Assembly: GCF_000020125.1 (NCBI RefSeq)
Contig: NC_010676.1
Location: 3,038,001 to 3,102,000, forward strand
Direction of reading: 5' to 3'
DNA: 64,000 nucleotides
DNA from: Paraburkholderia phytofirmans PsJN
GTDB taxonomy: Bacteria; Pseudomonadota; Gammaproteobacteria; Burkholderiales; Burkholderiaceae
Under the pieces are notes generated by a model, which had not been told where the DNA came from, did not search any database, and saw nothing but the letters and a program-made list of their open reading frames with translations. This document shows, in pieces, positions 1 to 64,000 of this stretch (position 1 is its first letter; each line of letters begins with the position of its first letter). Both the position numbers and the translations under genes were made by a program.

Positions 1-1163
1 ACGGCGATACCGTACGCGGAACCGAGCGCCGTGGATGAACCGAAGCCGACCACCGCTGCCACGACAGCAGCTAATAGCGTCCAGTTGATGCCCGGCACGT
101 AGATTTGCCCCATCTCCCTTTCCGAGGTATAGACGACGTTCATGCGCGGAAGAAAGCCGAGTTGCATCGCCTGCTTCGTCATCGAGTACGTACCCGAGAT
201 AACGGCTTGCGACGCGATCACGGTCGCGACCGTCGAGAGCACGATCATCGGATACAGCGCCCATTGCGGAAACAGTTTGTAGAACGGATTTTGCAGCGCG
301 CCCGGATCGGCAAGCAGCAACGCGCCCTGCCCCAGATAGTTCAGCGCGAGTGCTGGAAACACGAGGCCGAACCACGTCAGCCGGATCGGCTTCGCGCCAA
401 AATGCCCCATGTCGGCATATAGCGCTTCCGCGCCGGTCAACGACAGAACGACCGCGCCCAAAGCAACGAACGCGAGCCACCGATGATGCAGGCAGAACGC
501 CAGTCCCGTGAGCGGATTGAGCGCAACGAGAATCGCGGGCGCCCGCATCATGTTGACGACGCCCGCCACGGCAAGCACGATGAACCAGAGCACCATCACC
601 GGTCCGAACACGATGCCGATACCGGCCGTGCCATGCTTCTGCATCAGGAACAACGTGACCAGCGCAACCAGCGTCACGGGAATCACGCAGGTTTTAAGGA
701 ACGGCGCGGCCACTTCGAGACCTTCTACCGCGCTCAGCACCGAGATCGCCGGCGTAATTACACTGTCGCCGTAAAAGAGCGCCGCGCCCATAATGCCGAT
801 GCCCAGCAACGTGCGACGCAAGCGCGGCCGCGCAGAAACCGACGACGCGGCCAGCGCCAGCAACGCCATGATCCCGCCCTCGCCGTGATTGTTGGCGCGA
901 AGAATCAACGTGACGTATTTGAGCGAGACGACGATGATCAGCGACCAGACGATCAGCGACACAATGCCGACCACATTCAGCGCGTTGAGCGACAGCCCGT
1001 TCACTGGATTGAACACCGTCTGCAGCGTGTACAGTGGGCTGGTGCCGATGTCGCCATACACCACACCTAATGCTGCAAGCGCGAGTGCGGGCATCGCCGG
1101 GCGGTGATGCCCGCGCCCGCCGGAATGGCCCGCATCGGGCGCGGCGGATACTGACTGGCTCAT
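1..1163 (-). CDS. kup: Kup-family low-affinity K+ transporter, N-terminal part
   Basis: This is the 5' portion of a potassium uptake permease; the gene runs off the left edge of the window. Reading the minus strand from the ATG at 1163 gives [16 protein letters not shown], then [20 protein letters not shown], which is the Kup/HAK hallmark (GDIGTSPLY). Hydrophobic helices follow, with [16 protein letters not shown], another conserved Kup stretch. About 387 codons are visible of a family length near 630. Kup proteins are inner-membrane K+/H+ symporters with about 12 helices. A purine-rich GGAGCGAG lies just before the ATG. The gene is divergent from mntP, about 560 bases apart. Several longer-looking frames overlapping it are antisense shadows. 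Confidence 0.93.
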
Positions 1164-1554
1164 GTCTCGCTCCAGTTTCGCGTTCTCGCGGCGCAACATA
1201 CGGCTTGGGCCGACGCACGTGCGGAACCGCTTCATGCTTTTATCAGGCCTCGTTTTTCGAGGAGTCGCCTGCGCCCCCAATAGCCAGCATCGCGGAAGCA
1301 ACTTTCGTACGAAAAACGTGCTTCCCATCCCCGATGCTTAACGCACCTTCTTATTGTTCTGATGTTTTGTTGCGTACCCGCCTTCCGCGAACGTGACCTG
1401 TCTTCCCTAAAGCACGGCGTGCCGCTAATTCAACATATACCATCGGCCGTTTGCCACGCTACTGATACGTGAAGTAGCGACCGATTTATTTCCGGGGCAG
1501 AGATGCAAGACGCAAGCATCATTACATAAGCCTTTCGGCGTGGTATGCTCGCAC
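1164..1554. other. Intergenic region between kup and the Mn riboswitch
   Basis: About 390 bases without a convincing gene. It must hold the kup promoter (minus) and the mntP promoter (plus). Short frames here have shadow-like composition. I see no clear repeat, and no promoter that I can fix precisely. Confidence 0.5.
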
Positions 1555-1654
1555 CTGTCTTTGGGGAGTAGCCGGCTTCTACCCAGAAGCGCCTGCATCA
1601 ACATTCTCGGTCGCGCAGACCGTGGTGCAGGTAGCCCTTTGGTTGGCAAGACCA
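1555..1654 (+). promoter_or_regulatory. yybP-ykoY manganese riboswitch aptamer
   Basis: The leader of mntP carries the conserved yybP-ykoY aptamer blocks in order: TTGGGGAGTAGCC near 1561, CATCAACATTCTCGG near 1596-1610, and GGCAAGACC near 1645-1653. The two conserved internal loops bring together a Mn2+ site in this riboswitch class, which controls Mn exporters such as E. coli mntP. The aptamer ends about 70 bases before the mntP start. Mn2+ binding would be expected to raise mntP expression. Confidence 0.9.
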
Positions 1655-1655
1655 T

Positions 1656-1711
1656 CGACACACCACGCGACCGGTCGGGCGCGGCGGTGTGTCGCGGTTT
1701 TCCGCCCGACC
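1656..1711 (+). promoter_or_regulatory. Putative riboswitch expression platform with two competing stems
   Basis: Two perfect 9-bp stems interleave and so should exclude each other: CGACACACC (1656-1664) with GGTGTGTCG (1686-1694), and GGTCGGGCG (1673-1681) with CGCCCGACC (1703-1711). They sit directly after the aptamer and end 15 bases before the mntP ATG. Neither has a U-tract, and the bases before the ATG (CCCTCCTCTC) lack a Shine-Dalgarno sequence. This fits translational or Rho-type control rather than an intrinsic terminator. Confidence 0.5.
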
Positions 1712-1726
1712 ACGAGCCCTCCTCTC

Positions 1727-2296
1727 ATGAATCCTGTCGCCACGCTGTTCCTTGCTTTCGCCATGTCCACCGACGCCTTTGCGGCCGCAATCGGCAAGGG
1801 CGCCACGCTCAATCGTCCTCATTGGCGCGAGGCTGTCAGGACGGGACTTATCTTCGGCGTCATCGAAGCACTCACGCCCCTGGTCGGATGGTTTCTCGGC
1901 AAAGCCGCAGCGCAATACGTCTCGGCATGGGATCACTGGATCGCGTTTTCGCTGCTGTTGGTCCTCGGTGCGCGCATGGTTTTCAACAGCTTCAACACCA
2001 AGGAAGTCGAGGAGACGAAACCGTCGGCTCATTCGTTCTGGTTGCTGGCGCTGACCGGCTTTGCCACGAGTATCGATGCGATGGCGGTCGGTGCGGGTCT
2101 CGCTTTCGTGGACGTCAACATCTATTCCACTGCCGCCGCGATCGGTCTCGCCACCATGGCGATGGTCACGATCGGTGTGATGCTCGGCCGCGTCATCGGG
2201 CATGTGGCGGGCAGGCGCGCGGAACTGGCGGGCGGCATCGTGCTGATCGGCATTGGCAGCACGATCCTGGCTGAACATCTGAACATCTTCGGCTAG
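1727..2296 (+). CDS. mntP: MntP manganese efflux pump
   Basis: A 189-residue integral membrane protein of the MntP (DUF204) family that exports Mn2+ from the cytoplasm. It starts [20 protein letters not shown]. The motif [13 protein letters not shown], repeated in the second half as [14 protein letters not shown], gives the two acidic membrane residues typical of this inverted-repeat family. Six hydrophobic segments are visible and the length matches the usual 185-190. An upstream extension is open to 1622, but it runs through the riboswitch and is not plausible, so the ATG at 1727 was chosen. Control by the Mn riboswitch immediately upstream supports the assignment. Confidence 0.95.
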
Positions 2297-2457
2297 ACGG
2301 TGTTTGACGGCGGCCCGTGGATCTCCATTTCTTTCCGCGCAATCGGCGTCTGACGCCACTGGCCGCCTGTATGATGGCGGGTTCGCGTCCGACCCGAAGG
2401 TCCGACCTGAAGTCCACGCAAACGCATCCATTCACGACAACCCAGAGGAAGATTGGC

Positions 2458-2778
2458 ATGACGGCCGCAACGCAATTCGATCAGGTTTCCATTGTTAAAC
2501 GAGCCAACGTCTATTTCGACGGCAAGTGCGTCTCGCACACTGTTCTGTTCGCCGACGGCACGCGCAAAACGCTTGGCGTGATCCTGCCGGGCGCGCTCAA
2601 CTTCGGCACCGACGCGCCGGAACTCATGGAAGTGCAGGCAGGCCAATGCCGCATCCGCCTCGAAGGCAGCGACGAGTGGAAGACGTATGCTGCGGGCGAG
2701 TCGTTCTCGGTGCCCGGAAAAAGCCGCTTCGATATCGACGTGATCGAAACACTCGACTACGTCTGCAGCTATCTGTAA
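2458..2778 (+). CDS. ppnP: Pyrimidine/purine nucleoside phosphorylase PpnP
   Basis: A 106-residue cupin-fold protein of the PpnP/YaiE (DUF1255) family, which phosphorolyses several ribonucleosides to base plus ribose-1-phosphate. Family signatures include [37 protein letters not shown] and the C-terminal YVCSYL. The ATG at 2458 gives the standard length, and GAGGAAGATTGGC before it supplies a ribosome-binding site. It is a single-gene unit followed by a small hairpin, convergent with the GGDEF/EAL gene. Confidence 0.93.
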
Positions 2779-2820
2779 AACGCGTCGCATTGCACGACGT
2801 TGGAATGACATGCTCTAAAT

Positions 2821-2845
2821 CCCGCGTATAAAAGCGCGGGCTTTC
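2821..2845 (+). terminator. Probable intrinsic terminator after ppnP
   Basis: Stem CCCGCG (2821-2826) pairs with CGCGGG (2835-2840) around the loop TATAAAAG, followed by CTTTC. It lies about 40 bases after the ppnP stop. The U-tract is short, so strength is uncertain. Confidence 0.5.
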
Positions 2846-2902
2846 ATAAAGAACGCACGTGGATTGCGGCAACGCTACGTCACCGCCGGCACGCCACGTC
2901 TC

Positions 2903-5900
2903 TCACGTTCGCTCAGCCACGCACTGACGTGTCTCCACATTGTTCAACAGCGCCTCAAAATCCTCGATAGGAAGCGGGCGGCAGAAATAATAGCCCTGAT
3001 ACGCGTAGCACCCCGCTGCAGCGAGGAAATCCCGCTGAGCCTCTGTTTCCACGCCTTCGGCGATCACACCCAAACCGAGGCTGCGCGCAAGCGCCACGAT
3101 GGTTCTGGCAATCACGGCGTCGTTGGAATCGACCAGGACATCGCGCACAAATGAGCGGTCGATCTTCAACTGATCCAAAGGCAGGCGCTTCAAATAGGAC
3201 AGCGACGAATAACCGATGCCGAAATCGTCGAGTGCAAAGACGATGCCTTTCGCTTTCAGCGCACTCATCTTCTCGATGATGTCCTGCACGTTGTCGACCA
3301 GCACGCTTTCCGTCAGTTCCAGTTTCAACCTGTCGGGCCGCGCGCCGGTGCGACCGATAATCGTCAATACGTTGTCCACGAAATCGGCTTTGCGGAACTG
3401 CTGGACGCTGACATTGACCGCAATCGTGAGATGCGCCATGTCGGGCCGCGCAGCCCATCGCGCCAGTTGCGCGCAAGCGGCCTCCAGCACCCAGCTTCCC
3501 AGCGCAACGATCAGTCCGGTCTCTTCAGCCAGCGGAATGAACTCGGCGGGCGGCACAATACCGCGCTGCGGATGCTGCCAGCGCACCAGCGCTTCCGCGC
3601 CTGTCACGCGCGTACCCACGACCTGCGCCTGGTAGTGGAGCAGGAACTGATTGTCCTCGATGGCATTGCGCAAGCCCGCTTCCAGCGCGGCTCGCTGCAC
3701 CACGACGGTTTGCATGTCGGGATCGAAGAAACGCACGGCGTTGCGTCCCCGTTCCTTGGACTTGTACATCGCGAGGTCGGCCTGCTTGAGCAGTTCGTCG
3801 ATCGAGGCCTGATGCCCTCTGAACACCGTGGCGCCGATGCTAGCACTCGTGCGGTACTCGATCTTGCCAAGGTGATACGGACTGCCCAGAACAGCGAGGA
3901 TTCTTTCGCCCACGGCCTCCGTCTGGTTGGCCGCCTCCTGGCGGTTCTTGTGCAGATTGCCGAGCACCACCACGAACTCGTCGCCGCCCACTCGCGCCAC
4001 GGTGTCGCTTTCGAGTACGCTGTCTGCCAGACGCCGCGCCACTTGCTGCAGCAGCAGATCGCCCTTGTCGTGACCCAGGGTATCGTTCAACGTCTTGAAG
4101 TGATCCAGGTCGATGAACAGCAGCGCGCCACACGCTTCATTGCGGGCACTGGCCGTGATCGCCTGCCTCAGGCGATCCAGAAGCAGGGTGCGATTGGGCA
4201 AGCGGGTCAACGCATCGAAGAAGGCCAATTCCTTGATCCGCTCTTCCGCGATCTTGCGTTCGGTAATGTCGTGATGCGTGCCGACATAGTGACTGACAGT
4301 GCCGTTGTCGCTCATCACGGCGGAGATCGTGAGCCATTTCGGGTACACCTCGCCGTTCTTGCGGCGGTCCCAGACTTCTCCTTGCCATCCGCCCGCACTG
4401 TGAATCTCTTCCCACATCTCCTGGAAGAATGCGTCGTCGTGGCGGCCGGATCGAAGCACGCGCGGTGTCTGGCCCACGATCTCCTCGGCGGTATAGCCGG
4501 TACATTCGGTGAAGGCCGAGTTCACGCGCAGAATAGTGGCGCTCGCGTCGGTGATCATCATCGGTTCCATCGAGTCGAATGCGACAGCGGCAATGCGCAG
4601 TTCAGCCTCGACCTGCTTGCGCTCGGTAATGTCGCGGCCGCTCGTGCGAAAGCCGATGAACTCGCCCTTGGAATCGGTAATGGGAACCCAGGACGCGGAC
4701 AGCCACATGAGCGAGCCGTCCTTGCGAACGCAGCGAAACTCGAGGTCGTCGCCGCGCAAACCCTGTAGCGCCTTCTGGAATTCAGGCGCCACGCGGGGAA
4801 TGTCCGCGGGATAGATCACGGTGCCGGCAAAATCCGGTAAGGCCATGCACTCGTCGACCGTATAGCCGATATACGCCTCCACCGCCGAGTTGATCCAGCG
4901 CGGCTTGCCGTCGGTTCCCCACCAGATTTCCCAGTTGACCGTACAGTCGGCAATCGCGCGGAATTTCTCCTCGTTCTCGCGCAATTCTTTTGTCATTGCC
5001 GAGGCGAGCCGCATCGCGCGGCCGCGGCCGGTCATCATCAGCCAGGTGAGCAGCGCCAGCAGCAGGCTCAGGCCCGTGCCGGTGCTGGCGATAGGCAGCG
5101 CGGCGTTACGGCCGAAGCGAGCCTTGAAGTCGTCCTGGGCGTTCATCGAGAGTGTCCAGTCATGGCCGCCCACCACCAGATATTCGTTGGCCGCCATGTC
5201 CGTGACCCGATGATGACCGGGCGCCTCAGGCGTCTTGTGCAACAGCGCGGCGGCCGACGTTTCGACGCCATCGTAAATCGCGATAGTGAGGCCGGGCGGC
5301 TGCTCGCCGTACAGGCTGGCGATGACGTCGTGCATGCGGAACGAGGCGTACACCCAGCCGACCAGATGCGCGCGGCGCTGGGCGACGCTGTCTTGCGGCT
5401 GGCCTCGTGCATAGATCGGCAGGTACATGATGAATCCGGGGCGAGCATTGCCGGAGTCCACCGAGAGGCGAACCTTGCCGGAAAGGGTCGCCATGCCGGA
5501 GTCGCGCGCCTGCTCCAACGCACGCCGCCGCACCGGGTCGGCCCATGCATCGAAACCGGGCGCCGCGCGATTGATGCCGATGAACGGCTCGCGCTGGATG
5601 ATCGGCGCGTAGTCCTCGCGCGAGCCTTTGGGCTCGATCGCGTAGTCGGGCACGCCTTGCCGGCGCATCGACGCGATATGCTCGACCATTTGCGTCGCCG
5701 GCACCCACGCAACGATACCGATCGCCTGGATGCCGGAGAAGTTGGCGTCGAGATTGAGCGTGCCGACGTAGTCACGAAACCGGGCGCGGTCGATCTCGCC
5801 TGTCGCGGCGAACAGGCTCTGCACACCGCGTAACAAGAGCTCGTACGTGCCCATGCGCTGCTCGATGCGGCTGACCGCGTCGCCCAGCGAATAGTTGAAC

Positions 5901-6016
5901 TGGGACAGCAGTTCATGACGGGCAGCTTGCCGCTCATGGTCCCACAGCATCCACGTCACGCTCAGCGCGGCGGAGAGGACCAGAAACGGAATCAGGACGA
6001 GGCGTGCCCAGTTCAC
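2903..6016 (-). CDS. Membrane CHASE-PAS-PAS-GGDEF-EAL c-di-GMP turnover protein
   Basis: A 1037-residue inner-membrane signalling protein. In order: N-terminal membrane helix (about 8-26), periplasmic CHASE-type sensor (about 75-270), second helix (about 300-325), two PAS domains (about 345-465 and 470-590), GGDEF (motif VARVGGDEF near 675) and EAL (GAEALVRWQ near 806). The cyclase motif is intact. The inhibitory I-site RxxD reads LESD, so feedback inhibition is probably lost. EAL catalytic blocks are present: NVSVQQF, LELTES, LDDFGIGYSS, LKIDRSF, AEGVE. The start is GTG at 6016, overlapping the upstream binding-protein stop as GTGA, which implies translational coupling. It could make or break c-di-GMP; the sequence does not decide which dominates. 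Confidence 0.9.
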   Translation of the reverse strand: MNWARLVLIPFLVLSAALSVTWMLWDHERQAARHELLSQFNYSLGDAVSRIEQRMGTYELLLRGVQSLFAATGEIDRARFRDYVGTLNLDANFSGIQAIGIVAWVPATQMVEHIASMRRQGVPDYAIEPKGSREDYAPIIQREPFIGINRAAPGFDAWADPVRRRALEQARDSGMATLSGKVRLSVDSGNARPGFIMYLPIYARGQPQDSVAQRRAHLVGWVYASFRMHDVIASLYGEQPPGLTIAIYDGVETSAAALLHKTPEAPGHHRVTDMAANEYLVVGGHDWTLSMNAQDDFKARFGRNAALPIASTGTGLSLLLALLTWLMMTGRGRAMRLASAMTKELRENEEKFRAIADCTVNWEIWWGTDGKPRWINSAVEAYIGYTVDECMALPDFAGTVIYPADIPRVAPEFQKALQGLRGDDLEFRCVRKDGSLMWLSASWVPITDSKGEFIGFRTSGRDITERKQVEAELRIAAVAFDSMEPMMITDASATILRVNSAFTECTGYTAEEIVGQTPRVLRSGRHDDAFFQEMWEEIHSAGGWQGEVWDRRKNGEVYPKWLTISAVMSDNGTVSHYVGTHHDITERKIAEERIKELAFFDALTRLPNRTLLLDRLRQAITASARNEACGALLFIDLDHFKTLNDTLGHDKGDLLLQQVARRLADSVLESDTVARVGGDEFVVVLGNLHKNRQEAANQTEAVGERILAVLGSPYHLGKIEYRTSASIGATVFRGHQASIDELLKQADLAMYKSKERGRNAVRFFDPDMQTVVVQRAALEAGLRNAIEDNQFLLHYQAQVVGTRVTGAEALVRWQHPQRGIVPPAEFIPLAEETGLIVALGSWVLEAACAQLARWAARPDMAHLTIAVNVSVQQFRKADFVDNVLTIIGRTGARPDRLKLELTESVLVDNVQDIIEKMSALKAKGIVFALDDFGIGYSSLSYLKRLPLDQLKIDRSFVRDVLVDSNDAVIARTIVALARSLGLGVIAEGVETEAQRDFLAAAGCYAYQGYYFCRPLPIEDFEALLNNVETRQCVAERT

Positions 6017-6849
6017 GGCTGCGTCTTGAAATCGACCATCGAATCGGCGAGGTCAGGTTTGAAGTACTTTTCGAAGATGCGCCGCACGGTGCCGTCCGCG
6101 CGCATCTCATTCACCAGCGCGCGCCACTTCTCGCGCTCGGCGGGCGACAGTGCCTTCTTCGACATGATCAGGCCATGGCGCACGGCGGGGTCGTCGAATT
6201 CCACGATGGTGGTTACGTCGCGGATTTTCTTTTCATCGATTGCAGGGTAATCGAAAGGCTCGATGATCATGCCTTGAATGCGCCGGAGAATCAGCGCCTG
6301 ATACAGCGGCTCCAGACCGCCCGCCTGGCTGACGCGATTTTCGGCCGACAGCTTGTCGACCAGCCGGTTGGCCGAGTCGCTATAGCGGAAGCTGCGGATC
6401 ACGCCGAGTTGAAACCGGTCGTTGTGCTCGAAGTCGGCAAGCCGATGAATTCCAGCGTCCTTGCGCACCAACAGATAGTACTTGTTGCTGAAATACCAGG
6501 CGAAGTCCGCGTACTCATTACGCTCGTCGTTGGTAATGCCCGACAGGCTGAAATCCAGTCCGCCGGATTCAATCAGCTTCCAGATCCGGGCTCGCGACAT
6601 CAGGCTGACTCTGATCTGGCAACCGCTGCGGCGAATCAGTTCGTCAGCGAAGTCCTTGTCGATCCCGGTATCCGTGTCGACGGAATAGAGCAGACCGTGA
6701 TCGTGTAAAGCGAGCGTGAACGAACGCGAACAGTCGGGGCCCGCAGCCATGGCGTTGCCCACGCAACTGAGCGCCAGCAACAAACCCCCGAGGCATTGTC
6801 GAATCACGGTGTCTCCGTCGTACGAAGATGACTTGAGTGCCACATTCAA
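6013..6849 (-). CDS. Orphan periplasmic solute-binding protein (SBP family 3)
   Basis: A 278-residue secreted protein of the bacterial extracellular solute-binding family 3 (amino-acid-binding type). A signal peptide ends near GNAMAAGPDCSRSF, then FTLALHDHGLLYSVDTDTGIDKDFADELI gives the usual start of lobe 1; GLDFSLSGITNDERNEYADF matches the family block that normally reads D-x-x-x-x-x-x-T-x-x-R. No ABC permease or ATPase is nearby. Instead the stop overlaps the GTG start of the CHASE-GGDEF-EAL gene. I infer a ligand-sensing partner for that receptor rather than an import component. The true start may be an internal GTG near residue 15. Confidence 0.82.
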   Translation of the reverse strand: MNVALKSSSYDGDTVIRQCLGGLLLALSCVGNAMAAGPDCSRSFTLALHDHGLLYSVDTDTGIDKDFADELIRRSGCQIRVSLMSRARIWKLIESGGLDFSLSGITNDERNEYADFAWYFSNKYYLLVRKDAGIHRLADFEHNDRFQLGVIRSFRYSDSANRLVDKLSAENRVSQAGGLEPLYQALILRRIQGMIIEPFDYPAIDEKKIRDVTTIVEFDDPAVRHGLIMSKKALSPAEREKWRALVNEMRADGTVRRIFEKYFKPDLADSMVDFKTQP

Positions 6850-7076
6850 TTTCCCCGACGATGACGCCGACGAGATCCTGCTATCTGGTCAATTTGAATG
6901 CGGCCAATGAGATGCCTTTTTGTTCACGGACTGGCCAGCATACACCTGTCCGTAGTGCCAGCGGAACATTCACCGGGAAGCACTCTTAACGCAATATCGG
7001 CAATGGGCTGCAGTTCTTGAGGCGGCGGTTGTTATTTTTTGCGTGGGAGCGGATTCTGTCGATTTGGAGGCCTTCC

Positions 7077-7601
7077 ATGATCAGACGCCTGCTTACGATT
7101 GCTGCGGTGTTAATAGGCATTGTCATGGTGGCGCCGGCTCGCTCTGACCCAGGTTCGGACAAAGCGGCCATTACTGCGCGACTGCAAGGCTGGGCGCAAG
7201 CGTTCAATGCCCGCAATGCGGCAGGCGTCTGCGATGTGTTCGCGCCGGACCTGATTTCAACCGTTCCTGAAGTGCTCGATGGTAACCGGGATACGCTTTG
7301 CGCGAAGCTCGCCGCGTTGCTGGCGAAGCCCGAATTGAGCCTTCATTACGACAGTCCGGATATTCGCGAGATCATCGTTTCCGGGGATATCGCCGTAGTG
7401 CGGCTCTTTTGGACGCTCACCGCCCGTAAGGGCGCGGAAGAAAGCGTGACGCATGAGGCGGGGATCGATATTTTTAAACGGCAACCGGACGGCAAATGGT
7501 CCATCGCCCGCTTCATGTCGTTTGGCACGACGCCGAATAAGGTTCTTGACCGAGTAAGCACGATTCCCCAACCAATGGCACTATTCTCCCCACCCTGCTA
7601 G
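7077..7601 (+). CDS. Secreted SnoaL/DUF4440-like (NTF2-fold) protein
   Basis: A 174-residue protein with a signal peptide (MIRRLLTIAAVLIGIVMVAPARS). The mature part resembles the NTF2-like ketosteroid-isomerase/SgcJ group: KAAITARLQGWAQAFNARNAAGVCDVFAPD, then VSGDIAVVRLFWTL and the terminal beta strands with DGKWSIARF. Members are often small-molecule-binding or isomerase-like, and no specific reaction can be assigned. The start is set by TTGGAGG 7 bases before the ATG at 7077. It is followed after 37 bases by the catalase-like gene and is probably co-transcribed with it and the cytochrome b561 gene. Confidence 0.75.
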   Translation: MIRRLLTIAAVLIGIVMVAPARSDPGSDKAAITARLQGWAQAFNARNAAGVCDVFAPDLISTVPEVLDGNRDTLCAKLAALLAKPELSLHYDSPDIREIIVSGDIAVVRLFWTLTARKGAEESVTHEAGIDIFKRQPDGKWSIARFMSFGTTPNKVLDRVSTIPQPMALFSPPC

Positions 7602-7638
7602 ATTTCCACTCAGCCGAATCATTGATCGGGAGAGATCG

Positions 7639-8700
7639 ATGGCCGACAGACCGACTTCCAACGCCTCCACAGTCCGTTCGCTCGTTCTGATTGCAGTCGT
7701 CGTGGCCGCGCTGGCCGCGGCCTTCGCCTATACGGCCGGCTGGCTCTCGCCGGGGCGGCTCACGCCGGCAAAGATCGTCAACGGTCTCGCGCCGCCGGGC
7801 GGCGCGGCGCTCGGCTTCCGGCGCAATCATGCCAAGGGCATCTGCTTTACCGGTACTTTCGAATCGAACGGCGGAGCCGCGACCCTCTCCAAAGCGCCCA
7901 TGTTCGCGCAAGGCTCGTATCCGGTCACAGGACGATTCAACCTCGCCACGGCCGACCCTAAAGCGCCGGATGCCACAGTCAGGGTGCGAGGCCTCAGCCT
8001 GCGCATCGTCGGACCGGATGGAAGCGAATGGCGCACGGCGATGATCGACGCGCCCTTCTTCCCGGTCGCCACACCGCAGGCGTTCTACGCTCTGCTTCAG
8101 GCGTCGGCCGATAAGAACGATCCGGACGCGATGAAGAATTTTGTCGCCGCGCACCCGGAATTCGGCACGTTCGTCGGCTGGGCCGGCAGCGCGCCGTGGA
8201 CGGCCTCGTACGCGCAGGACCGCTACAACAGCCTGAATAGCTTCATCTTCACGAATGCCCAGGGGCAGGAGCAGCCCGTGCGCTGGTCCTTCGTACCGGC
8301 CGCGCAGCCCGAGGCCGTCTCCCCAGACCAGTTGAAGGCAAAGGGTCCCGACTTCCTCGCCACGGATATCACGCAGCGGGTGCAAAGCGCCCCGCAACGC
8401 TGGACGCTGGTCATCACCGCCGCCAATCCCGGCGACCCGACCGCCGACCCCAGCAAAGCCTGGCCGGAAGATCGTCGCAAGGTGGAGGCGGGCACGCTGG
8501 TGGTCAACGCGATCGAACCCGAGGCCGACGGTCCGTGCCGCGATCTCAACTTCGATCCCACGGTGCTGCCGTCCGGCATGCACGTCTCGGACGACCCGTT
8601 TCCGGCCGCGCGCTCAGCCGCCTATTCCGTCTCGTTCAACCGGCGGACCGCCGAGGATAAGGACTATCCGCGCCATCCGGCGGGAGGAGCCACGCCATGA
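7639..8700 (+). CDS. Membrane-anchored catalase-family peroxidase (SrpA-like)
   Basis: A 353-residue protein with one N-terminal membrane segment (about 14-34, LVLIAVVVAALAAAFAYTAG), then a shortened catalase fold. The distal-histidine region reads GFRRNHAKGICFTGTFESNG; the proximal-tyrosine region reads SYAQDRYNSLNSFIF. At about 350 residues it matches the small catalase-related peroxidase group (SrpA-like), not full-length catalases. It probably uses haem to reduce peroxides on the periplasmic side. The stop overlaps the cytochrome b561 start as ATGA, suggesting that b561 passes quinol electrons to it. Confidence 0.88.
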   Translation: MADRPTSNASTVRSLVLIAVVVAALAAAFAYTAGWLSPGRLTPAKIVNGLAPPGGAALGFRRNHAKGICFTGTFESNGGAATLSKAPMFAQGSYPVTGRFNLATADPKAPDATVRVRGLSLRIVGPDGSEWRTAMIDAPFFPVATPQAFYALLQASADKNDPDAMKNFVAAHPEFGTFVGWAGSAPWTASYAQDRYNSLNSFIFTNAQGQEQPVRWSFVPAAQPEAVSPDQLKAKGPDFLATDITQRVQSAPQRWTLVITAANPGDPTADPSKAWPEDRRKVEAGTLVVNAIEPEADGPCRDLNFDPTVLPSGMHVSDDPFPAARSAAYSVSFNRRTAEDKDYPRHPAGGATP

Positions 8701-9239
8701 CGACCCCGATCCACGCTCGCTTCACTCCGCTGCAACGCGCGCTTCACTGGCTCATGGCGGTCTGCATTCTGGCGATGCTGTTCATCGGCGTCGGGATGGT
8801 GTCCACCGTTCGGCCGGATTATCTTTCGCTGGTGTCGATCCACAAGCCTCTGGGCATCGTGATTCTCGTGCTGGCGCTGATTCGCCTGGTGGTGAGGTTG
8901 ACGCGCGGCGCGCCGCCGCTGCCGGCGTCGATGCCGGAGCCGATGAAACTCGCCGCCCACCTGTCGCATCTCGCGTTCTATCTATTGATGATCGGACTGC
9001 CGCTGATCGGCTGGGGCATGTTGTCGGCGGCGGACTATCCCGTCGTAGTGTTCGGGATACATTTGCCGCCTATCCTGCCGCATAGCAATGGTTTGCACAC
9101 GCTGCTGTGGAACGCGCATAGAACACTCGCGCTATGTTTCTTCGCGCTAATCCTGCTGCACCTGGCGGCGGCGCTTCTGCACGCGCTGGTGAGACGTGAC
9201 GGTGTATTCGAGGCGATGGCATCCTGGTCGAAGCGGTGA
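8697..9239 (+). CDS. Cytochrome b561
   Basis: A 180-residue four-helix membrane cytochrome of the bacterial b561 family. Haem-ligand histidines are seen in LQRALHWLMAVCI, SIHKPLGIVIL, HLSHLAFYLL and LHTLLWNAHRTLAL. It likely oxidises ubiquinol and donates electrons to the catalase-like protein encoded by the overlapping upstream gene (4-base ATGA overlap). A strong hairpin follows at 9266-9297. Confidence 0.9.
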   Translation: MTTPIHARFTPLQRALHWLMAVCILAMLFIGVGMVSTVRPDYLSLVSIHKPLGIVILVLALIRLVVRLTRGAPPLPASMPEPMKLAAHLSHLAFYLLMIGLPLIGWGMLSAADYPVVVFGIHLPPILPHSNGLHTLLWNAHRTLALCFFALILLHLAAALLHALVRRDGVFEAMASWSKR

Positions 9240-9265
9240 CACGCGCGCCTCCAGCGATTTAAAAC

Positions 9266-9297
9266 GAAGCGGGCGACCTGAACAGGCCGCCCGCTTC
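9266..9297. terminator. Bidirectional terminator between b561 and glpV
   Basis: A perfect 10-bp stem GAAGCGGGCG/CGCCCGCTTC around a 12-base loop separates the convergent cytochrome b561 and glpV genes. A-rich sequence (AAAAC) precedes it and TAACT follows it, so it can serve both strands. Confidence 0.75.
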
Positions 9298-9327
9298 TAA
9301 CTCTACCCAGTTACCGCATCGCCGCGC

Positions 9328-11070
9328 TTACCGCACCTTCCCCTGCTTCCACGCAGTCAGCAGCTGGTCATACTTGACCGTTTCGCCTTTCGGCTTCTCG
9401 TTCGCCAGCTTCTTCCACGGTGCGTGCTGATCCGACAGCCATTTGTCCGGAGAGCTTTCCGGATTCAGCTCCGGCGCGCAGACCTTCATCCCCGCGCGCT
9501 GCAAACGGCCCAACACCTGGTCCATTTCCTTTGCCAGATTGTCCATCGCGGCTTGCGGTGTCTTTTCGCCGGCCACTGCCGTCGCGACGTTCTTCCACCA
9601 CAGTTGCGCCATCTTCGGATAATCGGGCACGTTGTTGCCGGTCGGCGTCCACGCGACACGCGCCGGGCTTCGATAGAACTCGATCAGGCCGCCGTATTTG
9701 TCCGCGTTCTTCGTGAAGTAATCGCTATGAATGTCGGAATCGCGGATGAACGTGAGACCGGTAATCGACTTCTTCAGCGAGACCGTTTTGGACGTGACGA
9801 ACTGCGCGTATAACCACGCGGCAGCGCGCTGGTTCGGCGGCGTCGACTTGAAGAAGGTCCACGAACCGACGTCCTGATAGCCGTTCTGCATGCCGTCCTT
9901 CCAGTACGGACCGTGCGGCGAGGGCGCCATCCGCCACTTCGGCGTGCCGTCCGCGTTCGTCACGTTGCCGGGTTTCAGCATCGACGCGGTAAACGCGCTG
10001 TACCAGAAGATCTGCTGGGCGATCTTGCCTTGCGCCGGCACCGGTCCCGCTTCGTTGAACGTCATGCCCGAGGCTTCGGGCGGTGCGAACTTCTTCAGCC
10101 AGTCGATGTATTTGGTGGTCGCGAACACCGCGGCCGGACTGTTCGTGCCGCCGCCGCGCGAGACCGACGCGCCCACCGCATGGCAACCGTCCGGCGTGAC
10201 GCGCACGCCCCACTCATCGACCGGCATACCGTTCGGAATGCCCTTGTCGGCTTCGCCCGCCATCGAGAGCCATGCATCGGTAAAGCGCCATCCCAGCGAC
10301 GGGTCTTTCTTGCCGTAGTCCATGTGCCCATAGACTTTTTCGCCGTCGATATTCTTCACGTCGTTCGTGAAGAATTCGGCGATGTCCTCATACGCGGACC
10401 AGTTCACCGGCACGCCCAGCTCGTAGCCGTATTTCGCCTTGAACTTGTCCTGCAGGTCCTTGCGCGCGAACCAGTCGGCGCGGAACCAGTAAAGATTTGC
10501 GAACTGCTGGTCGGGCAATTGATAGAGCTTCTTGTCCGGCGCGGTCGTGAAACTCGTGCCGATGAAGTCTTTGATGTCGAGACCCGGGTTCGTATATTTC
10601 TTGCCTTCGCCGGTCATATAGTCGGACAGCGGCATGATCACGCCATAGCGATAATGCGTGCCGATCAGGTCGGAGTCGGAAATCCAGCCATCGTAAATGC
10701 TCTGCCCGGACTGCATCGAAGTCTGCAGTTTCTCGACGACGTCGCCTTCCTGAATGATGTCGTGCTTGACTGAAATGCCGGTGATTTCGGTGAACGCCTT
10801 GGCCAGCGTTTTCGATTCGTACATGTGCGTGTCGAGTGTTTCGGATACCACGTGCACTTCTTTGACGCCTGCCGATTTCAGCGTCGCAGCGGTATCGATG
10901 AACCATTTCATCTCGTCCATCTGCTGCTGTTTCGATAGCGTGCTGGGCTGAAACTCGCTATCGACCCACTTCTGCGCTTCGGGCGTGCCGGCGATCGCCG
11001 CGTGGCTCGTGAAGCCAGTCGCGATGACGCCTGCCACGGCGAGCGTGACGATTCGTCTCCTCTGTTGCAT
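9328..11070 (-). CDS. glpV: Glycerol ABC transporter substrate-binding protein GlpV
   Basis: A 580-residue periplasmic solute-binding protein. The signal peptide MQQRRRIVTLAVAGVIATGFTSHAAIA is followed by GTPEAQKWVDSEFQPSTL. The large size and the operon order (two ATPases, two permeases, a DUF2160 protein, then the binding protein) match the rhizobial GlpSTPQV glycerol importer rather than ordinary sugar-binding proteins. The motifs LPDQQFANLYWFRADWFARK and GSWTFFKS fit the large extracellular solute-binding family 1 fold. It is last in the operon and separated by about 108 bases from the DUF2160 gene, leaving room for higher separate expression. Confidence 0.88.
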   Translation of the reverse strand: MQQRRRIVTLAVAGVIATGFTSHAAIAGTPEAQKWVDSEFQPSTLSKQQQMDEMKWFIDTAATLKSAGVKEVHVVSETLDTHMYESKTLAKAFTEITGISVKHDIIQEGDVVEKLQTSMQSGQSIYDGWISDSDLIGTHYRYGVIMPLSDYMTGEGKKYTNPGLDIKDFIGTSFTTAPDKKLYQLPDQQFANLYWFRADWFARKDLQDKFKAKYGYELGVPVNWSAYEDIAEFFTNDVKNIDGEKVYGHMDYGKKDPSLGWRFTDAWLSMAGEADKGIPNGMPVDEWGVRVTPDGCHAVGASVSRGGGTNSPAAVFATTKYIDWLKKFAPPEASGMTFNEAGPVPAQGKIAQQIFWYSAFTASMLKPGNVTNADGTPKWRMAPSPHGPYWKDGMQNGYQDVGSWTFFKSTPPNQRAAAWLYAQFVTSKTVSLKKSITGLTFIRDSDIHSDYFTKNADKYGGLIEFYRSPARVAWTPTGNNVPDYPKMAQLWWKNVATAVAGEKTPQAAMDNLAKEMDQVLGRLQRAGMKVCAPELNPESSPDKWLSDQHAPWKKLANEKPKGETVKYDQLLTAWKQGKVR

Positions 11071-11178
11071 GGCTTTCTCCTCTGTCTCCGCACCCCTTGG
11101 ATCAACTGCCGAGGTCCGCCCGGGGCATCAACGGAACCGGTCTGTCCAGATACGCAAACCTTCAGGACGCAGTGCTGT

Positions 11179-11460
11179 TCATCCCTTCCACATGACGATC
11201 AGCAGCACGAGCATCGACGCCGCGAAACCGGGCCACGCGCTCGCATGTTCCGCGCTGATGCCGACCCACGCGAGATTGATATACGCGGCAATCAGCAATC
11301 CGATAAAGAGCCGGTCGCCACGCGTGGTGCCGATCGGTAGGAAGCCTTTGCGTTCGAGGGTGGGCGAGCGGATTTCCCACACGGTCATGCCCGCCAGCAT
11401 CACCACGACGCAGCCGAAGAAAATCGCCACTTCCGGTGTCCAATACATCCACGTGAGCAT
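11179..11460 (-). CDS. DUF2160 small membrane protein of the glycerol importer
   Basis: A 93-residue protein starting MLTWMYWTPEVAIFFGCVVV with three hydrophobic segments, and the stretch TVWEIRSPTLERKGFLPIGTTRGDRLFIGLL typical of DUF2160. This family is almost always found in glpSTPQV-type operons, between permease and binding protein, as here; its role in glycerol uptake is not known to me. The ATG at 11460 overlaps the glpQ stop by one base (TGATG). A longer frame to 11568 would overlap glpQ heavily and was rejected. Confidence 0.88.
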   Translation of the reverse strand: MLTWMYWTPEVAIFFGCVVVMLAGMTVWEIRSPTLERKGFLPIGTTRGDRLFIGLLIAAYINLAWVGISAEHASAWPGFAASMLVLLIVMWKG

Positions 11461-12269
11461 CAGACTCTCCCCATCGCAAAGCCCTTCGCGATGTAGTTCC
11501 GCACGAAATAGATGACGAGCGCGCCGGGCACGATGGTCAGCACGCCTGCCGCCGAAAGCACGCCCCAATCCATCCCCGCCGCCGATACCGTGCGCGTCAT
11601 CACGGCGGCAATCGGCTTGGCGTTGACCGTGGTGAGCGTGCGCGCGAGCAGGAGTTCGACCCAGCTGAACATGAAGCAGAAGAACGCAGTCACGCCTACG
11701 CCCGACTTGATCAGCGGCAGGAAAATCTTGATGAAGAACGCCGGGAACGTATAGCCGTCGATGTAGGCGGTTTCGTCGATTTCACGCGGCACGCCCGACA
11801 TGAAACCTTCGAGAATCCACACCGCGAGCGGCACGTTGAACAGCATGTGCGCGAGCGCGACCGCAATATACGTGTCCATCAAACCGACGCTCGAATACAG
11901 CTGGAAGAACGGCAGCAGGAACACGGCGGGCGGCGTCATCCGGTTGGTGAGCAACCAGAAGAACATGTGCTTGTCGCCGAGAAAACGATAGCGCGAGAAC
12001 GCGTACGCGGCAGGCAGCGCGACCAGCACCGACATCACCGTGTTCATCAGCACGTAGATGATCGAGTTGATATAGCCCCAGTACCAGGACGGGTCGGTGA
12101 AGATGACCTTGTAGTTGTCGAAGGTCACATGATGCGGCCAGATCGCGAACGCCGACATCGTCTCCTCGTTCGTGCGCAGCGAGATCGACAGCATCCAGTA
12201 GAGCGGAATCAGCGCGAACAGGATGTACACCGTCAGCACGGCCACGCGCATCCAGCGATTACTGCGCAT
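11460..12269 (-). CDS. glpQ: Glycerol ABC transporter permease GlpQ
   Basis: A 269-residue inner-membrane permease of the MalG type. Six hydrophobic helices are visible, and the EAA loop reads EIDETAYIDGYTFPAFFIKIFLPL, the coupling motif that contacts the ATPases. It pairs with GlpP. The start MRSNRWMRVAVLTVYILFAL at 12269 has GGAGAAGAC directly before it and overlaps the end of glpP by 11 bases; the frame is open to 12308 but that start lacks a site. Confidence 0.9.
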   Translation of the reverse strand: MRSNRWMRVAVLTVYILFALIPLYWMLSISLRTNEETMSAFAIWPHHVTFDNYKVIFTDPSWYWGYINSIIYVLMNTVMSVLVALPAAYAFSRYRFLGDKHMFFWLLTNRMTPPAVFLLPFFQLYSSVGLMDTYIAVALAHMLFNVPLAVWILEGFMSGVPREIDETAYIDGYTFPAFFIKIFLPLIKSGVGVTAFFCFMFSWVELLLARTLTTVNAKPIAAVMTRTVSAAGMDWGVLSAAGVLTIVPGALVIYFVRNYIAKGFAMGRV

Positions 12270-13155
12270 AGTCTTCTCCGCTGCTTGCCGGGCCGCCTTT
12301 TCCAACACGCTCCATCCAGTTGTACAGAATGAAACACAGCAACAGGATGATCAGGAAGTAGATCAGCGAAAACGCCGCCGCCGGGCCGAGGTCGAATTGG
12401 CCGACCGCCTTCTGCGTCAGGTACTGCGACAGGAACGTGGTCGAATCGCCCGGGCCGCCGCCCGTCAGCACGAACGGCTCGGTGTAGATCATGAAGCTAT
12501 CCATGAAGCGCAGCAGCACGGCGATCATCAACACGCCGCGCATCTTCGGCAGCTCGATATAACGGAACACGGCGAAGCGGCTCGCGCCGTCGATTTCGGC
12601 GGCCTGATAGAAGGCGTCGGGAATCGCGCGCAAGCCGGCATAGCAGAGCAGCGCGACGAGCGGCGTCCAATGCCAGATGTCCATCACGAGCACCGTGATC
12701 CACGCGGCGGCGGGACTGGCCGTGTAGTTGTATTCGACGCCCGCGTGATTGAGTGCATAACCGAGCAGGCCGATATCCGGCCGTCCGAAAATCTGCCAGA
12801 TCGTGCCGACCACATTCCATGGAATCAGCAGCGGCATGGCCAGCACGACCAGCGAAGCCGATGCGCGCCAGCCGGAAGCCGGCATTGCGAGCGCAAGCCC
12901 GACGCCGAGTGGAATCTCGAACAGCAGCACGCATGCGGAGAAGATGATCTGCCGCCCGAGCGCGCCGCGCAAGTCGTCGTCGTTGATGATCGCGCGAAAC
13001 CACTCGGTACCGACGAACACATGCTGCGTCGGGCTGATGATGTCCTGCACCGAATAATTGACCACCGTCATGAGCGGCAAAATGGCGGAAAACGCGACGC
13101 AGATGAACACCGGCACGACCAGCAGCCACGCCTTCTGGTTGACGGGCTTGTTCAT
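12259..13155 (-). CDS. glpP: Glycerol ABC transporter permease GlpP
   Basis: A 298-residue MalF-type permease with about six helices. The EAA loop is FYQAAEIDGASRFAVFRYIELPKM. The start MNKPVNQKAWLLVVPVFICV at 13155 overlaps the glpT stop as ATGA, so the genes are translationally coupled. A longer in-frame extension to 13278 lies inside glpT and is not credible. Together with GlpQ it forms the transmembrane channel of the glycerol importer. Confidence 0.9.
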   Translation of the reverse strand: MNKPVNQKAWLLVVPVFICVAFSAILPLMTVVNYSVQDIISPTQHVFVGTEWFRAIINDDDLRGALGRQIIFSACVLLFEIPLGVGLALAMPASGWRASASLVVLAMPLLIPWNVVGTIWQIFGRPDIGLLGYALNHAGVEYNYTASPAAAWITVLVMDIWHWTPLVALLCYAGLRAIPDAFYQAAEIDGASRFAVFRYIELPKMRGVLMIAVLLRFMDSFMIYTEPFVLTGGGPGDSTTFLSQYLTQKAVGQFDLGPAAAFSLIYFLIILLLCFILYNWMERVGKGGPASSGEDYAQ

Positions 13156-14240
13156 CGCGTGATCCTTTCGTCGTTGCTGAAGAACACGGTTTCCGCCGTG
13201 GCGAGCTTCAACCAGACCGCCCCTTCGCCGACCCGCAGATGCGGTTCGACTTTTGCCCTGAAGACGTGGCCGTCGCATTGCGCAGTGACGAGTTGGTAAT
13301 TGCCGAGTTGCTGCACACGCAGCAGGTGCGCTTTCACTGCGCCGGCTTCACCGTCGCTCGCCACGCGCACGAATTCCGGGCGAATGCCGAGCGTCAGCGT
13401 ACCGTTGGCGTGCCTCAGGGTTTCGAGCGTAGGCGGGTCGAGTTGTAAATGCTGCGTGCCGATCTTGATGCCGTCGGCATTCAGTTCGATCGGGCAGAGA
13501 TTCATGCCCGGGCTGCCGATGAAATAGCCGACGAACGCATGATCAGGCCGCAAAAACAGCGCGCCCGGATCGCCTTTCTGCACGACGCGTCCGTTCGTCA
13601 TGACGACGACTTCATCCGCGAAGGTTAGCGCCTCGACCTGATCGTGCGTCACGTAGATCAGCGTGAGTTTCAGTTGCTGATGAATCTTCTTCAACTGGCG
13701 GCGCAGGATCCACTTCATATGCGGATCGATAACGGTCAACGGTTCATCGAACAGGATCGCGGCGACGTCCTTGCGCACGAGCCCGCGCCCAAGCGAGATT
13801 TTCTGCTTCGCATCCGCCGAGAGATTGTTCGCCTTACGCGGCAATTCACGCGTCATGTCGAGAATCTCGGCCACTTCGTGAACGCGCTGTTTCACGTCAT
13901 GCGCCGACATTTTGCGGTTGCGCAGCGGGAACGCGAGATTGTCGAACACGCTCATCGTGTCGTAGATCACAGGGAACTGGAACACTTGCGCAATGTTGCG
14001 TTCGCGCGGGCTTTTCGCCGTGATGTCGCTGCCGTCGAACAGCACCTTGCCTTCCGAGGGCGTCACGAGGCCGGACACAATGTTGAGCAACGTGGACTTG
14101 CCGCAACCGGACGGCCCGAGCAATGCATACGCGCCGCCGTCTTCCCAGACCATGCTCATCGGTTGCAACGCGTAGTCGTCGAGCGTGGCGGGGTTGGGTG
14201 CGTATGCGTGCGCGAGATTCTGGAACTCAATGCGCGCCAT
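13152..14240 (-). CDS. glpT: Glycerol ABC transporter ATPase GlpT (degenerate signature motif)
   Basis: A 362-residue ATP-binding subunit: nucleotide-binding domain about 1-235, then a TOBE/MalK-like regulatory domain. Walker A is GPSGCGKST, the Q-loop is AQVFQFPV, Walker B is ILFDEPLTVID and the H-loop is IYVTHDQVEAL. The ABC signature, normally LSGGQ, reads LSADAKQ. The partner GlpS has the opposite defect, so only one of the two composite ATP sites is expected to be canonical. It overlaps glpS by 14 bases and glpP by 4. Confidence 0.9.
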   Translation of the reverse strand: MARIEFQNLAHAYAPNPATLDDYALQPMSMVWEDGGAYALLGPSGCGKSTLLNIVSGLVTPSEGKVLFDGSDITAKSPRERNIAQVFQFPVIYDTMSVFDNLAFPLRNRKMSAHDVKQRVHEVAEILDMTRELPRKANNLSADAKQKISLGRGLVRKDVAAILFDEPLTVIDPHMKWILRRQLKKIHQQLKLTLIYVTHDQVEALTFADEVVVMTNGRVVQKGDPGALFLRPDHAFVGYFIGSPGMNLCPIELNADGIKIGTQHLQLDPPTLETLRHANGTLTLGIRPEFVRVASDGEAGAVKAHLLRVQQLGNYQLVTAQCDGHVFRAKVEPHLRVGEGAVWLKLATAETVFFSNDERITR

Positions 14241-15333
14241 GAGCGGCCTCCGGGCCAGACACCAGCGTCGTGTCCGCGCCGAACACGAACAGTTCGTCGG
14301 GGTCGATGTACACGTCGAGTTCCGTACCGAGATCGATCTGATGCACGCCTTGCAGTTGCGCCACCAAGTCGATGCCGCCTTGCCGCGTGTGCAGATGCAG
14401 ATAGGTTTCGGAGCCGCTCAATTCGGCCAGTTCGAGCCGGCACGGCACGGCGACGGAGCGCGGTGTCCGCGGCGCCAGTCGCAGATGGCCGGGGCGCACG
14501 CCGATGCGGAACGTTTCGTTCTCGCGAACGGCCCGCGCGCTGGCTCGCCCGAGCGGCACGTCGATGCCGATCGGCAGGCGCGCGGTGCCGTCGGCGGTGA
14601 GATCGCTGGCGAGCATGTTCATCGGCGGATCGTTGAAGACGGCCGCGACGTCGATATTGGCGGGCGCGTTGTACACATCGAGCGTCGGGCCGTGTTGCAG
14701 CACGCACCCCTTGTCGACGATCGCCGTATAGCCGCCGAGCAGCAGCGCTTCGAGCGGCTCGGTCGTCGCGTAGACGACGGTGGTTTTGCCGTCCGCGAAC
14801 AGCGTGGCCAGTTCGACGCGCAATTCCTCGCGCAGCTTGTAGTCGAGATTGACGAGCGGTTCGTCCAGCAACACCAGCGACGAGCGCTTGACCAGCGCCC
14901 GCGCCAGCGCGCAACGCTGCTGCTGGCCGCCTGACAGTTCGCCCGGGCGCCGTTGCAACAGGTGATCGATGTGGAGTTTGGCGGCGACTTCGTGAACGCG
15001 CCGTTTGACTTCGTCGGCGGGCGTCTTTTGCAGATTCAGCGGCGACGCGATGTTGTCGAACACCGTCATGGCCGGATAGTTGATGAACTGCTGGTAGACC
15101 ATCGCGAGGTTGCGCTGCCTGACGCTGACGCCGGTCACGTCGTTGCCGTCGGCAAGCACGCGGCCGGAAGCCGGGCGGTCGAGCCCGGCCATCACGCGCA
15201 TCAGCGTGGTCTTACCGGCTTGCGTCGGTCCGAGCAGCACGTTGATCGCCCCGGGGACAAGCCGCAGATCGACGCCGTACAGGTGCGTCTGAGCGCCCGA
15301 AACGACCGTCACCCGCTCCAGTTCCAAGACCAA
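14227..15333 (-). CDS. glpS: Glycerol ABC transporter ATPase GlpS (altered H-loop)
   Basis: A 368-residue ATP-binding subunit and first gene of the operon. Walker A is GPTQAGKTT, the signature is a perfect LSGGQQQR and Walker B is LVLLDEPLVNLD. The switch histidine expected after Walker B is missing: the stretch reads VVYATTEPLEALLLGG where other subunits have VTHD. A TOBE-like C-terminal domain (about 240-368) ends VSGPEAAHGAH. It pairs with GlpT, whose signature is degenerate while its H-loop is intact. Confidence 0.9.
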   Translation of the reverse strand: MVLELERVTVVSGAQTHLYGVDLRLVPGAINVLLGPTQAGKTTLMRVMAGLDRPASGRVLADGNDVTGVSVRQRNLAMVYQQFINYPAMTVFDNIASPLNLQKTPADEVKRRVHEVAAKLHIDHLLQRRPGELSGGQQQRCALARALVKRSSLVLLDEPLVNLDYKLREELRVELATLFADGKTTVVYATTEPLEALLLGGYTAIVDKGCVLQHGPTLDVYNAPANIDVAAVFNDPPMNMLASDLTADGTARLPIGIDVPLGRASARAVRENETFRIGVRPGHLRLAPRTPRSVAVPCRLELAELSGSETYLHLHTRQGGIDLVAQLQGVHQIDLGTELDVYIDPDELFVFGADTTLVSGPEAAHGAH

Positions 15334-15693
15334 ATCGCTCTCCTTTGTTCTAGTGCGTCTCCGGTGCTGCGGATGCCTTCTCGCTCATTTTGGGCGGATG
15401 GCAAGGCGCGCCCTTTTTTCTGAAAGGAAATCAAAACAACGGATTCGATGTTCCTTTTTGTTCGTTTACGTTTAAATTGGTGTTAACCATACAATCGGTC
15501 GACAATTAGGTTCGTCGACGATTACCAGACTGATAACGATTGCTTTCGTTGAATATGCTATTTGACGCAAATCGTAATCTTGATGTCAGCCTAACAGAAT
15601 GGCAATCAGTCTGATGGATTGCCTGCTGGTGCCGCGCGAATAGGACGCAGGTTCGACGCGCATGGTCAAATGGGGCTTTTGAGGGAGGACCGC
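15334..15693. other. Divergent intergenic region upstream of glpS
   Basis: About 360 bases separating the glp operon (minus) from the S9 peptidase gene (plus). The middle is AT-rich (about 15430-15560) and should hold both promoters. I see no gene here, and neither glpR, glpK nor glpD is in the window. Confidence 0.6.
15449..15463. promoter_or_regulatory. Possible GlpR-type operator half-sites
   Basis: TGTTC occurs twice exactly 10 bases apart (15449-15453 and 15459-15463), embedded in GATGTTC and TTGTTCGTTT. DeoR-family GlpR repressors recognise TGTTCG-like half-sites in enterobacteria. The position, about 115 bases upstream of glpS, suits a repressor site. This is suggestive only. Confidence 0.28.
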
Positions 15694-17592
15694 ATGAGTG
15701 CTGTCAACGATAAGGAAGCCGCTGACCGGACCGTCAAGCTCTACTCGGTGCGCGACTTTTTCCGCAGACCCGAGAAACACCAGTTCACGATTTCGCCGGA
15801 TGGCCGGCATCTCTCGTTCTTGACCCGGCACGCCGGCCGCCAGAACATCTTCGTTCAGGAAGTCGGCCCCGATGGCTCGCCGCTTGGAGATGCGCGGGCG
15901 CTGACCAACGAAACCGAACGCGATGTACCCGGCCACGCCTGGAAAGGCAACGACCGCATTCTGTTCGTCAAGGACTTTGGCGGCGACGAAAACTATCACG
16001 TGTTGTCCGTGCCGATCCACGGTGGCGAACCGGTCGACCTGACGCCGTTCGAAGGCGTCAAGGCGAGTATCGTCGACGATCTCCGGGACGATGACCGCCA
16101 TATCCTGATTCAGATGAACCGGCGCGACCCGCAGGTGTTCGACGTGTTTCGCGTCGACGTGGTCACGGGCGCGTTCACCCCGATCGCCGAAAACCCCGGC
16201 AACATCATGGGCTGGATGACCGACCACGCCGGCAGCCTGCGCGTCGCCACGGCCTCGGACGGCGTCAACACCACCCTGCTCTATCGCGATACCGAAACCG
16301 AACCGTTCCACCCGATCCTGACGACCAACTTTCGCGAAACGGTGTCGCCGCTATTTTTCACCTTCGACGATCGGCGCCTGTACGTGCTCTCCAATCGAGG
16401 CCGGGACAAGACGGCCATCTTCGAGTTCGACCCGCAGACCGCGCAGGAGGGCGAGCTGCTGTTCGAAACCGAACACGTGGACGTGGGCGGCATGACTTTT
16501 TCGAATCACCGGCGCGTGTTGACTGCCGCGTGGTATGTGGATGACCGCCTACATCGGCATTTCTTCGACGAGTGGGCGCGCTCGATCCACGAGGATCTGG
16601 CGCGTCAGTTGCCCGGCCAAGAAATCGCGATCACGAGCATCACACGCGACGAATCGCGCGCGATCGTGCACGCTTCGAGCGACCTGTCGCCGGGCTCGAT
16701 CTGGACATACGATATCGCCAGCCGTCATCTGTCCAGGCTCACTGAGCTGATGCCCTGGCTCGACCCCGCCGACATGGCGCACATGGAACCGATCCACTTC
16801 GCCGCGCGCGATGGGCTGCGGATCAACGGCTATTTGACGTTGCCCGCGGGCATTGAACTCGGGCAAAAGCTGGAGCGCCCGCTTCCGCTGATCGTCAATC
16901 CGCACGGAGGACCATGGGCGCGCGATTCTTGGGGCTTCAACCCTGAAGCGCAATTGCTCGCTAATCGTGGGTATGCCGTCTTGCAGTTGAACTTCCGCGG
17001 ATCGACGGGCTATGGACGCGCGTTCTGGGAAGCAAGCTTCGGTCAATGGGGCAAGTCGATGCAGGACGACATCGACGACGGTATCGACTGGCTCGTCGGG
17101 CAAGGTCTGGCCGACCCCGCACGCGTGGGCATCTACGGCGCGAGCTACGGAGGCTATGCGGTGCTCGCCGGCGTAGCGTTCACACCCACGCGCTATGCGG
17201 CTGCGGTGGATTATGTCGGCGTCTCCAACCTGTTCACGTTGCTCGAATCGTTGCCGCCGTATTGGAAGCCGATGCTCGACATGATGTACGAGATGATCGG
17301 CAACCCGCAAACCGAAGCGGGCAAGCAGGCGCTGCACGACGCGTCTCCGCTATTTTTCGTGGATCGGATCGTGACGCCGCTATTCGTCGCGCAGGGCGCG
17401 AACGACCCGCGAGTCAAGCAAGCCGAAAGCGACCAGATCGTGAGCGCGCTGCGCGAGCGTGGGATCGACGTCAAGTACATGCTCAAAGACAACGAAGGGC
17501 ACGGCTTCCACAACGAAGAAAACCAGTTCGAGTTCTACGAAGCCATGGAAGCCTTTCTTGCGCAACATCTGGGCGGCCGTTCGGGAGCGTAG
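15694..17592 (+). CDS. S9 family serine peptidase (prolyl oligopeptidase/acylaminoacyl type)
   Basis: A 632-residue cytoplasmic peptidase: a beta-propeller region (about 20-370) with FTISPDGRHLSFL-type blades, followed by an alpha/beta-hydrolase domain. The catalytic serine is in GIYGASYGGYAVLAG (about 484), the aspartate in AQGANDPRVKQAES (about 569) and the histidine in NEGHGF (about 602). NPHGGPWARDSWGFN is the oxyanion-loop hallmark of the family. No signal peptide is seen. The start follows GAGGGAGGACCGC; longer frames to 15619 lack a better site. It stands alone downstream of the divergent glp promoter region. Confidence 0.92.
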   Translation: MSAVNDKEAADRTVKLYSVRDFFRRPEKHQFTISPDGRHLSFLTRHAGRQNIFVQEVGPDGSPLGDARALTNETERDVPGHAWKGNDRILFVKDFGGDENYHVLSVPIHGGEPVDLTPFEGVKASIVDDLRDDDRHILIQMNRRDPQVFDVFRVDVVTGAFTPIAENPGNIMGWMTDHAGSLRVATASDGVNTTLLYRDTETEPFHPILTTNFRETVSPLFFTFDDRRLYVLSNRGRDKTAIFEFDPQTAQEGELLFETEHVDVGGMTFSNHRRVLTAAWYVDDRLHRHFFDEWARSIHEDLARQLPGQEIAITSITRDESRAIVHASSDLSPGSIWTYDIASRHLSRLTELMPWLDPADMAHMEPIHFAARDGLRINGYLTLPAGIELGQKLERPLPLIVNPHGGPWARDSWGFNPEAQLLANRGYAVLQLNFRGSTGYGRAFWEASFGQWGKSMQDDIDDGIDWLVGQGLADPARVGIYGASYGGYAVLAGVAFTPTRYAAAVDYVGVSNLFTLLESLPPYWKPMLDMMYEMIGNPQTEAGKQALHDASPLFFVDRIVTPLFVAQGANDPRVKQAESDQIVSALRERGIDVKYMLKDNEGHGFHNEENQFEFYEAMEAFLAQHLGGRSGA

Positions 17593-17673
17593 CGTCAAAG
17601 GATCTGCATGGGACGGCGGCTGGCGCAAACTCGCGGCGGCCTGCCGTGCCGGACACGACAGGCCCATGCCGAT

Positions 17674-18645
17674 TTAAAGTCCCCTCAAGAACGCCACTAG
17701 CAAGTCGTTGACTTCGGCTGAACGTTCCCGCTGAATCCAATGCCCCGCGCCATCGAGAATATGGCAGCCGCGCAATCCGGGCAGCACGCGTGTCAGGTTC
17801 TCGAGACGCGCCTGCGAACCCGGAAACTTGAGAACATCGTCTCTCGCGCCGGCTACGAACATCGAAGGCTGACGGATCACGGCTCCTCGCCATGCGGCCA
17901 TGAGTTCCGACGAGCGTCGAATAGCGCGGTACCAGTTGAGGCCGCCTCTGAAGCCCGTGCGCGCGAACTCGCCCGCGACATAAGCGATCTCTTCGCTGGT
18001 GAGCCAGCCGGGCAGCGTCTCGGGGTCGACTGTGCTATCGAGAAAACTTGCGCCGGGCACTAATATTCCCGCCACGACGCGCTCGGGTCCATCGCCTGAC
18101 ATACTGAAGGTGATGCGTCGAATCGTAGCTTCCGGGTCGGCCTCGAACTCACGCTCGGCTACGCCGGGCGTCTGGAAGTACTGCATATAGAACGTTCGTA
18201 TTCCCTGGCGATCCAGTGCGCCAAGCAAATCTTCCCGTGCGGGCGGATGAAACGGCACGCTCATGCCGACAACGGCACGGAACAGATCCGGCCGCAACAT
18301 CGCCGAATTCCAGGCGACCGGCGCGCCCCAATCGTGGCCGACGATCACGGCCTTGCTTTCACCGAGCACGTTGACGAGTTCGACCATGTCGCCGACAAGA
18401 TGCAACATCGTGTACGAGTCCGCGTCAGGCGGCGCATCGGTGCCGCCGTAGCCGCGCATATCGGGTGCGACGGCGCGGAAGCCCGCAGCGGCGAGCGCCG
18501 CCAATTGATGTCGCCAGGAGTACCAGGACTCCGGAAAGCCATGGCATAGCAGCACTAGCGGACCGCTGCCCTGGCTGGCCACACGCATGCGCAGCGCGCC
18601 CACCTGCAGTGTTTCGAGGCGAAGTTCGTGCAAGGTCGGCTCCAT
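17674..18645 (-). CDS. Epoxide hydrolase-like alpha/beta hydrolase
   Basis: A 323-residue cytoplasmic hydrolase. The oxyanion motif HGFPESWYSWRHQL, the nucleophile aspartate in VGHDWGAPVAW, the acid in GARDDVLKFPG and the histidine in LDGAGHWIQRE match soluble epoxide hydrolases, which open epoxides to diols through an ester intermediate. Cap-domain tyrosines are plausible at FYMQYFQTPG and NWYRAI. Haloalkane dehalogenases share the fold, but the HGFPE and GHDWGA signatures favour epoxide hydrolase. Substrate unknown. Confidence 0.88.
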   Translation of the reverse strand: MEPTLHELRLETLQVGALRMRVASQGSGPLVLLCHGFPESWYSWRHQLAALAAAGFRAVAPDMRGYGGTDAPPDADSYTMLHLVGDMVELVNVLGESKAVIVGHDWGAPVAWNSAMLRPDLFRAVVGMSVPFHPPAREDLLGALDRQGIRTFYMQYFQTPGVAEREFEADPEATIRRITFSMSGDGPERVVAGILVPGASFLDSTVDPETLPGWLTSEEIAYVAGEFARTGFRGGLNWYRAIRRSSELMAAWRGAVIRQPSMFVAGARDDVLKFPGSQARLENLTRVLPGLRGCHILDGAGHWIQRERSAEVNDLLVAFLRGL

Positions 18646-18757
18646 AAGGTTTAGTTTAGCGTCGGCAGCAAGCCCGGCAGCCTGGCGGCGGCCTTGGCCC
18701 CGCTATGCAGTTGACGTTCGGCGCACGTGTACTTGGGAGGATGCCCATTCGCCCATC

Positions 18758-19468
18758 TCAAGGGGATACGCGTACCTCGTTGTTGATCCGCTCGTGAATG
18801 GCCTCGCAATGGCGAACTAGTGCCGGACGCGAGAGCACGTACTGCTTCAACGGCGTGTCGATCCGGTAGAAGTAGATGTTGGCGACAAAGCCATAGATCG
18901 CCGCGTCGACGGTTGCCGGCTCGGGGCCGAAAACGAATCCGTCGTTGCCAAGCAGATCCGCCACGACACGCAGATCGTCGATACCTCTCGCATAGACCTG
19001 CTCCGGCTCATAGCGGCCAATGCCTTGATAGTGATAGCGCAGCCGGTTGTATTCACGCGCGGCTTCCAGATCGCTCGCACTCACGTCTTCGTGTGTGGCG
19101 AGAATGGCGTCGCGGAAAGACGGCCAGAAGCGGTCGTCGCGCCAGCGTGAAAAGCTCATCGGCCAGTACAGGTCGTCGAGCGTTCTTCGAACCAGGAAGT
19201 CGAGATTCAACTGTCCCGGCGAAAGCGCGTGGTCGATGCGCAGGTCGTACCGGTGCTTTAAATGAGCGATGATCCCATCGCTATCGCCGATCGTTTCTTC
19301 GCCATCGACCAGATACGGCAACTGTCCGCGCGGCGCAAGGCTCGTGTCGAGGATGTGCCGATGCTCGAACTCCATCCCGCACAGACGCATGAACGCGAAT
19401 ACCTTGAGACCGAAGGGATTGTTGTCGGCGACGCCGAACAGGTCGGGATAGGAATAAAGCGTCATCAT
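18758..19468 (-). CDS. Glutathione S-transferase-like (metaxin/Fax type) protein
   Basis: A 236-residue two-domain GST-fold protein. The N-terminal thioredoxin-like half begins MMTLYSYPDLFGVADNNPFGLKVFAFMRLCG, with GQLPYLVDGEETIGDSDGIIAHL giving the cis-proline (LP) and the acidic/serine (DSD) glutathione-site pattern. The C-terminal half is helical. The NPFGLK...RLCG pattern resembles the failed-axon/metaxin-like subgroup rather than classic GSTs, so catalytic activity is uncertain. GAGGAG lies 6 bases before the ATG pair at 19468, so this start was preferred over the upstream ATG at 19495. Confidence 0.8.
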   Translation of the reverse strand: MMTLYSYPDLFGVADNNPFGLKVFAFMRLCGMEFEHRHILDTSLAPRGQLPYLVDGEETIGDSDGIIAHLKHRYDLRIDHALSPGQLNLDFLVRRTLDDLYWPMSFSRWRDDRFWPSFRDAILATHEDVSASDLEAAREYNRLRYHYQGIGRYEPEQVYARGIDDLRVVADLLGNDGFVFGPEPATVDAAIYGFVANIYFYRIDTPLKQYVLSRPALVRHCEAIHERINNEVRVSP

Positions 19469-19679
19469 GAGGCACTCCTCGCCAGGGACCGTCACTTTGC
19501 GAAGTAGTCGCTACCGCGGAGTGCGGAAGTGAGCGGGCACGATGCTGCCAAGCTTACTCGACTCGTGGTTGACCGTCATGTGATTGGCGTGCGAACGCGT
19601 CGATCGGGCGCGCGGACGCCCGGTGAACGTATGTCGGCGTAAATGGTTTTCCCGAGGCGGGCTGCGCTATCTCCCTAGC

Positions 19680-20702
19680 TCAGTGACCCAAGCCGCTCCT
19701 GGCAAGTTGCTGTTCAACGAACTGGGCAAACAGCGAATGCAGATGCGTCGTCGGATGAAGGTCGTCGGCGAACATGTACGTCTGGTCCGCGTTGCTGGTC
19801 ACGTAGGTTGGAGGCGAACACAGCAAGGCCGTGTTATCCGGCGTTTTCTTCGGGTCGCAGGCCTGGCCCGTGTTCGACACGGCAAAGCCATTGGCCTGAA
19901 AGTTAGCGATGATCCCGTTCAACCACGTATAGGCATCGACCTGGATGACTTTCGCTTGCACACCCGCGGTTTGCAACCCGGTGTTCAGAGTGTCGTTGAA
20001 CAATTGCGATAACTGGGTCAAGTTTGCGCCGCCATCGGACGAGGCAAGACCGGTTGGCGAGAGCCCGACATTCGGAACATTGACCACCACGACGTGCGCG
20101 CCGCCGTTCTGGACGATCTGCCCGACGACCTGAGCCAGCGTGCTGGCCGCCGTCTGCACGGTCGGCGCCGCAGCAGGCAACTGCCCGGCGCGAAGCACGT
20201 CGTTCGCGCCGGCCCAGACGAGCACCAGTTGATTGGAATTGAAACTGCCGTGCGCCGAAAGATAGCTGGACACCTGCTGATTGACCGGCATCTCGATGTT
20301 GCCGATCACCGAGGTCAGAAAGTCCGATTGGTTGGCCGGCGTCGCTACAGTAGCACCGCCTTCCGCATAACCGAGGCCGCCTTGCGCAGTAAGCTTGTGC
20401 GTGATATCGATCGTGTACGCAGCCTTTAGCGTGTCGCCGTAGTACTGCGCGACGTCCTGAGTCCACACCTGCCCGGGATTAGTCGTAAAACGGCCGCCGC
20501 CGACCGCGCTTGCGAGCGGCGCGTAGGTTCCGACGTCGGAAAGGCTGTCGCCGAACGAGACGATTTGCAGATTGATGCCGCCTGCCGGTGTCGCAGCTGG
20601 GCTGCCGCTATTCGAGTCGCCTCCGTGCCCACCGCATGCCGTAAGCAGTGAGACCGCCACTGCAAAAATTGCAGCGCGTACCGTGTCATTTCTTCTTGGC
20701 AT
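19680..20702 (-). CDS. GDSL/SGNH-hydrolase lipoprotein
   Basis: A 340-residue esterase/lipase-like protein. The N-terminus has a lipoprotein signal with lipobox LLTACGG, so it is probably lipid-anchored. Block I (IVSFGDSLSDVGTY), block III (VWAGANDVL) and block V (ADDLHPTTHLHSLF, carrying the catalytic Asp and His) define the SGNH family. The length fits secreted GDSL lipases without an autotransporter barrel. No partner gene is adjacent. Confidence 0.9.
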   Translation of the reverse strand: MPRRNDTVRAAIFAVAVSLLTACGGHGGDSNSGSPAATPAGGINLQIVSFGDSLSDVGTYAPLASAVGGGRFTTNPGQVWTQDVAQYYGDTLKAAYTIDITHKLTAQGGLGYAEGGATVATPANQSDFLTSVIGNIEMPVNQQVSSYLSAHGSFNSNQLVLVWAGANDVLRAGQLPAAAPTVQTAASTLAQVVGQIVQNGGAHVVVVNVPNVGLSPTGLASSDGGANLTQLSQLFNDTLNTGLQTAGVQAKVIQVDAYTWLNGIIANFQANGFAVSNTGQACDPKKTPDNTALLCSPPTYVTSNADQTYMFADDLHPTTHLHSLFAQFVEQQLARSGLGH

Positions 20703-21025
20703 CGCAACGTCTCCCTGGCTGGCTGGAGACGTTGCGACGTTACAGCTTGATTGCCGGTCGCTCTCTCCCGATAAGCACTCTTTTAAAGCAATAAGCGTGC
20801 GCTATCGTGACCGGCGCTGCGCTGACGTCGTGCAGGCTTTCGAGAACGCTGTGCGACGCGGAGCAATCAGGGGAACACCGCCGCTTTCAAGGGAAGGATT
20901 CTGTAGCAACCCAGCGTCCCGTTTTCGGCGCATCCCTCGTGGCATATCTGACGCATTTCGCCAGCGTAGAATCACACACTCGCTTCGAGACACCCGCTCC
21001 CTATTACACGCAAAACGGCTCCGAC
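20703..21025. other. Intergenic region before the broken LysR gene
   Basis: About 320 bases between the divergent GDSL gene and the LysR pseudogene. It must hold the GDSL promoter. I see no gene, repeat or clear operator. Confidence 0.5.
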
Positions 21026-21940
21026 ATGGAAATCAAGTGGATCGAGGATTTCATCGCACTTTCCCAGTATCAAAGCTTCTCGCGCGCGGCGGAGTTTCGG
21101 AATGTCACCCAGTCAGGGTTCAGCAGGCGCATTCAGTCACTTGAGCAGTGAGTGGGCGCGGACCTGATCGACCGCAGCAGTTTCCCGCCGACGCTGACGC
21201 CTGCAGGACAACTGTTTCGTGAGGCCGCAGTCGACATACTGGGAAAACTGTTCGATACGCGGGCCATCATTCGCATCGATCAACGCATGGCGGGCAAAGG
21301 CTTGCAGATTGCAGCGGGCCATACGATCGCGCTGAGTTTCTTGCCGGCCTGGTTGAAGGCGCTCACGGCGCGTTTCGGCGAGGTCCGCGCCCGAGTGATA
21401 CCCACCAATGTCCACGACTCCATTCTGATGCTCGTGAACGGCAATTGCGAACTGATGTTTGCTTATCATCACCCGGAGCTTCCGCTGCACCTCGACCCGG
21501 TCAGGTACGAGCATCTCACCGTGGGCGTCGATGTGCTGCTGCCTGTTTGCCGACCCAATCCACGTGGCGCGCCTATGTTCCGGCTGCCGGGAACGGCGGC
21601 CCGAGCCTTGCCGTTGATTTCGTATACGGAAACCAGTTACTTCGGCCGCTGCCTTGCCCTGCTTTTGAGCCGGGTCGACACGACGCCGGCTTTGCGGCCG
21701 CACTACGAGTCCGATATGGCCGAGGTGCTCAAGAAACTGGTGCTGGAAGGCGAAGGTATCGCATGGCTTCCCAAAAGCTCGATCGTCGCCGAACTCGACG
21801 CGGGCGAGTTGGTCCTCGCGGGCCGCGACACATGGAGTCTCGAAGTCGAATTGCGCGCCTACCGGGATGCGTCGAATCGCAATGAGTTTCTCGACATGCT
21901 CTGGCGCCACCTTCGCGCTGCGTCGCCGGCGGTCGATTAG
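21026..21940 (+). pseudogene. LysR-family regulator interrupted by one in-frame stop
   Basis: A complete LysR-type regulator (304 codons) except for a TGA at 21149-21151. The N-terminal helix-turn-helix MEIKWIEDFIALSQYQSFSR...GFSRRIQSLEQ ends at the stop, and the same frame continues VGADLIDRSSFPPTLTPAGQLF through the effector domain to 21940. LysR proteins normally read LEQWVGADLIDR here, so a tryptophan codon TGG has most simply become TGA. A GTG directly after the stop could restart a product without the DNA-binding domain. It lies just upstream of the symporter/racemase pair, which it probably regulated. A sequencing error or readthrough remains possible. Confidence 0.85.
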
Positions 21941-22043
21941 GGGTTAACCCGCCTTATGCGAGTTTCGCATATCCCCATGCCAGACCCGCATCGTGTGTTT
22001 TTTGCCCGTCTCTATCATCCGTCCATACACCTTCCTCGGACTG

Positions 22044-23357
22044 ATGGAAATGAAAAACCGTCTTACTTTCTATATTGTGGCCGGCATGGCGCTCGGCGTG
22101 ATCGTCGGCTATGTGTGTCATCGCAGCGCTGCGGGCGCTGCCGAAGCGAAGACCATCGCGGGTTACTTCTCGATCATTACCGACATTTTCTTGCGGCTCG
22201 TGAAGATGATCATCGCGCCGCTAGTCTTCGCGACGTTGGTGTCTGGGCTCGCCGGCATGGAAGGCACAAGCGATGTGCGCAGGATCGGGTTCAGGTCGGT
22301 GGGATGGTTCGTATGCGCGTCGCTATTCTCGCTCGCGCTCGGCCTCGCCCTCGCGAACGCGCTGCAACCTGGTGCGGGACTGCATATGACGCAGACCAGT
22401 TCCGACGTGGCCACGGGCCTGAACACCGCGGGCCTGAATTTCAAGGACTTCGTCACGCACGCGTTTCCTTCCAGCATCATCGATGCGATGGCGCGAAACG
22501 ACATCCTGCAGATCCTTGTCTTTTCCGTCCTGTTCGGCGTCGTTCTAAGCGCCATCAAAAAAGACCCGCGTGTCACACCGTTGATCGCCGGCATCGATGC
22601 GCTCGTACCGGCCATGTTGAAACTGACCGACTACGTGATGCGGCTCGCGCCCATCGGTGTCTTTGGCGCTCTGGCATCCGCGATTACCGTGAATGGCCTG
22701 GATGTGCTGACCACGTACGGCAAGCTCGTCGGCAGTTTCTATCTCGGTCTCGTCACGCTGTGGATTGTCCTCATCTTCGTCGGCTATGCCTTTCTGGGCA
22801 AGTCGATCTGGAGGTTGTTGAAAGCGGTCCGGGAACCCGCCATGCTCGCCTTTTCGACCGCGAGTAGCGAGGCTGCTTACCCGCGTCTTACCGAGAAGCT
22901 CGAAGCGTTCGGTATCGACAAGAAAGTCGTCGGTTTTACGCTGCCGCTCGGCTACGCGTTCAATCTCGACGGCTCGATGATGTATCAGGCGTTTGCCGCG
23001 ATTTTCATTGCGCAGGCATTCGGCATCGACATGCCGCTCGGCGCGCAGATCATGATGTTGCTGGTCTTGATGTTGAGCAGCAAGGGAATGGCCGGCGTCG
23101 CAAGAGGTTCCGTGGTGGTGGTGGCCGCCATTGCGCCGATGTTTCATCTGCCTCCTTCCGGCGTAGTGCTGATCCTCGCGATCGATCAGATACTCGATAT
23201 GGGGCGAACCGCGACGAATGTAATTGGCAATAGCATCGCGACGGCGGTTATCGCGAAGTGGGAAGCGAAGCGTGCGGTCAAACATATCGACGGCGCCGAC
23301 AGCCCGGCGTTGGGCCGATTGCAAGAATTGCGCGAATTGCAAGGCGAGACGAAATGA
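22044..23357 (+). CDS. Dicarboxylate/amino-acid:cation symporter (GltP/DctA family)
   Basis: A 437-residue inner-membrane protein of the DAACS family, which imports glutamate, aspartate or C4-dicarboxylates with H+ or Na+. Family marks: LRLVKMIIAPLVFATLVSGLAGM, the serine-rich loop FSTASSEAAYPR, LPLGYAFNLDGSMMYQ, SSKGMAGVARGSVVVVAA, and AIDQILDMGRTATNVIGN. The start MEMKNRLTFYIVAGMALG near 22044 fits the family N-terminus; the open frame to 21993 adds an atypical leader. The stop overlaps the racemase start as ATGA, suggesting that the substrate is an acidic amino acid or related compound. Confidence 0.92.
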   Translation: MEMKNRLTFYIVAGMALGVIVGYVCHRSAAGAAEAKTIAGYFSIITDIFLRLVKMIIAPLVFATLVSGLAGMEGTSDVRRIGFRSVGWFVCASLFSLALGLALANALQPGAGLHMTQTSSDVATGLNTAGLNFKDFVTHAFPSSIIDAMARNDILQILVFSVLFGVVLSAIKKDPRVTPLIAGIDALVPAMLKLTDYVMRLAPIGVFGALASAITVNGLDVLTTYGKLVGSFYLGLVTLWIVLIFVGYAFLGKSIWRLLKAVREPAMLAFSTASSEAAYPRLTEKLEAFGIDKKVVGFTLPLGYAFNLDGSMMYQAFAAIFIAQAFGIDMPLGAQIMMLLVLMLSSKGMAGVARGSVVVVAAIAPMFHLPPSGVVLILAIDQILDMGRTATNVIGNSIATAVIAKWEAKRAVKHIDGADSPALGRLQELRELQGETK

Positions 23358-24847
23358 TCGGCGCAAGCGTGCTGAGCGGGAAAAAGTTCGGCGTGGTGGG
23401 CGGCCTGGGTCCGCTGGCGAGCGCCGACGTCTTTTTCAAGCTCGTTAAATCGACACCCGCGTCGAGCGATGCGGAACACGTCGACGTCATCTTCGAGCAG
23501 CATCCGTTTCGCGGCGCGGTCGCCGGTGGCGAAGCAACGACTCAGCGGAAGCTGTACATCTTCGACATGATCAGCGGTTTCGAGAAGCGAGGCGTGACGA
23601 CCGTCGTACTCCCGTGCTTTCTCAGCCATACGTTCATCGATGAGTTGAAGGCTAACTCACCGCTGCAGATTGTCGATATGGTCGAAGCCGTGCGCAGCCA
23701 TGTGCGTAGAAAATTTCCGACGGCACGGCGAATCGGCGTGCTGACCTCGGACTTCACCCGTCGAAAAGGCTTGTTTGAAAAATACTTCGCGACGCCGGAG
23801 TTTGAAGTCATTCATCCCCGCCCACGCGAGGACATCGACCTCGTCACGGAAGCGGTTTACGGCGCGAACGGCGTCAAGAGCGGCAACCTGTCCGGCCGGC
23901 CTGTTGCACTTCTGCGCGAGGCGTGCGAGGACCTGATCGCACAAGGCGCAGATATCATCGTGCCGGGCCTTACCGAAATCGCACTTGTGGCCGAGGAAAT
24001 GGATCTGTTTCGCGTACCGCTCATCGATTCGAATCTCGCCTATGCGCAGTACGTGATAGCGAGCGATTACGGTTCGCCTGAATCGATTTTCAAAGTAGGC
24101 GTGGTGGGTGGCGTTGGTCCGGCGGCGACGGTGGATTTCATGCAGAAGATCGTGCGCAACACGCCGGCGAATCGCGACCAGGACCACATCAAGCTTTTGA
24201 TTGAACAGAACCCCCAGATTCCCGATCGCACGGAAAACCTGATTGGCGACGGCCCCGATCCGACTATTTCGCTCTACGCGACCTGCAAAAAGCTCGAGTC
24301 GGGCGATGCGGATCTCATCGCTATTCCGTGCAACACGGCGCATGCATTTGTCGAACGCATTCAGCCGTATCTGAGCATACCGATCGTCAATATGCTGACG
24401 GTGACGGTCCGTCATCTTCGAGAGACGTATCCGGCGCTTCGCTCCGTCGGCGTGCTGGCCACTTCGGGGACGATCGCAAGCGGCGTCTACGAGAAAGCAC
24501 TGGAATCAGAGGGATTGCGGCAAACCGTGCCGCGCGCGGAATTGCAGGCGCGGGTCATGGAAGCAATCTACGGCAATAAAGGCGTGAAAGCAGGCTTTAC
24601 CACCGGGCAGTGCCTGGACGATATCTCCGCTGCCATTGATGGACTCGTTGCGGAAGGTGTGGAAGTCATCATCCTGGGATGCACCGAGTTGCCGCTTCTA
24701 TTGCCGAAGCAGAGCTTCGTGGGCACGACCGGCGCGCGCGTCAGTCTGGTCGATCCGACCGATGTCCTTGCACGGCAATGCGTGATTCTGGCGACGGCGC
24801 CCGCGCTACCCGGTCCGGTCTTTAGCGCGCCCGGTCGATCGCGCTGA
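23354..24847 (+). CDS. Tandem-fused aspartate/glutamate racemase family protein
   Basis: A 497-residue protein made of two racemase domains in tandem: domain 1 (about 10-235, starting KFGVVGGLGPLASADVFF) and domain 2 (about 245-485, starting FKVGVVGGVGPAATVDFM). Family enzymes are usually single domains of about 230 residues using two cysteines. Domain 2 has both (AIPCNTAHAF and ILGCTELPLL). Domain 1 keeps the first (VLPCFLSHTF), but the second site reads VPGLTEIALV, with Leu in place of Cys. Domain 1 is therefore probably inactive or altered. Translational coupling to the symporter supports conversion of an imported D- or L-amino acid. Confidence 0.87.
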   Translation: MIGASVLSGKKFGVVGGLGPLASADVFFKLVKSTPASSDAEHVDVIFEQHPFRGAVAGGEATTQRKLYIFDMISGFEKRGVTTVVLPCFLSHTFIDELKANSPLQIVDMVEAVRSHVRRKFPTARRIGVLTSDFTRRKGLFEKYFATPEFEVIHPRPREDIDLVTEAVYGANGVKSGNLSGRPVALLREACEDLIAQGADIIVPGLTEIALVAEEMDLFRVPLIDSNLAYAQYVIASDYGSPESIFKVGVVGGVGPAATVDFMQKIVRNTPANRDQDHIKLLIEQNPQIPDRTENLIGDGPDPTISLYATCKKLESGDADLIAIPCNTAHAFVERIQPYLSIPIVNMLTVTVRHLRETYPALRSVGVLATSGTIASGVYEKALESEGLRQTVPRAELQARVMEAIYGNKGVKAGFTTGQCLDDISAAIDGLVAEGVEVIILGCTELPLLLPKQSFVGTTGARVSLVDPTDVLARQCVILATAPALPGPVFSAPGRSR

Positions 24848-25406
24848 CGGCCAACTCGTGCGCCAGGTCCGCGTACAGTTCGGCCCACTTGCCTATCAAA
24901 CTGGGATCATCGGTCAGAAAAAGCGGATGTTCGGCCCAGGCGCTGACGTCCGCACCTTTCCAGGCCATTTCGAATATCCGCAACTCCTCATCCTCGCTGA
25001 CGCCGACGTCAACCAGTTCGCCGAACGAGGCCAGGTTGGAGAGCGACACATTTTCGGCCGCGATGCCGTGGATAGCGGCCAACGCGCCGGTCGCCCGCTT
25101 TCGGGCGTCGTCACGGCTGCCGGCAAACAGGAACACGATGCTTTCGCTGTGCGCGTTGTTCGCCACCGCCCGATACAGCGAAGTTTTGCAGCGATGACTC
25201 AGTTGCGTGCCCATGGTTGCCCCCGGTTCCGAAAACTGTTCGTCGTTTTGCTCCACCACCTCAGTTGCGCCGATTTGCGTCTCCGGGCGCTGCTGCCGGT
25301 CGCGGTATCTGTCGCTGCTCCAGTACAGGTAAATACCGCACACAACCAGGCAGGCCAGCGCGAGAATCCCGACGCCTCCAAGTATCGCAAGATCCGCATG
25401 CGCCAT
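24822..25406 (-). CDS. Hypothetical protein with one N-terminal membrane helix
   Basis: A 194-residue protein I do not recognise. An N-terminal hydrophobic helix (about 7-28, LAILGGVGILALACLVVCGIYLYW) is followed by a charged linker and a soluble domain that includes RCKTSLYRAVANNAHSESIVFLFAGSRDD and FEMAWKGADVSAWAEHPLFL. It is likely a single-pass inner-membrane protein facing the cytoplasm. It overlaps the racemase gene tail-to-tail by 26 bases. GAGG before the ATG supports the start. Confidence 0.65.
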   Translation of the reverse strand: MAHADLAILGGVGILALACLVVCGIYLYWSSDRYRDRQQRPETQIGATEVVEQNDEQFSEPGATMGTQLSHRCKTSLYRAVANNAHSESIVFLFAGSRDDARKRATGALAAIHGIAAENVSLSNLASFGELVDVGVSEDEELRIFEMAWKGADVSAWAEHPLFLTDDPSLIGKWAELYADLAHELAVSAIDRAR

Positions 25407-25816
25407 TTCGGGCCTCCTCTAGTCTCGCGCGTGTCACGCCCGCCATTGCGGGACCTTGCCGGCACGCTATCTATCAGAATACGGCGGCCCCACGCGACTT
25501 TTTAAACCGTCCCACGCATGACCCGGACGCGGGCAGCGGAAAATCGGTCTGCTCGCATCGCCAGCGTGGCCATTGCGAGCGCAGGAACGATGCTTCGAGT
25601 ATCTGATGGGAGTGGCTAATGATCAACAGAGCACACCTCTCTATTGACCAATCGATCGCGCTATAGGACGCTATGAGGCTATGACAATGCGCCGGACGGC
25701 TGCCACGTCGCGCGCTCGTCTCCTGAAAACGCCGCGCCGCAAAACGCCCGGCCCAAGTCGCGGCGCGTAATTTCAGTGGTTTCTTTAGCAGTGGGTGCGC
25801 ATGCCGCCCATTGCAT
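25407..25816. other. Intergenic region without evident genes
   Basis: About 410 bases between two minus-strand hypothetical genes. Short open frames have no ribosome-binding site or family resemblance. I see no strong hairpin or repeat. Confidence 0.5.
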
Positions 25817-26206
25817 CTACACCCCGGCCAGCGCCGGGAGTTCCACCTCGTAAGAAACCCGTTCGCGCCAGCTGTTCATTTCCGGCTGATGAGCCACGCG
25901 ACTCTGACGCGGCGCGCTGTCGACATGTCTCGGCAGCGGCGCCGGATAGCGTGCACGTTTCTTCTCAAGAATGGCCTGGCTCAAAAACTCCGCGCTGTAC
26001 GCCTTCAACAGGTGCGCATGATGTGCTTCGATGTACGCGGCGATCTGCGCCTGTTCACCGTCGATCGTAGCGAGCAGCTTCAGCGTCTGCGCATCCCAAC
26101 GAAAGCGCAGGCCGAGTTCATCGAAAGCGGCGTTATAGGCGCACAGTTGCGCCTGGATTTCAGCATGGTGCGCGCTGTCGCCAGCGTCGAATTGCGAGGG
26201 GTTCAT
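25817..26206 (-). CDS. Hypothetical protein, 129 residues
   Basis: I do not recognise the family. The protein begins MNPSQFDAGDSAHHAEIQAQLCAYNAAFDELGLRFRWDA and is mainly helical and His/Ala-rich in its first 80 residues, then Arg/Pro-rich. There is no signal peptide or membrane helix. GGAG lies 6 bases before the ATG at 26206, which favours it over an ATG 4 codons upstream. It is divergent from the oxalate operon; the spacer holds a long concentric dyad. Confidence 0.6.
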   Translation of the reverse strand: MNPSQFDAGDSAHHAEIQAQLCAYNAAFDELGLRFRWDAQTLKLLATIDGEQAQIAAYIEAHHAHLLKAYSAEFLSQAILEKKRARYPAPLPRHVDSAPRQSRVAHQPEMNSWRERVSYEVELPALAGV

Positions 26207-26257
26207 GGTCGTCTCCATCAGGCAGGTGGCATGAACGAAGAGTAGAAGAGCCCATAA

Positions 26258-26305
26258 ATAAACAATAGTTAAAGTTTTTTCGAAAAACGATAGTGCTTTG
26301 TTTAT
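26258..26305. promoter_or_regulatory. Concentric 48-bp dyad, possible operator
   Basis: Perfect palindrome TTTTTCGAAAAA (26276-26287), flanked symmetrically at 10 bases on each side by inverted arms ATAAACAA (26258-26265) and TTGTTTAT (26298-26305). All share one centre at 26281.5. The site lies in a strongly AT-rich island 52 bases upstream of the minus-strand gene and about 360 bases upstream of the oxalate antiporter gene. Such geometry suits a dimer-of-dimers regulator. The rest of the 26207-26668 gap shows no gene. Confidence 0.35.
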
Positions 26306-26668
26306 ATATTGGTTTACCCCAAGTGGTCACGGCATCAAGTTTCGCCCACCTTGGACAGCGGGCAATCGCCGTCAATCGGCCCGTGGGCAAGGGCGACAGC
26401 GCATCCATTAGGAATGCCGAATGCAAACCATAAAATGTTTTAACTTTTCCTTATTGCTGTTCTCGCGCAGCATCCACTCAGACGCGCTGCACGACCCATT
26501 GCCTCTCACTCGCCGGTTGCTCTCGACGGGTAAGGGTTTTCGTTAGTGCAGCTCCCTCTGGCCGACCATTGGCGCCTCGCTGCCGCAAATAAAACGGCGA
26601 TGAAGCGGTTCGATCACGTAAGTCCAACGCGCCGTTTGAGCGCGACGGAATATACAGGAGACGGAGAC

Positions 26669-28000
26669 ATGGGACATTCCAGTGCATCGGAAAGAGGCCG
26701 CACTGCATTCACGCATCACCGCTGGGTGCAACTCGCGATCGGCATTGTGTGCATGGGGCTCGTCGCGAATCTGCAATACGCGTGGACGCTGTTCGTCGTA
26801 CCCATGGACAACGCCCACCATTGGGGACAAGCGGCGATCCAGACGGCATTCACGATCTTCATCGTCACCGAAACCTGGCTCGTGCCCGTCGAAGGCTGGC
26901 TCGTCGACAAGTTCGGGCCGCGCCCGGTCGTCATCGGCGGCTCGCTGTGTGCGGCGCTCGGCTGGATCATCGACGCCCATGCGAACAGTCTCGCCGAGCT
27001 GTACGCCGCGGCAGTCATCGCCGGGATCGGCGCGGGCTGCGTGTACGGCACCTGTGTGGGCACGGCGCTCAAATGGTTTCCGGACAAGCGCGGTCTCGCG
27101 GCGGGTTTGACCGCCGCAGGTTTTGGCGCCGGCGCGGCCGTCACCGTGATCCCGATTGCCGACATGATCCAACGCTCGGGCTATCAGCACACCTTCATGT
27201 TCTTCGGCATTTTCCAGGGCGTCTGCATTCTGCTGCTCGCCACCATGCTGATTCGGCCGAAGCCGCCCGCTACCGCCGTCGCCACTAAACGCATCGTCGC
27301 TAGCAAGATCGACTACACCCCTGGCGAGATGATCCGTTCGCCGCTCTTCTGGGTGCTGTATCTGATGTTCGTGTTCGTTGCAGCCGGCGGCATCATCGCG
27401 ACTGCGCAGCTCGGGCCGATTGCGAAGGAATTCGGCTTCGCCAAGCTACCCGTGAGCCTGATGGGCATCACGCTGCCGCTCCTCACGATGACACTGTCCA
27501 TCGACAACCTGTGCAACGGTTTTACCCGTCCGTTGTGCGGCTTTCTTTCGGATCGCATCGGCCGGGAAAACACGATGTTCATGATCTTTCTCGGCGAAGG
27601 CGTCGCACTGCTGGGACTCATGCAGTTCGGCCATAACCCGTATGCCTTCATGTTCTTCGCCGCCGCCGTATTCCTGTGCTGGGGCGAAATCTTCTCGATC
27701 TTCCCGGCGACCTGCGCGGATACGTTCGGCAGCAAATACGCCGCAGCCAACGCGGGAACGCTGTACACCGCGAAGGGCACGGCATCGATGCTGGTGCCGC
27801 TGGCATCGGTGCTGTCGGCGAACGGCGGATGGAGCACGGTGTTCATCTCCGCCGCCGTAGTGTCGATCGCGGCAGCCGTGTCCGCGAAATTCATCCTCGC
27901 CCCCATGAGAAAGCGCTGGATCGAAAACTCAGGCGCGCCGGCCAGCGTCGTTATCGCCGAAGCACGGCTGCAGCCGTCGTCCGGCGGCTCGCCTGATTGA
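26669..28000 (+). CDS. oxlT: MFS oxalate:formate antiporter-like transporter
   Basis: A 443-residue, 12-helix major facilitator of the oxalate:formate antiporter family. It carries VKL-type MFS loops (GWLVDKFGPRPVVIGG, RPLCGFLSDRIGRENTM) and GAGCVYGTCVGTALKWFPDKRGLAAGLTAAGFGAGA, typical of OxlT-like proteins. It exchanges external oxalate for formate made by the downstream enzymes. The ATG at 26669 follows AGGAGACGGAGAC, and the frame open to 26546 was trimmed. It is the first gene of a three-gene oxalate operon, 63 bases before oxc. Confidence 0.9.
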   Translation: MGHSSASERGRTAFTHHRWVQLAIGIVCMGLVANLQYAWTLFVVPMDNAHHWGQAAIQTAFTIFIVTETWLVPVEGWLVDKFGPRPVVIGGSLCAALGWIIDAHANSLAELYAAAVIAGIGAGCVYGTCVGTALKWFPDKRGLAAGLTAAGFGAGAAVTVIPIADMIQRSGYQHTFMFFGIFQGVCILLLATMLIRPKPPATAVATKRIVASKIDYTPGEMIRSPLFWVLYLMFVFVAAGGIIATAQLGPIAKEFGFAKLPVSLMGITLPLLTMTLSIDNLCNGFTRPLCGFLSDRIGRENTMFMIFLGEGVALLGLMQFGHNPYAFMFFAAAVFLCWGEIFSIFPATCADTFGSKYAAANAGTLYTAKGTASMLVPLASVLSANGGWSTVFISAAVVSIAAAVSAKFILAPMRKRWIENSGAPASVVIAEARLQPSSGGSPD

Positions 28001-28063
28001 CTGACCACGTGAGCGCCCCGCTCACGAAATACCACACACGCCCCGCCACCAAGGAGAGATGTC

Positions 28064-29806
28064 ATGGCAGAAGCCGACCAGCCCACAACAGACAACACGT
28101 CGACACAACAGGCGACCGAGACGACCGACGGATTCCATCTCGTCATCGACGCGCTGAAACTGAACGACATCAAAACCATCTTTGGCCTGGTCGGCATCCC
28201 GATCACCGACCTGGCGCGTCTTGCTCAGGCGGAAGGCATGCGTTTCATCGGCTTTCGTCATGAACAGCACGCGGGCAATGCAGCGGCCGTTTCCGGTTAC
28301 ATGACGAAGAAACCCGGCATCTGTCTGACGGTGTCGGCGCCGGGTTTTCTGAATGGACTGACCGCACTCGCCAACGCGACCACCAACTGCTTCCCGATGA
28401 TCCTGATCAGCGGTTCCAGTGAACGCGAAATCGTCGATCTGCAGCAAGGCGATTACGAAGAGATGGATCAGTTGAACGCAGCCAAGCCGTACGCGAAGGC
28501 CGCTTATCGCGTGCTGCATGCGGAAGATATCGGCATCGGCGTGGCGCGCGCGATCCGCGCTGCGGTGTCGGGCCGCCCTGGCGGCGTCTATCTGGACTTG
28601 CCCGCCAAGCTGCTCGCGCAAACCATGGACGCCGTGAAAGCGCAGCAATCGCTGGTGCGCGTGGTCGACGCGGCGCCTCGTCAATTGCCCGCGCCTGAAT
28701 CGGTCAAGCGCGCGATTGACGTTCTGAAGAGCGCCAAGCGTCCGCTAATTCTGCTCGGCAAAGGCGCAGCGTACGCGCAGGCCGACGCGGAGATTCGCGG
28801 CTTCGTCGAACAAAGCGGCATTCCGTATCTGCCGATGTCGATGGCCAAGGGCCTGCTGCCCGATACGCACGAGCAATCGGCGTCGGCGGCGCGTTCGTTC
28901 GTGCTGCAGGAAGCCGACGTCGTCGTGCTGATCGGCGCGCGCCTGAACTGGCTGCTCTCGCATGGCAAAGGCAAGACGTGGGGCGCCGAGCCGAAGAAGT
29001 TCGTCCAGATCGACATCTCGCCGACGGAAATCGACAGCAACGTCGCGATTGCCGCGCCGGTGATCGGCGATATCGGCTCGTGCGTGGCGGCGCTGCGCGA
29101 AGGCCTCGATGCGAGCTACAAAAAGCCGGGCACCGAATGGACCGGCGCGATCGCCGAACGCAAGAACAAGAACCTCGCCAAGATGGCCGCGACGCTCGAC
29201 AAGAACCCGTCGCCGATGAACTTCCACAGCGCGTTGCGCGCGATCCGCGATGTGCTGAAAACACGGCCGGACATCAACGTCGTCAACGAAGGCGCGAACA
29301 CGCTCGACTACGCGCGCAGCATCATCGACATGTACGAGCCGCGCAAACGCTTCGACTCGGGCACGTGGGGAATCATGGGCATCGGCATGGGCTTCGCGAT
29401 CGGCGCAGCGGTGACGAGCGGCAAACCGGTCGTCGCGATCGAGGGCGACAGCGCGTTCGGTTTCAGCGGCATGGAGCTCGAAACCATCTGCCGTTACGAC
29501 CTGCCGGTTTGCACCATCGTCTTCAACAACAACGGCGTATATCGCGGCACCGACGTGAACCCGACCGGCGGCAAAGACGTCGCGCCGACCGTGTTCGTGA
29601 AGAACGCGCGCTACGACAAGATGATCGAGGCATTCGGCGGCATCGGCTATCACGCGACCACGCCGGAAGAACTGACGAAGGCGCTGCTCGAATCGATCGC
29701 CTCGGGCAAACCGAGCCTGATCAACGCCGTCATCGACGAAGCGGCCGGCACCGAAAGCGGCCGCCTGACCAATCTGAATCCGCAAAGCGCGGCAATGAAA
29801 AAGTAA
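28064..29806 (+). CDS. oxc: Oxalyl-CoA decarboxylase
   Basis: A 580-residue thiamine-diphosphate enzyme that decarboxylates oxalyl-CoA to formyl-CoA and CO2. It has the three-domain TPP layout: pyrimidine-binding (about 20-190, with [13 protein letters not shown] carrying the catalytic Glu), central (about 210-345) and pyrophosphate-binding (about 385-560, with [18 protein letters not shown] and FNNNGVYRG). The N-terminal [22 protein letters not shown] and [21 protein letters not shown] strongly resemble known oxalyl-CoA decarboxylases and not generic acetolactate synthases. The neighbour frc supplies its substrate. Confidence 0.96.
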
Positions 29807-29830
29807 TCTGGGCAACCACGGAGATTCAAC

Positions 29831-31081
29831 ATGACCAAACCTCTCGAAGGCATCAGGATCATCGACTTCACCCACGTTCAGGCGGGCCCCGCATGCACGC
29901 AGTTGCTCGCCTGGTTCGGCGCGGACGTCATCAAGGTTGAGCGGCCGGGTTCCGGCGACGTGACGCGCAACCAGTTACGCGATATCCCTGACGCCGACGC
30001 GCTGTACTTCACGATGCTCAACAGCAACAAGAAGTCGCTCACACTGGACACGAAAAAACCCGAAGGCAAGGAGGTGCTCGAAAAGCTGATCCGCGAATCG
30101 GACGTGCTGGTCGAGAATTTCGGCCCCGGCGCGTTGGACCGGATGGGCTTTTCGTGGGAACGCCTGAACGAACTTAATCCGAAGATGATCGTCGCTTCGG
30201 TGAAGGGCTTCAGCGACGGCCACCACTACGACGACCTGAAGGTCTACGAAAACGTCGCGCAATGCGCCGGTGGCGCGGCCTCCACCACCGGCTTCTGGGA
30301 CGGCCCGCCGACCATCAGCGCGGCGGCGCTCGGCGACAGCAACACCGGCATGCATCTGGCCATCGGCATTCTGACCGCACTGCTGGGACGCGACAAAACC
30401 GGCAAAGGCCAGAAGGTCGCGGTATCGATGCAGGACAGCGTGCTGAATCTGTGCCGCGTAAAACTGCGCGATCAGCAGCGGCTGGAACGTGTCGGCTATC
30501 TGGAAGAATATCCGCAATATCCGCACGGCGAGTTCAGCGATGTCGTGCCGCGTGGCGGCAATGCGGGCGGCGGCGGCCAGCCGGGTTGGGTGCTCAAGTG
30601 CAAGGGCTGGGAAACGGATCCGAACGCGTACATCTACTTCACGATCCAGGGCCACGCGTGGGAACCGATCTGCAAGGCGCTCGGCAAGCCCGAGTGGATC
30701 GACGATCCGGCCTACAAGACGGCGGAAGCACGCCAACCGCATATCTTCGAGATCTTCAAAACGATTGAAGGTTGGCTCGCCGATAAAACCAAGTTCGAAG
30801 CCGTCGACATCTTGCGCAAGTTCGACATTCCGTGCGCGCCGGTGCTGACGATGAAGGAACTGGCCAACGATCCTTCGCTGCGCGCGAGCGGCACGATTGT
30901 CGAAGTGCCGCACAAGAAACGCGGCTCGTATCTCACCGTCGGCAGCCCAATCAAGTTTTCGGATCTGAAGCCGGAAGTCACTGCCTCGCCGCTGTTGGGC
31001 GAACACACCGAAGAAGTGCTCGCGAGCCTCGGCTACAGCAAGCAGGACATTTTCAACCTGCGCGAAGTGAAAGCGGTTTAA
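29831..31081 (+). CDS. frc: Formyl-CoA:oxalate CoA-transferase
   Basis: A 416-residue class III (CaiB/BaiF) CoA-transferase that moves CoA from formyl-CoA to oxalate. It starts [30 protein letters not shown]; it shows VEKPG-type [29 protein letters not shown], the catalytic aspartate in [15 protein letters not shown] and the glycine-rich loop [12 protein letters not shown] characteristic of Frc. It lies 24 bases after oxc with AGATTC before the start. With OxlT and Oxc it completes the oxalate-to-formate cycle, which yields CO2 and consumes a proton. Confidence 0.96.
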
Positions 31082-31093
31082 ATGGTGCTACGC

Positions 31094-31117
31094 AAGGCCG
31101 GGTATCAGCCCGGCCTT
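31094..31117 (+). terminator. Hairpin after frc, possible terminator
   Basis: A perfect 9-bp stem AAGGCCGGG/CCCGGCCTT with loop TATCAG begins 12 bases after the frc stop. No U-run follows (GCCGATG), so termination would be weak or Rho-assisted; it may instead protect the mRNA 3' end. Confidence 0.5.
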
Positions 31118-31186
31118 GCCGATGCGGCGCCCCTGGCGGCGCCGTATTCTTTTGAGCATCGTGTTGTCACATTTGGGGGGAACGCT

Positions 31187-31618
31187 ATGCAGGACGCCAT
31201 CGACTTCCAGCAACTTGCCAACGCGATCGGCGACGCGATCATCATCTCCGACGCTGGCGGCAGCATCACATTCTGGAACCCCGCGGCTGAACGCATGTTC
31301 GGCTTCACACAGGGCGAGGCGCTCGGTAATTCGCTGGACCTGATTATTCCGGAGCGTCTGCGCGGCCGGCATTGGGACGGCTATCACAAGACTATGGCAA
31401 CGGGCGAAACCCGCTATGGGAACGATGTGCTGCGTGTGCCGGCCGTGCATAAGGACGGACGCTCGCTCTCGATCGCCTTTACGGTCGCATTGCTGCATTC
31501 GCCGCAAAACGAACTCACCGGCATCGTCGCCGTGATCCGCGACGAGACCAGCCGCTTCCAGGAGGATCGCCTGCTGCGCAAGCGGCTTGCGGAATTGGAG
31601 GCATCTGCCGGCGCGTGA
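31187..31618 (+). CDS. Single-domain PAS sensor protein with FixL-like histidine
   Basis: A 143-residue protein consisting of one PAS domain (about 5-122) plus a short coiled tail (RLLRKRLAELEASAGA) and no output domain. The core has GDAIIISDAGGSITFWNPAAERMFGF. The F-helix region RLRGRHWDGYHKTMATGE resembles haem-PAS proteins such as FixL: the His sits 8 residues before the MATGE block, as the FixL proximal haem ligand does. It is therefore a candidate gas or redox sensor. A strong GGGGGG site 6 bases before the ATG sets the start. It follows the oxalate operon, from which it may be partly transcribed. Confidence 0.75.
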   Translation: MQDAIDFQQLANAIGDAIIISDAGGSITFWNPAAERMFGFTQGEALGNSLDLIIPERLRGRHWDGYHKTMATGETRYGNDVLRVPAVHKDGRSLSIAFTVALLHSPQNELTGIVAVIRDETSRFQEDRLLRKRLAELEASAGA

Positions 31619-31698
31619 GCGCCCCTGCTTCGCTCCCTTTCGGTCCATCGCTGTAGACTCTGCCAGATCGCGTTTTCAATCACACCGGATCAGGCAAC

Positions 31699-32625
31699 AT
31701 GGACCGCATCGACGCAATGAAGGTGTTCGTCGCCACGCTCGACGAAGGCAGCCTGGCGGGCGCAAGCCGTCGACTCGGCCGCTCGCCCGCCGCGGTTAGC
31801 CGTGCTATTGCGTTTCTCGAAGAGCATGTCGGCACGGCCTTGCTGCATCGCACGACGCGCACCATCAAACTGAGCGAAGCCGGCGAACGCTATGCCGCCG
31901 CCTGCCGCCGCATTCTCACCGATCTCGAAGAGGCCGATCTGCTGATCGCCGGCGAGCGCTCCGCGCCGCGCGGGCTGCTCACGATCACCGCGCCGGTGGC
32001 CGCCGGCCAGGACATGCTGCAGCCGATCATCGACGAATTCGTCGACCGCTATCCGGCTGTGTCGGTCCGCCTGAATATGCTCGACCGCCCGGTGAGCCTC
32101 ATCGACGAAGGGATGGATCTGGCGTTGCGCATCGCTCATCTGCCCGATTCCACGCTGGTGGCCATTCCGGTCGGCGAAGTGCGGCGGGTCGTTGCCGCGT
32201 CGCCTCGCTACCTGGCCAAGCACCCTCCCATCACCGACCCTGCCGATCTGGCCCAGCATCAGATCATCTCCATGACTCACTTCGGCCTGGATTCGTGGAG
32301 CTTTCCGCCGCCGAACGGTTCGACGATTCCACGCGTCGTGCAGTTCACGCCACGCTTTATCGTCAACAGTATTCAGGCGGCCGTGGCCTCGGCGGTCGCG
32401 GGCCACGGTGTCACCCGCATGTTTTCATACCACGTCGCCGAACAGGTCAAGGAGGGCACGCTGAAGATCGTCCTGAGCGACAACGAACCCGCCCCGCTGC
32501 CGGTTCACCTGCTGACGCCGCACGGGCGCCTCGCCGTGCCCAAGGTTCGCGCGTTCGTCGATTTCGCGACGCCGCGTCTGCGCAAGCATTTCACCCAATC
32601 CCAGCGGATTACCACCAGAAATTGA
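31699..32625 (+). CDS. LysR-family transcriptional regulator
   Basis: A 308-residue regulator of the LysR group with N-terminal winged helix MDRIDAMKVFVATLDEGSLAGASRRLGRSPAAVSRAIAFLEEHVG and an effector-binding domain (about 90-300, GLLTITAPVAAGQDML...). The motif content is typical of the large DhcR/CrgA-like set that often controls adjacent MFS or oxidoreductase genes. It precedes the MFS/nitronate monooxygenase/MFS cluster on the same strand by about 350 bases. Inducer unknown. Confidence 0.9.
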   Translation: MDRIDAMKVFVATLDEGSLAGASRRLGRSPAAVSRAIAFLEEHVGTALLHRTTRTIKLSEAGERYAAACRRILTDLEEADLLIAGERSAPRGLLTITAPVAAGQDMLQPIIDEFVDRYPAVSVRLNMLDRPVSLIDEGMDLALRIAHLPDSTLVAIPVGEVRRVVAASPRYLAKHPPITDPADLAQHQIISMTHFGLDSWSFPPPNGSTIPRVVQFTPRFIVNSIQAAVASAVAGHGVTRMFSYHVAEQVKEGTLKIVLSDNEPAPLPVHLLTPHGRLAVPKVRAFVDFATPRLRKHFTQSQRITTRN

Positions 32626-32978
32626 ACCGTTTCGCGGAAGAATGTCTGCCGTGCCGCGTGGATTCTCTCTTCAATCGGTTCAATCTAGACTTGTCTCCAT
32701 CGAGATCACCTAACGCAAGCCGTCGGCCATTCAGCAATTCACAGGCATGACCGACGCCACGCTCGACTCGAATCGGCGATCTTCGTAACGGACACACATC
32801 CCGCGCATGGATAGCGGCCATAGCGCCGACGCTCCAAGCATTGTCTGTCACATCGCGAAGCATTGCGGATTCAGTTTGCAATCCTCATAAGAGGCATTGC
32901 GAGCGGTGACCTTCGTAGCTTTTGTGTCGACCCCGCCAGCAAGACACGTCGGCGCGTAACCGAACAGTGGAGGCAGCG
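32626..32978. other. Intergenic region before the MFS gene
   Basis: About 350 bases with no convincing coding frame. It probably contains the promoter and LysR operator for the downstream transporter gene, but I could not identify a clear site. Confidence 0.45.
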
Positions 32979-34196
32979 ATGCAACGTGCAGTCGTCAACG
33001 GACCGATCCCGCCGGCATTCAATGTGTGGCGCGGCGCGCTGGCAGGCGCCAGCGCGAGCCTGGTCGGTATCGGCCTCGCGCGCTTCGCCTATACCCCGCT
33101 GTTGCCGGCGATCGTCAGCGCGCACTGGTTTCCGGCGTCGACCGCCGCGTATCTCGGCGCGGCCAATCTCGGCGGCTATCTGGCGGGCGCGCTCGCGGGT
33201 GGTTGGCTCGCACGGCGTTTCGATGCCACCTCCGTATTGCGCGCGATGATGCTGCTCGCCACCGTCGCGTTCGTCGCCTGTGCCTTTCCGGTTTCGTTTC
33301 TGTGGTTCTTCGTCTGGCGCTTCGCATCCGGCCTGGCAGGCGGCGCGCTGATGGTGCTGGCCGCGCCGACAGTCCTCGCGCACGTGAGCCCATCGCGCAG
33401 GGGTTTTGCGAGCGGCGCGATCTTCAGTGGGATCGGTCTCGGCATCGTGGCATCCGGAACGATCGTGCCGATCCTGCTGCGCCAGGGTCTGATGGAAACG
33501 TGGCTGGGACTGGCGGCGATCTCCCTCGCGCTGACTGCCGTCGCGTGGAACGGCTGGCCGGGACGAGGTGAATCCGCCGCGCAGCACACGACGCATCACA
33601 CACGCCATGGCCAGACTTATCCGGCTGCGTCGCTGCGCGCGCTCTACACCGAATACGCGTTGAACGCCGTCGGCCTCGTTCCGCACATGATCTTTCTCGT
33701 CGATTTCGTGGCGCGCGGCCTCGGCAAAGGTCTCGATGCCGGCGCGCAATACTGGGTGCTGTTCGGCCTTGGGGCGATTGTGGGCCCGCTGCTGACAGGT
33801 CATCTGGCTGACCGCGCCGGCTTCGGTCCGGCGTTGCGTGCGGCCTTTGTCCTGCAGATCGCCGCGGTCGCGTTGCTGGCTGTCGTGCGTGGACCTGCGG
33901 CATTGATCGTGTCGAGCGTCGTAGTCGGCGCATTCGTGCCGGGCATCGTGGCGCTCGTGCTCGGCAGGATCAATGAATTGCTCGCGCATCATCCGGCCGC
34001 CCAGAAAGGCGCGTGGAGCGCGGCGACCACCAGTTTCGCCGTCTTGCAGGCCGTCGCGGCGTACGGTTTGTCGTTTCTGTTTGCACACGACGGCGGCAAT
34101 TACACCGCGCTGTTCGTGATCGGCGCAGCGTCTTTGGCGCTTGCTCTCGCGGTGGATCTGTTCGCGGCGCTTCGCCTCGGTCCGAAGCAAGCCTAA
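32979..34196 (+). CDS. YbfB/YjiJ-family MFS transporter
   Basis: A 405-residue membrane protein with about 12 helices. The start region [28 protein letters not shown] is diagnostic of the YbfB/YjiJ MFS subfamily (SxxxGxGRFxYTPLLP pattern). Substrate unknown; members are putative exporters. TGGAGGCAGCG precedes the ATG at 32979, which was chosen over the open frame to 32922. It is followed after 49 bases by the nitronate monooxygenase gene and probably co-transcribed with it. Confidence 0.85.
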
Positions 34197-34245
34197 CCAA
34201 TCCGCTGCAGGCACCTCCACGCACTACTCGACCTGTGAGAACCCC

Positions 34246-35349
34246 ATGACCTCCAACACCCGCTTTCTGCAGGCAATCGGCGCACAGCATCCCATCATTC
34301 AGGCGCCGATGGCAGGCATTTCGACGCCCGCTCTCGCCGCCGCGGTTTCCAATGCCGGCGCGCTCGGCTCGATCGCCGTGGGTGCGAGCACCGCGCAGCA
34401 GGCGCGCGAGTTGATTGTCGCGACACGCGCACTCACCAGCAAGCCGTTCAATGTCAACGTGTTCTGCCATCGCCCGGCGTACAGCGATCCGCTTCGCGAA
34501 GCGACCTGGCTCGCGCATCTGCAGCCGCTGTTCGCTGAGTTCGGCGCCAGAACGCCGGTGGCGCTCAAGGAGATCTACACGAGCTTCGTGGTCGACGAGG
34601 CGCTGCTGCAAGTGTTGATCGAAGAGCGTCCCGCTGTCGTCAGTTTTCATTTCGGGCTGCCATCACGCGAATGGATCAATGAACTGCATCGCGCCGGCAT
34701 TCTGCTGTTCGGATGCGCGACCACGCCACACGAAGCCCGGCAAATCGAGCAGGCGGGACTCGATGCGATCGTCGCGCAAGGTGCGGAAGCAGGCGGTCAC
34801 CGTGGCGTCTTCAATCCCGACGACGACGCGATGATAGGCACCCTTGCGCTAGTCCGGATGATCGCCAGACAGTCGACGCTGCCGGTCATCGCCGCGGGCG
34901 GCATCATGGACGGTCAAAGCGTTGCGGGCGCACTGCTCCTCGGAGCGAGCGCAGTGCAGATGGGCACCGCATTCGTGCTGTGTCCGGAATCGGGCGCGGA
35001 TGCCGCCTACCGCACCGCATTGACCACCCAACGCGCGTACCGGACGGCCGTGACGGCCGCGATCTCCGGCCGTCCTGCGCGCGGTTTGAGCAACCGGCTG
35101 TATATCGACGTAGACTCGCCGGACGCGCCGCCGCTGCCCGACTATCCGATTGCATACGACGCCGCCAAGGCGCTGAACGCCGCCGCCCGCGCCAAGGGCA
35201 ACACGGAATTTGCTGTCCAGTGGGCGGGCCAGGGCGCACCGCTCGCGAGAGCGTTGCCTGCGGCGCAATTAGTTGCCACATTGATGAGCGAACTTGCCGA
35301 AGCACAGGGTCAGTCACGCTCGCATTCGTTTGCCGGGAAGACGATATGA
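34246..35349 (+). CDS. Nitronate monooxygenase-family flavoprotein
   Basis: A 367-residue FMN-dependent TIM-barrel protein of the nitronate monooxygenase/2-nitropropane dioxygenase family. Key stretches are [26 protein letters not shown] at the N-terminus, [14 protein letters not shown] (catalytic-histidine region), IAAGGIMDG and [18 protein letters not shown] for FMN phosphate binding. Such enzymes oxidise propionate-3-nitronate or alkyl nitronates to aldehydes plus nitrite. The start [16 protein letters not shown] at 34246 fits the family. Its stop overlaps the next MFS gene as ATGA, linking oxidation with export. Confidence 0.9.
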
Positions 35350-36617
35350 ACACCCCCTCGCAAGTTTCCGTGCCGTCCGGTCAGCCAATGCACGGCCTCG
35401 ACTATTCGGCGCGACATGAACGTTACTGGCGCCGCAATCTGGCCGTGTGCGTATTCGGCTCGTTCACGACGCTCGTCAGCCTGAGCATGCTGCTGCCGTT
35501 CTTGCCCATCTATGTCCAGCAACTCGGCGTGCAGTCGCAGTCCGCCGTCATCCAGTGGTCGGGAATCGCGTTCGGCGCCACATTTCTCGGCACTGCCGTC
35601 ACGGCGCCCGTGTGGGGGCGCCTTGCCGATCGTTATGGCCGCAAGCCGATGCTGGTGCGCGCGGCCGTCGGCATGGCCGTGGTGATGTCGTTGATCGGTG
35701 TTGCGCACAACGTGCATCAACTCGTCGCCCTGCGTTTGCTCGCGGGTCTGGTGGGCGGCTACTCGTCGGCGTCGACGGTGATGGTCGGCACCCAGGCGCC
35801 GAAGGAACGCGCGGGCTGGGCGCTCGGCGTCCTGTCCACGGGCGCGCTGGCCGGCAACCTGATCGGGCCGCTCGTCGGCGGTTTTTTGCCGGGCTGGCTC
35901 GGCATTCGCGGCACGTTCTTCGCCGGCGGCGCCATGATCGCGGTCGCCGCCCTGCTCACGATTTTTGTCGTCAAGGAAGATTTCGATCCTGCCACTCATT
36001 CGAGCCGCCGTCCCCCAGAACACGCCACGGCGAGTACGCATCGCAACAACTACCCGGTGATCGCCGCGTTGCTCGTCACGGCGATGATGGTGCTGCTTGC
36101 CAACATGTCGATCGAGCCGGTCATCACCGTCTATGTGGGCAGTCTCGGCGTGCAGTCGCTGCATCTGGCGCGCGTGGCGGGTATCGTGATGGCCTGTTCG
36201 GCTTTCGGCAGCATGCTGACGGCCGCGCGCCTCGGCGCATTGGCCGATCGGGTCGGCAGTTGGAACGTGATCGTCGCTTGCCTGGTGCTCACGGGTCTGG
36301 TGATGATTCCGCAAGCGTTCGTTCACGCGTGGTGGCAACTCGCGGGTTTACGCGCGCTGATGGGCATGACGCTGGCGGGTCTCCTGCCTGCGATTGCGAA
36401 ACTCGCCCGGCATGCAGTGGAAGAGCACAAGACCGGTCAGATGCTCGGCTATCTGCAGTCGGCGCAATTCAGCGGACAGGTCGTCGGTCCGATTATCGGC
36501 GGCGTGATCGCTGTCCATCTCGGGCTGCACTCCGTGTTCTTCGTCACCGGCTCGTTGCTGGTGGCGTGTGCCGCGCTTGCGCAGTGGGCCCGGACTCGTC
36601 AGAGTCTCGCTGTTTGA
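35346..36617 (+). CDS. MFS multidrug-type efflux transporter
   Basis: A 423-residue major facilitator with a 30-residue cytoplasmic leader, then about 12 helices. The MFS loop-2 signature is [16 protein letters not shown], and [23 protein letters not shown] plus [30 protein letters not shown] (motif C) indicates a drug:H+ antiporter type. Translational coupling to the nitronate monooxygenase gene suggests export of a toxic nitro compound or product. A frame beginning far upstream at 34713 lies inside the monooxygenase gene and is not real. Confidence 0.88.
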
Positions 36618-36635
36618 TCGGCGAAACTGCCGCCG

Positions 36636-37670
36636 TCATTCGCCCGCGACTGTTTTACCCGACGGATTCTTTACCCTCGCGTGCAACTGCGTGCGAATCT
36701 CGCTCGCGACTGCCGGCGGCAGCGGAATATAGTCCAGGTCCTCCGCGGCCTGGTTGCCGTTCGTCAGCGCCCAGTCGAGAAATTTCAGCGTTTCCTCGCC
36801 ACGCTCCGGTTTGTCCTGCGTGCTGTGCAGCAGGACATACGTCGCGCCGACAACCGGCCACGCATTCGCGCCCGCTTCATTGGTCAGGATCGGAAAGATC
36901 GATCTGGACCAGTCGGCGCTCGCGGCGGCGGCCTTGAATGTTTCCGGCCCGGGCTGAACCACGGCACCCGACGCATTTTCCATGGCCACGTACGACATAT
37001 GGTTCTGCTTCGTGAAGTCCCACGCAACGTAGCCGATCGCGCCCGGCAAATGCTGTACGAAGGTAGCAACCCCCTCGTTGCCTCTTCCGCCTATTCCGCG
37101 CGGCCAGCGCACTGAGGTCCCCTCACCGATCTTGCTCTTCCATTCTGGGTCGACCTGCGCGAGAAAGTGCGTCCAGATCAGCGTGGTGCCTGAACCGTCG
37201 AGCCGACGAACCACCGCGATAGGCGTATCGGGCAGCTTGATCGTGGGGTTGATGGCGGCGATGGCTGGCGCATTCCAGCTGATGATTTTGCCCAGATAGA
37301 TATCTCCAAGCACACGCCCCGAGAGTATCAACTCGCCTGGCTTGATACCAGGCAGATTGATAACCGGCACGACACCGCCGATTACGGTTGGAAACTGAAC
37401 CAGTCCGTTCTTCGCCAACTCGTCATCGCTCAGCGGCGCGTCCGACCCGGCGAAATCGACCTGGCTGACCATGATCTCCTTCAAGCCTTCCGTCGACCCG
37501 ACAGCGCGATAGCTCACCGTGCCGCCACCCGCGCGTTGATACGCGGTGGCCCATTTCGTATAAATCGGCGCGGCAAAAGTGCTGCCGGCACCGGTGATAT
37601 CGGCGCTGTGCGCAGCGACCGTCAGAAAAGCGCCGGCCACACCGGCCAATAAGGTTTGTACATAGCTCAC
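36636..37670 (-). CDS. pstS: Phosphate-binding protein PstS (copy 1)
   Basis: A 344-residue periplasmic phosphate-binding protein. The signal peptide (TLLAGVAGAFLTVAAHSA) is followed by [18 protein letters not shown], the PstS start; ligand loops AGSTF, GSDAPLSDDE and RRLDGSGTT are present. Binding is expected in the periplasm for a PstCAB importer, but no pstC, pstA or pstB lies in the window. It uses a GTG start; GAGG is well spaced for the GTG at 37670, while the first in-frame GTG is at 37682. It is convergent with the MFS gene (18-base gap). I saw no clear Pho box upstream. Confidence 0.9.
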   Translation of the reverse strand: MSYVQTLLAGVAGAFLTVAAHSADITGAGSTFAAPIYTKWATAYQRAGGGTVSYRAVGSTEGLKEIMVSQVDFAGSDAPLSDDELAKNGLVQFPTVIGGVVPVINLPGIKPGELILSGRVLGDIYLGKIISWNAPAIAAINPTIKLPDTPIAVVRRLDGSGTTLIWTHFLAQVDPEWKSKIGEGTSVRWPRGIGGRGNEGVATFVQHLPGAIGYVAWDFTKQNHMSYVAMENASGAVVQPGPETFKAAAASADWSRSIFPILTNEAGANAWPVVGATYVLLHSTQDKPERGEETLKFLDWALTNGNQAAEDLDYIPLPPAVASEIRTQLHARVKNPSGKTVAGE

Positions 37671-38121
37671 GAAAGACCTCACTCGGAATTGTTGTTGAAG
37701 CTCATGAAGTGAAGCTCGCCGGGTAACGACGCGTGGCGCAATGAAACTATTGTCTGGCGTAATCCTTTACGATTTCTATTTCCGCCAGTTGATCGTCGCG
37801 CTGTGTGTGCCAATCTGAAATAGACCGTGTGCAGCGCTGAATAACAACTTTTCTTATTACAGGACGATGAAGAGCAGGAAGCAAATTGAATCGCTCTATC
37901 ACCACGGCATGGAGACAACTCGCCATTCGATTCGCCATACTGAACAGCGTGAGGTCTTCTGCGAGCGAAGGCATGTTGAATGGTCGCGTGGAATCCGCTG
38001 CGTGCACAATGCGGACATGGCCGCCGAGATTTTTACGTTGTAGGATTGGTATCACAGTTTGCCAAGCGACCCGATACGCGTCACCTTACGTTCACCTCAC
38101 TTCCGTCCGCTTTTGGGACTC
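37671..38121. other. Intergenic region between pstS copy 1 and the CHAD gene
   Basis: About 450 bases of divergent spacer with lower GC than its surroundings. It should contain both promoters. No gene, strong hairpin or convincing Pho box was found by eye. Confidence 0.45.
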
Positions 38122-39099
38122 ATGCAACTCGAGCCGATGAACTCCACACCTGACACGCGTGATCCCGCATCTGCAACCGCATCCGCACAGGAGCGCAACG
38201 CAGACAATCCCGGCAAACGAGGCGGCACGATTGCGCCGGACATGTCGCCAGCAGCCGCTTTTTCGACGCTGGCCATGCCAATGGCCGCGCAAGTGGCGCA
38301 ACGCATCGGCAGCTTGTGCGTGAGCGCGGACTCGGAAAGTCCGCACAAACTGCGTGTCGTGCTGCGGCGCTTGCGTTCGCTATGGTGGGCTTACGATCCG
38401 CTTATCGACAGATCGCAGTCAAGATGGCAGCGGCGCGAATTCAAGGCGCTCGCCGATGCCGCCGGTCAAACGCGTGACTGGGATATCCTGAAACACTTAC
38501 TGGCGGAAGACGTGTCGACCGCGCATTCTTTTGCGACGCTCTTCGAACATCTCGATCTATTGCGTGGCAGTGCGCTGATGCGCAGCCGCGCAACGATTGC
38601 CGAAGCGAACGCCGAAGCCGTGCTGACGCAGCGGATAGCGAGTGTGATTCAGCAACTCGACGCATGCTCGTTCGACGAACCACTCGCGGTGTTCGCTACC
38701 AGCCGAGTTGCAACGGCGAAGCAGACGCTGCGAAAACGGTTAAAGCGCGCGCTGGGAAATCCGCACGCCTGCTATGCCGAACTTCACGACGTCCGCATCG
38801 CGGGAAAGAAAGTGCGCTATCTGCTGGAGTTTTTCGCGCCGCTACTCGATAGCGGCGATGAGATCAGCGTCGTGGAACTCACGCAATTGCAGGACGAACT
38901 GGGCAAGCTCAACGATATCGTTTCGAGCGAAGCGCTACTCCTCGCGCACGCGGATCGGCTGGGTGAACCCGGCGTAGTAGACGACGCAATCGCGTATCTC
39001 GGGCAACGCAAAGGCCAGCACATGCAACGAGCGGATGCGGAGCTGCACGCACTCAGCGACCGGCTTGCCCTTGAGCGTCCCGGCGCCGGCATAAACTGA
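38122..39099 (+). CDS. CHAD-domain protein
   Basis: A 325-residue cytoplasmic protein dominated by a CHAD domain (about 70-315), an all-helical fold with conserved histidines and basic residues that binds polyphosphate. Visible signatures: DSESPHKLRVVLRRLRSLWWAY, DAAGQTRDWDILKHLL and HDVRIAGKKVRYLLEFFAPLL, matching the R-x-x-x-x-R-x-x...H-x-x-R-x-x-x-K-x-x-R-Y pattern. The first 60 residues are low-complexity. The start is uncertain (ATGs at 38122 and 38137). Its position between two pstS genes agrees with a phosphate or polyphosphate role. Confidence 0.88.
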   Translation: MQLEPMNSTPDTRDPASATASAQERNADNPGKRGGTIAPDMSPAAAFSTLAMPMAAQVAQRIGSLCVSADSESPHKLRVVLRRLRSLWWAYDPLIDRSQSRWQRREFKALADAAGQTRDWDILKHLLAEDVSTAHSFATLFEHLDLLRGSALMRSRATIAEANAEAVLTQRIASVIQQLDACSFDEPLAVFATSRVATAKQTLRKRLKRALGNPHACYAELHDVRIAGKKVRYLLEFFAPLLDSGDEISVVELTQLQDELGKLNDIVSSEALLLAHADRLGEPGVVDDAIAYLGQRKGQHMQRADAELHALSDRLALERPGAGIN

Positions 39100-39166
39100 C
39101 ACCGACGATACGACGTTATACGGCCAACGCCACTGCCACTACCGCCGAAGCCGCGCGCAACAGCCC

Positions 39167-40204
39167 TTATCGCTCCTTGCGCCGACGAAATGCCCACCAT
39201 CCCGCGAGCCCGGTAAAACCGGCGACGAGCAACACCATCACCCAGAAGCCGTGCCGGTTTTCAGCGAGCGGAATACCGCCGACGTTCATGCCGAAAAAAC
39301 CCGCGACGATATTGATCGGCATCGCCAAAACCGTCACCAGCGTAAGCGTGAACAGCGTGCGGTTGTTCTGCTCTTCGAGGCGGGAGATGATTTCCTCCTG
39401 CAGCAACCTGACCCGTTCGATCAGCCCGGCCACGTCGGAGAGAACCACCGAAAACTCTTCAGTCGACTCACGCAGGTCCTGTACGTCGTCCGAATGAAGC
39501 CAGCGCGGCGGCCTTGCGAGCAGACGGAAGATCGCACCGGGTTCGGGCGCCAGCATGCGCTGTAAGCGCGTCAGCATTCGGCGCATCGCACCCAGGTCGA
39601 TCCGGTTCTGAGTGGGCCGCTGCGAGAGAAACCTGTCCTCGATCCGGTCGACGTCGGCGCTGGTTCGCCGGACGATCTGCACCAACAGGTCAGCCTGATC
39701 ACGCATCAGGTGAACCAGCAATTCCGCTGGAGACCTGAATACTTCGCCTTCCCGAACCGACGCGCGCAACCGGTCCACAGAACGCAGTGGCTTGAGACGC
39801 GCGGTCACGATAATCCGCTGGTTCGCGTAGATCCACAGCGTCGCGATCTCGGAGGGAGTGAACTCGAGATTGAACATGACGTCGTTCACGACCGCGCGCA
39901 GTGCGCCGTCCGCATGTTCGATACGCGTGGAATGCGAGCCTTCCCGCAATGCGTCGAAAAACGTCTCGGGCAAATCGAGCTGGGCTCTCATCCAACGCTC
40001 GCTGGCACTATGCGCCAGATTGAAGTGAAGCCAGAGAAACTCGCTGCCTTCGTTCGCGGGGCCGTTGGCGTCGTGGGCCTGCAGCCATTCGGCGACCTCG
40101 TCGGCGTCGACAGAGCGGCCGGCGAGAGTCGAAGAGAAGAGAAAGCCACAGACCATGCCGGACGAGTCCGCGCCGTAGGTTTGCAGTAGCAGATCAGATT
40201 TCAT
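39167..40204 (-). CDS. zntB: CorA-family metal transporter, ZntB-like
   Basis: A 345-residue inner-membrane protein of the 2-TM GxN family. The long cytoplasmic N-terminal domain (about 1-285) ends in a helical bundle (RVRLLQEEIISRLEEQNNRTLFTLTLVTVLAMPINIVAGFFGMNVGGIPL). The pore signature GMN is followed by VGGIPL, a pattern usual in ZntB rather than Mg2+ CorA. It ends with a second helix and a basic tail (RRRKER). ZntB proteins move Zn2+ with H+. It is convergent with the CHAD gene, 67 bases apart. Confidence 0.88.
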   Translation of the reverse strand: MKSDLLLQTYGADSSGMVCGFLFSSTLAGRSVDADEVAEWLQAHDANGPANEGSEFLWLHFNLAHSASERWMRAQLDLPETFFDALREGSHSTRIEHADGALRAVVNDVMFNLEFTPSEIATLWIYANQRIIVTARLKPLRSVDRLRASVREGEVFRSPAELLVHLMRDQADLLVQIVRRTSADVDRIEDRFLSQRPTQNRIDLGAMRRMLTRLQRMLAPEPGAIFRLLARPPRWLHSDDVQDLRESTEEFSVVLSDVAGLIERVRLLQEEIISRLEEQNNRTLFTLTLVTVLAMPINIVAGFFGMNVGGIPLAENRHGFWVMVLLVAGFTGLAGWWAFRRRKER

Positions 40205-40434
40205 AGGTCATTCAGCGTTTGCTTCCCATGCGGGATTGGCCTATCCAGCAATTGGCGGCCGGAATCAGACTGTGGCAGCCGCCGCACGATTCCAATTTCA
40301 GGCGCCGCGCGGATTGAACCGGAATCAAAGGCCTGAGGATATCGCGGCCGATCAAAAGAAGGTTAACCCGCTAGTTTTCACGACGTCGACTTAGCGAATG
40401 CTTAAGGTTAGGCAAGCGGATCAATTAATTCGAG

Positions 40435-40452
40435 TAGTCACAAGAACGTCAT
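40435..40452 (+). promoter_or_regulatory. Pho-box-like PhoB site upstream of pstS copy 2
   Basis: TAGTCAC (40435-40441) and ACGTCAT (40446-40452) place GTCA(C/T) cores 11 bases apart, the spacing of the two half-sites in a Pho box (consensus CTGTCAT repeats). The site is 60 bases before the pstS ATG. The first two bases of each half-site deviate from consensus. Confidence 0.5.
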
Positions 40453-40511
40453 ATTTCACCCTTAAGTTGCAGCCCATCGAAGGCGCCTGTGTCGCCATGA
40501 GGAGTCTCACC

Positions 40512-41537
40512 ATGAATCTCAAGCAACTTACGCTGGTTGTGTGTGCGCTGTGTGCCAGCGCCGCACACGCCGCCGACATCACCGGTGCGGGCAGCACCTT
40601 CGCCGCGCCGATCTATACGAAATGGGCCGACGCCTATCAGAAGACCGGCGGCGGCAAGGTCAACTATCAGGGCATCGGTTCGTCGGGCGGCATCAAGCAG
40701 ATCATTGCGAAGACCGTGGATTTCGCAGGCTCGGACGCCCCGCTCAAAGACGACGAACTGGCTAAAGACGGGCTATTCCAGTTCCCGACAGTAGTCGGCG
40801 GCGTGGTGCCGGCAATCAACGTGCCGGGTGTGAAGGCTGGCGAACTGGTGCTGTCGGGCGAGGTGCTCGGCAGCATCTATCTCGGCAAGATCAAGAAGTG
40901 GAACGATCCGACGATCGTCGCGCTGAACCCGAAACTCAAGCTGCCGGATACCGATATCGCCGTGGTTCGCCGTGCGGACGGCTCGGGCACCAGCTTTATC
41001 TGGACGAACTATTTGTCCAAGGTGAGCCCGGAGTGGAAGTCGAAGGTGGGCGAAGGCGCCACGGTGAGCTGGCCGACGGGAACCGGCGGCAAGGGTAACG
41101 ACGGCGTGGCCGCTTTCGTGCAGCGTCTGCCGGGCGCGATCGGGTACGTCGAGTGGGCGTATGCGAAGCAGAATCACATGACCTATGCCTCGCTGAAAAA
41201 CGCGGCGGGTACGGTGGTCGCACCGGCAACCGACACCTTCAAGGCAGCGGCAGCGGGCGCGGACTGGTCGAAGTCGTTCTATCAGATTCTGACGAACGAG
41301 CCGGGCAAGAACGCTTGGCCCGTGGTCGGTGCGACATTCGTGCTATTGCACACGACGCAGGACAAAGCTTCGCAAGGTGCCGAAACGCTGAAGTTTTTCG
41401 ATTGGGCGTTCAAGAACGGCGGCAAGGCAGCGGACGATCTCGACTACATTTCGCTGCCGGAATCCGTGACGGCTGAAATCCGCACGCAGTGGAAACAGAA
41501 AGTGAAGGACGCGTCGGGCAAACCGGTCGCACCGTAA
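40512..41537 (+). CDS. pstS: Phosphate-binding protein PstS (copy 2)
   Basis: A 341-residue periplasmic phosphate-binding protein. Signal peptide [20 protein letters not shown], then [38 protein letters not shown] and [12 protein letters not shown] complete the phosphate site. It is closely similar to copy 1 along its whole length, including [25 protein letters not shown] before the ATG at 40512 fixes the start; the frame is open to 40398. A Pho-box-like site upstream implies induction under phosphate limitation. PstCAB is not in the window, although it may follow elsewhere. A strong hairpin ends the unit. Confidence 0.93.
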
Positions 41538-41552
41538 GCGCCGGAGTCATGG

Positions 41553-41580
41553 GGCGCGCGCGGCATGCGCGCGCCTTTCT
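41553..41580 (+). terminator. Intrinsic terminator after pstS copy 2
   Basis: Stem GGCGCGCGC (41553-41561) pairs with GCGCGCGCC (41567-41575) around the loop GGCAT and is followed by TTTCT. It sits 16 bases after the pstS stop. Confidence 0.75.
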
Positions 41581-41607
41581 CCATGCGCGTCTGACCGTTG
41601 GCTTGCG

Positions 41608-44457
41608 TCAGGTCGTGACTTTCGACATCACCGCCGTGGCCGGGTCGTAACGGTAACCCTTCTGCGCGAGCTGGTGCGTCATCGTCGCGGCGATCAGTTT
41701 TTGCTGCGTCTCTCTGGAGACCAATTCGTGATCCGGCTTGAGCCGCTCCAGTTCGGATGAAAGCCGCCGGACAAGCGCCACCTCGCCGGTGCTGCGCGCG
41801 TCGATGAACAAGATTTTTTCGCTTGCGAGACCGAGCCGCTGCTTCAGGTCTTTTGCGTGCGCGACCCACTGTTCGGCCGTCGTGCGAAGCTCGCTCATCG
41901 CCTTTGCATGGGCTTTGGCTTGCGTCGACACTTGACGTTGCAATGCCGCGACCTCCTCGGCATTGTCGTTCTCCTCGGCGCGGGCTGCTAACTGCTGGGC
42001 GCGTTGAGCGTGTTGCGCGATGGCCGCGGTTTGCGCCGTGACGCGCTGCTCCAGTTGCGCGACATGGCGTTCGGCGGCCTCCGCGCGTTCCTTCACGGCG
42101 GATGCATCCTGCGACAGCCGAGCAAGGTTCGCACTGACAAGCGTCTTCGCCTCGGTCACGGCGCTGATCTGCTCCCGCGCCTCCTCGAGTTCATGCGTGA
42201 CGCGCTGCAACTCGCTGAGTTGAGCCGACGCTTCCTCGGCCCGCACCTGCGCTGCCTCGCGCTCCGCGATAAGCACAGCGCGGGCTTGTTTCAACTCAGC
42301 TTCCACTGCGGCGAACTGCGCGTGGTTCTCGCTTGCCTCCGCTTCAGCTGCTTTTGCCTGCGATGAAGCCGCGTTCAACTCCGTCAACAACCGTGCCGCT
42401 TCTTCTTCCCTGGCTTGATAGGCGCTGTTCAACGCTGCAATCTGCTGCTGGGCTTCATCGCGCTCCTCGGTGGCTCGCGCTATTTCATCGTGCCTGGCTG
42501 ATAGTTCTGCGGCCAACTCCGCTCGTGCCTTGCGTTCTTCGTCTAGCAAAGCCGCTGCGGCTTGCTGTTCGGCCGCTTGCGACGCTGCGCGCTGCGCGAG
42601 TTCTTCTACGCGTGCTTCGGCTGCCTGCGCGCGCGACGTTGCCGCGCTCAACTCGTCGGACAGTCGCGTCGCTTCTTCCGACTTCGCCTGATGGGCGTCG
42701 CGCAAAGCGGCGAACTGCTGCCGCGTTTGCTCGTGTTCCTGGGTGACTCGCGTTACATCGTCGTTCCTGGCCGAGACAACCGCCGTCAACTCTTCGCGTG
42801 CTTTGCGTTCTTCTTCCAGCAACGCGTTTGTCGCGGTCAGATTGGCATGATCCGCCGATGCACGCTGTTCGAGTTCTTCTACACGTGTCTCTGCTGCGTG
42901 AGCGCGTGACGTCGCGGTACTCGCTTCCTGCGACCATCGCGTCACTTCTTGCGAGCTCGCCTGATACGCGGCTTCCAACGTCGCCACTTGCTGCAGTGCC
43001 TGGTCGCGCTCCTGAGTGACGCGCGTTATTTCGTCGGTCTTGCTGGAGACAGCCGAGGCCAATTCCTGGCGTGCCTTGCGTTCCTCTTCAAGCGACGCGC
43101 TCGTCGCTTCCAGGCTGGCATCTAGCGACGACACGCGTTGCGTAAGCTCTGCCACGCGCGCCTCTGCCGTTTGCGCGCGAGACGCAGCAGCACTCGCCTC
43201 GTGCGACTTGGCCTCATAGGCGCCGCGCAGCGACGTGATTTCCTCCAGCGCAAGATCACGCTCTTGAGCGACGCGCGTCATCTCATCGTTCGTGACCGAC
43301 ACGATCGACGCCAGTTCTTCGCGCGCCCGGCGTTCCTCTTCGATCGACAACTTCGCGGACTCCAGGTCCTCAACCTGCAGCGACACTTGGCGCGCCAGTT
43401 CTTCCGCGCGCGCCTCAGCGGCTTGCGCACGCGACGAAGCGGCGCTCGCCTCCTGCGACCGTTGCATGGCTTCTTGCGACTTCGCCTCATGAGCGTCGCG
43501 CAAAGCGGCGATTTCCTGCTGGGCGTGATCGCGTTCCTGCGTGACTCGCGTTACTTCATCGTTCTTGCTCGTAACGACCGTCGCCAACGCTTCGCGTGCC
43601 TGGCGTTCTTCTTCAAGCAACGCGTTCGCGGCTTCCAGTTTGGTCTGGTCGTCGGAGGCGCGCTGCACGAATTCCTCGATGCGTGCCTCCGCTGCTTCAG
43701 CACGCGACGTAGCCGCGCTTGCCTCTTGCGCGAATCGCGCCGCCTCTTCTGTCTTCGCCTGACAGGCGTCGCTCAATGTCGCGGATTCGTGCCGCGCCTG
43801 ATCTCGCTCCTGTGTGATCTGGGCGACTTCATCAGTTTTGCCGGTCAGCGCCGTGGCCAACTCTTCACGCGCCAGGCGCTCTTCGTCGAGCGAGGCCTTC
43901 ATGCCTTCCAGTTCGGCGTCTTGCGCGGATGCACGTTGTACCAGTTCGTTCGCGTGAGTTTCAGCCGTTTCGGCGCGACCGGCGGCGCTCGCGCGTTCCG
44001 CCTCAAGGCGCAGGGCAGCACTTTCCGACGCGCTCAGCGCGTCCGTCAGCGCGCTGAGACGATTGCGCCCCGCTTCCATTTCATCGATGCTCTTTTGATA
44101 CTCGGCAAGCGCTTCGTCCCGTTCCGCGAGTGCAGCTTCGAGGTCCTGGCTCACCGCGGCGAGACGTTGATTGAACGCCTTCTCCGCATCGTGTTGGGAC
44201 GCCGCCCAGATCCGATCCGCGGCGCTGATGACCGTTTCGGCGAGGCCTTCCGGCAAGCCGGGCTGGACCTGTGCTTGCGGTGTGTCGGCCTGCCGCGCCT
44301 CGCGCCAGCGTTGCAAGGCTGCGACTATCGCCACCAGCGAACCGCCGCGAACCTCTTTCCAGATTGTCACTGGCGAAACTCTTCTGCCCTCTTCGACCAT
44401 GCGATCGGCGATGGCAGCGATCTGTTCATCGGTGATTGTGTCTGTGTCCGTGGACAT
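41608..44457 (-). CDS. KfrA-like DNA-binding long coiled-coil protein
   Basis: A 949-residue protein. Residues about 5-110 form a KfrA N-terminal DNA-binding domain (DEQIAAIADRMVEEGRRVSPVTIWKEVRGGS...LQRWREARQ). The rest is an uninterrupted Ala/Glu/Arg-rich coiled coil containing six tandem repeats of mostly 91 residues (13 heptads), each opening EER-AREELA and including TRVTQERD and SRAQAAEARVEEL. A final non-repeat segment (about 850-949) ends YRYDPATAVMSKVTT. KfrA proteins of plasmid RK2 (about 300 residues) aid partition and repress themselves; this one is about three times longer. GAGG before the ATG at 44457 favours it over the ATG at 44475. Confidence 0.85.
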   Translation of the reverse strand: MSTDTDTITDEQIAAIADRMVEEGRRVSPVTIWKEVRGGSLVAIVAALQRWREARQADTPQAQVQPGLPEGLAETVISAADRIWAASQHDAEKAFNQRLAAVSQDLEAALAERDEALAEYQKSIDEMEAGRNRLSALTDALSASESAALRLEAERASAAGRAETAETHANELVQRASAQDAELEGMKASLDEERLAREELATALTGKTDEVAQITQERDQARHESATLSDACQAKTEEAARFAQEASAATSRAEAAEARIEEFVQRASDDQTKLEAANALLEEERQAREALATVVTSKNDEVTRVTQERDHAQQEIAALRDAHEAKSQEAMQRSQEASAASSRAQAAEARAEELARQVSLQVEDLESAKLSIEEERRAREELASIVSVTNDEMTRVAQERDLALEEITSLRGAYEAKSHEASAAASRAQTAEARVAELTQRVSSLDASLEATSASLEEERKARQELASAVSSKTDEITRVTQERDQALQQVATLEAAYQASSQEVTRWSQEASTATSRAHAAETRVEELEQRASADHANLTATNALLEEERKAREELTAVVSARNDDVTRVTQEHEQTRQQFAALRDAHQAKSEEATRLSDELSAATSRAQAAEARVEELAQRAASQAAEQQAAAALLDEERKARAELAAELSARHDEIARATEERDEAQQQIAALNSAYQAREEEAARLLTELNAASSQAKAAEAEASENHAQFAAVEAELKQARAVLIAEREAAQVRAEEASAQLSELQRVTHELEEAREQISAVTEAKTLVSANLARLSQDASAVKERAEAAERHVAQLEQRVTAQTAAIAQHAQRAQQLAARAEENDNAEEVAALQRQVSTQAKAHAKAMSELRTTAEQWVAHAKDLKQRLGLASEKILFIDARSTGEVALVRRLSSELERLKPDHELVSRETQQKLIAATMTHQLAQKGYRYDPATAVMSKVTT
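42265..43884 (-). repeat. Six tandem coding repeats, unit about 273 bp
   Basis: Within the KfrA-like gene, five of six units (R1, R2, R4, R5, and R6 approximately) are 91 residues and R3 is 84, exactly one heptad shorter. Boundaries, counted from the ATG at 44475: 198-288, 289-379, 380-463, 464-554, 555-645, 646 to about 737. The repeats have diverged in sequence but keep the register, so expansion is not recent. A partial unit precedes R1. Confidence 0.85.
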
Positions 44458-44808
44458 ATGCGCCTCAAGAATCAATGTAACGGGGCGAAAGGTTAAATTT
44501 TATACGTTACTACGTCTGCGGACGTCCGGCGACGTTCGGGATACAAGCTAAATGACAGCTAACAGCACGCGGACCGCTGATATTAGGGCTCAACGGTCGT
44601 CTCGAATGCGCGGAACAACGGGCCATAAGGCCGCTATATCGCCGCGGATCGCTCGCTTGAAGCAGGTACCCGCGATACCGGTACGAGCGCTTGCCTTGTT
44701 AGCCCGCACCGACGTTGCAACAATGCAGCGGAACCGATCGGAGCGCCCGCCGGCATGGAAATACGAAGGGGCGTCGACATAAAACACCTGATACCGAGGC
44801 ATACGGCA
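44458..44808. other. Intergenic region upstream of the KfrA-like gene
   Basis: About 350 bases of divergent spacer with no convincing gene. The 60 bases nearest the KfrA-like gene contain evenly spaced ACGT boxes, described separately. Confidence 0.5.
44504..44535. promoter_or_regulatory. Four phased ACGT boxes, possible KfrA-type operator
   Basis: ACGT occurs at 44504, 44512, 44522 and 44532, that is 8, 10 and 10 bases apart, between the KfrA-like gene and its presumed promoter. Plasmid KfrA proteins repress their own promoter by binding nearby repeats, so this phased cluster is a plausible autoregulatory site. Confidence 0.3.
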
Positions 44809-45465
44809 ATGCGTATTTCGTTTCTGCATACGATGGATGGAAACCGCCAGGTGTTCGAGCAGGCAGCAGAAACGCTTGGACTGCTGGCCGAAGATCTTCA
44901 CCATGAAGTGAGAGCGGACCTTCGCGAGGCCGTCGACCGAACGGGGGCGTTGTCCGACGAGCTGCGCGCCCAGACAAACCAGCGGCTGCTTGCGCTGGCA
45001 GCCGGTTCCGACGCTGTCATTCTCACGTGCGGCACGCTCGGGCCCGCGGTGGCCGATATCAACAGTCAGCCTGTGCCTATCGTCCGCGCGGATGTTGCGT
45101 TGGCTGCTGCGGCAGCAGAAGTGGGCGGGAGAATCGTCGTGTTGTGCGCGGCCGAATCGGCAATCGAGTCAACGAAGAGGCTCTTCGCGGAGCAGGCGGG
45201 CAACAGCGCTGAGTCGGTGGAAGTCGTTCACGTCGGCCACGTTTGGGCGCTGTTCAAAGCGGGCGACGTTCAAGCATGCCTCGCGGCGACCGCGTCATCA
45301 GCCGATGAGGCGTATGAGGCGGGCGCGACCGTTGTCGCCTTCGCTCATCCGTGGATGGCGGCTGCCGCCGGCCTCGTCCAGAAGGGTAGACGGCCGCTCG
45401 ATAGTCCGAGCGCAGCGCTGCACGCTGCAACACGGCGATTCAACGAACGCTCGGGGCACGCCTGA
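44809..45465 (+). CDS. Asp/Glu racemase-like protein
   Basis: A 218-residue cytoplasmic protein starting MRISFLHTMDGNRQVFEQAA. AAGSDAVILTCGTLGPAVADI resembles the first catalytic-cysteine block of the Asp/Glu/hydantoin racemase fold, and IVRADVALAAAAAEVGGRIVVLCA the following Rossmann-like strand. The second cysteine block (normally GCTE) reads VAFAHPWMAAAAG with no Cys, so ordinary two-base racemisation is unlikely. It could be a decarboxylase-, isomerase- or hydrolase-like relative. An upstream ATG at 44755 is in frame but has no better site. Confidence 0.65.
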   Translation: MRISFLHTMDGNRQVFEQAAETLGLLAEDLHHEVRADLREAVDRTGALSDELRAQTNQRLLALAAGSDAVILTCGTLGPAVADINSQPVPIVRADVALAAAAAEVGGRIVVLCAAESAIESTKRLFAEQAGNSAESVEVVHVGHVWALFKAGDVQACLAATASSADEAYEAGATVVAFAHPWMAAAAGLVQKGRRPLDSPSAALHAATRRFNERSGHA

Positions 45466-45594
45466 CAGGAAACGGCGCTTGATCAGCCACAACCAGGCTG
45501 AAGACAGCCCGCGTCAAAAGAAAAATGGTGATGCCCGACTCCACGATAACTGCCGGCGACGACCCACATTGAAGTCGTCACGCTTCAAATCCGC

Positions 45595-46044
45595 TCACCA
45601 CGGCGATCGTTTCTCGCTCTGACCGAAGCGCACAACGCGTGACTCGGCTTGGTCCACCGCGAATACCGGCGCTGTTTGCAATTGCTGCTCGTGCAAATCG
45701 AGAAGCCTCGTGATCGGCGCGCAGTCCACTGCCGCGATCCGCCAGATTTCTCGGCTCGCGCTGCGGGCGGCGGCATCCAGAATACGTTCGGCATCAAGAT
45801 AAAGGTCACGCTCCAGCGCGCCGAACCCGGCCTGTTGAAGATACCAGGCCAGGTAAAGCACCTTCACCAGTTTCGCCAGTAATTCGCCGTTGCCTTTGCC
45901 CGCCTGAAATGCGGCCAAGGCGAGATGCCAGCGCAACGACTGTTCGCGCACATATGCCGTGGTATGCGGCAAAAGCTTGGCTTTACCCAGCCGCTTTCTA
46001 CGCGCCTGATTCCCCGTTGGTCGTTTTTTACGATTCTGAGACAT
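45595..46044 (-). CDS. Hypothetical protein, 149 residues
   Basis: I do not recognise the family. The first 25 residues are strongly basic (MSQNRKKRPTGNQARRKRLGKAK), followed by helices such as SLRWHLALAAFQAGKGNGELLAKLVKVLYLAWYLQQAGFG and DAERILDAAARSASREIWRIAA. The basic start and helical core could suit a nucleic-acid-associated protein. No signal peptide or membrane segment. It borders the AT-rich gap at 46045-46591, which suggests an acquired segment. Confidence 0.6.
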   Translation of the reverse strand: MSQNRKKRPTGNQARRKRLGKAKLLPHTTAYVREQSLRWHLALAAFQAGKGNGELLAKLVKVLYLAWYLQQAGFGALERDLYLDAERILDAAARSASREIWRIAAVDCAPITRLLDLHEQQLQTAPVFAVDQAESRVVRFGQSEKRSPW

Positions 46045-46591
46045 GGATCGTTTATCTTGTCGATGCTGCTTTTAATTCCAGCATCGTAATGCATACGACA
46101 ACGGAAAATCTATCGTCGAAACGATTTAACAAAATTTATTAGTATGCCGATCGCATCATAGACTTTGCGATTAATAGAATGCGGGGCGCTGGATATTCCG
46201 CAAACATCTGTTTCACTTAATTTTTTCATAATCAAGCTAACTGGTATTAGCCCTCCAACCGGGACAAACTTAAGGCCACCATGATTATCATGGGCCGCAA
46301 CATACAACGCGACCGGCAATTCGAACTAATATTGCGCTCGGCAACGACACTGCCGGGCGGCCACTCCTCGGCCATGAATCAAGTTTCCGATGAGAAAAGT
46401 ACACGAATGTCGCACTCGCTTCGATCTCGCGGATCAACTTCCTTGCTAAAGCCTCGCGCAAGGGCTCAAAGCGCTGGTGAAGAGCCCACCGCCAACGCTT
46501 GAATCTCGCCTGCAGACTTGTCGGCCGCCCCAAATGTTATTATCGGAAACAACATTGTCCCCTCAAGCGCGCATTTAGAGCATCAAGCCCC
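46045..46591. other. AT-rich intergenic segment
   Basis: About 550 bases with markedly lower GC (notably 46040-46340) than the rest of the window. Short frames on both strands (such as 69 codons at 46110-46319 minus) lack ribosome-binding sites and family resemblance. The last 50 bases hold the promoter area of the XRE-cupin gene (GTTATTAT near 46542). Confidence 0.5.
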
Positions 46592-47224
46592 ATGGACACC
46601 CATCTCGCCAAATCCGCCGATCCGTCCATCACCGACCTCGGCCGCCGCGTCCGCGCTGCCCGCCAGGCGCAGGACCTGACGCTGGAAACCGCCAGCCGCC
46701 TGTGCGGCGTGTCCCGCTCGACGCTCTCGAAGGTCGAAAACAGCCTGATGTCCCCCACTTTCGATGTGCTGCAGAAAATCGTCCTCGGACTGAAGATCGA
46801 AATCGGCGAGTTGTTCGGCTCCACGCCAAAAGTCAGCGCCAGCGGCCGCCGCGCGCTGACCCGCAAAAACGAAGGCCAGCGCCACGCGTATCGCGGCTAC
46901 CAGATGGAACTGCTCGCCACCGACCTCGCGCACAAGGCGATGCTGCCGTTTCGTATCCGCATCTCCGCGCACACGCTCGACGCCTTCGACGACTGGGGCC
47001 GTCACGAAGGCGAGGAGTTTCTGTACGTGATCAGCGGCAGCGTGTGCCTCTATTCGGAGTTGTACGCGCCAACGCATCTGAACGCCGGCGACAGTCTCTA
47101 CTTCGACAGCCGCACCGGTCACGCAGCGGTCTCCACGAGCGAAGAAGACGCCGAAGTGTTGTGGATGGCGACCAGCGCCGACATTCCGCAAGCGCCGGCC
47201 ACCATCGAATCGACGAAGAAGTAA
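46592..47224 (+). CDS. XRE-family regulator with C-terminal cupin domain
   Basis: A 210-residue transcription factor. A Cro/C1-type helix-turn-helix (about 15-75: LGRRVRAARQAQDLTLETASRLCGVSRSTLSKVENSLMSPTFDVLQKI) is followed by a cupin (about 115-190) with DDWGRHEGEEFLYVISGSVCLYSE and LNAGDSLYFDSRTGHAAVS. This PuuR/SutR-like design typically senses a small molecule through the cupin and controls neighbouring amino-acid or polyamine genes. It is convergent with the D-2-hydroxyglutarate dehydrogenase-like gene. The ATG at 46592 gives the normal length. Confidence 0.9.
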   Translation: MDTHLAKSADPSITDLGRRVRAARQAQDLTLETASRLCGVSRSTLSKVENSLMSPTFDVLQKIVLGLKIEIGELFGSTPKVSASGRRALTRKNEGQRHAYRGYQMELLATDLAHKAMLPFRIRISAHTLDAFDDWGRHEGEEFLYVISGSVCLYSELYAPTHLNAGDSLYFDSRTGHAAVSTSEEDAEVLWMATSADIPQAPATIESTKK

Positions 47225-47255
47225 GCGCAGGCGCAGCAGCGCGCGTGAATGCGCT

Positions 47256-50255
47256 TTAGCGCGCCGCCAACGCCCGCTGCGCGAGTTGCGCGATATGCAT
47301 TGCGTGACGCCCCGTCCCCTGCTCGATCTGTTCACGGCAACTGAAGCCGTTGGTCAACACGATCGTCTCCACGCTCGCCGCACGCACCGCCGGAAATAGC
47401 TTGTCTTCGCCGATCTTCGTGGACAGCGCGTGATGCTCCGCGTTGAAGCCGAACGATCCGGCCATACCGCAGCATCCTGTATCGAGCAGTTTCCACTTCA
47501 CGCCGAGTTTGTTCAACAGCGCGGTATCGCCTTGCATGCCGAACAGCGCCTTCTGGTGGCAATGTCCGTGCACGATTACGTCCGCGGCGAGCGTCGGCCA
47601 ATCGAACGACTGACGCGCGACGAAATCGGAGAACAGGAAAGTTTGCGCCGACAGCTTCTTCGCCAATGCATGATTGGGCAGTTGCTTCAGCAATTCGTCC
47701 TTGAACACCGACAAACAACCCGGTTCGAGACCGACTAGCGGCACGCCGGCGGCAATATCGTCCGCGAGGTCGTCGAGAATATGAGTGAGCAACTCGCGCG
47801 CGCGTTCGAGCAGGCCGAAGTCATACAGCGGGCGCCCGCAGCACAACCGGTTCTTCGGCAACACGACATGCCAACCCAATTGCTTTAAGACATCGGCAGC
47901 GGCCTGCGCGATCTCGGGCGTGAAGTGATCGTTGAACGTATCGACCCACAGGATCACTTTCTTCACGTCGCCGCGAGCATCACGCGCCGATTGCGGCGAA
48001 CGTCGCGCGATCTGCCTGTATGTGGCATCCGCGAAACGAGGCAGTTCGCGCGTTTGCGCCACGCCGGCCAGCCACTTGCCGAACGAAGACAAACACGGCG
48101 CCGACGTCATGAAGTTCGTCAGACGTGGAAAACGCGCCGCCCACGGCGCCCATTCGCCGATACGTCCCATGAACAGCGCCTGCCGTGGCCGACGATTCGT
48201 CTCGTAGTAATGCGAAAGAAATTCCGCCTTGTATGAAGCCATATCCGTATGCGTCGGGCAATCGGATTTGCAGCCCTTGCAGGCGAGGCACGTATCGAGT
48301 GCTTCCTTCACTTCGCGGCTTTGCCAGCCGTCGGCAATCACGTCGCCTTGCAGCATTTCCCAGAACAGATGCGCGCGGCCACGCGTCGAATATTTCTCTT
48401 CGCGTGTCGCGCGATAACTCGGGCACATCGTGCCGCCTTCGAGCGAGCGGCATTTGCCCATGCCGATGCATCGCTCGATCTCGCGCTGAAAACCCTCGCC
48501 CTCCTGGCTCGCAAACGTCAGTCTGGTTTGCAACGTGACTGGTTTGTAGGCGGGCCCCATGCGCAGGTTCTCGTCGGCGCGATAGGCGTGCACGACTTTG
48601 CCCGGATTCAAACGATTGGCCGGATCCCAGATTGCCTTGAACTGCTCCATCGCCTGCATCAACTCGGGGCCGTACATGATCGGCAAAAACTCGGCCTTGG
48701 CCTGGCCGTCGCCGTGTTCGCCCGACAGCGAACCGCCGAATTCGACGACCAGTTCGGCCGCTTCGCGCAGAAACTTGCGCCACGTCGCCACGCCTTCCGC
48801 ACTGCGCAGATCGAAGGTAATGCGCGCGTGCACGCAGCCATCGCCGAAATGGCCGTAGAGACTCGTCTCGTAACCGTAGCGATCCACCAGCGCCTGGAAC
48901 GCGCGCAGATAGTCGCCGAGACGCAGCGGATCGACCGCGGCATCTTCCCAGCCGACCACGGGGTCCGGCGTGCCGGAATCGACCGACAACGCCACCGCCG
49001 ACGCGCCCGTCTCACGAATCGACCAGACCTTGGCCTGTAACGCGCGATCTTCGACGAGCATCGCCGAGACGTTGGGGCCTGCTTCCCCGGAGGCAAAACA
49101 AGCGGCGGCGGCTCGCGCTTTGAGCATCACATCGTCTTGCGTGTCCGCGCCGAATTCGAGCACGACCCACGCATCGCCTTCGGGCAGCAACGCGATCTCG
49201 TCCTTCTTCAAACCGCGCGCCTGCAAACCGCGAATGATCGCGCGGTCCAGTCCTTCGACGGCAATCGGCTCGCAGCGCATGAAATGCGGCACGGCATCCG
49301 CCGCCGTGTAGATATCCGTGAAGCCGACCACGACGATCACGCGCATCGCTGGACTCTTCACCAGGCGCACTTTCGCCTGCAAGGTGAGCGCGCACGTTCC
49401 CTCGGTGCCGACCAGTGCACGCGCAACGTTAAAGCCGTTTTCCGGCAGCAATTGATCGAGATTGAAGCCCGACACACGCCGCTTGATCTGCGGGAATCTC
49501 GCGCGAATCTGCTCGGCGTAGGTATCGCGCAACTGCTTCAGCGCGGCGTATATTTCGCCCTGACGGCCGCCCGCGGCGATGATGTGTTCGAGCTCCTGAT
49601 CGGAGGTCGGACCGACCCAGAAACGCGCGCCATCGAAGGTCGCGATTTCCAGCGCCTCGACGTTTTCCACCGTTTTGCCGGCCATCACCGAATGCGCGCC
49701 GCACGAGTTGTTGGCGATCATGCCGCCGAGCGTGCAGCGGCTGTGCGTCGCTGGGTCGGGGGCGAAGGTGAGGCCGTGTTGTTCAGCGGCATCGCGCAAG
49801 GTGTCGCAGACCACGCCGGGTTCGACGATCGCAACCCGCGCGACCGGATCGACCGACACGACACGGTTCACATACTTGCTCGCGTCCGCGACCACCGCGA
49901 CGTTGACGCACTGTCCGTTCTGCGACGTGCCACCGCCGCGCGGGAGAAACGGCACGTCGTTGCGACGGCAAGCGGCGAGCGTGGCCAACAGGTCGTCGAC
50001 GTCCGCAGGTACGACGACGGCGAGCGGCACTTGCCGATAGTTCGACGCATCCGCCGCATACAGCGCTTTCGACCCCTGGTCGAAGCGCACTTCGCCACGC
50101 ACGTGGCTGCGCAAATCGGCTTCGAGCGCCTGCATCACGGCGGCGGTGCCGGTGAACGGCGTGGCAACATGCGGCGCCCGCTTCAATGCGCTTGTGCCGT
50201 TATCGTGCAGTTCGTCGACGCCCGCGCCCTGTTGCTCATCAAATGATGTTCCCAC
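47256..50255 (-). CDS. ydiJ: D-2-hydroxyglutarate dehydrogenase-like FAD/Fe-S oxidoreductase (YdiJ type)
   Basis: A 999-residue fused flavo-iron-sulfur dehydrogenase. In order: FAD-binding PCMH domain (about 70-290, PFLPRGGGTSQNGQCVN and GGMIANNSCGAHSV), FAD-linked oxidase C-terminal domain (about 300-560, YGHFGDGCVHARITFD and SGEHGDGQ), two 4Fe-4S motifs (CIGMGKCRSLEGGTMCP; CLACKGCKSDCP, about 605-680), then a CCG-type domain (LCCGRPLYD; DTGCCGMAGSFG). YdiJ-like enzymes oxidise D-2-hydroxyglutarate to 2-oxoglutarate; D-lactate is an alternative. The neighbouring hglS makes D-2-hydroxyglutarate, which supports the first. The start is GTG with GGGGAG upstream. Confidence 0.88.
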   Translation of the reverse strand: MGTSFDEQQGAGVDELHDNGTSALKRAPHVATPFTGTAAVMQALEADLRSHVRGEVRFDQGSKALYAADASNYRQVPLAVVVPADVDDLLATLAACRRNDVPFLPRGGGTSQNGQCVNVAVVADASKYVNRVVSVDPVARVAIVEPGVVCDTLRDAAEQHGLTFAPDPATHSRCTLGGMIANNSCGAHSVMAGKTVENVEALEIATFDGARFWVGPTSDQELEHIIAAGGRQGEIYAALKQLRDTYAEQIRARFPQIKRRVSGFNLDQLLPENGFNVARALVGTEGTCALTLQAKVRLVKSPAMRVIVVVGFTDIYTAADAVPHFMRCEPIAVEGLDRAIIRGLQARGLKKDEIALLPEGDAWVVLEFGADTQDDVMLKARAAAACFASGEAGPNVSAMLVEDRALQAKVWSIRETGASAVALSVDSGTPDPVVGWEDAAVDPLRLGDYLRAFQALVDRYGYETSLYGHFGDGCVHARITFDLRSAEGVATWRKFLREAAELVVEFGGSLSGEHGDGQAKAEFLPIMYGPELMQAMEQFKAIWDPANRLNPGKVVHAYRADENLRMGPAYKPVTLQTRLTFASQEGEGFQREIERCIGMGKCRSLEGGTMCPSYRATREEKYSTRGRAHLFWEMLQGDVIADGWQSREVKEALDTCLACKGCKSDCPTHTDMASYKAEFLSHYYETNRRPRQALFMGRIGEWAPWAARFPRLTNFMTSAPCLSSFGKWLAGVAQTRELPRFADATYRQIARRSPQSARDARGDVKKVILWVDTFNDHFTPEIAQAAADVLKQLGWHVVLPKNRLCCGRPLYDFGLLERARELLTHILDDLADDIAAGVPLVGLEPGCLSVFKDELLKQLPNHALAKKLSAQTFLFSDFVARQSFDWPTLAADVIVHGHCHQKALFGMQGDTALLNKLGVKWKLLDTGCCGMAGSFGFNAEHHALSTKIGEDKLFPAVRAASVETIVLTNGFSCREQIEQGTGRHAMHIAQLAQRALAAR

Positions 50256-50294
50256 TGCGCTCCCCGTCTCTCGTGCCTGTGCGCTGCTGCGCGC

Positions 50295-51332
50295 TTAGGC
50301 AGCCTGGTTCGCGGTCATCTTGAAGATGCCCTGTGCGTTGCCCGCGTCAAAGCGCAGGTCCGTTTCCCAACGACGCGCGTCCTGATCGAACGTCCGCTTG
50401 CGCGTGATGAACTCGTAGAAGGAGCCCGGCACTTCACGCGTCACGACGCTGCCGTCAGCCGCGCGGAACTCGCGCTGCACCAGGTCGGCACGATACGCCG
50501 TCTGAAACACACGTCCCGAGCGCGAGCGCTCCACTTCCGGTTTCATCGGACGACCCTTGGCCTTCTCGTCGTCGGACAATTGAAAGACATCGGCGACGCG
50601 ATCGGTGGCATGGTTGAACGCGTTGCCTTCCGTGGCGATCCACGCCATTTCCGCCGATTCCATAAACAATACTTCGTAATCGGCTTCGAGTGGCATGTCG
50701 TGCTGGCGCGCGAACGCGCCGACGATCACCGGCAGCAATTCGTGCGCCGAGTCGAGCGGCAGCACGCCGTCGCGCTCGAGCTCCCACAACTGGCCGACGG
50801 CGCGCGGCGTCAACGGATCGCGCGACGCGCCGATCACGTTGGTCACCGCCTGCTGAAATTCCGGCGAGAACCGTTCAGGATGCAATTCGCTGACGAAGAA
50901 CTGCGCGATTTCATCGGGCGCGTCGTCGTGTGCCCACGCGCGGCCCGTCATGCCGAGGCGGTCGAGCGGATAGCGGCCGTTGATGCTGAAGCCGAGCGGA
51001 CGAAGAATGCGCGCGAACGCGGCTTCGCCCGTTGGCAGCGCGCCGCTGTGCGGCCATCGCACCGTGCGCAAGGCGCCGTGATCGAAGTAGACGCTGTCGC
51101 CCGCCGCGATCGTCTCCTCGGTGTACTGGCGGCCGTTCGCAGAGCGCGCCAGCAGATCCTCGAACAGCGCCATGTTCATCGCCTGCGCGAGCTCGGCGCG
51201 CGTGACGATGCCGCCCTCCCATTCGTCCAGAATTCGCGGATGGTTCAGCGTCGCGAAGAGCCGTGTGGTTTTTTCGGCGCCGAGCAATTTCAGCAGCAGT
51301 TGTTCGACATTCGCATTCTTGATGGGTCGCAT
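50295..51332 (-). CDS. hglS: 2-oxoadipate dioxygenase/decarboxylase HglS (DUF1338)
   Basis: A 345-residue member of the VOC-fold DUF1338/HglS family, which converts 2-oxoadipate with O2 to D-2-hydroxyglutarate and CO2 in the D-lysine/2-aminoadipate route. Matching stretches include the conserved N-terminal TLNHPRILDEWEGG, LRTVRWPHSGALPTGEAAFARILRPLGF, AWIATEGNAFNHATDRV and the C-terminal SFYEFITRK. Histidines in these blocks and the glutamate in FYEF are candidates for the metal site. It lies 39 bases upstream of the D-2-hydroxyglutarate dehydrogenase-like gene on the same strand, so product and next enzyme are paired. A LysR gene is divergent. Confidence 0.9.
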   Translation of the reverse strand: MRPIKNANVEQLLLKLLGAEKTTRLFATLNHPRILDEWEGGIVTRAELAQAMNMALFEDLLARSANGRQYTEETIAAGDSVYFDHGALRTVRWPHSGALPTGEAAFARILRPLGFSINGRYPLDRLGMTGRAWAHDDAPDEIAQFFVSELHPERFSPEFQQAVTNVIGASRDPLTPRAVGQLWELERDGVLPLDSAHELLPVIVGAFARQHDMPLEADYEVLFMESAEMAWIATEGNAFNHATDRVADVFQLSDDEKAKGRPMKPEVERSRSGRVFQTAYRADLVQREFRAADGSVVTREVPGSFYEFITRKRTFDQDARRWETDLRFDAGNAQGIFKMTANQAA

Positions 51333-51500
51333 AGCGGTTCTCTACGTGGCTTTGACGGGCGCTGATTTATGTGTTCGAACAAACCTGCCGGCGCGGATGC
51401 AACAGGACCGGATGGCATGCTCGAAGACGTGATTATTCAAACCGCCCGGCCTGCCGTAAAGCGAGATAAAATCGCCACTTGATGCGTTTTTGGAATCAAC

Positions 51501-52433
51501 GTGCGAAAGTTCAAGATCCCCAACATGGGCGCGCTGCTCGCTTTCGAAGCCGCCGCGCGGCATGAGAGCTTCACACACGCGGCGCGCGAACTCTTTCTCA
51601 CCGAGAGCGCGGTGTCGCGGCAGATCAATACGCTGGAGAGCAATCTCGGCGTGCGGCTGTTCGTGCGCGTCAAACAGCGCGTGGTGCTGACGAAAGCGGG
51701 CAAGGTGTATAGCGCCCAAGTGCGGCGCTCGCTGGAACAACTCGATCGCGACACGCTGTCCATCATCGCGCACGGCAGCGGCGGCGGTTATCTGGAGCTG
51801 GCGGTTCTGCCCACTTTCGCGTCGCAATGGCTGATTCCGCGGCTCGCGGCATTCAACGCGCAGTATCCGGACGTGCGTGTGAACATGGGTGTGCGAACCG
51901 GCACGTTCCCGTTCGCCGAGACCCACTTCGAGGCTGCGATTCACTACGGCAAGCCCACTTGGCCGGGCACGTCGGCGGATTTTCTGTTCAGCGAAGAGGT
52001 CGTGCCGGTGTGCGCGGCGAGTCTGCTGAAGCGGCCCGTTCAAAGCGCCGCCGAGCTTCTGAACTACCCGCTGCTGCATTCCACCACCCGGCCGGACGGC
52101 TGGGCCGCATGGTTCGCCAGCGTGGGCGTGGACGACAACCGGGCCATGCAGGGCGTGCGCTACGAACTCCACACCATGCTCATCAGCGCGGCCGCTGCCG
52201 GCCTTGGCATTGCGCTGGTGCCGCATTTCTTCGTCGATGCGCAGCTCGACCAGCTTGGGCTCGTGATTCCGCTCGATGCGCCCGCCGTCGCCGACTCGGC
52301 GTACTACCTTGTCTATCCGACCGAGTTGAGTCATGGCAGGCCGCTGGCGAGTTTCCGCGAGTGGCTGTTGCACGAAGCCGCGGCCTACAACGCGGTGAAT
52401 CCCGAGCTAGGCAGCCCGCCCGGCAAAGCTTGA
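51501..52433 (+). CDS. LysR-family regulator (GcvA-like) divergent from hglS
   Basis: A 310-residue LysR regulator starting at GTG: MRKFKIPNMGALLAFEAAARHESFTHAARELFLTESAVSRQINTLESNLGVRLF, with the GcvA-like LxAFEAAARHxSFTxAAxEL pattern, then an effector domain (about 95-300). Its divergent placement 168 bases from hglS is the classic arrangement for control of that operon, probably in response to 2-oxoadipate or a lysine-derived intermediate. The start lacks a strong ribosome-binding site. Confidence 0.88.
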   Translation: MRKFKIPNMGALLAFEAAARHESFTHAARELFLTESAVSRQINTLESNLGVRLFVRVKQRVVLTKAGKVYSAQVRRSLEQLDRDTLSIIAHGSGGGYLELAVLPTFASQWLIPRLAAFNAQYPDVRVNMGVRTGTFPFAETHFEAAIHYGKPTWPGTSADFLFSEEVVPVCAASLLKRPVQSAAELLNYPLLHSTTRPDGWAAWFASVGVDDNRAMQGVRYELHTMLISAAAAGLGIALVPHFFVDAQLDQLGLVIPLDAPAVADSAYYLVYPTELSHGRPLASFREWLLHEAAAYNAVNPELGSPPGKA

Positions 52434-52459
52434 GCCGGCGCGGGCTTCAGGTCGAACCT

Positions 52460-53593
52460 TCAGGCGCCAGCCTGTTCGCGCGCTTTGGCCAGTGCGCTCA
52501 GATTGCCCTCGCCGAAGCCGTGATGACCCTGGCGCTGCACGATCTCGAAGAATATTTCGCCGGCGCGGCGCCGCACGAAGGTCTGGAAAAACAGCAGCGG
52601 CACGCCGTCCGCGCTGATTTCGCCGTCCACCAGCACGCGCGTGCGCTCGAGTCGCACGATATCGAGCCCATGGCCCGGCAGACGTGCGTCGAGTTGATCG
52701 TAGTAACGCGGCGGCGGCTCGACGAATTCGACGCCGTTCGCGAGCAACTGCTCGACGCACGCGAAAATGTCGTCGGTGGCGAGGGCGATATGCTGCACGC
52801 CTTCGCCCGGATGGTCGGGCAAATACTCGTGCATCAGATTGGTCCGGCTGGTGCCTTCCTCGTACAAGGGCACGCGAATCGCGCCGCACGGCGACACCAT
52901 AACGCGCGATTCCGCCGACACATGCCAATTGGCGTGCAACTCGTGAATCTCGCGGAAGTTGAGCAGGTCGCGATAGAAGTCGAGCCACTCCTGCATCCGG
53001 CCTTCGCCGACCGTTTGCGTCAGATGGTCCACGGCGACGAGGCCGTTGCCCGCATGACTCAAGTCGGCATGAGCCGTGTCGATTTCGATGGGCCGGAAGT
53101 CGATGTCGAAGATCGAGATGTCGCCGAGGCCGCCACGCTGCCCGCCGCGGCCACGCCAACGGTCGACGAAATAGATATGCGAGTCGCCAATGCCCTGAAT
53201 GGCCGGAATCAGCAACTCGCCCGTGCCGATCTTCTCGCCTTCGAACGCCCATGCGCCGAGTTCGATTGCGCGGTCGAAGGCGCGCTGAGCGTCCGCCACG
53301 CGAATGCCGATCGCGCAGATGCCCGCGCCGTATTCTTCCGCATAGCGCGCGGCGAACGAGTCCGGCTCGGCGTTGATAAGAAACTGCATCTCGCCCTGAC
53401 GATAGAGCGTGACGTCCTTGCTGATATGCCGCGCAATCGCCTTGAAGCCGAGCTTGGTGAAGGTCTCGCCGAGCGCCTGCGGATCGCGCGCGGCGAATTC
53501 CACGAATTCGAGGCCGGCAGTGCCGAGCGGATTGTGCTCAGGCGCCGACACGGCGCGCAGCGCGGCGTCTGGAGTGGGCAAGTCGCTGGGCAT
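52460..53593 (-). CDS. 4-hydroxyphenylpyruvate dioxygenase-like protein
   Basis: A 377-residue two-module VOC protein close to 4-hydroxyphenylpyruvate dioxygenase. Iron ligands fall in VDHLTQTV, GVQHIALATDD and GEIFFEIVQRQG, and the C-terminal GHHGFGEGNLSALAKAREQ is the HPPD hallmark. It differs from usual HPPDs in several active-site stretches (for example GTSRTNLMHEYLP where HPPDs have S-Q-I-x-E-F-L) and has a 20-residue N-terminal extension, so the substrate may be another aromatic 2-oxoacid. HPPD makes homogentisate from tyrosine. AAAGGAGATTGCC precedes the ATG. It shares the neighbourhood of pcaQ/pcaHG. Confidence 0.82.
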   Translation of the reverse strand: MPSDLPTPDAALRAVSAPEHNPLGTAGLEFVEFAARDPQALGETFTKLGFKAIARHISKDVTLYRQGEMQFLINAEPDSFAARYAEEYGAGICAIGIRVADAQRAFDRAIELGAWAFEGEKIGTGELLIPAIQGIGDSHIYFVDRWRGRGGQRGGLGDISIFDIDFRPIEIDTAHADLSHAGNGLVAVDHLTQTVGEGRMQEWLDFYRDLLNFREIHELHANWHVSAESRVMVSPCGAIRVPLYEEGTSRTNLMHEYLPDHPGEGVQHIALATDDIFACVEQLLANGVEFVEPPPRYYDQLDARLPGHGLDIVRLERTRVLVDGEISADGVPLLFFQTFVRRRAGEIFFEIVQRQGHHGFGEGNLSALAKAREQAGA

Positions 53594-53845
53594 GGCAATC
53601 TCCTTTACAGTCTTTCGACGCTATTCGCACTGTTTCTGGTGTTCGGTGCAAGCCGCCGCTGCATCGGCAGTGTGACACTGCATGCGTGGCGTGCCGCGGC
53701 ATCGCGGTCCGCGACGGCTTTTGCACCGTGTTTGTACACCGGGTAGCCGGGCGTTCGCAACCTTCATTTTGTACCGAATGGTTCACTCGACGGCGCCGGC
53801 CCGCGCCTAGCGCTACCAGGCACTCACGATCGAGGACGAAACGCC

Positions 53846-54829
53846 CTATTTACGGCTCCGCTTCTGCGCCCTTTTTCCTGTCGCCTTATCCGCACTCGAA
53901 GCCATGCGCTGCTGCGCGACTTCACGCACCGCCTCGATAAACGCCCGCCCGACCGGCGACGGCTGCGTGTCCGAGCGCCGGATCAACCCCACCGGCTCGC
54001 CAGTGCCGGCGAAGGGCAATGGCAAACGTACCAGCATGCCTTGCGCCAGTTCGTATTCGACTGCGCTCAGCGGAACGAACCACACGGCGCCGTTCTCGAG
54101 CGTCAACGCGCGGCCCGTCGAAACCGACAATACCTCGATGAACGCCGACAACGGCGGCACGCCCCAAGCGCTCAACAGACTGTCCGCCGATTGCCGGATC
54201 AATGTGCCGAACGGCGGCAACACCACTGGAAAATCTTCGAGCGACGCGGCCGGCAACCCCGCGCCCGTTGCCAGCGGATGCCCGGCACGGACCACCGCAA
54301 TCAACGGCTCGCTAAACAGCTGCTCGAAACTGAGCCCGACCATCCGCTCGGGATCGGCCAGCCGACCGATCGCAAATTCGATCGTGCCCGCTTTCAGGCG
54401 CTCGAGCAATTCGGGGTTGGCGCCCGTCGCGAGGCGCACAATCACGCGCGGCCAGAGCGCGGCGAACCGCTTCAGCACCGGCGGTATCAACGCCGCCGCG
54501 ACGGTCGGCAGAATGCCGATTTCCAGCGTGGCGGCGGCCGCGCCTTCCGCGCGCGCCAGCAGATCGACGCCTTGGCGCAGCGCGCTGACGCAAGCGCTCG
54601 CGTGCGGCATGAAGAGTTGCCCCTCGCGGGTCGGCACGGCGCCGTGGCGGCCGCGCTCGAACAGCTTCACGCCGAGAATCGCTTCCAGTTCGGCCACCGT
54701 CTTGGAGACCGCGGGCTGGGTGATCGACAGGCTGTCGGCCGCCCGCTGGACGCTGCCGAACTGCGCGACGGCCAGAAAGCACTGGAGATGACGGAATTTG
54801 ACGCGGCTGTCCGCGAGGCTGCGTTGCAT
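53846..54829 (-). CDS. pcaQ: LysR-family pca operon activator PcaQ
   Basis: A 327-residue LysR regulator starting MQRSLADSRVKFRHLQCFLAVAQFGSVQRAADSLSITQPAVSKTVAELEAILGVKLFERGRHG, strongly PcaQ-like. PcaQ activates protocatechuate dioxygenase genes, with beta-carboxymuconate as known inducer in rhizobia. It is divergent from pcaH, 108 bases apart. A perfect inverted repeat overlaps its own start codon and a second lies closer to pcaH, consistent with joint auto- and cross-regulation. The C-terminus has a basic tail (KATGKRAQKRSRK). Confidence 0.9.
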   Translation of the reverse strand: MQRSLADSRVKFRHLQCFLAVAQFGSVQRAADSLSITQPAVSKTVAELEAILGVKLFERGRHGAVPTREGQLFMPHASACVSALRQGVDLLARAEGAAAATLEIGILPTVAAALIPPVLKRFAALWPRVIVRLATGANPELLERLKAGTIEFAIGRLADPERMVGLSFEQLFSEPLIAVVRAGHPLATGAGLPAASLEDFPVVLPPFGTLIRQSADSLLSAWGVPPLSAFIEVLSVSTGRALTLENGAVWFVPLSAVEYELAQGMLVRLPLPFAGTGEPVGLIRRSDTQPSPVGRAFIEAVREVAQQRMASSADKATGKRAQKRSRK

Positions 54830-54842
54830 AACGGCAGGTTAT
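54828..54842. promoter_or_regulatory. Inverted repeat overlapping the pcaQ start (PcaQ-box-like)
   Basis: ATAAC-GGCAG-GTTAT is a perfect 5-bp inverted repeat with LysR-box-like form; its first two bases belong to the pcaQ start codon region. Binding here would block pcaQ expression. Confidence 0.5.
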
Positions 54843-54869
54843 ACGAAAAGGGCGAAAACGTCATTTTGC

Positions 54870-54885
54870 ATAACCTCTTAGGTTG
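54870..54885. promoter_or_regulatory. PcaQ-box-like site upstream of pcaH
   Basis: ATAACC-TCTTA-GGTTG resembles the reported PcaQ site ATAACC-N4-GGTTAA, with one extra spacer base. It lies 52 bases before the pcaH ATG and 42 bases (four helical turns) from the site at 54828, so one PcaQ tetramer could span both. Confidence 0.55.
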
Positions 54886-54937
54886 GATAAAGTCTCTCCA
54901 TAACGTCGTATCCCACAATTCCTCGAAGGAGACACAG

Positions 54938-55642
54938 ATGGACGATTCCTCTCTCAGCGCGCGCGACTTCCCGTCCCATCCGCCTTACGTCTACCCCGGC
55001 TACGGTTCGTCGGTCAAACGCGGCCCGACGCTTCCGCTGATTCCGCTGAAGGAAAAGCTGCGCGACCAGCGCGTGCCGGTCTACGGCACCGACGACCTCG
55101 GCGCGCTCGATCACGATCTGACGCGTAACGCCGTGCGTAACGGCGAACCGCTCGGCGAGCGCATCATCGTGACGGGCCGTGTGCTCGACGAAGGCAACCG
55201 CCCGGTGCGCAACACGCTGGTCGAAATCTGGCAAGCCAATGCCGCCGGCCGCTATGTGCACAAGGCCGATCAGCACGACGCGCCGCTCGACCCGAATTTC
55301 CTCGGCGCGGGGCGCTGCATCACGGACAACGAAGGCCGCTATCGCTTCCTGACGATCAAGCCGGGCGCGTATCCGTGGGGCAACCATCCAAACGCGTGGC
55401 GTCCGAACCATATCCACTTCTCGCTCTTCGGCGACCATTTTGGCTCGCGCCTCGTCACGCAGATGTACTTCCCCGGCGATCCGCTGCTGGCGTTCGACCC
55501 GATCTTTCAGGGCACGCCGGAGCACGCCCGTGATCGCCTGATCGCGGATTTCTCGCTCGACACCACGCAAGAGGCCTATGCGCTCGGCTACGACTTCGAC
55601 ATCGTGCTGCGCGGCCGCAACGAAACTCCGATGGAGCGCTAA
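54938..55642 (+). CDS. pcaH: Protocatechuate 3,4-dioxygenase beta subunit
   Basis: A 234-residue iron-binding subunit of the Fe(III) intradiol dioxygenase that opens protocatechuate to beta-carboxy-cis,cis-muconate, the first step of the beta-ketoadipate pathway. The ferric ligands are visible: Tyr in AAGRYVHKAD, Tyr in GAYPWGN and the two histidines in RPNHIHFSLFG. The N-terminal YPGYGSSVKRGPTLPLIP is typical of PcaH. GAAGGAGACACAG precedes the ATG at 54938; the very long open frame upstream is antisense to pcaQ. pcaG follows after 3 bases. Confidence 0.96.
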   Translation: MDDSSLSARDFPSHPPYVYPGYGSSVKRGPTLPLIPLKEKLRDQRVPVYGTDDLGALDHDLTRNAVRNGEPLGERIIVTGRVLDEGNRPVRNTLVEIWQANAAGRYVHKADQHDAPLDPNFLGAGRCITDNEGRYRFLTIKPGAYPWGNHPNAWRPNHIHFSLFGDHFGSRLVTQMYFPGDPLLAFDPIFQGTPEHARDRLIADFSLDTTQEAYALGYDFDIVLRGRNETPMER

Positions 55643-55645
55643 GCC

Positions 55646-56233
55646 ATGACCACTCTCAAGCAAACGCCTTCGCAGACGGTTGGACCGTACTTCGCGTACG
55701 GTTTGTGCCCGCAGCAGTACGATTTCGACTTCAAGAGCCTGTTCACTCCGGTTCTGGCTGACCGCGAAGCGGCCGGCGAACACATCACGCTGGTCGGGCA
55801 AATATTTGACGGCGACGGCAACGTCATTGGCGACGCCATGCTCGAAGTGTCGCAAGTGGACTCGAACGGTCACTTCCCGGAGTCGCGCGAGGAAATCCTG
55901 AAGACCGGCTTTCGCGGTTTTGCGCGCGTGGGCACCGGCACTGATCCGCACAAACGCTTTGTCGTGGAAACGGTGAAACCGGGCCGGGCCAGTCCGGACG
56001 AAGCGCCGCATCTGAATGTGATCCTGACCATGCGCGGCATGCTGCTGCACACGTTCACGCGCATCTATTTCGAGGACGAAGCCGCGGCGAACGAGAAGGA
56101 TCCCGTGCTGGCGGCGGTTCCGGCGGAGCGGCGCGAGACGCTGATCGCGCGCCGCGAGCCGAATGTGGCGAACGTTTACCGCTTCGATATCCACATGCAA
56201 GGCGCTAAGGAAACCGTATTTTTCGATCTTTGA
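55646..56233 (+). CDS. pcaG: Protocatechuate 3,4-dioxygenase alpha subunit
   Basis: A 195-residue subunit forming the alpha-beta protomer with PcaH. It starts MTTLKQTPSQTVGPYFAYGLCPQQYDFD, the standard PcaG opening (TPSQTVGPYFAYGL), and shows FRGFARVGT and PHLNVILTMRGMLLHTFTRIYFEDE. It lacks the iron ligands, as expected for the alpha chain. It is separated from pcaH by 3 bases, so co-translated. A terminator with a long U-run follows. The other beta-ketoadipate genes (pcaBCDIJ) are not in this window. Confidence 0.96.
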   Translation: MTTLKQTPSQTVGPYFAYGLCPQQYDFDFKSLFTPVLADREAAGEHITLVGQIFDGDGNVIGDAMLEVSQVDSNGHFPESREEILKTGFRGFARVGTGTDPHKRFVVETVKPGRASPDEAPHLNVILTMRGMLLHTFTRIYFEDEAAANEKDPVLAAVPAERRETLIARREPNVANVYRFDIHMQGAKETVFFDL

Positions 56234-56319
56234 TGCGGTTTTTCTACACTTTCATATAGCTTTCACATACACTGACTGTGATCCTTCTAGCGACTGGATC
56301 GCGAAACTCCGAGTAGTTG

Positions 56320-56347
56320 AGCCCGCCTTGCGCGGGCTTTTTTTTGG
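56320..56347 (+). terminator. Strong intrinsic terminator after pcaG
   Basis: Stem AGCCCGC (56320-56326) with GCGGGCT (56332-56338), loop CTTGC, then a run of eight or more T. It ends the pcaHG transcript before the convergent peptidase gene. Confidence 0.9.
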
Positions 56348-56380
56348 CTTTTTCTGCCTGTCTCGTCTGACGAATACCGC

Positions 56381-57613
56381 TTACCGCAGCGAACAATGCA
56401 GCCAGCGGCTGATTCTCGCCACGTCGGCGATGTGATCGTGCGCGCCTGGTGCGCCCAGCACCACGATGTCCACCGGCCTGCCGTGCACCTTCATTCGCAC
56501 CACGACGCAGTGCCCGGCCTCGTTGATGAAGCCGGTTTTCTGCAGCACGATCGAGCGGTCGCCGCCTCGTACGAGCGCATTCGAGTTGTGGTAACTCAGG
56601 CTCGCTCGCCCGCCGCCGGGTAAGACCACCTGATCGCGATCAGTGGAATAAGCGCGAATCAGCGGATAACGGCTGGCCGCGGCGACCAGCAACGATAAAT
56701 CGCGCGCGGTGGAAACGTTCTGCGCCGACAAACCCGTGCCATTCACAAAGGACGTGTGCCGCATACCGAGCAAGCGCGCCTTCGCATTCATCGCCGCCAC
56801 GAAACCCGGACGGCCGCCCGTGTAATCGCGACTGAGCGCGGCCGCAGCGCGATTCTCCGACGACATCAGCGCAATATGCAGCATGTCATGGCGCGACAGC
56901 GTCGAGCCGACACTCAAACGCGAACCCGTGAATTTGTCGAAATCCTGGTCTTGAACCGTGACGTTGAGCGGCGCGTTCAATGCATGCTTTGCATCGAGCG
57001 CCACAACCGCCGTCATCAGTTTGGATACCGAAGCGATTGGCATGACGCGGTCCGCCTGCTTTTCGGCAAGCACGGTTTGCGTTCGTTCGTCGACGACGTA
57101 GACGGATCTGGCGCGAAGCAAAGCGCGGGATTTGGGCGTATAGCCGCAGCGCGCCAATAAACGAGGGCCCTTATGCGACATCGCGGCGCGCGACGCTGAC
57201 GCACGTTGCGGATTGCCCTTTGCAGCCAACGCAGCGGGCCTTCTCACGCCGCGTGTGTCCCGCGCATTACGCGCAGCTTGCCGGCGATGTTTGGGCGTGA
57301 CTTTGCTGACATGCATCGTCCGCTCGGGGCTAGCCACGTGCTTGCGCTTGTGTGCGAAACGACGCCGAGTCTTGCCGGCGGTCGGCTTCTTCGCTTTGTT
57401 CGAGCGTTGTGCTTTCGCCTTGGAGGTGCGCCTGGTGGACGGCTCAACGTGCTGGCTCGCGCGCGCTGACGGCTGCCGTGCCGGCTCGTGGGCCGCACCA
57501 AACGACCAGCCGATATTCAGCCACAACAAGCCGAATACCGCGAGACAGCGGAGCCATGCAGGAAAACGAAAAGCTGGAAATTCAGATGAAGGAGTTCGAT
57601 GACCGTACGGCAT
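56381..57613 (-). CDS. D-alanyl-D-alanine endopeptidase/carboxypeptidase (PBP7-like) with basic arm
   Basis: A 410-residue periplasmic serine peptidase of the PBP7/DacA S11 family that trims peptidoglycan. Catalytic motifs: SVSK in MPIASVSKLMTAV (about 192), SEN in LMSSENRAAAAL (about 250) and KTG in LQKTGFINEAG (about 361). A signal-anchor helix (LRCLAVFGLLWLNIGWSFGAA) is followed by about 120 residues extremely rich in Lys/Arg (QRSNKAKKPTAGKTRRRF, KRKHVASPERTM and so on), absent from typical PBP7. The start is uncertain: ATGs at 57613 (with GGAAG upstream) and 57637. Confidence 0.88.
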   Translation of the reverse strand: MPYGHRTPSSEFPAFRFPAWLRCLAVFGLLWLNIGWSFGAAHEPARQPSARASQHVEPSTRRTSKAKAQRSNKAKKPTAGKTRRRFAHKRKHVASPERTMHVSKVTPKHRRQAARNARDTRGVRRPAALAAKGNPQRASASRAAMSHKGPRLLARCGYTPKSRALLRARSVYVVDERTQTVLAEKQADRVMPIASVSKLMTAVVALDAKHALNAPLNVTVQDQDFDKFTGSRLSVGSTLSRHDMLHIALMSSENRAAAALSRDYTGGRPGFVAAMNAKARLLGMRHTSFVNGTGLSAQNVSTARDLSLLVAAASRYPLIRAYSTDRDQVVLPGGGRASLSYHNSNALVRGGDRSIVLQKTGFINEAGHCVVVRMKVHGRPVDIVVLGAPGAHDHIADVARISRWLHCSLR

Positions 57614-57767
57614 GCAGCTTCCAGTTCTGTGCCGCATGCGCCCGCATGAATGGGCACGGAATCGGCAACGACCCGCCGATCTTAAGGCAGATCGGGCACG
57701 CGATCAACGGCAAAGGAACGCGCCGACTGGCTATGCGACATCCGCGCGCAAGCCGCAGACGCCCTTC

Positions 57768-58031
57768 CTAGCAACGGAAATGATCGATGTTCTGCCCAGC
57801 GTAAATTGCACGCGCGAGCCAGTCCGGTTTATCACCGTGACCGTCCCATGTATTACCGTAGGCGTCGCGATACATCACGGCCCGTGTCGCGGCCGCATCG
57901 GCTTCGATCGCTTCGGCGAGCGCTTCTATCGTAATGCCGTATTCGTCCATGCGTCGGCGGATCCATGCGACCAGGCGCTCACGCGCATTCCCGTCGAAGT
58001 CGAGCTGCCGTTGTTCCCCAAGCTCTTTCAT
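57768..58031 (-). CDS. Small H-NS-family protein with altered DNA-binding loop
   Basis: An 87-residue protein. The C-terminal part YRDAYGNTWDGHGDKPDWLARAIYAGQNIDHF aligns with the H-NS C-terminal domain (usual pattern YRD...TWSGRGR-P-W...AGK--D-F). The minor-groove loop GRGR is replaced by GHGD, losing both arginines. The N-terminus (about 1-45) is helical: NARERLVAWIRRRMDEYGITIEALAEAI. It may be a dominant-negative or protein-binding H-NS relative. A minus-strand terminator lies 46 bases upstream, so it has its own promoter. Confidence 0.65.
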   Translation of the reverse strand: MKELGEQRQLDFDGNARERLVAWIRRRMDEYGITIEALAEAIEADAAATRAVMYRDAYGNTWDGHGDKPDWLARAIYAGQNIDHFRC

Positions 58032-58074
58032 AACGTACCAGTGTCGCGGCTAATAATGCTCGCGTTAGATAAGC

Positions 58075-58103
58075 AAAAGGCTTCGCTAAAAAACGCGAAG
58101 CCT
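58075..58103 (-). terminator. Intrinsic terminator on the minus strand, no upstream gene evident
   Basis: On the minus strand: AGGCTTCGC, loop GTTTTTTA, GCGAAGCCT, then TTT. The stem is a perfect 9 bp. No protein gene on this strand ends before it, which raises the question of what transcript it ends. Confidence 0.65.
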
Positions 58104-58190
58104 ATGCGTGATTCAGATGGCTTAAGTGCGAATCGAACTCGCGATGCCTCTCCCGATGCGGGAAAACTCGCACCTGGAAATCATGCCCAA
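58078..58190 (-). ncRNA. Candidate small RNA ending at the orphan terminator
   Basis: Upstream of the orphan terminator the minus strand can fold: GTGCGA (58173-58168) with TCGCAC (58131-58126), enclosing a CCCG-CAT-CGGG hairpin (58162-58152). A T-arm-like GTTCGATTC is also present, but the stem does not pair as in a tRNA. The 5' end and promoter are unknown. It could equally be a remnant tRNA-like sequence. Confidence 0.25.
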
Positions 58191-58496
58191 TAAATCCTGG
58201 ATTACGGGGGATTCGGCGGCAACCGGATCGAATTGCGCTCGTGTCTCGCCCCGCGGTTCGGGGCTGCTTCAGCGTATGGAAAGCGATTCTAGCATCCAAT
58301 TTCTTTTGCTTGCAGCAACGAATTGTTAGTCCGCGATGCAGCGCTTTTCAATTCCCGTCGGGTTATCCAGACGGCGAGTAGAAGCGGCAATACTCATCGA
58401 CAAGAAATGCGTGCGCAGCAAGTGCAAAGAAGCAAATCCCCTTCTCTCATGTTATGTTCACTGAATAGCATGCTCGCGCATAGGAGACACTCGACC

Positions 58497-59132
58497 ATGA
58501 CCGCTTCAACCGCCATCATCACCATCCTGGCCGCACTGCTGTTAGGCGCCATGAGTCCGGGACCGAGCTTTGTGATCGTCGCCCGCAATGCGATCGGATT
58601 GTCGCGCGGCGATGGGCTCGCTACCGCCCTCGGCATGGGCGTCGGCGGCGTGTTCTTTAGCGGCATCGCGTTGCTCGGTCTCTATACCTTGCTGGCGAGC
58701 GTCGAATGGCTCTATGTCGGCCTGAAAGTGGCGGGTGGGTTGTATCTGATCTACCTCGCGTCGAAAATCTGGCGCGGCGCGGCCAAACCGCTTGCGTTCG
58801 ATGCCTCGCAAGCGGTTTCGGGCAATGCTCGCAAATCGTTCTGGATCGGCTTGAGCACACAACTCAGCAACCCGAAGACAGCCGTCTATTACGGCAGCAT
58901 TTTCGCGGCGCTGCTGCCGCAACATCCGCCGCTGTGGTGCTACTTTGCATTGCCGCCCGCGATCTTCGCGATCGAAGCCGGCTGGTACACCGTCGTCGCG
59001 TTGTGTTTTTCGAGCAAGCGGCCGCGTGAAATCTATCTGCAATGGAAAGCCTGGGTCGATCGCGTCGCCGCGATCGCAGTCGCCGCGCTCGGATTGCGTC
59101 TGATTCTGACGGCGCACAAAGTGGGCATCTGA
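58497..59132 (+). CDS. LysE/RhtB-family amino-acid exporter
   Basis: A 211-residue inner-membrane exporter with about six helices. The signature is GAMSPGPSFVIVARNAIGLSRGDGLATALGMGVGG, followed by GGLYLIYLASKIWR and IGLSTQLSNPKTAVYYGSIFAALLP. These proteins export neutral or basic amino acids and derivatives; the substrate is not predictable. TAGGAGACACTCGACC precedes the ATG at 58497; the frame is open to 58323. Confidence 0.92.
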   Translation: MTASTAIITILAALLLGAMSPGPSFVIVARNAIGLSRGDGLATALGMGVGGVFFSGIALLGLYTLLASVEWLYVGLKVAGGLYLIYLASKIWRGAAKPLAFDASQAVSGNARKSFWIGLSTQLSNPKTAVYYGSIFAALLPQHPPLWCYFALPPAIFAIEAGWYTVVALCFSSKRPREIYLQWKAWVDRVAAIAVAALGLRLILTAHKVGI

Positions 59133-59268
59133 TCTGAAACGCGTTGCCGCTGGAATGGCTTGCCGCGCAGAACCGCACGGCGTGGCGGGCCGGGAACCGG
59201 CGCCCTATCGGTACGAGTTCAGCGCAAGCCGCGCGACGCGTCCGGCAAAAACAGTTACAAGTTAAGTG

Positions 59269-59298
59269 TTGACGCTGGCATACCCCGGCGGTTACTGT
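59269..59298 (+). promoter_or_regulatory. Putative sigma-70 promoter for the cold-shock gene
   Basis: TTGACG (59269-59274) and TACTGT (59293-59298) are separated by 18 bases. Transcription from about 59305 would give a 5' leader near 135 bases, the kind of long untranslated leader through which cspA-type mRNAs respond to cold. The rest of the 59133-59439 gap shows no gene. Confidence 0.45.
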
Positions 59299-59439
59299 TG
59301 CGTCCGAAGTTCAAGAAGTTCGATTGCTGTTCATCAATGTCTCGCTCCCTCAGCGGTATTCGTTGTCCTCTCCCTCCTTGACGCTTCACACGCTCTTTCA
59401 CAGAGCACATTTCTCTAATTTTTACCTCAAGGATTCTTC

Positions 59440-59643
59440 ATGGATACCGGTACCGTTAAGTGGTTCAACGACAGCAAAGGTTTTGGCTTCATCACCCCGG
59501 ACAAGGGCGGCGACGACCTGTTCGCGCACTTCTCCGAGATCAGCGGCGACGGCTTCAAGACGCTGGCTGAGAATCAGAAAGTGAGCTTCGAAACGAAGCA
59601 AGGCCCGAAGGGTCTGCAAGCGGCTAACATCAAGCCGCTGTAA
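59440..59643 (+). CDS. cspA: CspA-family cold-shock protein
   Basis: A 67-residue single-OB-fold RNA chaperone. It starts [37 protein letters not shown]1 (KGFGFI) and RNP2 (DLFAHF) are intact, and the end [10 protein letters not shown] is standard. It binds single-stranded RNA and melts secondary structure. It has a long leader and its own promoter. Confidence 0.97.
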
Positions 59644-59932
59644 GTTTGAAGGGCTCGGTGTCCGGCAACGGACATCGGGCTGCAGCGACATCCTCGCGGA
59701 GCTTTGTCTCCCACAGTTGGCGCGTATCGCTTTGAGCTGCATGTCATTCAAGCAGCTTGCCTGAGCGCCAAACGCCTCGTTGCACCTCATTCTCCCCTCC
59801 GGCTTCAACGCCCATTTTTCGCTTTCCGACTGCGTCAGGATTCGGCTCGCAATGGCTTGAATCAGCTCGTCCGCGCGACTCTTGCAAGGGTCCGCAAGGC
59901 AGGCGCGCACTCGAACATCATTAAAATATAAA

Positions 59933-60157
59933 ATGCAAAACAAACATATTCATCACTACAACGGCTATGCCGTCAAACCCTCGGCGCACCGTCTGCCCGA
60001 TGGCACTTTTTCTTCCAATCTGTTGCTCGAACGCGCCGACAGCGCGCGTACCGAAGGCCGCTACCAGTTCTATTCGCTCGACTACTTCAAGAACGAAGAA
60101 CAGGCGCTGCAGCACTCGGCACGCTGGGCACGTCACTGGGTCGACACGCGCGGCTAA
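59933..60157 (+). CDS. Small hypothetical protein, 74 residues
   Basis: I do not recognise a named family. Sequence MQNKHIHHYNGYAVKPSAHRLPDGTFSSNLLLERADS..., with aromatic and His-rich start and a C-terminal FKNEEQALQHSARWARHWVDTRG helix. The balanced composition and codon use look like a real gene. The leader (TTAAAATATAAA) is AT-rich and has no Shine-Dalgarno sequence. It lies about 290 bases downstream of cspA, and the gap between them holds no gene I can support. Homologues beside cold-shock genes would be worth looking for. Confidence 0.6.
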   Translation: MQNKHIHHYNGYAVKPSAHRLPDGTFSSNLLLERADSARTEGRYQFYSLDYFKNEEQALQHSARWARHWVDTRG

Positions 60158-60190
60158 GCGCGCGATCGGCGTGCGATCCTGCGCCACGAC

Positions 60191-60222
60191 GCGCACGTGA
60201 TCCACGCGCTCACGTGCGCTTG
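60191..60222. terminator. Hairpin between convergent genes
   Basis: A perfect 9-bp stem GCGCACGTG/CACGTGCGC (60191-60199 with 60211-60219) follows the small plus-strand gene, then TTG. A second stem, AGGCGTG/CACGCCT (60248-60254 with 60263-60269), lies nearer the acyl-CoA ligase stop and could serve the minus strand. Neither has a long U-run. Confidence 0.4.
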
Positions 60223-60279
60223 TCCCGCGGCACGTATTACCGCCAAGAGGCGTGCCATTCGCCACGCCTTACCATCGCA

Positions 60280-61911
60280 TCATGGCTTGTCTTCCGCTTT
60301 GATCCGCGCGCGTAGTTCGAACTTCTGAATTTTTCCCGTCGATGTCTTCGGCAATTCGCCGAAACGCACCGCTTTCGGCAACTTGTATCCCGCAAGAAAA
60401 AGCCGGCAGTGCGCAATGATCTCTTCCGCGCTCACCTGAGCCCCTTCCTTGAGCTCGACGAAGGCACACGGCACCTCGCCCCACTTCGGATCGGCCATCG
60501 CCACCACGGCTGCTACAGACACCGCGGGGTGACGGTACAGCGTGTCTTCGACCTCGATGCTCGAAATGTTCTCGCCGCCGGAAATGATGATGTCCTTGCT
60601 GCGATCGCGAATGCGAATGTAGCCATCGGGCATCCGCACGCCGAGATCGCCGGTATGGAACCAGCCGCCCTGGAAGGTGGCTTCCGTCGCGCGCTCGTTC
60701 TTCAGATAGCCCTTCATGCAGATGTTGCCGCGGAACATGATCTCGCCGATCGTCTCGCCATCGTCGGGCACGGGGGTCAGCGTGTCCGGGTCGAGCACGG
60801 TCACCGCGGCCTGCAGGTGATAGCGCACGCCTTGCCGCGCGTTCATCTCGGCGCGTGCGCCGTCGTCGAGCGCCTCCCATTCCTCCTGTTTCGCGCAGAC
60901 CGCGGCCGGACCGTAGGTTTCGGTGAGCCCGTACACGTGCGTGAGATCGAAGCCGATCTCTTTCATCTTCGCGATCACCGCAGGCGCGGGCGCCGCGCCC
61001 GCCACCATCGTCGACACGCGATGCTCGATGCCCTCGCGCCATTGCGCCGGCGCGTTCGCGAGCGCGCTCTGCACGATCGGCGCGCCGCAATAGTGCGTGA
61101 TGCCTTCGCGGCGAATCAGATCGAACACTGTCTTCGCATCGAATTTGCGCAAACAGACATTGACGCCGGCTCGTGCGGCCACCGTCCACGGGAAACACCA
61201 GCCATTGCAGTGAAATAGCGGCAAGGTCCACAGGTAGATGGCGTGCTTGGGCATATCCCATTCGAGGATATTGCTCAGCGCGTTCAGATACGCGCCGCGA
61301 TGGTGGTAGACCACACCCTTCGGATCGCCGGTGGTGCCGGAGGTGTAGTTCAGCGCGATAGCGTCCCATTCGTCGGCGGGCATGGCCCACGCGAATTCGG
61401 GGTCGCCGGATTGCAGGAACGCTTCGTAGTCTGTGGCCCGGATAAATTGCGAAGGATCGGCAGGCATCGCGTCCGCCACGCTGATCACGCGCAGGTCAGG
61501 GAATTCGAGCGCGGCACGATGCGCGAACTCGCCGTACTCCGTATCGACGATCAACGCCTTGGCCTCGCCATGGCGCAGCATGAACAACAGCGACGATACG
61601 TCGAGCCGCGTATTCAGCGTATTGAGCACGGCGCCGGCCATGGGCACGCCGAAGTGCGCTTCTATCATCGGAGGAATATTGGGGAGCAAGGCCGCGACGG
61701 TGTCGCCACGCTGAATGCCGGCCTGCTGCAACGCGCTGGCCAGACGCCGGGCGCGCTCGTAGGTCTCGCGCCAGTTGCGGCGGATCTCCCCATGGACGAC
61801 CGCCGGCCGCTCACCGTAGACTTCCGCCGCGCGCACGATGAAATCGATCGGGGTGAGCGGGACATAGTTGGCCTCACGGCGCTCGAGGCCTGCTTCGAAC
61901 ATGTGTTTCAT
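60280..61911 (-). CDS. AMP-dependent acyl-CoA synthetase
   Basis: A 543-residue adenylate-forming enzyme that activates a carboxylic acid with ATP and CoA. The P-loop is ALNYTSGTTGDPKGVVYHH (about 189), A5 is HVYGLTETYGP, A7 GWFHTGDLG, A8 IRDRSKDIIISGGENISS, and the C-terminal lysine motif PKTSTGKIQKFELR is intact. The N-terminal NYVPLTPIDFIVRAAEVYG and LFHCNGWCFPW match the AlkK/DmdB-like medium-chain or methylthiopropionyl-CoA ligase group. It is divergent from a Crp/Fnr regulator, 154 bases apart, probably its controller. Confidence 0.9.
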   Translation of the reverse strand: MKHMFEAGLERREANYVPLTPIDFIVRAAEVYGERPAVVHGEIRRNWRETYERARRLASALQQAGIQRGDTVAALLPNIPPMIEAHFGVPMAGAVLNTLNTRLDVSSLLFMLRHGEAKALIVDTEYGEFAHRAALEFPDLRVISVADAMPADPSQFIRATDYEAFLQSGDPEFAWAMPADEWDAIALNYTSGTTGDPKGVVYHHRGAYLNALSNILEWDMPKHAIYLWTLPLFHCNGWCFPWTVAARAGVNVCLRKFDAKTVFDLIRREGITHYCGAPIVQSALANAPAQWREGIEHRVSTMVAGAAPAPAVIAKMKEIGFDLTHVYGLTETYGPAAVCAKQEEWEALDDGARAEMNARQGVRYHLQAAVTVLDPDTLTPVPDDGETIGEIMFRGNICMKGYLKNERATEATFQGGWFHTGDLGVRMPDGYIRIRDRSKDIIISGGENISSIEVEDTLYRHPAVSVAAVVAMADPKWGEVPCAFVELKEGAQVSAEEIIAHCRLFLAGYKLPKAVRFGELPKTSTGKIQKFELRARIKAEDKP

Positions 61912-61991
61912 CGCATCGTCTCCAGAGGCGCTGGCCGCGCCGTCGATTATTCTGTTGATGAACTAGGCTAACAATGGTCATGGTGAACTGT

Positions 61992-62009
61992 CTGTCGTTC
62001 AAATGACAG
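61992..62009. promoter_or_regulatory. 18-bp inverted repeat between the ligase and regulator genes
   Basis: CTGTC (61992-61996) and GACAG (62005-62009) form an inverted repeat with 8 bases between, in the short divergent spacer. It covers an in-frame ATG at 62003, which argues that the regulator starts downstream at 62066 and that this is an operator for it. Confidence 0.42.
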
Positions 62010-62065
62010 AGTGGCGCGCCTTGGCGCGTCAGCACTCACTTCCGCCCAAACACCCGCAAGCTGCC

Positions 62066-62812
62066 ATGAACGACGCTCCGCTCACCGCCCCCGCCGATGC
62101 CCGCCCGCGCAGGCCGGAACGGGTTGCGCACGCCGATCTGCCAGGCCTGTTCGCCACCTGTGCATGGTTCCGGGCGCTCGCTGCCGAGCACCAGTCCATG
62201 GTCCTCGCGAACGCGCACGCGGAGCATCTGGAAGGCGGCGCGTGGATCGCGCGCCGCCAGGAACCGTCGGACTACTGGATCGGCGTCCATTCCGGACTCA
62301 TCAAACTTGCCATTTATAGCCCCTCGGGACGCAGTTGCACACTGTCCGGCGTGCCGCCCGGCGGCTGGTTCGGCGAAGGCAGCGTAATCAAGCGTGAATT
62401 GCGCAAATACGACGTGGCGGCGATTCAGCCTTCGCTGGTCATGTTCGTGCCGTCGGATACCTTTCACACGCTGCTCGCGTCCAGCTTGCCGTTCAACGCA
62501 TTCGTGATCCGGCAACTGAATAACCGCATGGGCGAATTCATCGCGTCGATCCAGAATAGCCGCTTGCTCGATGTCGATGCGCGCGTCGCGCAGTCGCTCG
62601 CGCAGTTATTCAACCCGGATCTCTATCCCGACACCGGCCGTACCCTCGCCATCTCGCAGGAAGAAGTCGGCCTGTTGGCGGGCGTTTCGCGTCAGCGGAT
62701 CAACCAGGCGCTGCAAAACCTGGAACGGCTGGAGATTTTGCGCCTCTCGTACAACCAGATCGACGTGCTCGACCTCGAACGTCTAGGCGCGTTCGGCCGG
62801 GAACAGCTCTAG
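62066..62812 (+). CDS. Crp/Fnr-family transcriptional regulator
   Basis: A 248-residue regulator: an N-terminal cyclic-nucleotide-binding-like beta-barrel (about 30-145, GGWFGEGSVIKRELRKYDVAAIQPS), a dimerisation helix, and a C-terminal winged helix (LAISQEEVGLLAGVSRQRINQALQNLERLEIL). The FNR iron-sulfur cysteine cluster is absent, and the usual cAMP-binding residues are not evident (SGVPPGGWFGEGS replaces GELA), so the effector is unknown. The frame is open to an ATG at 62003, but a palindrome covers that codon, so 62066 is preferred. It probably regulates the divergent acyl-CoA ligase. Confidence 0.85.
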   Translation: MNDAPLTAPADARPRRPERVAHADLPGLFATCAWFRALAAEHQSMVLANAHAEHLEGGAWIARRQEPSDYWIGVHSGLIKLAIYSPSGRSCTLSGVPPGGWFGEGSVIKRELRKYDVAAIQPSLVMFVPSDTFHTLLASSLPFNAFVIRQLNNRMGEFIASIQNSRLLDVDARVAQSLAQLFNPDLYPDTGRTLAISQEEVGLLAGVSRQRINQALQNLERLEILRLSYNQIDVLDLERLGAFGREQL

Positions 62813-62993
62813 CACCCAACGCACCGCCTGCCGTTTTTGCTCCGCATGTTTCGGCCGCCGCCCGCGCGCGGCCGTTCAGCTGTTTTTTTGAGCAATCGGA
62901 TAAAGAAAGCGCCGCGCGCGCCGTTATGCGAGCTATGCAGCGCAGATTGCAGCCCTGCCCTATTCCGAGCTCAACGTATTGTCGAATCCGATA

Positions 62994-64000
62994 ATGAACC
63001 GTCTGACACTGAAACAGAAGTTGTGGGTGCCGTTGCTGCTGTGCTGGGCCGCGCTCCTGATCGTGACCGTTGTGAACGCGTACGAAGCGCGTAACGGTCA
63101 AATGGACGCACGGCGCGCGGATCTGGCCGACGTCACCGACATGGCGGTATCGATCGTCGCGGACTATGCGAAACAGGCCGACGCCGGCAAGCTCTCCGTC
63201 GACGAAGCGAAGCAACAAGCGATCGCCCGCATCAATGCGCAACGTTACGGTGCCTCGGGTTATGTGACGATCGTGCGCAGCGACTCGGTCATGGTCGACC
63301 ACCCGATGAGCCCGAAGCTGAACGGCAAGGACATGGGTGGTTTCCGCGACGCCAAAGGCAACGCGCTGTATCACGACATCGCTCAGGCCGGCGGCTCGGC
63401 GGCCGGCGCCGGATATCTGCGCTACTGGTGGCCCAAACCCGGCGAAACGACACCTAGCGAGAAGATCGGCTATGTGAAACGCTTCGCCCCGTGGGGCTGG
63501 GACTTCATCGCCGGCGCTTACATGGACGACATTCAGGCGCAGTTCTACACGACGCTCGCACGCTCGGCCGGCATGCTCCTGGTACTCGGCGTGATCGTGT
63601 CGTTCGTGGCGTCGCGCGTGGTGCGCAGTGTGTCGCGCTCGATTGGCGGCGAGCCTTCCGCCGCGGCCTCGATTGCGATGCAGATCGCGCGCGGCGATCT
63701 GGCCACTCGCATCGAACTGCGCCGCGACGACACGTCGAGCCTGCTGTTCTCGCTGCGTGAGATGCGCAATCAACTCGCGTCCACCGTCGCGCGGATCAAG
63801 AACTCGGCGGAGACGATCACCGTCGCCTCGAAAGAAATCGCCGCGGGCAATCTGGATCTGTCGAGCCGCACCGAGGAACAGGCCGCGTCGTTGCAGCAGA
63901 CCGCCGCCAGCATGGACGAACTCACCAAGACCGTCACGCAGAACGCCGACAATGCGGCCACTGCGTCCGAACTGGCTAGCGACGCGTCGAGCATCGCCGC
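62994..64000 (+). CDS. Methyl-accepting chemotaxis protein, N-terminal part
   Basis: A chemoreceptor cut by the right edge of the window; 335 codons are visible. Order: TM1 (LWVPLLLCWAALLIVTVVNAY), periplasmic single Cache domain (about 35-185, with RYGASGYVTIVRSDSVMVDHPM and WGWDFIAGAYMDDI), TM2 (AGMLLVLGVIVSFVAS), HAMP (about 205-260), and the start of the signalling domain (NLDLSSRTEEQAASLQQTAASMDELTKTV), which includes a methylation-helix Glu/Gln pattern. The Cache type often senses organic acids. The start at 62994 gives the usual MNRLTLKQKLW leader. Confidence 0.93.
   Translation, partial: MNRLTLKQKLWVPLLLCWAALLIVTVVNAYEARNGQMDARRADLADVTDMAVSIVADYAKQADAGKLSVDEAKQQAIARINAQRYGASGYVTIVRSDSVMVDHPMSPKLNGKDMGGFRDAKGNALYHDIAQAGGSAAGAGYLRYWWPKPGETTPSEKIGYVKRFAPWGWDFIAGAYMDDIQAQFYTTLARSAGMLLVLGVIVSFVASRVVRSVSRSIGGEPSAAASIAMQIARGDLATRIELRRDDTSSLLFSLREMRNQLASTVARIKNSAETITVASKEIAAGNLDLSSRTEEQAASLQQTAASMDELTKTVTQNADNAATASELASDASSIA

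Follow-up and report, generated by a model that had tools for sequence, protein, structure and literature searches.

A giant KfrA-type coiled-coil protein, usually encoded off the main chromosome, is widespread in one genus, very probably Paraburkholderia

The window, a stretch of 64,000 nucleotides at C1:3038001-3102000 of Paraburkholderia phytofirmans PsJN that was analysed as a whole, encodes a giant KfrA-type protein. Within one genus (very probably Paraburkholderia) the gene is widespread and usually present as a single copy, and the protein is an enlarged, lineage-specific relative of KfrA that is usually encoded off the main chromosome. By analogy with the KfrA proteins of plasmids, the best explanation of the whole would be an autorepressing, filament-forming KfrA-type rod that tethers its replicon, a reading that has, in our judgement, an even chance of being right.

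Architecture of the giant KfrA-type protein

The gene lies on the minus strand and runs from 44457 to 41608. An earlier sequence-only reading had given its coordinates and its length of 949 residues correctly, with no strand. One whole-protein match was found in the genome to which it belongs (8.2 Mb, 3 contigs). From the N-terminus, the protein consists of a KfrA_N head, six strong tandem units with a degenerate unit on either side, and a conserved tail. The features, in window coordinates, are as follows.

41608-44457, minus strand: giant KfrA-type gene, 949 aa (ATG start, stop codon included)
44502-44513, minus strand: conserved upstream motif GTAGTAACGTAT, 56 bp before the ATG, a candidate auto-operator or promoter element
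44092-44433, minus strand: KfrA_N DNA-binding head, residues 9-122 (profile match and predicted helices)
43885-44097, minus strand: degenerate unit before R1, residues 121-191 (six-unit profile, 31 bits)
43612-43884, minus strand: repeat R1, residues 192-282, 91 aa (EERxAR anchor and profile)
43339-43611, minus strand: repeat R2, residues 283-373, 91 aa (EERxAR anchor and profile)
43087-43338, minus strand: repeat R3, residues 374-457, 84 aa, one heptad short (EERxAR anchor and profile)
42814-43086, minus strand: repeat R4, residues 458-548, 91 aa (EERxAR anchor and profile)
42541-42813, minus strand: repeat R5, residues 549-639, 91 aa (EERxAR anchor and profile)
42268-42540, minus strand: repeat R6, residues 640-730, 91 aa (EERxAR anchor and profile)
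42013-42264, minus strand: degenerate unit after R6, residues 732-815 (six-unit profile, 26 bits)
42043-44190, minus strand: one uninterrupted heptad register, residues 90-805, about 102 heptads (hydrophobic phase)
41611-42015, minus strand: conserved tail, residues 815-949 (orthologue conservation; predicted long helix and beta-hairpin)

Pfam KfrA_N matched residues 9-122 with an E-value of 1e-14 and 55.6 bits against a cut-off of 26.1, in agreement with the KfrA-type N-terminal head that had been proposed. The AlphaFold model places helices at residues 10-22, 29-35 and 41-57 and a long helix from residue 70 (mean pLDDT 77.3 for the head). Profile and prediction together identify the head as HTH-type. 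Among solved structures, the best candidate relatives of the head were ubiquitin-containing entries at 1e-5, with no stretch passing alone, and these were not believed.

For the last 135 residues the prediction is a helix with a beta-hairpin at its end (mean pLDDT 88.9, pTM 0.39). Foldseek returned no PDB match for the tail at E ≤0.001, and Pfam gave nothing over cut-off for the tail of the window protein. A Pfam search with 24 tail members reached a best E-value of 0.0006, with the families scattered and none over cut-off for the first member, the one whose cut-offs are given, and the tail profile reached only 0.33 against solved structures. No credible Pfam or PDB relative of the tail was found. 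Designed tandem-repeat proteins matched the tail piece at 3e-6; again no stretch passed alone, and the match was set aside.

On the downstream side, a PBP_like_2 (PstS-like) gene at window positions 40398-41537 converges with the giant gene. The divergent neighbour carries a sub-threshold Asp/Glu-racemase match.

A single heptad register runs through six tandem units

The EERxAR anchors, at residues 192, 283, 374, 458, 549 and 640, agree with the earlier description of six repeats behind the head, five of 91 residues and one (R3) of 84, the length of R3 following from the anchor spacing. The length of R6 is the step to the next unit in the six-unit profile; its own profile match ends at residue 729. 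Over residues 121-760, identity at lag 91 is 0.461, compared with a maximum of 0.179 for any lag below 200 in 200 shuffles. The 273-bp unit, for which a dot-plot had been suggested, is also visible in a self-comparison of the DNA (identity 0.577 at lag 273 versus a mean of 0.276). Tandem Repeats Finder reported nothing at the gene, presumably because the DNA copies have diverged.

All 97 of the 42-residue windows computed over residues 90-805 are in phase at 3.5 residues, so the coiled-coil register is kept through the shorter R3, as had been claimed. The heptad power of this stretch is 42.4, the largest value among 500 shuffles being 6.1. Leucine, isoleucine, valine, methionine and phenylalanine make up 49% and 38% of residues at two heptad positions and at most 10% elsewhere.

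Charge periodicity at 6.5 and 9.1 residues (91/14 and 91/10) is strong in the five 91-aa proteins tested (in the window protein over residues 95-805, window positions 42043-44175) and weaker or different in three proteins of other lineages. Rods of myosin and intermediate filaments show charge periods of about 9. Because the two periods are harmonics of 91 and depend on lineage, no claim about assembly is based on them.

Distribution, replicon and neighbourhood

Of the 144 genomes of the genus, the tail profile matched 108; the match is strong in 102 and weak in 6. The gene is evidently dispensable, since the other 36 genomes gave no match and these 6 only a weak one. As a single-sequence query against 100 genomes sampled from the family (25 genera), the last 93 residues found matches in 16, which belong to 5 genera. 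The tail profile found 1 of 369 genomes drawn from the class, namely the window's own, in a sample for which the share of the family is not given.

Among plasmid records, the whole protein matched nine at E ≤1e-5 (eight Caballeronia and one Paraburkholderia, 0.6-1.7 Mb), and it had no match in the phage collection. The head alone, at E-values up to 10, matched 186 plasmid records. The best 30 of these comprise 9 from Caballeronia or Paraburkholderia at 2e-34 to 1e-15 and 21 others, several annotated as KfrA, at 0.09 or weaker. The nearest named relative found is Paraburkholderia sp. BL25I1N1, on which the genus name given to this set of genomes is based.

In genomes of at most 6 contigs with a strong match, the gene lies off the dnaA contig in 31 of 34. 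With the dnaA contig taken as 45% of the genome, the probability of three or fewer of 34 falling on it is 5e-6, a figure that treats as independent genomes that are not. In G205, G215 and G232 the gene is on the dnaA contig, which in G205 and G215 is 6.58 Mb long and perhaps a fused replicon. One of the 31, G223, is odd in carrying the gene on a 6.98-Mb contig without dnaA, and the assemblies are perhaps not all closed. In 7 of 9 genomes checked, the gene shares its contig with a weak-scoring ParB of about 350 aa, of second-chromosome type, and in the other two (G011 and G030) it sits on a further contig with its own ParB; the replicon labels in this check are interpretive.

The giant gene is not beside parAB. 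On the same contig, the parB that accompanies Rep3 and ParA is some 308 kb distant and has a KfrA_N gene of its own close by. On the opposite side, at about 306 kb, there is a second ParB_N frame, 754 aa long. The gene is outside the plasmid stability/partition module that serves as a criterion for KfrA. Such a location of kfrA is typical of IncP and IncU, though not strictly defining. No neighbour family recurred in more than 5 of 25 loci (clusters of ORFs of at least 120 aa, compared without KfrB or KfrC profiles). The set of neighbours around the window gene is common only to BL25I1N1, with a CHAD-domain gene at one other locus, and in general neighbourhoods are shared only with the nearest relative and inside a few subgroups.

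Outside the window, at about 3.384-3.392 Mb of the same contig (L062:4400-11936, G000:C1), an integrase, a KfrA_N gene (401 aa), Rep3, ParB and a ParA-like gene lie together in what is probably the replication origin locus of the contig carrying the giant gene. The 401-aa KfrA_N protein has no significant similarity to the giant protein by pairwise BLASTP.

Orthologues vary in length and mostly keep the coiled-coil phase

The 108 loci that were read come from 106 matching genomes; the other two matching genomes of the 108, G009 and G175, have weak matches and were left out. Head and tail share one open frame in 104 of the loci, and two of the other four are contig ends. Two orthologues are broken: in G021 (L045) head and tail are in different frames, and in G008 (L051) only a tail fragment is in frame.

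Before counting, L083 (apparently the same genome as L034, contig and protein lengths being equal) and the weak-tail loci L060, L061, L158, L159 and L160 were dropped. The latter five encode KfrA_N proteins of 380-482 aa that match the tail profile only weakly, and possibly represent a sister family. G169 carries a weak-tail KfrA_N protein on the dnaA contig and a full orthologue on another.

The 98 orthologues, all of one genus, range from 426 to 1168 aa, with both ends conserved and the middle variable. Their starts were picked by rule, so lengths are perhaps a few residues off, and related genomes and proteins are not independent samples. The KfrA head is kept in 98/98, as the earlier reading required, a result that is partly by construction given that orthologues were selected for head and tail in frame.

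In coiled-coil geometry, one stutter puts a lag at 4 mod 7 and two stutters at 1 mod 7. In the 63 orthologues that reach 600 aa or more, the strongest repeat lag falls at 0 mod 7 for 44 proteins, at 4 for 15 and at 1 for 4. Lags with z of at least 4 number 139, 46, 10 and 1 at 0, 4, 1 and 5 mod 7, respectively, or 25, 14, 5 and 1 when only distinct lags are counted. In the controls, one round of shuffled cores produced 4 such lags in total, and one round of heptad-block shuffles produced 10, all at 0 mod 7. The idea that the repeat length itself is preserved in relatives did not survive, as the 91-aa unit is not genus-wide: lag 91 is significant in 23 of the 63, the others showing lags of 77/70, 130/144, 28/14 and more. 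What is kept across the long orthologues is mostly the coiled-coil phase of the unit length. The 35 proteins below 600 aa break this rule (2 mod 7 in six, 0 in five, 1 in two, and 4, 5 and 6 in one each).

All windows are in phase in 22 of the 54 orthologues with 760 aa or more, in 8 of the 9 between 600 and 759 aa and in 5 of the 35 shorter ones. An unbroken register is frequent among orthologues, not general. A precisely tuned ruler is disfavoured because lengths vary widely and because so few of the longest proteins are fully in phase. The distance from the head anchor to the rod-end anchor was taken in the 48 of 98 proteins with a reliable anchor (33 without an anchor and 17 in which it matched an inner unit were set aside); it is 6 mod 7 in 29, 0 in 13, 3 in 4, and 4 and 5 in one each.

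Length changes by repeat units under purifying selection

Length had been proposed to follow repeat copy number, and the comparison of two close relatives supports this: one gap of 91 aa distinguishes the G258 protein (774 aa) from that of G173 (865 aa), and counts of strong units range from 4 to 7 among the 91-aa proteins examined. The window protein and that of BL25I1N1 differ by a single 38-aa gap in R3, which changes the phase by 4 mod 7. The 949-aa plan with an 84-aa R3 is common to four species. At L038, the five strong units resemble one another (best 0.71-0.76) more than they resemble units of other groups (0.63-0.69), which suggests that they have been homogenised; at L035 and L123 the best unit matches are units of other groups.

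Nine hand-chosen pairs, two of which share a member, gave dN/dS values of 0.035-0.133 for the head, 0.122-0.283 for the rod and 0-0.111 for the tail. Of the three parts, the tail has the smallest ratio in 7 of the 9 pairs; in 8 of them the largest belongs to the rod. In the nine pairs tested, head, rod and tail are all under purifying selection.

A conserved motif upstream of the long orthologues

GTAGTAACGTAT is found with at least 10 of 12 matches, 54-67 bp upstream of the start, in 54 of the 63 long orthologues; three of the others have 8 or 9 matches and six have fewer. The 35 short orthologues score 6 to 8 of 12, as shuffled DNA does. A promoter scan of window positions 41450-44800 found no sigma-70-like site. 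Five proteins of 638-729 aa with lags of 14 and 28 (L043, L046, L126, L128 and L130) are without a recognisable promoter motif, and in these head and promoter may have changed together.

The exact motif has one copy in the 8.2-Mb genome of the window. In a set of 11 genomes there are 7 exact sites, spread over 6 genomes, and six of these sites are at the giant gene; the reversed motif has 3 sites in the set. Near-matches over 15 bases number 135 in ten genomes versus 216 for the reversed-motif control, and G172 alone exceeds its control (15 versus 12). The suggestion that such a protein could organise DNA, understood as acting through many sites, loses ground on these counts, since a single motif copy and the lack of a near-match excess favour single-site autoregulation. 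If it is an operator, the motif would be close to a single-locus site, comparable to the 9-nt repeat of RA3 in its plasmid; it may instead be a promoter element.

Discussion

In the proposed explanation, a parallel dimer would bind its own promoter through its two heads and repress itself as plasmid KfrA does; the binding step is probable. The rod would project from this single DNA site with the beta-hairpin tail at its far end. A coiled coil rises 0.1485 nm per residue, so that a rod of 716 residues would be about 106 nm long. Dimers nucleated at the promoter site would associate along their rods or tails to give filaments, which may tether the replicon or position it, in a role accessory to ParAB. 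With its dN/dS, the lowest in most pairs, the tail would be a contact point. Rod length would set reach or stagger and would be free to vary while the coil stays in step. Extrapolating from plasmid KfrA (PMC7821693, PMC7783346), filament formation appears about evenly poised, and a maintenance role for the carrying replicon is plausible but somewhat more doubtful. A more ambitious version is unlikely: a genus-wide tether of secondary replicons in which one site would nucleate a filament of rods of about 100 nm joined by their tail caps. There, gain or loss of repeats would change length in coiled-coil steps, either whole heptads or heptads with a four-residue stutter added, and reach would differ by lineage with the coil kept in step.

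It is possible, if on the whole doubtful, that the protein is simply a transcription factor under its own control, perhaps a thermosensor of the TlpA kind, whose extra length reflects tolerated slippage drift and serves no filament or segregation role. The coiled coil would then set dimer stability, and temperature-dependent unfolding of KfrA and TlpA is discussed in the relevant part of PMC7821693. A single conserved promoter site with no genome-wide excess suits such a regulator, as do the free changes of unit number and type across the genus and a rod with the highest dN/dS in all but one of the pairs. However, rod values of 0.12-0.28 and a register of 716 residues seem beyond the needs of dimerisation, and the low dN/dS of the tail (7 of 9 pairs) would not be explained by a pure HTH autorepressor.

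A many-site organiser acting along the carrying replicon, like a site-specific nucleoid protein, is improbable. It would make use of the DNA-binding head and of the location off the dnaA contig (31/34), but the only conserved candidate site occurs once in the window genome, and the shortfall of near-matches in ten genomes (135 against 216) speaks against it, provided that the protein binds at this motif. That the gene is a leftover from a plasmid origin of the secondary replicon, without present function, is very improbable. The position mostly off the dnaA contig, the lack of a shared neighbourhood beyond the nearest relative and a few subgroups, the 36 of 144 genomes without a match and the two broken copies would fit decay; strong matches in 102 genomes, purifying selection on all three parts in nine pairs and an intact head-to-tail frame at 104 of 108 loci (two of the other four being contig ends) do not. 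An SMC-like DNA condenser is extremely improbable, as the sub-threshold coiled-coil similarity to SMC models (e.g. 72 bits against a cut-off of 567) is that of heptad sequence, no ABC ATPase domain is among the Pfam matches, and the head is KfrA_N.

The KfrA literature found concerns plasmids and mobile elements; here a KfrA-type protein is strongly matched in 102 of 144 genomes of one genus. The natural length series of 426-1168 aa lets the effect of coiled-coil length in a DNA-anchored rod be tested. Long units at 0, 4 or 1 mod 7 offer a clean case of coiled-coil geometry steering the evolution of tandem repeats. If the autorepressing, filament-forming rod does have a maintenance role, a filament component would be added to the segregation of secondary replicons.

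Comparison with known systems

No paper on KfrA with Paraburkholderia was found in the open-access full-text literature, and open-access papers on KfrA and Burkholderia name no chromosomal giant KfrA in their titles or the openings of their abstracts. KfrA has been described as a marker for plasmids and mobile elements in Acidithiobacillia (in part of PMC10561277). In the sections of PMC7821693 on the family as a whole, 97% of 1020 sequences have an HTH followed by a coiled coil, and the authors' method classes 84% of the coiled coils as deviating from canonical heptads. For the giant rod, a simpler measure, not the same as theirs, finds 716 residues in phase.

The KfrA of R751 (IncP-1 beta, 342 aa) resembles the giant protein in its head (31% identity over 101 columns, E 7e-8) and in its heptad coiled coil (27 of 30 windows in phase). 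It shows no tail similarity in pairwise comparison and is 2.8 times shorter than the 949-residue protein, so that "three times plasmid KfrA" was right in scale and slightly high in value. Moreover, R751 kfrA adjoins parB, parA, kfrB and kfrC, whereas the giant gene does not. According to portions of PMC7821693 and PMC7783346, the KfrA proteins of R751 and RA3 autorepress and polymerise into threads on operator DNA, and RA3 KfrA contacts IncC and KorB, with a reported role in maintenance.

RA3 (IncU) KfrA, compared by description and not by alignment, shares with the giant protein a head and a coiled coil built of repeats. Its coiled coil has four 35-aa repeats and a part, and its operator is a 9-nt repeat that occurs in RA3 only at the promoter of kfrA itself (from the corresponding passages of PMC7783346). 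RA3 thus combines 35-aa units with five 9-nt operator repeats, whereas the giant gene combines 91-aa units with one non-iterated 12-bp motif.

Bacterial SMC arms, whose length is periodic as reported in the portion of PMC5344682 concerned, are like the giant rod in being DNA-acting coiled coils with periodically constrained natural lengths. Unlike SMC, the giant protein has no ATPase that was found, and its length changes by tandem units.
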